Virus record (IMG/VR): IMGVR_UViG_3300042400_000399
Span: 1 to 20,103 of that record
DNA from: a virus
Direction: 5' to 3' (one strand)
Length of the DNA stretch: 20,103 nucleotides
Shown here: positions 1-20,103 of the stretch, one piece after another
Position numbering within the stretch: the first letter of the stretch is position 1
How the letters are laid out: each line of letters begins with the position of its first letter
Position numbers and translations under genes: made by a program
Notes under the pieces: generated by a model
The model's database searches: none
The model's input: the letters and a program-made list of their open reading frames with translations, nothing else
What the model was told of the DNA's origin: nothing

Positions 1-549
1 TCAGCAACCTGCAAAACTTTCTTGGCCGAATGGTATGCGAATGACCGCGAGCAAATTCATTCAAAGTACATTATGAAAGGTAACCTTGTTGAAATCGACC
101 TTATTGATTTTATGGCCGAGCAAATCGGTTTAGGCATGGCCGAAAAAAACGAAGTAACTGTGCATAATGAATGGATGGTTGGAACGTGCGATGTAATCAC
201 TAATCACTTAATAGTTGATGTTAAGGCGGCTTGGTCACGTAAAACATTGCAACAACAAGCTATTGAGGGAATGAATAGCGATTACGAATGGCAAGGTCGC
301 GGTTACATGGCACTTTATGAGCGACCAACATTTATCGTGTTTCATGGACTAATGAACACACCTGAAGAGGCGAACTATGATGGCGAGGTTGTTTATGATG
401 ACTTACCGGATAACGAGCGTTGGGTGGCTTATCAGGTGCAACGCGATGTAACTATTGAGCAACAGATTATTCAGCGCGTCATTCAATGTCGCGAATGGTT
501 GGAGGAATATGATAAAAAAATAGTTGCTACTTTGGGTAAGATTCATTAA
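1..549 (+). CDS. PD-(D/E)XK nuclease-like protein, 5'-truncated
   Basis: The frame is open from the first base to the TAA at 547-549, so the gene begins upstream and only its C-terminal part is here. A TTG at 22 could be read as a start, but nothing favours it over continuation upstream. Counting from that TTG, the pattern G-T-C-D (54-57) followed by V-D-V-K (65-68), each on a predicted beta strand, matches the D...(D/E)xK metal-binding core of the PD-(D/E)XK superfamily, which includes YqaJ- and RecB-like phage exonucleases. A second acidic and aromatic segment follows (Y-E-W-Q-G-R-G-Y, about 88-95), similar to the downstream QxxxY-type motif of RecB-like nucleases. The primase and helicase downstream suggest a role in recombination or replication end processing. 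The specific family is not certain. Confidence 0.6.
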   Translation, partial: SATCKTFLAEWYANDREQIHSKYIMKGNLVEIDLIDFMAEQIGLGMAEKNEVTVHNEWMVGTCDVITNHLIVDVKAAWSRKTLQQQAIEGMNSDYEWQGRGYMALYERPTFIVFHGLMNTPEEANYDGEVVYDDLPDNERWVAYQVQRDVTIEQQIIQRVIQCREWLEEYDKKIVATLGKIH

Positions 550-566
550 GTTTACAAAGTTGTTTC

Positions 567-652
567 GGTCTCACATTTAGAAACATAAAAGTATTGGCCC
601 TTATAGAGGCGCAAGGAAGTGAGACCCCTTGCAAATCTTTAAGGGCTTTTTT
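567..652 (+). ncRNA. Pseudoknot-like structured RNA ending in a U-tract (possible terminator or leader element)
   Basis: Three perfect complementarities occur in this non-coding spacer. GGTCTCAC (567-574) pairs with GTGAGACC (619-626). GCAAGG (611-616) pairs with CCTTGC (627-632). GCCCTTA (597-603) pairs with TAAGGGC (640-646), and six T follow at 647-652. The first pairing falls inside the loop of the second, and the two stems abut at 626/627, which is the geometry of an H-type pseudoknot with coaxial stacking. The third stem plus the T-run resembles an intrinsic terminator. I do not recognise a named RNA class. Simpler reading: a terminator after the upstream nuclease gene, with the upstream complement by chance. 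It lies 14 bases ahead of the start of the 42-aa gene at 666, so a leader or attenuator role is also possible. Confidence 0.45.
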
Positions 653-665
653 AATTTTAACAATT

Positions 666-794
666 ATGAAAATATTTTTTATAAAGTCCCCCACTGGCAA
701 AGTTTATACCTTAAACGCTGAATCGAAATATCACGCTATTCAAAAGGCAATAGTGAAAGATGATTTTAAGTATAATTCAAATCAATACAAATGA
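666..794 (+). CDS. Small hypothetical protein (42 aa)
   Basis: This short, charged protein begins M-K-I-F-F-I-K-S-P-T-G-K and ends S-N-Q-Y-K. The frame stays open upstream to a TTG at 594, but that part overlaps the hairpin structure at 597-652, so the ATG at 666 is the better start; its leader is A/T-rich. The stop TGA (792-794) overlaps the ATG of the primase gene at 791, giving an ATGA junction and suggesting translational coupling. An N-terminal beta hairpin followed by an amphipathic helix (residues about 17-32) is plausible. I recognise no family. Its position at the head of the primase-helicase genes hints at a replication accessory role, which is only inference. Confidence 0.55.
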   Translation: MKIFFIKSPTGKVYTLNAESKYHAIQKAIVKDDFKYNSNQYK

Positions 795-1669
795 ATCCTA
801 CATTCAACTATTACGAAGCGGATATCAAACGTAGCACTCCATTAGGTAGTGTTACGCTTGAATATCTTATAAATGCTATTAGAACACCTAAAAAAGATAT
901 CCGCAATGTATTTGAGGAGATACGTATTGCAGAGGAAAAAAAAGACATGGCCAAAAAGCAAGCATTAAAGTCAAAACTATACTCATTTACTCCATGTGTT
1001 TATGTTAACGGGCCGCGTAAGTATTCCAACATTCAACATTGGACTGGCTTGCTTGTTTTGGACTTTGACCATTTGGCATCAGATGTGGCAGTTGAATTCA
1101 AAGAATATTTATTCAACGAATACAAATACATTATAACCGCTTGGCTATCCGCTTCGAGGCATGGTGTTCGCGCACTGGTTAAGATACCGATTTGCACTTC
1201 GGTTGATGAATTTAAACAATACTATGCAGGCATCGAGCGACACCTTAACTGTTATAATGGTTTCGACACAGCGCCAAAGAACTGCATACTACCGATGTTT
1301 ATAAGTTACGATGCCGATATCTTACACAGGACAGATGCGCAAACGTGGTCAACAAAACATATTGAAATCGTTAGGCCCGCAGTAAAACAATATATTATTG
1401 ATGACAAAACTTCAACAATTGAACGTATTATTGCAAAAAAAATAAACGTAATTGTTGACAATGGTCATCCACAATTGAGGGCTGCAGCTTACTTAATGGG
1501 TGGTTATGTTGGTGCTGGTTATATTGACCAACAACATGCCATTGATGTGATGCAGCAAATGATTGATGGCAACGGTTATCTATCGCAAAAGGCATCAATA
1601 TACAAGCAAACTGCAAAAGAAATGATTAACAAAGGAACTACACAACCAACTTATTTAAACAAAGCATGA
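791..1669 (+). CDS. BT4734/VirE_N-type primase (AEP superfamily)
   Basis: A 292-aa protein with the hallmarks of the BT4734-like (VirE N-terminal, PF08800-type) proteins of Bacteroidota mobile elements, which are related to archaeo-eukaryotic primases. Residues 60-90 carry the typical entry segment (Y-S-F-T-P-C-V-Y-V-N-G). The hydrophobic strand with D-F-D (91-93) fits the AEP catalytic acidic pair, and S-A-S-R-H-G-V (120-126) fits the conserved S-x-S-x-x-G motif before the next strand. The C-terminal third is helical and probably a linker or primase C-terminal domain. The gene overlaps its neighbours at both ends (ATGA at 791-794; its TGA overlaps the ATG at 1666). The SF3 helicase that follows makes a split primase-helicase pair likely. 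The family is fairly sure; priming activity is inferred. Confidence 0.75.
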   Translation: MNPTFNYYEADIKRSTPLGSVTLEYLINAIRTPKKDIRNVFEEIRIAEEKKDMAKKQALKSKLYSFTPCVYVNGPRKYSNIQHWTGLLVLDFDHLASDVAVEFKEYLFNEYKYIITAWLSASRHGVRALVKIPICTSVDEFKQYYAGIERHLNCYNGFDTAPKNCILPMFISYDADILHRTDAQTWSTKHIEIVRPAVKQYIIDDKTSTIERIIAKKINVIVDNGHPQLRAAAYLMGGYVGAGYIDQQHAIDVMQQMIDGNGYLSQKASIYKQTAKEMINKGTTQPTYLNKA

Positions 1670-3225
1670 GCAACAAATTTAAGAAACCCGAAAAGAATTC
1701 AATCTACAATCCAGTAGATTGGTTTAACGAATTTGGAACGATGCAACAAATATTTGAGGGCGATAAAAAATGTATTTCGTTTTCAGATACTGAAGCAACA
1801 TATCCAGTTAGTGATGCAAGTGATTTGTCTAAAAGTCCTAATTTTATATTAAATAAAAATGGTAAGATTGACATTAAGAAGTCAAACCCATTTGATTTAG
1901 CAACAGGGCAAAGTTTCAGTAAATTTATATTGTTGACAACGGTTAAATTTAAAGGCGATTACTTTCAAGCAATGAGTCACGTTTCTTATAATATAATGCA
2001 AAATGAAATACCTTACATTCGCGTTGGCTCCGATTATTTTAAAGTAATTAAAAAAGATGACCGCTATTCAGGAACTAATGTTATTTTAAAGTCATGGAAA
2101 AAAGATGAAATAAAAGAAGATCATACCAAAAATATACTTTGCAAAATTTATAAGTTTGATGACTTCACAATTATTCCTAATAATGTGACTTTTATTCCAT
2201 CAAAAAACAACTGCTATAATTTGTACGCTAAATTTCCACATACAAAATATAGTGATACTGTTTACACTGATGACATTAGTGTTACACTTGGTTTGTTAAG
2301 TCACATATTTGGCGAGCAATTAGAGTTAGGTTTAAAGTACATGAAGTTACTTTATGAGCATCCTTGTCAAATATTGCCAGTGCTTTCGTTAGTTTCAACT
2401 GAAAGAGAAACTGGTAAGACAACCTTTTTAAATTATATTCAGATGCTATTTGGCGAGAATTCAACACTTATCAATCCAAGTGACTTAATGAGTAGCTTTA
2501 ACGATGCGTATGCAACTAAAAATATAATTATGATTGATGAAACCGTAATCGAAAAGCAACACGTTGTCGAAAAACTTAAATCGTTGGCAACTGCAAAAAC
2601 TATTTCAGTATCACAAAAGTTTGTACAACATTATAGTGTGCCATTCTTTGGTAAAATTATTGTTTGCACAAATAAGGAAACCGATTTTATGCGAATAGAT
2701 GACGAAGAGATTCGCTTTTGGATTAGGAAAATTAACCCAATCGTTGGCAAAAAGAACACCAACATTGAAAATGATTTGTTTAATGAAATTCCTAAATTCC
2801 TTAAATATTTAGAACAACTGCCTGAAATAGACTTTTCAAATTCTCGCATGGTATTCACTCAGGATGAAATACAAACCGAATCGCTGGAGCTTATTAAAAA
2901 AGAAAGTAAAAACGGATTAAGAAAAGAACTTGAAATATACATTGAATACTTTTTTGATAATAATGATTGTAATGAGTTTGAAGCAACTGCAAAAGATATA
3001 AAAGAAAAGTGGTTTGAACATGATAGAGAAAAGATGTCTTACATCCTTAAAGTGCTTAAAAATGAAATGAAAATGATACCACAACCGAATAAGTATTATT
3101 TTCCATTTAATAGCAATAATTACCTTGAAAAAAAGAAAGGCACTCCATTCCTATTTGTAAGGGAAAATACTCAAACCGTTGAAAATGAATCTTATAGCGA
3201 TTATGAAAATAGACAACCATTTTAA
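1666..3225 (+). CDS. SF3-type replicative helicase (DUF5906/D5-like)
   Basis: A 519-aa protein with a clear superfamily 3 ATPase core. Walker A is around 244-253 (S-T-E-R-E-T-G-K-T-T), Walker B is N-I-I-M-I-D-E-T (286-293), and the motif C strand K-I-I-V-C-T-N (330-336) ends in the sensor Asn. Arginine finger candidates follow in E-I-R-F-W-I-R (about 348-355). The N-terminal 200 residues lack clear motifs, and the C-terminus may be a winged-helix DNA-binding domain. It probably unwinds phage DNA together with the primase encoded just upstream, whose stop codon overlaps its start. The coding sequence is visibly richer in A/T than the packaging genes. An AT-rich repeat spacer, a possible origin, follows directly. 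Confidence 0.8.
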   Translation: MSNKFKKPEKNSIYNPVDWFNEFGTMQQIFEGDKKCISFSDTEATYPVSDASDLSKSPNFILNKNGKIDIKKSNPFDLATGQSFSKFILLTTVKFKGDYFQAMSHVSYNIMQNEIPYIRVGSDYFKVIKKDDRYSGTNVILKSWKKDEIKEDHTKNILCKIYKFDDFTIIPNNVTFIPSKNNCYNLYAKFPHTKYSDTVYTDDISVTLGLLSHIFGEQLELGLKYMKLLYEHPCQILPVLSLVSTERETGKTTFLNYIQMLFGENSTLINPSDLMSSFNDAYATKNIIMIDETVIEKQHVVEKLKSLATAKTISVSQKFVQHYSVPFFGKIIVCTNKETDFMRIDDEEIRFWIRKINPIVGKKNTNIENDLFNEIPKFLKYLEQLPEIDFSNSRMVFTQDEIQTESLELIKKESKNGLRKELEIYIEYFFDNNDCNEFEATAKDIKEKWFEHDREKMSYILKVLKNEMKMIPQPNKYYFPFNSNNYLEKKKGTPFLFVRENTQTVENESYSDYENRQPF

Positions 3226-3502
3226 CAGTAAAGTCTTTTCTAAAAATCTTTTCTATATTAAACTATTGATTACTAATTATTTAGAAAAAAATAGAAATAG
3301 AAAAGGCATTTGGCAAACTACTATAAAAAATATTATCAATAATAATAATAGGAATAGTTTTAGCCATTTACCTCTCTCTTTTTTCTATTTTTATATAAAA
3401 TATAGTAGTAGTAAGGGTTATAGCTTAGAAAAGACTTAGAAAAGTTATTAGAAAAGACTTAGAAAAAAATTGAGTTTTCTATAAATTATAAATTAAATCA
3501 AT
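3226..3502. repeat. Iteron-like AT-rich spacer, candidate replication origin
   Basis: This 277-bp spacer between the helicase and a nuclease gene is extremely A/T-rich and has no convincing gene. Four direct copies of TTAGAAAA start at 3425, 3436, 3448 and 3459, at steps of 11, 12 and 11 bases, about one helical turn each. A fifth copy is at 3281 and the variant ATAGAAAA at 3297. Inverse copies (TTTTCTAA or TTTTCTAT) are at 3236, 3249, 3381 and 3475. The 13-mer TTAGAAAAGACTT at 3425 and 3448 is present as its exact reverse complement at 3231-3243. Phased iterons beside an AT-rich region next to a replicative helicase fit an origin or an initiator-binding region. A repressor-operator array is an alternative. 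Confidence 0.5.
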
Positions 3503-4033
3503 ATGACAATTTACACCATCCCCGAATTCGAACTCTATTACCACAATCAATACAAACGATCAAACATGAATCAAGCGTTTTGGCAAACATTACCGATTGA
3601 AAGATTTAACCTAAACAAAAAGAAAGTGGTTAAAAAGCGCAAAGCGGAGCTCACAACCAACCATTTGGACTTGCCAGTAAACAATGTTATCCAACCGAAA
3701 GAAACCAAAGATGCATTTAACACTAATAAGTTTACCGACCTTATCATTGCTTACCTTAAAGCAGTCCATAGCTGCAATAGTGCAAGGCGCATAAGTAGTG
3801 AGGGCAGATATCGAAAAGGCATCGGTTACATTGCAGGGCTTAACAAAGGTATGGAGGATATTCAATGTATATTGAGAGGAAAACTATTTGCCATTGAGGT
3901 AAAATCACAAAATGACCGAATGGGAGAAGCACAACTTAAACGTAAAGCAGCAATTGAATCCGATGGAGGTTATTACATTGTAGCTACATCGTTTGAGCAA
4001 TTGCAAACTGAAATACTAAACTTATTAAAATAA
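3503..4033 (+). CDS. VRR-NUC domain nuclease
   Basis: A 176-aa protein. Residues 1-70 are basic and poorly conserved-looking. The C-terminal 100 residues form a VRR-NUC fold of the PD-(D/E)XK superfamily: G-M-E-D (116-119), then I-E-V-K (131-134) as the (D/E)xK strand, then the E-A-Q-L-K-R (about 142-147) glutamine motif, ending with a G-G-Y-Y-I-V strand. Phage VRR-NUC proteins are thought to act as structure-specific nucleases, for example on Holliday junctions or branched DNA before packaging. Its place between the replication genes and the terminase genes fits that role. The start ATG at 3503 has an A/T-rich leader and no Shine-Dalgarno motif. Confidence 0.75.
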   Translation: MTIYTIPEFELYYHNQYKRSNMNQAFWQTLPIERFNLNKKKVVKKRKAELTTNHLDLPVNNVIQPKETKDAFNTNKFTDLIIAYLKAVHSCNSARRISSEGRYRKGIGYIAGLNKGMEDIQCILRGKLFAIEVKSQNDRMGEAQLKRKAAIESDGGYYIVATSFEQLQTEILNLLK

Positions 4034-4037
4034 TTCT

Positions 4038-4045
4038 TATCTTTG
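4038..4045 (+). promoter_or_regulatory. Bacteroidota -7-like box TATCTTTG, candidate leaderless promoter
   Basis: TATCTTTG matches the Bacteroidota -7 consensus TAnnTTTG exactly and ends four bases before the ATG at 4050, so transcription would start at or very near the start codon. I see no good TTG at the expected -33 distance, which lowers confidence. It sits at the boundary between the nuclease gene and the packaging genes, a sensible place for a late promoter. Confidence 0.35.
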
Positions 4046-4049
4046 TGCT

Positions 4050-4409
4050 ATGAAAGCCGATGACAAAACGCCCAAAAAACGTCCTTTAAAACCGTTTAAA
4101 GGAGCAGTTGATGGAACACCATTTACAACTACCAACCAACCTACACCAGAAGCTAAGAGCAAAGGTTGGGAGGCAAGGCGCGCCGAAAGGTTACTGACTC
4201 AAAAGATTATTGAAAAACTAACTGGCGCCAACAACCTGGAGGAGTATGTCGATAGTTTATTTAACAACGCAAAGATGGGCAATGCTAAAGCAATTGACAC
4301 ATTGAATAACGGAATCGAGGAACAAATAACTAAAACCGAAACGACCATCACAGACACGCGACCACCATCAACTGTCACGATGCCTGATGGAACTAAGATT
4401 GAAATTTAA
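4050..4409 (+). CDS. Putative terminase small subunit
   Basis: A 119-aa protein assigned mainly by position: its TAA (4407-4409) overlaps the ATG of the large terminase. The N-terminus is basic and Pro/Lys-rich. A segment P-T-P-E-A-K-S-K-G-W-E-A-R-R (about 32-45) precedes a helical region (48-90), a layout common in small proteins ahead of TerL in Bacteroidota phages. The tail ends with T-V-T-M-P-D-G-T-K-I-E-I, possibly a beta hairpin. Small terminases bind the packaging-initiation site and pass DNA to TerL. No classical helix-turn-helix is obvious by eye, so a non-TerS packaging accessory remains possible. Confidence 0.5.
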   Translation: MKADDKTPKKRPLKPFKGAVDGTPFTTTNQPTPEAKSKGWEARRAERLLTQKIIEKLTGANNLEEYVDSLFNNAKMGNAKAIDTLNNGIEEQITKTETTITDTRPPSTVTMPDGTKIEI

Positions 4410-5719
4410 TGAATGTCGATTTACAAGCCAACCCAAAGCAGTATGATTTTTATATTCAAGCGATGGCAGCGGCACAAGGAGCGACAGAGAAGCGCAACTT
4501 ACTTTATGGGGGCGCAATTCGTGGTGGCAAGTCTTTCATCTGCGCCACGATCTGTTTGCGTTTGGCCTCAATGTATCCAAATAGCAAGTGGCATGTTATC
4601 CGTTCCGACTTCCCAAAGTTAGTTAAGACAATCATACCCACCTTTGAAAAGATTATTGATGGCTCAACACACTTTAGGTGGTCACGCGATAAGTCAAATT
4701 ACTTCTTAGAAAATACTAAGACCAAATCAAAGATATTTTTTATGGCTGAAAACATAAGCCATGACCCCGAACTTAACGCGTTTTTAGGACTCGAAACAAA
4801 CGGTATATACTTTGAGCAAATTGAGGAACTAAGTAAGAAACTTTGGAATATTGGCAGCTCACGCGTTGGAAGTTGGTACATTGATAAGATGCCAACACCT
4901 TTGATATTAGCAACGTTCAACCCAACGCAAACGTGGATTAAAGATGAGATACACATACCGTACTTAAAAGGCGAATTAGGTCCAGAGTTTTACTATCAGT
5001 TAGCCTTGCCCGATGACAACGCTTTCGTAACCGAGGAGCAACGTAAAGTGTGGTCACGTATGGATGAGCGTTATAAGAGGCAGTTTATCGGTGGCGATTG
5101 GACTAACTTTGACATGGATGGCAACCGTTGGGCTTATGCTTACGATTCGACTAAACACTTAAAGCCCGTTGAACTTAATAAACAACTGCCCATCATACTT
5201 TCGTTTGATTTTAACCGCAATCCGATATGTTGCTCAGTGCTTCAAGTTATGCCGCCATCAACGATAAGAGTTAAGGAAACGATTAAGTTAGCCAACAGCG
5301 ACATCTATCAACTTTGCGATGTGATTAAGTCTAAGTATGGCAATGCACTTTACCAAGTAACTGGCGATGCAAGTGGCAAGTCATCGAGTGCATTGGTGCA
5401 GGATAACCTCAACTATTACGTTGTTATTCGACAGAAGTTTAACCTCAGCAACAATCAAATGTTGGTGCCAAGTGTTAACCCATCGTTAGAAGACAACCGA
5501 ATGTTAGTCAACTCACTTCTTGCGCGTGGCAATGTCGAACTTGACCCTCAATTTACTAAGGGCTTGCAATTCGATTTAGAAAACGTGGCAGTGTTGCCCG
5601 ATGGGACAATAAAGAAAACAGACCGTAACGATCCGACTCAACAAGCAGATGCATTAGACACATTTCGATATGCATGTAACACTTATTTAAAAAATTTCAT
5701 ATATTTGTCAAATGTTTAG
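4409..5719 (+). CDS. terL: Terminase large subunit (TerL)
   Basis: A 436-aa DNA-packaging motor with both expected domains. In the ATPase domain, Walker A is G-A-I-R-G-G-K-S (35-42) and Walker B is G-I-Y-F-E-Q-I-E-E (132-140) with the catalytic Glu pair. N-P-T-Q-T-W (171-176) fits the coupling motif. The RNase H-like nuclease domain shows metal-binding acids at D267 (L-S-F-D-F-N), D320 (V-T-G-D-A-S-G) and D414/D417 (A-D-A-L-D-T-F-R-Y). The length and layout fit the Terminase_3/PBSX-like group. The protein docks on the portal and cuts concatemers. Here the portal gene is about 9.5 kb downstream rather than adjacent, which is unusual. Confidence 0.92.
   Translation: MNVDLQANPKQYDFYIQAMAAAQGATEKRNLLYGGAIRGGKSFICATICLRLASMYPNSKWHVIRSDFPKLVKTIIPTFEKIIDGSTHFRWSRDKSNYFLENTKTKSKIFFMAENISHDPELNAFLGLETNGIYFEQIEELSKKLWNIGSSRVGSWYIDKMPTPLILATFNPTQTWIKDEIHIPYLKGELGPEFYYQLALPDDNAFVTEEQRKVWSRMDERYKRQFIGGDWTNFDMDGNRWAYAYDSTKHLKPVELNKQLPIILSFDFNRNPICCSVLQVMPPSTIRVKETIKLANSDIYQLCDVIKSKYGNALYQVTGDASGKSSSALVQDNLNYYVVIRQKFNLSNNQMLVPSVNPSLEDNRMLVNSLLARGNVELDPQFTKGLQFDLENVAVLPDGTIKKTDRNDPTQQADALDTFRYACNTYLKNFIYLSNV
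5700..5707 (+). promoter_or_regulatory. Bacteroidota -7-like box TATATTTG, candidate leaderless promoter
   Basis: TATATTTG matches TAnnTTTG and ends four bases before the ATG at 5712, the same geometry as the box at 4038. It lies within the last codons of the large terminase gene, and no clear -33 TTG is visible. If real, it would transcribe the glycosyltransferase and methyltransferase genes separately from the packaging genes. Confidence 0.3.
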
Positions 5720-6320
5720 CGTAATTATACCTACAATGTGGAGAAGTCCACGCATTATAAAGCTTGTTGAAGACCTATGCGCATGCGAATTTGTCGGTGA
5801 GATAATTATTATTGACAACGATACAACTGAATATAGACCGTTGCCGCTTAGTGCTAAGTATGACATACACTTAATGGCTGAAAATATTTACGTAAACCCC
5901 GCGTGGAATTACGGTGTTGAGCGCGCTAAGTATGATAACATATTGATATGCAACGATGACATTAACTTTAATCCTGCATTCTTATCGATATTCGATGATT
6001 CATTGCAGCACGTTGGTGTTATCGGTATGGCATTTGAAAACTATCAACTAAAAAAGGATGCTAACATACATTTAAAAGTAATGAAGCAACGCCCATACGG
6101 TTGGGGGTGTATGATGTTGATGCATAAATCAAAGTACGTTGCTATACCGGAAGACTTATTGATTGCAAATGGCGATGACTGGTTAGCACAAAATTCAACG
6201 CCTTATGAGTTGCATGGCTTATCGATTCAATCCGAGATTAGCACAACAACCCAACTGCCTGAATTCGGAATGATTCAGTTGAATGATAACGAAATTTATA
6301 AAACAAAGTATGCAAAGTAA
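5712..6320 (+). CDS. GT2-like (GT-A fold) glycosyltransferase
   Basis: A 202-aa protein. The N-terminus F-S-V-I-I-P-T-M (2-9) is the first Rossmann-like strand of GT-A enzymes. E-I-I-I-I-D-N-D (30-37) is the nucleotide-binding strand, and N-P-A-W-N-Y-G-V (62-69) matches the conserved N-x-A-x-N-x-G segment of family 2. N-D-D (81-83), on a hydrophobic strand, is the DxD-equivalent for metal and sugar-nucleotide binding. G-W-G-C-M-M-L-M is the acceptor-side strand. It should move a sugar from an activated donor to an unknown acceptor. The protein is shorter than many GT2 enzymes, but the core is complete. It overlaps the end of terL by 8 bp and begins a three-gene glycan-type cassette. Confidence 0.72.
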   Translation: MFSVIIPTMWRSPRIIKLVEDLCACEFVGEIIIIDNDTTEYRPLPLSAKYDIHLMAENIYVNPAWNYGVERAKYDNILICNDDINFNPAFLSIFDDSLQHVGVIGMAFENYQLKKDANIHLKVMKQRPYGWGCMMLMHKSKYVAIPEDLLIANGDDWLAQNSTPYELHGLSIQSEISTTTQLPEFGMIQLNDNEIYKTKYAK

Positions 6321-6867
6321 CGTAAATAAGTGGGACAATTGGTATAAAGACTTAGGAACAACACCGAGTGCATATAAGTATTCCGAAACGGAAACATACA
6401 AGATAGCTGCCGATTTTTTAAGAGGCTTAGATGTGGTTGAAGATTGGGGAGTAGGAGCTGGTGGTTTTTTAAATCATTTACCAAATGCAATTGGTGTTGA
6501 TGGCAGCGATACTCCGTTTGCAGATAAGAAATTTATTGATTTATGTAATTATACGACATTGGCAAACGGAATACATCTAAGGCATGTATTAGAACATAAT
6601 TATAATTGGCAAAAAATATTTATCAACGCTTTATCCTCAGCAGTTAACAAGGTGGTAGTAACTTTGTTTATTCCATTAAGTGATAGTGAAACAAAAGAGT
6701 TGGCTCATAATTTAAAACATGGAGTTGATGTGCCTGATTTATCAATTTCAAAAAAAGAATTTAACGAAATATTAGAATCATTCTCGCCTAAACTTGTTGA
6801 AGTTCAAACGCTAAAAACACCAACTGGTTATGGGGTTGAAATTATTTACAAAATAACAAAGAAATGA
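6310..6867 (+). CDS. SAM-dependent methyltransferase (class I)
   Basis: The ATG at 6310 is preferred over the one at 6283 because it gives a shorter overlap with the upstream gene (11 bp) and a natural N-terminus (M-Q-S-N-V-N-K-W-D-N-W-Y), for a 185-aa protein. V-E-D-W-G-V-G-A-G-G (43-52) is a variant of the glycine-rich motif I of SAM-binding Rossmann folds. I-G-V-D-G-S (61-66) is motif II with the acid that binds the ribose, and H-L-R-H-V-L-E-H-N (89-97) resembles the post-motif segment of FkbM/Methyltransf_11-like enzymes. Flanking glycosyltransferases suggest a sugar or small-molecule acceptor rather than DNA, since no DNA-methylase motif (DPPY, PCQ) is visible. The substrate is unknown. 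The gene is more A/T-rich than terL. Confidence 0.65.
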   Translation: MQSNVNKWDNWYKDLGTTPSAYKYSETETYKIAADFLRGLDVVEDWGVGAGGFLNHLPNAIGVDGSDTPFADKKFIDLCNYTTLANGIHLRHVLEHNYNWQKIFINALSSAVNKVVVTLFIPLSDSETKELAHNLKHGVDVPDLSISKKEFNEILESFSPKLVEVQTLKTPTGYGVEIIYKITKK

Positions 6868-7517
6868 AAATAAGACTTGTATCATGCAACTTTGGAGATA
6901 ATCAAAGTCTTATTATTAACAATCAAGAAGATATTGACAGTTTAAGTGTTGATATTAAAATATACAATGACTCAAACACACCATCAAGGTTATTGAGCAT
7001 GCATCCAAGGTTAAAGGGTAAAATACCTAAAATGTTAGAATGGATTTCGGCACCTGGTTATGATTATTACATTTGGGTTGACTCAAAGTTTACTTTAAAT
7101 AACGGTATAATTCAAACCCTTATTAATCAATTAGGCGATGCTGAGATAGGTTTGTTTAATCATTCACATAGAGATAGCATACAAACTGAATTAGAGTTTG
7201 TAAACACTTTAATTAAAGAGGGTAACCATTATTTAAATAGCAGATACGTTGGCGAACACATGGATAAACAAGTGGAGGATTATTTAAGCGATAATACATT
7301 TGTAGATGATAAGTTATTTGCTGCGGGTTGTTTTATTTATTCAAGCAAGTTGGTTAAAAATACTGAATATAATTTATTAAAAGAATGGTTTTTTCACAAT
7401 AACATTTATTCAGTTCAAGACCAATTAAGTTTACCATATTTATTACATAAGTTTAAAACAAAATATATTACCTTTGACTTTGATTTATTGAATACAGAAT
7501 TAATGAATTATAATTAA
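6864..7517 (+). CDS. DUF616 (TOD1/MUCI70)-like glycosyltransferase
   Basis: A 217-aa protein. R-L-L-S-M-H-P-R-L-K-G-K-I-P (42-55) followed by Y-D-Y-Y-I-W-V-D-S-K (66-75) is the pattern of DUF616/TOD1-type putative glycosyltransferases: a run of basic residues before a hydrophobic strand ending in W-V-D-S-K, where the Asp would be the metal or donor ligand. G-L-F-N-H-S-H-R (about 95-102) and a later Q-D-Q-L-S-L-P-Y (about 191-198) match the acceptor and catalytic acid region of related GT-A enzymes. Its ATG overlaps the methyltransferase stop (ATGA at 6864-6867), so the two are probably made together. Donor and acceptor are unknown. Coding A/T content is high, as in the methyltransferase, which fits recent acquisition. 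Confidence 0.6.
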   Translation: MKIRLVSCNFGDNQSLIINNQEDIDSLSVDIKIYNDSNTPSRLLSMHPRLKGKIPKMLEWISAPGYDYYIWVDSKFTLNNGIIQTLINQLGDAEIGLFNHSHRDSIQTELEFVNTLIKEGNHYLNSRYVGEHMDKQVEDYLSDNTFVDDKLFAAGCFIYSSKLVKNTEYNLLKEWFFHNNIYSVQDQLSLPYLLHKFKTKYITFDFDLLNTELMNYN

Positions 7518-7521
7518 AACC

Positions 7522-7881
7522 ATGCCAATACTTAACTGCCTAACAAGCTACACCCAAGACATTAGCGGATGCGCTGAAACATTAGAATTTAGTTCACCGA
7601 CATTTACAAACGATACTAACTACGTTATTAAGTTTACCTATTCTAACGGATGGGTGCTTAAAAAAGATGTAACAAGCGGACTATACGATGCAGTCATTGA
7701 AATGAACAACAACGGATTTTGGAACATCGGCACTGGCATCGTAAAGGTTGAAATTCTAAATGGCTGCGATGTCACAAATTTTGACATTTGCGGCACCGTT
7801 TATTCATCGATTACACTTAACTTCATAAACATAACTGAAGATGATACTATTGCCATTATCCCTTGTCCTTGTCCTGAATAG
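7522..7881 (+). CDS. Hypothetical small beta-rich protein, probably structural
   Basis: A 119-aa protein with no family I can name. It is predicted to be mostly beta strands, rich in Thr, Asn and Ile, with Cys at six places (residues 6, 17, 80, 90, 115, 117); the last two form C-P-C-P near the C-terminus. Strand-rich Cys-containing proteins of this style recur in the tail region downstream (genes at 11291 and 13456), so a virion or tail role is likely. It lies between the glycan cassette and the tail assembly genes. The position would also suit a small tail-tube or neck protein, but the motif evidence does not support a specific role. Confidence 0.6.
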   Translation: MPILNCLTSYTQDISGCAETLEFSSPTFTNDTNYVIKFTYSNGWVLKKDVTSGLYDAVIEMNNNGFWNIGTGIVKVEILNGCDVTNFDICGTVYSSITLNFINITEDDTIAIIPCPCPE

Positions 7882-8131
7882 CCTCGGTTGTTTAGGTGTT
7901 CATTGCCTAACGCGTGAGGGTATGTTATTCGAGCAAGCAGCAAACTATATTCGACATTACGTTGGTCACTATTGGAGCAAACCATTGTTTGATTGCCCGC
8001 CTTGTATGGCATCGGTTTGGGGTTTAATGGGTTGGTTATATTTTGTAACCGACTTGCACTTGTTACCTTACTTACTTATCCTATGTGGCCTTAACGCTTT
8101 GATATCTAAAATGTATTACCATGGAGATTGA
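7841..8131 (+). CDS. Small membrane protein with CPPC motif (DUF1360-like?)
   Basis: A 96-aa protein. The ATG at 7841 overlaps the previous gene by 41 bp but supplies a hydrophobic N-terminal segment (residues 2-22), either a signal anchor or the first membrane helix. F-D-C-P-P-C-M-A-S-V-W-G (50-61) leads into two further hydrophobic stretches (57-71 and 75-89). A CxxC just before a membrane helix with a following Trp resembles the DUF1360 family, and similar small proteins occur in Bacteroidota phages. An alternative start is the ATG at 7922, which would remove the first hydrophobic segment. A holin-like role is conceivable from size and topology, but the CPPC motif is not typical of holins. 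Confidence 0.6.
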   Translation: MILLPLSLVLVLNSLGCLGVHCLTREGMLFEQAANYIRHYVGHYWSKPLFDCPPCMASVWGLMGWLYFVTDLHLLPYLLILCGLNALISKMYYHGD

Positions 8132-8321
8132 AGATGCACATAAGTTTCTGCTATCACTTGGCTACACTTACACCGGTCAAACGTGCGGATGTGGAGGCAG
8201 TGCAAAGAAGCGCACGTATAATAAAGTAGACAATAAAGTAATAATTAACTTAAGAACTAAACACTATACCCATAACAATGAACTTCCGAAACCTATTCAA
8301 GAACTTACCACCAACTTATAA
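8121..8321 (+). CDS. Small basic protein with CGCGG motif
   Basis: A 66-aa protein overlapping its neighbours on both sides (11 bp with the membrane protein, 44 bp with the chaperone gene). The N-terminal M-E-I-E-D-A-H-K-F-L-L-S-L-G-Y is probably a short helix. C-G-C-G-G-S-A-K-K-R (22-31) follows and could bind a metal or make a turn, then a basic strand K-V-D-N-K-V-I-I-N-L-R (35-45). No family recognised. An 18-aa microprotein at 18206 also carries a CxxCGG stretch, so Cys-Gly knots recur in this genome. The long overlaps make the annotation less certain than for its neighbours. Confidence 0.5.
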   Translation: MEIEDAHKFLLSLGYTYTGQTCGCGGSAKKRTYNKVDNKVIINLRTKHYTHNNELPKPIQELTTNL

Positions 8322-8868
8322 ATCTGAATTCCCACTTGAATTCGCGTTCAAGTGTGGAGGCGTTGACTACTTTGAGTTTGTCGATAAAAACAACCTACCA
8401 TACGAACGTGGGTTGGAAGCGTTAACATTCTACCAAGAAATGCAGAACGGTGTCACAAACGATTACATAAAGAATTATAACGCGGCAATGAGCAAGTTGT
8501 TAAGTGATCCAAAGAAAATCAACCTCAACGAAATCATTAAACTGCAAATGCGATTCGAGGAGCGTTGTAACTTCATTATAAGCAAGGATATAATCTATAA
8601 GGTTGCTTCGGTTGCGTTTGTAGATAAGAGTGAGCCATTGACACGTTATGACTTTAAGGCCAACGAAAAAAAGATTAAGAACTGGAAAGAGAATGCAGGC
8701 GATAGTTTTTTTTTGTCAATGCCAATAAAGAAATTAGTTCCGTTTTTAGCGAAGTCAGGCGACACTTCCCTGACGTATTTGGCGATAGTGGAAAAAGTCG
8801 AGCAGATTCAACGGGATATAGTTTCGTTACAGACATTAGGGATGGAATTGCAAGCCGAGAAAGATTAA
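8278..8868 (+). CDS. Tail assembly chaperone, frame-0 product (196 aa)
   Basis: A mostly helical 196-aa protein directly upstream of the tape measure, where tail assembly chaperones normally sit. It has no catalytic motif. The region at residues 170-192 (V-E-K-V-E-Q-I-Q-R-D-I and onward) is predicted amphipathic. Codons 143-146 read through a run of nine T (8706-8714), a slippery sequence that allows a fraction of ribosomes to shift to the -1 frame, as in the G/GT pair of lambda-like phages. This frame-0 product would be the abundant short form. Its start at 8278 overlaps the previous gene by 44 bp. Assignment rests on position, the slippery run and the intact -1 extension, not on sequence similarity. 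Confidence 0.7.
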   Translation: MNFRNLFKNLPPTYKSEFPLEFAFKCGGVDYFEFVDKNNLPYERGLEALTFYQEMQNGVTNDYIKNYNAAMSKLLSDPKKINLNEIIKLQMRFEERCNFIISKDIIYKVASVAFVDKSEPLTRYDFKANEKKIKNWKENAGDSFFLSMPIKKLVPFLAKSGDTSLTYLAIVEKVEQIQRDIVSLQTLGMELQAEKD

Positions 8869-8987
8869 AGATTACCGTATTAAAATATTTACCCGCGAAT
8901 TATCAAATTAATTTACTAAATTTGTGGGATTTCTTTTTCTTTGCTAATGAGGCAAAGAAGCCACAACCAAAAACGCCTAAAAAGTAA
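8278..8987 (+). CDS. Tail assembly chaperone, long -1 frameshift product (about 236 aa)
   Basis: The -1 frame has a TAG at 8703-8705, becomes open exactly at the T-run and continues to TAA at 8985-8987. It has no ATG or GTG, and its only TTG is near its 3' end, so it is reachable only by a shift. If slippage is on T-TTT-TTT at 8706-8712, the fused protein keeps 145 frame-0 codons and gains 91, about 236 residues. The extension looks like real protein: it has S-S-V-F-S-E-V-R-R-H-F-P-D-V-F-G near its start and N-L-L-N-L-W-D-F-F-F-F-A-N near its end, then a Lys/Pro-rich tail. About 50 codons overlap the frame-0 reading, so both frames are constrained. In known systems the long form binds the tape measure. 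Confidence 0.7.
8706..8714 (+). promoter_or_regulatory. Slippery T9 run for programmed -1 ribosomal frameshift
   Basis: Nine consecutive T lie where the -1 frame first becomes open (its TAG is at 8703-8705). They satisfy the X-XXY-YYZ rule with all-U codons (T-TTT-TTT). I did not find a clear downstream pseudoknot by eye. Homopolymer runs can slip by themselves, also at transcription, and slippage in either process would give the fused protein. Confidence 0.65.
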
Positions 8988-8993
8988 TGGCAG

Positions 8994-11294
8994 TTGGAAA
9001 ACGTAATAATTAAATTCGTTGCAGACACTTCAGGACTTGAGCCTGCTATAAAGCAACTTGAGTTACTTGGTAAGATAAGCAAAGATGATGCGGCCGCGTT
9101 TGCTCAAGTAAACAATGAGCAAAAGGAATTCATTCAAAACTTAAATAAATCCACAACTGAAATGGGCAAGTTGTCCAGTGAAGTCGATGGGCTTATGGCT
9201 GAGATTCAAGCGGGTGTGATGGAAGGATTTGCTGACCATTTAGCTGAGGTCACCAAAGAAACCAAGCAAGCGGGTGGCGGCTTCAAGTCAATGAAGCAGG
9301 AGTTGAAAGAATTAAAGGCCCAGATTAGTAGTGGGTCATTAGGCGAAAAGGAATTAAGAGAAGCCACAAAACGCGCGGCAGAGTTAACCGATACGATTGG
9401 CGATGTTAACGATAAGGTTAAGGCATTAGCAAGCGACACAAAGCGAATTGATGCGGTTGTGACTGCGTTTAGAGGAATAGCGGCAGCGGCTTCGGTTGCT
9501 GCGGGTGCTGCATCATTGTTTGGAGGAGAGAACGAGAAGTTAACTAAAACATTAGCGCAAGCTCAAGGTGCGATGGCATTGTTGCAAGGTGTACAAGAAT
9601 TAGCAAACATAGCCACAACTGAGGGTGCATTGAGAACAATGGTGTTGGATGGGGCGCAAAAGGCGGTGACTGTTAGTGCAAGAGTAATGGGTACAAGCAT
9701 AGCGACTGCATCTGCGGTTGCAACTGCTGGATTAACTTTATTGATTGCGGGTATAGCTTATTTGGTTACCGAAATGATATTTGCAGAAGATGAAACCGCA
9801 AAGTTAGAAAAAAAACTTGCTACACTTGGCGCTAACAATGAATTGATTGAAAAGAATAATAAAATACGTGCTGAATTAATTAAAGATGCACGTGAGCGTG
9901 AATTGGCATTGTTAAGGCAATCATACGAAAAGGAAAAATCCGATTTGATGAAAAGCCAAGCCGATGGAGCAGTTATTGAAGAAAACACTATTTTATTGTT
10001 TAAGAAATTTAAACAAGAAGAGGCTGATATAAATGATAAGTACAATAAACAAAAAGCCGATGCAGATAAAGCAGCCCGCCAAAAGGCAGCACAAGATAAA
10101 AAGATTGCTGATAATAAAGCATTGCAAGATTTAAAGGCAGCTAACGATAAATCACTACAAGATAGATTGCGACAAATACGTGAAGAAATGGCGGCTAATC
10201 AATTAGCAATCGAGTCTTCCACATCAATTACAGAACAAGCGGCTTACTTTGAAAAATTAACTAAATTAAAGAAAGAACAATTTTTTTTAACTCAAGATTT
10301 TACTGATAGCGAATTAATTTTAAAGTACGAACAATTTGACAAAGAATATACTGCATTTGTTAGGATGTTGGTGGATAAAAAATACGCCCAAGATGACTAT
10401 TACGATGCCGATTTAGAAGCGTGGGCAGCAGCCGCACAAAAAAAACAAGATGATGAAAAAGCGGCAGCAGCAAAAACAGCAGCCGAAGACAAAATAAGGA
10501 GAGAACAAGCAATAAAGGAATACACTCAATTTGCCATTGAACAAGCGCAAGTTATTTCCGACACTATCTTTACTATCAACCAACAAAATAGAGATGCCGA
10601 AACTGCATCGATATTAGAGTCACTTAGCATGCGTAAAGATGCCGAGTTAGCAAATAAGAATTTAACCGATGCACAACGCTTGCAGATTGAAGCGCGCTAT
10701 CAACAACAAGAGGCACAAATAAAACAACGCGCGTGGGAGGCACAGAAGCAAGCCGATTTAGCACAAGCAATTATTAACACTGCTTTAGCAGTTACTAAGG
10801 CATTTGCAACAGTTCCACCGCCTGCTAACATATTCGCTGCGGCTGCCGCTGGGGTTGCAGGAGCGGCACAAATAGCCATCATTAGTTCTACACAACCGCC
10901 AAAGTTTGCCGATGGTGGTATGGTAGGCGGTCAATTGCATTCAAGTGGAGGCACATTGATTGAGGCTGAGCGAGGCGAATACGTAATCAATAGACAATCA
11001 ACCTCAGATTATTTGCCATCGTTAAAGGTGCTTAATAGTGGCGAGGTTGAGCCAACATTTGCAAACAATATCTTAACTGCATTAGCCAACGGAACATTCG
11101 ACCTTGCCGCACAATTTCAAACCAAACAGAGTGCAAGTAGTGATGGCATAAACTACGATAAGTTAGATCGCATTATGGCAAAGCACAAATCGAATCTTAA
11201 TGTCAATATTGATGAGCAAGGATTAACAACATTTTTGCTTAAAGAAAATAGCCGCGTTGAATTTAGAAACAAAAAAATGAGATACAGAGCATGA
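8994..11294 (+). CDS. Tail tape measure protein
   Basis: A 766-aa protein. It begins (TTG start) with E-N-V-I-I-K-F-V-A-D-T-S-G-L, the usual opening of tape measures. Residues 1-150 are helical and coiled-coil. Hydrophobic stretches at about 161-176 and 234-263 match the membrane-active segments of tape measures. Long Lys/Glu/Ala coiled coil follows (about 265-610). The C-terminal F-A-D-G-G-M-V-G-G (637-645) and the G-G-T-L-I-E-A-E-R-G-E-Y-V-I-N segment after it are typical of Bacteroidota phage tape measures. It sets tail length and helps DNA ejection; at roughly 0.15 nm per residue it would specify a tail near 115 nm (inference). There is no in-frame ATG near the start: a TAATG at 8985-8989 opens only an 8-codon frame. 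No sheath gene is seen, so a siphovirus-like tail is likely. Confidence 0.88.
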   Translation: MENVIIKFVADTSGLEPAIKQLELLGKISKDDAAAFAQVNNEQKEFIQNLNKSTTEMGKLSSEVDGLMAEIQAGVMEGFADHLAEVTKETKQAGGGFKSMKQELKELKAQISSGSLGEKELREATKRAAELTDTIGDVNDKVKALASDTKRIDAVVTAFRGIAAAASVAAGAASLFGGENEKLTKTLAQAQGAMALLQGVQELANIATTEGALRTMVLDGAQKAVTVSARVMGTSIATASAVATAGLTLLIAGIAYLVTEMIFAEDETAKLEKKLATLGANNELIEKNNKIRAELIKDARERELALLRQSYEKEKSDLMKSQADGAVIEENTILLFKKFKQEEADINDKYNKQKADADKAARQKAAQDKKIADNKALQDLKAANDKSLQDRLRQIREEMAANQLAIESSTSITEQAAYFEKLTKLKKEQFFLTQDFTDSELILKYEQFDKEYTAFVRMLVDKKYAQDDYYDADLEAWAAAAQKKQDDEKAAAAKTAAEDKIRREQAIKEYTQFAIEQAQVISDTIFTINQQNRDAETASILESLSMRKDAELANKNLTDAQRLQIEARYQQQEAQIKQRAWEAQKQADLAQAIINTALAVTKAFATVPPPANIFAAAAAGVAGAAQIAIISSTQPPKFADGGMVGGQLHSSGGTLIEAERGEYVINRQSTSDYLPSLKVLNSGEVEPTFANNILTALANGTFDLAAQFQTKQSASSDGINYDKLDRIMAKHKSNLNVNIDEQGLTTFLLKENSRVEFRNKKMRYRA

Positions 11295-13456
11295 ATTGGA
11301 AGTTCACATTAATAGACAGTTCAAGTGTTTCGACCGTTGTTGAATCGCCAGTTGGTTGGAATGGTATTGGTGGCAACTTAACACGTAACATTGTGCATCA
11401 TGGCATCAATATAAACATCTCAACTGATTCATTCGAGTGGGTTGGTGAAGCTTATGATTTACTTTACACAGAGTATCAAACCAATGGCGCCAATGGTCAA
11501 TACCAAGTGCAAATCGATTACGAATGTGCAGAGGGCGATGGTTATACTAACTACTTTATTGGTGCATTTGACTTCAATACATTTGAAAGACAATGTGCTG
11601 ACTATTGCTTTATTAAGTTAAGCGTTACTGCATCAAAGTGCACCGATGTGTTTATGAGTAGAATGGGTCAAGATGTTGACATTGAATCAACAACTAACTT
11701 TGATGGGCAAGCGATTACACCACCGTTGTTAAGGGTATTAAACATTGAGGGGCAAGATATATTGTTGCAGAATACTGCAAACAATAATGATGGTGAAAAT
11801 ACTTTACTTACAATTCCACTTGGTTTTTTTAGATCAGCTATCCCAGTTTATTTGCCAAATAATCCAATAATTGAATTTGGAGAATGGAATATAAATAATG
11901 TTAGCCCTGCAGTTATAAATGCAAATACTTATGGATATCCTGCATCAGCAGATGAAATACAAAATTCATTTAATTTTATTTATTTATATCAGTCTAAAAA
12001 AAATGAATGTATAGACCAAGTTAATTATAGTTGGAGAACAAAAGGAGTTTTTAAATTAATAGCAAATTCTACTGGTACTTTAGTAAGTTTATTATTAAGA
12101 GTACAACAAGTAGACCCATTAACTGGTGTATTTACTGATTTTGGTAGTGTTATAATAGCAAGCGGTGTTGCATTGCCAGGTGGTGTAATTGTATCATTTA
12201 ATTTTGATGAAAGTAACACAGGCACTTTTACAAATGGAAATACTAATAATTATGTTATTTTTAGTTGGTTTGTTGAATTAGCTGTTGGTGATATTTCAGC
12301 AGTACAAATTGATTATGATGCAGGCGATGTTAACTATTTCAATATGGATGCAAATAGTGAATGTTTTGCATCAGTTGCCACATCAGTTTATTTGCCTGAG
12401 TTGTTAAAGTTTCTCCCAACTGCATACATGGACACAGATTGTCCATCGGTAGTTATGGAAGAGGAATTAAATCAATGTTTAGATTTTTATCAAATAACTA
12501 AGGGCTCATTTATTCGCCAAGTAACTGAGCCAAGTGTGCCAAAATTATTTGTATCATACGAATATTTATTTGAGCAATGCAGAAAGATATTTAACATCGG
12601 TTGGGGGTTTGACAACAACGAAACTGAATTAAAGATTGCACGTATTGAACACTTTTATAAGTCAACAATTGTTGTCGATGTCGGATTAGTTGACAAAGCT
12701 ATATTCACAACCGCAAAAGATTTGATTTACGGAACGATAATGGTTGGATATAACAAGTGGGAAGCCGAAGAGTTTAACGGGCTTGATGAGATGAATACCG
12801 AGCGACAATATCGCAGAAACATAGACTCAAACCCAACTGAGTTAGACCTAATGGCTGATATCATAAGTGCAGGATATACGATTGAGGTAACACGCAGAAA
12901 AAATCAAGCCGAAACGGGAACAAGTGACTGGCGTTATGATGATGACTTGTTTATTATTAATTCAGAAACTATTGATGGTTTTTTATACGCGATAAGAGGC
13001 GTTGACAATGGGGCTGCAAACATCTATTCGCCTGCAACACGAATGAACTACGTGCTTACACCAGTGCGCAACTTGTTGAGGTGGTTTAAATCTATTGCCG
13101 CAGCTACACCGATAGCGACAAATGAGTCGCAAATCTTTACAAGCGGCACTGGTAATTACATTGCAACGGGTGAAATGACCGCAACTTGTCAAATCGAAAA
13201 CCAACCTATAACAGAAAACGCAACGATAAGCACTGCGATAATGGGCGATGTATATTATGAAACACCGATTTGGAAGACTGAATATGTAACCTTTACCGCA
13301 CCGTTTTCGATGGCAGACTTTGAAGATGTTAAAGTAAATCCTTATGGTGCAATTCGTTTTAGATGCTCAGACACTTACTATATTGGTAACATTGTCGAAA
13401 TCAATCACGATCCGAATGAGGGCTTAGCAGAATTTAAACTTTTAATTAGAAGATAA
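11291..13456 (+). CDS. Large tail or baseplate protein (distal tail candidate)
   Basis: A 721-aa protein immediately after the tape measure, overlapping its stop by ATGA (11291-11294). Position and size suit a distal tail or baseplate component. The N-terminal 150 residues (M-N-W-K-F-T-L-I-D and onward) are beta-rich with several Cys. A central block (about residues 165-375) is noticeably richer in A/T at DNA level and looks like a beta-sandwich insert. The C-terminal half includes C-R-K-I-F-N-I-G-W-G-F-D and E-L-K-I-A-R-I-E-H-F-Y, which resemble a hub-like fold in similar phages. No enzymatic motif is visible. The assignment is positional, and a receptor-binding function of the insert is speculation. 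Confidence 0.6.
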   Translation: MNWKFTLIDSSSVSTVVESPVGWNGIGGNLTRNIVHHGININISTDSFEWVGEAYDLLYTEYQTNGANGQYQVQIDYECAEGDGYTNYFIGAFDFNTFERQCADYCFIKLSVTASKCTDVFMSRMGQDVDIESTTNFDGQAITPPLLRVLNIEGQDILLQNTANNNDGENTLLTIPLGFFRSAIPVYLPNNPIIEFGEWNINNVSPAVINANTYGYPASADEIQNSFNFIYLYQSKKNECIDQVNYSWRTKGVFKLIANSTGTLVSLLLRVQQVDPLTGVFTDFGSVIIASGVALPGGVIVSFNFDESNTGTFTNGNTNNYVIFSWFVELAVGDISAVQIDYDAGDVNYFNMDANSECFASVATSVYLPELLKFLPTAYMDTDCPSVVMEEELNQCLDFYQITKGSFIRQVTEPSVPKLFVSYEYLFEQCRKIFNIGWGFDNNETELKIARIEHFYKSTIVVDVGLVDKAIFTTAKDLIYGTIMVGYNKWEAEEFNGLDEMNTERQYRRNIDSNPTELDLMADIISAGYTIEVTRRKNQAETGTSDWRYDDDLFIINSETIDGFLYAIRGVDNGAANIYSPATRMNYVLTPVRNLLRWFKSIAAATPIATNESQIFTSGTGNYIATGEMTATCQIENQPITENATISTAIMGDVYYETPIWKTEYVTFTAPFSMADFEDVKVNPYGAIRFRCSDTYYIGNIVEINHDPNEGLAEFKLLIRR

Positions 13457-14340
13457 TGGCAGCGATATTAAACATACCAAATAGTTTTGTAACCTTTTAT
13501 AACTTGGCGAATGACTTAGGCATACCCGAGTATGTAACTGATACCGAATGCGGAATTCAAAAAGACTTTTGCTTACCTATTTATGATGAAAAAGATTTAG
13601 CTTTTCAAGTAAACATTGCATCAAGTGAAGTATTGACTTCTGCCAATATAGATGTTCAATTAATACCCGCATCAGGAACGGGAATAACCTTAACTGGGTA
13701 TAGCATTTCAGTTGTGGCTAATGGCATTTATGGAGGCTCAATACCGATTTATAATATTTATATTAACTTTTTTGGGAGTGATTTAACTAATGGAATAAGT
13801 GAGGGCGATTGTTTTCAAATAGGTATGCTTACGGGTGGCAGTATTGATTTAGCATATTTTGTATCCAACCAATGCTTTAAAAAAGTTAACGATAAATGTT
13901 TAAGCACTAAACTTGAATACATAAACACATCTAACGCTTTTGGGTTTGTTTATAGAGCATTTGGCACGTTTCCAAACATAGCATTGACAATAAATAGAAT
14001 CCGTTTACCATTATACTTTAAAGAGCCAAACATTAGCAGCGACAAAACTGTTTACGTTCGACCTGATGGAAGCCGCCAACTATTATCGGCGCGATTGGCA
14101 AAGCGTTATAAAGGTTATGTAGATGAAGTGCCAGAGGAAGTGCATCAAAACTTAGTAATTGCATTGAATCACGATGGCATTTACTTCACACCCGAAAACT
14201 TTACAACTCAAATACAAGCACGATTTGAGGATGAGTATAACAATAATTATCCCGAAATAATGCAAAACGTAAACATTTGGAGCTCAGATTTTAGTATATT
14301 TGAAACGCCATTTAACAACTTTAATTCAAACTGCGAATGA
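13456..14340 (+). CDS. Hypothetical tail-associated structural protein
   Basis: A 294-aa protein whose ATG overlaps the stop of the large tail protein (TAATG at 13454-13458). It is beta-rich, with N-terminal T-E-C-G-I-Q-K-D-F-C (about 31-40) and further Cys residues, a style shared with the preceding gene. The C-terminal part (about 195-280) is different: V-Y-V-R-P-D-G-S-R-Q-L-L-S-A-R-L-A-K-R-Y, then Y-V-D-E-V-P-E, a charged mixed segment that could contact another tail protein. No family recognised. Position suggests a tail tip or baseplate protein. The 3' end overlaps the GT8-like gene by ATGA. Confidence 0.6.
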   Translation: MAAILNIPNSFVTFYNLANDLGIPEYVTDTECGIQKDFCLPIYDEKDLAFQVNIASSEVLTSANIDVQLIPASGTGITLTGYSISVVANGIYGGSIPIYNIYINFFGSDLTNGISEGDCFQIGMLTGGSIDLAYFVSNQCFKKVNDKCLSTKLEYINTSNAFGFVYRAFGTFPNIALTINRIRLPLYFKEPNISSDKTVYVRPDGSRQLLSARLAKRYKGYVDEVPEEVHQNLVIALNHDGIYFTPENFTTQIQARFEDEYNNNYPEIMQNVNIWSSDFSIFETPFNNFNSNCE

Positions 14341-15206
14341 CAACTGGAATACTTTTAATCGGAATCGGCCATAAAAACTATGGGTGCATGGCTGCAAACC
14401 TTGCTATGTCATTACGTGCAAACGGTTGTGACTTACCTATAACATTAGTAACGCAAGCCGATACTATCACGCGTTTAGATGAAGATTATAAAGCATTGTT
14501 TACAGAGATAAAAGAAATCCCGCCACATTGCTACACACTTGCCGATAACGAAACTTGTTACATCAAAGCAAAGGCGCACATGGATGAGTTAACACCTTAT
14601 GACTATACGTTGTTTATTGATGCCGATGTTATAATGATTAACAACCATAAAATAAATGAGGTAATCGAATCACTAAAAGGAATTGATTTTGCGGTAAAAA
14701 ATAGTGGGTTTAAAAACTATGATAGTGATGAGATTACTGCCGATTCAAAACAATGGGCTAACTTATTAGAAGTAAAAGAAGCGTTTGGATTCACAACTGA
14801 AAAGATTTGGAATGTGCATTCCGAGTTTATATGGTGGAAAAAAGGACATCCATTGTTTGCAAAGTGGGTAGAAAACTTTGAAAACATACGTGTAAAAAAC
14901 ATTGAGTTTGCAGGATGCATACCCGATGAGTTACCGTTATGGATTGCAATGTGCCAGTTAGGTGTTGACTGCCATGAAGAAATGTATCACCCTACTTTTT
15001 GGCCAATGGATTCAACTAAAACAATGCGATTAAAGGATTTAACAGATGACTATTGTGGTGTATCTATTGGAGGTAACAGAATAAGTGAAGTGCAATTAAC
15101 AATCTATAACAACCTTGTGCAAATTCATGCATTAAGAATGAATATGCGATATAAATTTTTACAACAGCCCAAAAGAAGATGGGCTCCAGAACGCCATACT
15201 TACTAA
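14337..15206 (+). CDS. GT8-like glycosyltransferase
   Basis: A 289-aa protein. The N-terminal G-I-L-L-I-G-I-G-H (4-12) is a first GT-A strand. F-I-D-A-D-V (93-98) contains the D-A-D (DxD) metal site of glycosyltransferase family 8-like enzymes. N-V-H-S-E-F-I-W-W-K-K-G (about 158-169) and the following C-I-P-D-E-L-P-L-W fit the conserved acceptor and catalytic segments. It would transfer a sugar from a nucleotide donor to an unknown acceptor. Its position between tail and portal genes, overlapping the upstream gene by 4 bp, makes co-expression with virion proteins likely. It is separate from the cassette at 5712-7517, so the phage has at least three glycosyltransferases here. Confidence 0.72.
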   Translation: MTTGILLIGIGHKNYGCMAANLAMSLRANGCDLPITLVTQADTITRLDEDYKALFTEIKEIPPHCYTLADNETCYIKAKAHMDELTPYDYTLFIDADVIMINNHKINEVIESLKGIDFAVKNSGFKNYDSDEITADSKQWANLLEVKEAFGFTTEKIWNVHSEFIWWKKGHPLFAKWVENFENIRVKNIEFAGCIPDELPLWIAMCQLGVDCHEEMYHPTFWPMDSTKTMRLKDLTDDYCGVSIGGNRISEVQLTIYNNLVQIHALRMNMRYKFLQQPKRRWAPERHTY

Positions 15207-16943
15207 ATGGAAACCGAAAACAAATACATTATTATTGATGCCGATATCGTTGCCGATGTCGCACGTAATCCACATATAGAGGATGAGGAATATGTTAACT
15301 TTCAATACTATTCCGATGGAGAATATCCGCGTAAATTAATTGATGAGGTAAGACCTAACGAGCACATAATTGTCAAGGAGTATCGTAAAAAAACTTATGA
15401 GGCGGTGTTTAGCGAAGTTTACGATCGCGTTTTAAATGCACTAAATAAAATACAACGTGCGGATGGATTCTTTTTAAAGTTTCCAGACACGCAATATCCA
15501 CGAATAGCCAAAGATGAGGACTTAAAAACATACCTTACAAAAAACTTTACCGCTTCCAAATCTTTAATGAATTGGGCGTTTCAAGTTGGGTTAAAACAAT
15601 ATACAATCGATGCTAACGGTGTTATTATTGTTTGGGCAGAACAAGCTGAGCCGACTGAATATAAGAAACCGAAACCTTACGTAATCAATTCAAGTAGCAT
15701 TGTTTATCATTACGAGGGCAATTCGATTGTTTACAAAGATGATGACAATGGCAATGTATATTATTCAATTGATAAAATTAGTTGGTCTAAGTGGCGCAAG
15801 AAAAAGAAAGGTAACGGGTTTGATTTAGTTGAGGAAACATTGCATGGCCTTGGTGTATTCCCTGGCTTTACAATCGGTGGTGTTGTAGAAGAGGAAGAGG
15901 AGTTGGGCCGCGAATATCAAAGCAGATTAAAAGCAATGTTACCATGGTTAAACGTGGCTACGGTTGAGTTTAGTGATTTGCGCGCTGAAATAACGCAACA
16001 CATACATTCAACTGTTTGGATTTACCAAGATGAGCAATGTAAAAGTTGCAACGGTCAAGGGTTTACGTTTACCAAAGAGCAAGAGCGTGTTCCTTGTACT
16101 AATAGCAAGTGTAAAGATGGTCAGATACCGACATCGCCTTACGAAACTATACGTGTAAGACCTGCCAAAACATCGATGGGAGAAGTGCCTGCACCGACTC
16201 CACCGATGGGCTACATACAGAAGCAAACAGAGATTGCAGAGTTGCAGGATAAACGTATTAATGAGATGCGTTATCGTTCTTTGGCTGCCATCAATATGCA
16301 GTTTTTAGAGGCACAACCCGCGGCTCAAAGTGGTGTTGCAAAGGCATACGATAGAGATGAAACTAACAATACATTTTATGGTGTTGCAGTTGATATAGGA
16401 ACTATAATGACTAACATTGCTGAGTTGTGTGCGATGTGGAGATATAAAGAGATATACGATGTTGAAACCATTAAGTCAATGGTGCCAGTTTGCGTTGTTC
16501 CTAATCAGTTTGATATCTTAGGCAGTCAACTTATATTAGAGGAGATTAAAGCGGCTAAGGATAGCGGTCTAAACGATGCGGTGTTAAGTGCGCAAGAATT
16601 AGAATATATCGTTAAACGTTTTCCGAATGACATTGCAATGCAAGATATGTTACGTGATGCATTCAACCTTGACCCCGCAAGTGGTAAAACGCAAGAAGAG
16701 AAAGCGTTGTTAGTAAGCAATAAGATGATGTCTAAAACCGATGCAGTTATAAGCACATACATTCAAGACTTCGTGCAACGTGCATACGCTGAGAATCCTG
16801 AATTTAACCGCTTAGATAAGTCAAAGCAACAAGCGGTATTGAATGCATTTGCAGTTGAGAAATTGAAAGAAATAAACACTAAGGATATATTGTTTAATCA
16901 GATATTTGGTGCTACTATTGTAGATAATGGCGCAAGCGAATAA
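15207..16943 (+). CDS. Portal protein with zinc-ribbon-like insertion
   Basis: A 578-aa protein assigned as portal from length, from the Mu-F-like, scaffold-like and capsid genes that follow, and from the helical stem and clip region after residue 230 (L-G-R-E-Y-Q-S-R-L-K, then L-P-W-L-N-V-A-T). Between about 275 and 310 it contains an unusual Cys cluster: C278-x2-C281-N-G-Q-G, then C297-x4-C302-K-D-G, resembling half of a DnaJ-type zinc finger. Portal rings are 12-mers at the DNA entry vertex and bind TerL and the head-tail connector. I see no portal-specific short motif, so the call is contextual. Its 3' end overlaps the minor head gene by 17 bp. Confidence 0.75.
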   Translation: METENKYIIIDADIVADVARNPHIEDEEYVNFQYYSDGEYPRKLIDEVRPNEHIIVKEYRKKTYEAVFSEVYDRVLNALNKIQRADGFFLKFPDTQYPRIAKDEDLKTYLTKNFTASKSLMNWAFQVGLKQYTIDANGVIIVWAEQAEPTEYKKPKPYVINSSSIVYHYEGNSIVYKDDDNGNVYYSIDKISWSKWRKKKKGNGFDLVEETLHGLGVFPGFTIGGVVEEEEELGREYQSRLKAMLPWLNVATVEFSDLRAEITQHIHSTVWIYQDEQCKSCNGQGFTFTKEQERVPCTNSKCKDGQIPTSPYETIRVRPAKTSMGEVPAPTPPMGYIQKQTEIAELQDKRINEMRYRSLAAINMQFLEAQPAAQSGVAKAYDRDETNNTFYGVAVDIGTIMTNIAELCAMWRYKEIYDVETIKSMVPVCVVPNQFDILGSQLILEEIKAAKDSGLNDAVLSAQELEYIVKRFPNDIAMQDMLRDAFNLDPASGKTQEEKALLVSNKMMSKTDAVISTYIQDFVQRAYAENPEFNRLDKSKQQAVLNAFAVEKLKEINTKDILFNQIFGATIVDNGASE

Positions 16944-17844
16944 AGAAATACAAGCAACATTAAACGCCATTGACAATGGTTTGATTACTTGGAATGAGGC
17001 AATGCCAAAAATCCAAGAGCAAATCTATCGGAGGCTGTTACAATTCCAACGTGAGTTAGGTGTTCAAGGCGATACGATTACAAACTCAGTTAAGAACATC
17101 AAACTGTTATCCAGTCTTAAGAGTGACTTGGAAACAATCATTTTAGATGACTCTGACTATAGCGAAAGTGTAACGAAATTTGCAAAGCTTTACGATAAGG
17201 TAAACGCGCTAAACTTTTCTTACTACAAAGCACTTGAAAAGAAATTCAAACCGCCGAAAGTAGTTGAGGCAATTAGGCAACAATCAATATCGGTTACGTT
17301 GGAGGGGTTAACCGAATCGGGATTGAATCAAAACCTTATCACACCGGTAAGAGAAATGATTAACACCTATGTAACTACGGGTGGAAGTTACTCTAAGCTA
17401 TCTAAGGAACTAAACAACTACATCAATGGGACACCAACGATTGATGGCGCATTAGTTAAGTACACAAAACAGATTGCAACTGATTCGATTAATCAATACA
17501 ACGCAACAGTTAACCAAGCTATAAGCGCTGATTTGGGTTGGGATTGGTTTCGATATGTCGGCAGTAATATAAAGACAACACGCACGTTTTGTAAGGCATT
17601 GACTCAAAAGCAATACTACCACAGAAGCGAACTACCAAAGATTATCAAAGGCAACTTTGCAGAATTCAAAGAAATGAAAGGAGAAATCTATCCACGCACT
17701 GACTTACCGCAAGGAATGATTGAGGACACTAACCCAAGTAACTTTCAAACTTATCGCGGTGGTTATAACTGCGGGCATCAAGCTTATCCAATACCCGCTT
17801 CACTTGTACCTAAAAATATAATTGCTACATTTGCAAATAAATAA
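16927..17844 (+). CDS. Minor head protein, Mu F / SPP1 gp7-like
   Basis: A 305-aa protein with a helical N-terminal two thirds. The C-terminal domain is typical of phage Mu protein F / SPP1 gp7-like head morphogenesis proteins: R-Y-V-G-S-N-I-K-T-T-R-T-F-C (about 210-223), then the end segment R-G-G-Y-N-C-G-H-Q-A-Y-P (about 278-289), with the paired Cys/His. It normally follows the portal gene, as here, and is packaged in small numbers to help portal incorporation or ejection. The ATG at 16927 overlaps the portal stop by 17 bp. An alternative toxin-like Mu-F fusion is unlikely, as no extra C-terminal domain exists. Confidence 0.78.
   Translation: MAQANKEIQATLNAIDNGLITWNEAMPKIQEQIYRRLLQFQRELGVQGDTITNSVKNIKLLSSLKSDLETIILDDSDYSESVTKFAKLYDKVNALNFSYYKALEKKFKPPKVVEAIRQQSISVTLEGLTESGLNQNLITPVREMINTYVTTGGSYSKLSKELNNYINGTPTIDGALVKYTKQIATDSINQYNATVNQAISADLGWDWFRYVGSNIKTTRTFCKALTQKQYYHRSELPKIIKGNFAEFKEMKGEIYPRTDLPQGMIEDTNPSNFQTYRGGYNCGHQAYPIPASLVPKNIIATFANK
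17804..17833 (+). promoter_or_regulatory. Candidate Bacteroidota promoter ahead of the scaffold-capsid genes
   Basis: TTG at 17804-17806 and TACATTTG at 17826-17833 match the -33 TTG and -7 TAnnTTTG boxes of the Bacteroidota major sigma factor, with a 19-bp spacer, which is the preferred distance. A start site near 17840 would give a leader of about 20 nt before the ATG at 17862. Both boxes lie inside the end of the minor head gene, so chance is possible. It would let scaffold and capsid be transcribed more strongly than the upstream head genes. Confidence 0.4.
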
Positions 17845-17861
17845 TTAAACACAATAATAAA

Positions 17862-18206
17862 ATGGAAACAAATCCGACACTATTTAAACTATTAAAGATT
17901 ACAAACGTGCGAAGTGAAGTTAATTACTTCCCATTAAATCGCACAAACAAACAATTTCACGAAACTTATAAGCGTTCTTTGAGCAATGAAAAGCGCGAGA
18001 AGTATAAAGTTGAGGAAGTTGAATTAACAACAGAGCAAGCGGCAGAGTTAGGTGTTGCCGAAGCACACGCTATTCTTTACCCACCGACACGCAAAGGACA
18101 ACCGAATGCTGCAAACACAAACATCATGGAGATGCTTATTGCGCAAAATGCTAAATTAATGGAGATGTTAGAGGCTAAAAACGAAACAACTAAAGCAAAG
18201 AAATAA
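17862..18206 (+). CDS. Hypothetical small head-region protein
   Basis: A 114-aa protein with an A/T-rich leader and no Shine-Dalgarno motif. The N-terminal half contains V-R-S-E-V-N-Y-F-P-L-N-R-T-N-K (16-30), then K-V-E-E-V-E-L-T-T-E-Q-A-A-E (about 49-62), a strand followed by an acidic helix. The C-terminal 40 residues are a helix (M-E-M-L-I-A-Q-N-A-K-L-M-E-M-L) likely to be a coiled coil. Its place between the minor head protein and the scaffold suggests a capsid accessory, assembly or head-completion role. I do not recognise the family. Confidence 0.55.
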   Translation: METNPTLFKLLKITNVRSEVNYFPLNRTNKQFHETYKRSLSNEKREKYKVEEVELTTEQAAELGVAEAHAILYPPTRKGQPNAANTNIMEMLIAQNAKLMEMLEAKNETTKAKK

Positions 18207-18262
18207 TGGCAAAGCAAACTAAACCTAAAGGCGGCTGCAAAGGTTGTGGCGGTGCACGTTAA
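18206..18262 (+). CDS. 18-aa CxxC microprotein
   Basis: An ATG overlapping the stop of the upstream gene (TAATG at 18204-18208) opens an 18-codon frame ending at 18262: a basic N-terminus followed by G-G-C-K-G-C-G-G-A-R. It is too short for usual gene finders. The coupled start, the Lys-rich composition and the Cys-Gly motif, echoing the CGCGG protein at 8121, favour a real peptide. A chance short frame cannot be excluded. Two Cys are not enough for a classic zinc site without a partner. Confidence 0.4.
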   Translation: MAKQTKPKGGCKGCGGAR

Positions 18263-18285
18263 TTATAATTTAATACATAAAAACA

Positions 18286-19164
18286 ATGGCAATATTAGCT
18301 GATACAATTAAAAAATTACTTACCAAAGCAGGTTTCGATTTAAACTCTGAAACATACAGACAACTTATAGGCATCAAAGAACTTGTTGCTGAGATACCTG
18401 ATGAGGTGGACCAATCATTGACTACTCTTATGAGTGCAAATGAGGCTAAAAATAACATCGACATTAAGAAACATTTTAAAGCCGAGGCACTTGATCCGTT
18501 TAACAATAAAGTTTCAACATGGCTTAAAGACAATGGTGCAGATGATGATACTATCAAACTGATTACCGATGACCCAAACACGTATAACAAAGTTGAGGTT
18601 GCAATTAAGAAGATTGCTGAATTGAAATCAAAGCAAATTGATGGCAAAGGTGATAAAGCAGAACTTGAACGTAAGATTAACGAACTAAGCGCACAACTTT
18701 CTAAGGCTGCAACCGATGCCGCATTTGAAAAGCAAAGTGCTATTGATGCGATTGTTGCAAAGTATGATGGCGAGTTTACAGAGATGGAAATTAATCGCAT
18801 CATATCATCTAAGAAGTTGCCAGGGCAGTTTGGTTTGGATGTCGAAAGTAAGATTGCGCGTGAGTTTTTAAATAAGAAACTTGCTGAAAAAAGTGCGGCA
18901 ATAAAAAAAATTGATGGGAAGTTAAAATTAGTTGCAAAAGATGATGATAAAATGCTTATCTTTGACAACGGAAAGGAACTCGACCTTGACACTCTCACAG
19001 ATATGGCCTTGGCCGACAACAAGTTTTTGAAAGTATCTGACAATGGAGGCGGTATGCCACTAAAGTCGACACAGAGCCAACAAAGCTCATCTAAACCATC
19101 TGCCGCGGCAGCCAACGCTTTAAGCGACTTAGACATCGCATTGCAAGGTTTCGGGCAGAAATAA
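18286..19164 (+). CDS. Capsid scaffolding-like protein
   Basis: A 292-aa protein directly upstream of the major capsid gene, the standard scaffold position. It is strongly charged and helical: residues about 110-165 (A-I-K-K-I-A-E-L-K-S-K and onward) are a coiled coil, and the C-terminus (about 245-292) is Ser/Gln/Ala-rich and flexible, a layout typical of scaffolds. No protease motif is obvious, so a separate or absent maturation protease is implied. Leader bases ATACATAAAA precede the ATG at 13-base distance, a short sequence that also precedes the capsid gene. The function is inferred from context and composition. Confidence 0.65.
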   Translation: MAILADTIKKLLTKAGFDLNSETYRQLIGIKELVAEIPDEVDQSLTTLMSANEAKNNIDIKKHFKAEALDPFNNKVSTWLKDNGADDDTIKLITDDPNTYNKVEVAIKKIAELKSKQIDGKGDKAELERKINELSAQLSKAATDAAFEKQSAIDAIVAKYDGEFTEMEINRIISSKKLPGQFGLDVESKIAREFLNKKLAEKSAAIKKIDGKLKLVAKDDDKMLIFDNGKELDLDTLTDMALADNKFLKVSDNGGGMPLKSTQSQQSSSKPSAAAANALSDLDIALQGFGQK

Positions 19165-19178
19165 ATACATAAAATATC

Positions 19179-20103
19179 ATGGCATTAGGTTATTGCCCCG
19201 CGATGCTCCAACATATGAAATTCATAATTGGACAAAACGCACCAGAACATAAAATTACTCCTACGGGATTTTTACGCGCAGCTTTAGAAAAAGGCGCAAA
19301 CGCGACACCAATTGCTGACTCTTTACAACTTGCAAACACTGCGGGTCACATTAAAGATTTGAGATTGAAATACTACCAACGTACAACTCCTGCACAAATG
19401 TCAACTGCTGACAACTGTGATATTGACTTAGTACAAGCGTATGATGAGATTACTATTGATACAACTTCAATTGTAAAATTCGGATTACACTTTGACCAAG
19501 CAACTATCGCACGTTACTGCGATGAGGCTTCTGCAACTGTATCAATAGGTGGTGCACCAACTCCATTTATGCAAGAGCACTTAGCTGGTCTAATGGCTGC
19601 TATGAATGGTTTTGTTGGTAAGATTGACCAAACATTGTTAGGTCAAGTTACTTGGGGTACAAATGTCGTTACGGGCGCAAATACTGCGGTTACCGTTAAC
19701 TTCAATGATGACTCAACAGTAAACAACTTCTCTGAGGGTTGGACAAAAGTATTAACTGATTACAGAAGCAATGAGGGTCAAGGAAGACCAATCGTTGTTG
19801 GTAGTGGTTTAGTTGACTCTGCTTACATTCAATCTTTAAACCCTGCAATGACTCAATACGCTACGTTAAACAACGCTGCGGCTGCGGGTAACATTGATTA
19901 CTATCACGATATCTATTCAGGTACATCTTGGGGATCAAATCAGTTTGCAGTATTGATGCCTGGAACTTTTGGTATTGTTGAATTAGACAGATACAAAGGA
20001 TTCAGAGCTCAACAACTTGGTTTATCTACATTCTGGAACATGGCAATGCCATTTGAAATGCCAGGAAGTGAGGGAACTTTAGGTATGTTAAACATCGATT
20101 TCC
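19179..20103 (+). CDS. Major capsid protein, 3'-truncated by window end
   Basis: The frame starts at the ATG 19179 (M-A-L-G-Y-C-P-A-M-L) and stays open to the last base, giving 308 residues without a stop, so the C-terminus is missing. It is rich in Ala, Thr, Gly and Asn with no cysteine cluster, and includes G-Q-N-A-P-E-H-K-I-T-P-T-G-F-L-R (about 18-33) and F-V-G-K-I-D-Q-T-L-L-G-Q-V-T-W-G (about 148-163). The scaffold-like gene upstream and the composition fit an HK97-fold capsid protein. The leader repeats the ATACATAAAA motif seen before the scaffold. The HK97 fold itself is assumed from the tailed-phage context and not shown by sequence motif. Confidence 0.72.
   Translation, partial: MALGYCPAMLQHMKFIIGQNAPEHKITPTGFLRAALEKGANATPIADSLQLANTAGHIKDLRLKYYQRTTPAQMSTADNCDIDLVQAYDEITIDTTSIVKFGLHFDQATIARYCDEASATVSIGGAPTPFMQEHLAGLMAAMNGFVGKIDQTLLGQVTWGTNVVTGANTAVTVNFNDDSTVNNFSEGWTKVLTDYRSNEGQGRPIVVGSGLVDSAYIQSLNPAMTQYATLNNAAAAGNIDYYHDIYSGTSWGSNQFAVLMPGTFGIVELDRYKGFRAQQLGLSTFWNMAMPFEMPGSEGTLGMLNIDF

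Follow-up and report, generated by a model that had tools for sequence, protein, structure and literature searches.

The window, that is, the whole stretch of DNA that was analysed, comes from a virus record and comprises 20,103 bases read on one strand. It carries on the plus strand an open reading frame (ORF) running from an ATG at 8278 to a stop ending at 8868, which encodes a protein of 196 amino acids, hereafter the short product (G-like), and is kept in the IMG/VR relatives. The short product is composed of an N-domain (8278–8706, plus strand), predicted to be shared with a second product, and of the tail that follows in the same frame (frame 0). At their junction lies a run of nine Ts (T9; 8706–8714, plus strand), which reads AGT TTT TTT TTG in frame 0 and TTT TTT TTT GTC in the -1 frame. 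The -1 frame is closed by a TAG at 8703–8705, directly 5′ of T9, and from there stays open to a TAA at 8985–8987. The region 8706–8987 (plus strand) could therefore encode an extension of 93 amino acids, which together with the N-domain would form the long product (GT-like); 43 distinct extensions were available, of which 30 were aligned. Both frames are open across 8715–8865 (plus strand), a dual-coded stretch of 151 nt or about 50 codons. The frame-0 stop, a TAA at 8866–8868 (plus strand), falls inside the -1 codons for R-L-K, and the last 40 codons of the extension including its stop (8868–8987, plus strand) are read in the -1 frame alone. An earlier note on this DNA had placed a programmed -1 frameshift here, and its positions for the TAG, T9 and the two stops all agreed with the sequence, as did its estimate of about 50 doubly read codons. 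The -1 frame is indeed open up to the TAA, with a count of 93 codons from the first T and not 91 as had been written. Since ATG and GTG are absent from the -1 frame of the window after T9 and the single TTG (8922–8924) stands near its end, this frame has no ordinary start; this too had been claimed and was borne out when the frame was read.

The tape measure gene (8994–11294, plus strand; phrog_3336, E = 7e-13) begins just past the -1 stop, which lies 6 nt before its start codon, and the frame-0 stop lies about 125 nt before the same start. Upstream of the candidate chaperone gene, the ORF listing contains a gene for a small membrane-like protein (7841–8131, plus strand), the product of which gave no supported family match; by eye, an upstream ORF of the relative L269 (33–338) is similar to it. 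Three more short out-of-frame ORF overlaps were seen 5′ of the candidate chaperone gene at 7841–7881, 8121–8131 and 8278–8321 (41, 11 and 44 nt), and an ORF of 66 amino acids terminates within the start region of this gene. In addition, genes resembling glycosyltransferases or a methyltransferase by eye (5712–7517 and 14337–15206) were noticed amid the head and tail genes.

The scans of IMG/VR returned 74 distinct related contigs, giving 75 records with the window. The identity of the N-domain was 100% at its highest; the lowest values were 28% for L186, compared with the window, and 26% for L269, compared with L102. Exactly nine Ts were found in 71 of the 75 records, each time preceded by 100 or more open codons of frame 0, and the remaining four (L047, L052, L133 and L168) end before the site or start after it. 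The alignment of homologues had been proposed as a check by the earlier note, to which the loss of the open -1 frame or of the T-rich run in relatives would have been contrary; both features were found conserved. In three records (L009, L015 and L019) the T9 is present but the reading frames run off the contigs, so these were left out of the complete set, which was assembled before L269 was found and comprised 52 distinct sequences. The frame-0 tail past T9 is exactly 53 residues long in 51 of these 52 (77 residues in L186, and 50 in the later L269), and the extension measures 92–108 codons across the 52. In the 51 sequences the stop after the 53 residues is TAA in 32 and TGA in 19, and by itself it is weak evidence because the -1 residues L/M-K make a stop likely at that place. 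Around the run, T9 is followed by a G in 50 of the sequences and by an A in the remaining one, the codon on its 5′ side ends AGT (39), GGT (10) or GCT (2), and the first T of the run is a T in all 51 sequences.

The search outside this set gave no further relatives. None was found in the bacterial genome contigs scanned; INPHARED held no relative of the frame-0 protein from the window, L186 or L102, and none of the protein encoded at 15207–16943 (portal-like by eye). The viral scan with the L186 query returned L186 alone, and with the L102 query nothing new. Some features of single relatives were recorded as well. The chaperone N-terminus encoded at L030:4776–5558 is 65 residues longer than those of its close relatives, and the extra stretch looks unrelated and begins after the first eight residues, which would fit an insertion or a chimera. 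A run of eight Ts is present in the -1-only part of the extension in L101 (3654–3661) and L102 (3648–3655), at a place where the window run is interrupted. In the overlap, CCGTTTTT at window positions 8740–8747 is unchanged across the 51 sequences, and together with T9 it makes up the only invariant stretches of at least six bases in the aligned gene; its invariance is explained, at least in part, by coding in two frames.

The most divergent relatives were compared with the family profiles of the frame-0 tail and of the extension. L269, which shares 26% N-domain identity, has the T9, and it scored 41.1 with its frame-0 tail (best of 20 shuffles, 14.2) and 32.4 with its extension (best of 20 shuffles, 19.9). 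Because L269 retains the T9, a fitting tail and a fitting extension, the two alternative C-termini appear to be old. L186 keeps the T9 and the open -1 frame, and its scores were not clearly above those of its shuffles (tail 19.6 against 17.6; extension 18.4 against 18.4); the extension alignment A5 contains L186, so the high score of A5 against L186 is circular and was left unused. In L102 the frame-0 tail is kept in length and has diverged in its second half.

The selection acting on the two frames was estimated from 51 sequences by scoring parsimony changes for their effect in each frame against the kappa-weighted opportunity; L186, with its tail of 77 residues, was left out of the counts, and L269, found later, is also outside them. 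Before T9, the ratio of replacement to silent changes (N/S) was 0.164 in frame 0 and 2.56 in the -1 frame. In the overlap it was 0.516 in frame 0 and 0.725 in the -1 frame, and past the frame-0 stop it was 0.214 in the -1 frame and 1.54 in frame 0. By these counts, purifying selection is on frame 0 before T9, on the -1 frame after the frame-0 stop and on both frames in between. The constraint on the -1 frame thus begins only from T9 onward, which fits the prediction of a shift at T9. The same picture was obtained from codon positions, as the frame-0 third-position changes fall from about eight per codon before T9 (1121/135) to 3.6 in the overlap (181/50), and the changes by -1 codon position in the -1-only region number 57, 34 and 152.

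The changes in the overlap were further divided by their effect in both frames. Those silent in both numbered 30 (opportunity 5.4), those silent in frame 0 and replacing in -1 were 118 (123.5), those replacing in frame 0 and silent in -1 were 93 (129.4), and those replacing in both were 154 (287.8). Per weighted opportunity this amounts to 5.5 for changes silent in both frames, 0.96 for those silent in frame 0 only, 0.72 for those silent in -1 only and 0.54 for those silent in neither. Codon-substitution tests in both frames had been suggested by the earlier note, and here they rejected each of the two one-frame nulls. If frame 0 alone were coding, 4.2% of the frame-0-silent changes would be expected to be also -1-silent, and 30 of 148 were (p = 8e-13). 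If the -1 frame alone were coding, 4.0% of the -1-silent changes would be expected to be also silent in frame 0, and 30 of 123 were (p = 1.4e-15); a second test of this null gave 118 of 272 against 30.0% expected (p = 2.2e-6). The -1-silent share among frame-0 replacements, which is a weaker test, was 93 of 247 against 31.0% (p = 0.015), and within the first 27 overlap codons the same share was not significant (p = 0.17). These p-values assume independent parsimony changes and the absence of recombination and serve as guides. A smaller set of 35 sequences gave overlap N/S values of 0.407 for frame 0 and 0.830 for the -1 frame, in the same direction.

The next question is how the two frames could be joined at T9. 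In frame 0 the context is NNT TTT TTT TTR, where a ribosome could slip by -1 on either T TTT TTT or T TTT TTG; ribosomal slippage on T TTT TTT is our first choice and is regarded as somewhat more probable than not. The second choice, clearly behind it and tentative, is slippage of the RNA polymerase, by which the number of Us in transcripts would change (to ten, for instance) and such transcripts would be translated normally into the long product, with the ratio of products set in the RNA. The run being exactly nine in all 71 records that cover the site speaks for the polymerase, and a passage of PMC1088944 gives nine A or T as the length at which many bacterial genomes, a large share of them, begin to show selection against slippage. 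Nine Ts, however, can also follow from the heptamer T TTT TTT together with the coding needs of both frames. Furthermore, no conserved RNA stimulator was found around T9 in 17 sequences of 151 nt with a pseudoknot-free method (consensus energy −0.73 kcal/mol), and no pair in the RNA consensus of these sequences changed on both sides. The lack of a conserved structure beside T9 would suit polymerase slippage, but it does not exclude the ribosome because, according to a passage of PMC5009743, some tailed phages appear to frameshift with no stimulatory signal. The two modes are not separable from sequence since two-frame coding also holds most of the nine Ts in place. The joint action of both modes was ranked third, behind ribosomal and then polymerase slippage.

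The alternatives to a fusion at T9 fared less well. The -1 ORF could be a separate gene, translated from an internal start or by reinitiation and never fused to the N-domain. In 28 of the 52 distinct sequences a potential start (ATG, GTG or TTG) does occur after the last -1 stop and no later than -1 codon 60, mostly at codons 53–58, near the frame-0 stop, and six (L048, L159–L162 and L165) have a candidate start seven codons 5′ of T9. Such a start is missing in the other 24, including the window, and among the 52 extensions no start codon near T9 is common to all. The similarity and constraint of the -1 frame moreover begin at T9, about 50 codons before the commoner candidate starts, which makes a separate gene very improbable. 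Even less probable is that the overlap has a single real frame, the other being open by chance or through codon bias. Taken alone, the window would leave some room for this: when codons for a fixed frame-0 protein were drawn 20,000 times from the usage of the window, the -1 frame remained open across the overlap in 2.3% of the draws, and for a fixed -1 protein frame 0 remained open in 13%. Both one-frame nulls were nevertheless rejected across the 51 sequences, and even at 26% identity the frame-0 tail of L269 matches the profile of the family tails. Homopolymers are error-prone, yet it is extremely improbable that T9 stems from faulty sequencing or assembly or is phase-variable, as all 71 covering records, from many metagenomes, have all nine Ts and an error would not leave both frames selected on the same DNA. 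A T run of at least nine is by itself unsurprising, because 0.85 such runs are expected per window by a simple Markov estimate; the weight of the case for a slip at T9 comes from the relatives, that is, from the constant T9, the constant tail length and the purifying selection in both frames.

The position of the gene was then considered for its identity. The earlier note had put a chaperone gene directly 5′ of the tape measure, and the family match of the downstream gene upholds this, as does the ORF spacing in the relatives. The next long ORF starts between −4 and +9 nt from the -1 stop in 51 of the 52 distinct sequences, and it matched tape measure families in four of the five relatives scanned, that of L101 being unmatched. 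In L186 and L269 the tape measure gene was recognised by eye, with a start about 110 nt past the -1 stop in L186 and about 400 nt past it in L269. As to the start codon, a GTG one base into the -1 stop was seen in 21 of the 52 distinct sequences and a TTG 6 nt past the -1 stop in 22. Because only readers of the long product reach the tape measure start, the synthesis of tape measure may be coupled to the shift.

The assignment of the gene to the G/GT type, made by the earlier note, was upheld by position and architecture, and chaperone families gave no significant match in sequence or fold. Neither product matched a known family when single proteins were searched in Pfam and PHROGs, and with the members of alignments A4 (31) and A5 (30) nothing better than E = 0.007 was obtained. 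The predicted structure of the short product (mean pLDDT 73; tail 52–73) has a beta hairpin at 20–34, helices, and a long C-terminal helix (161–195) that comes from the frame-0 tail. In the fold search with this model none of the matches was significant, the best being E = 3.3 in PDB, Z = 3.5 in VIA-align and E = 0.032 in BFVD. Four of the best 50 of 97 BFVD rows were named tail assembly chaperone (Zuko, Kitkat twice and K1H; E = 0.27–1.9) and the others among these 50 were mostly uncharacterised or unnamed. The chaperone-named predicted structures are a hint and no more. The extension modelled alone was poor (pLDDT 52), with predicted helices at 2–20, 22–25, 40–61 and 73–84, and the fold search was confined to the short product. 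Cultured phages were also considered as comparators. Nonlabens P12024S came from a weak BFVD row and was dropped, as its protein was taken, from the length of 175 residues, to be the product of the terminase-adjacent gene. Polaribacter P12002L has a tape measure related to that of L186, and it was set aside because no other plus-strand ORF of at least 40 codons lies over the end of its pre-tape-measure gene; P12002S and Cellulophaga phi46:1 were compared by gene tables alone. The identity as a chaperone is thus supported by position and architecture. Together with the selection results, these features make it quite probable that the gene is a lambda G/GT-like tail assembly chaperone with two products that differ in conserved, dual-coded C-termini.

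Few cases of recoding are conserved as widely as the frameshifts in tail chaperone genes. The slip heptamer of lambda is GGGAAAG. The gene of the window resembles lambda G/GT in lying directly before the tape measure gene, in having a -1 shift that would fuse a common N-domain to an extension, and in an extension stop that falls where the tape measure gene begins (T of lambda ends at 10549 and H starts at 10542); the family searches detected no sequence similarity to G/GT. A slip site joining two ORFs, as in G/GT, was found at the sequence level, with T9 in 71 of 75 records and a -1 frame that is open and constrained. In lambda 15 nt separate the heptamer from the G stop, whereas in the window the conserved frame-0 tail continues for 151 nt. 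The genes of the SEA-PHAGES set from actinobacteriophages, used for training PRFect and made up mostly of tail assembly chaperones, are of the same kind and shift on a slippery motif, but their mean distance from the slip to the in-frame stop is 26 nt (a passage of PMC10885494) against the 151 nt found here. Genes of lambda and SEA-PHAGES typically, though not by definition, slip a short distance before the short ORF ends, and the absence of this feature is what chiefly sets the present gene apart. Longer distances do have precedents in recoding generally, as the same passage gives a mean of 169 nt for the Atkins et al. set, whose 110 genes are of diverse kinds and include polyproteins and early-stop shifts; it also states that, in a test set, PRFect made predictions for two of the 43 genomes in which the distance exceeds 51 nt.

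The T9 is also a coding-region run of A or T of about nine or more, the length found in genes with transcriptional slippage, and passages of PMC1088944 and PMC5009743 treat 9A and 9T as slippage-prone. In such genes (IS elements, mxiE and dnaX of Thermus thermophilus) a homopolymer in the coding region likewise opens another frame; here, by difference, polymerase slippage is a candidate from the run length. Among the literature matches listed, which are mostly non-subscription papers and a weak basis for a negative, none reported a tail chaperone whose frames are both coding over a long overlap, or one that uses transcriptional slippage. By design and position the gene would belong to the G/GT kind, and its novelty appears to be the long, conserved, dual-coded tail of the short product.

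The two frames, the invariant T9, the constraint on each frame and the place before the tape measure gene were established by comparing sequences. From these we infer that both products are made, that they act as chaperones, which of them is the major one and that their ratio is controlled. Most readings would stay in frame 0 and give the 196-residue protein, and a fraction would slip by -1 at T9, so that the N-domain is fused to the extension of 93 residues. In lambda, gpG and gpGT, the latter a -1 product made at a low level, have in common an N-domain that binds the tape measure, while tail tube subunits are bound by the T domain (a passage of PMC5009743). By analogy, the N-domain of the present gene would attach to the tape measure, its extension would bring in tail tube subunits, and the rate of slipping would set the ratio of the products. 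The short product would be more than the N-domain, because its tail of 53 residues is extra and conserved. A bolder combination was also considered, in which polymerase slippage sets the chaperone ratio, the short product has in its tail a third module that works, giving the gene two mutually exclusive functional C-termini, and the synthesis of tape measure is coupled to the long product since -1 ribosomes alone stop at the start of the tape measure gene; as a whole this was regarded as doubtful.

The dual coding is the most interesting part of this gene, as the overlap is far longer than is usual for genes of this kind. The invariant T9, with no detected stimulator, makes the gene a place to tell ribosomal from RNA polymerase slippage. 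Furthermore, it would provide a natural case in which the two alternative C-termini of one putative chaperone can be separated by changes that are silent in one frame.
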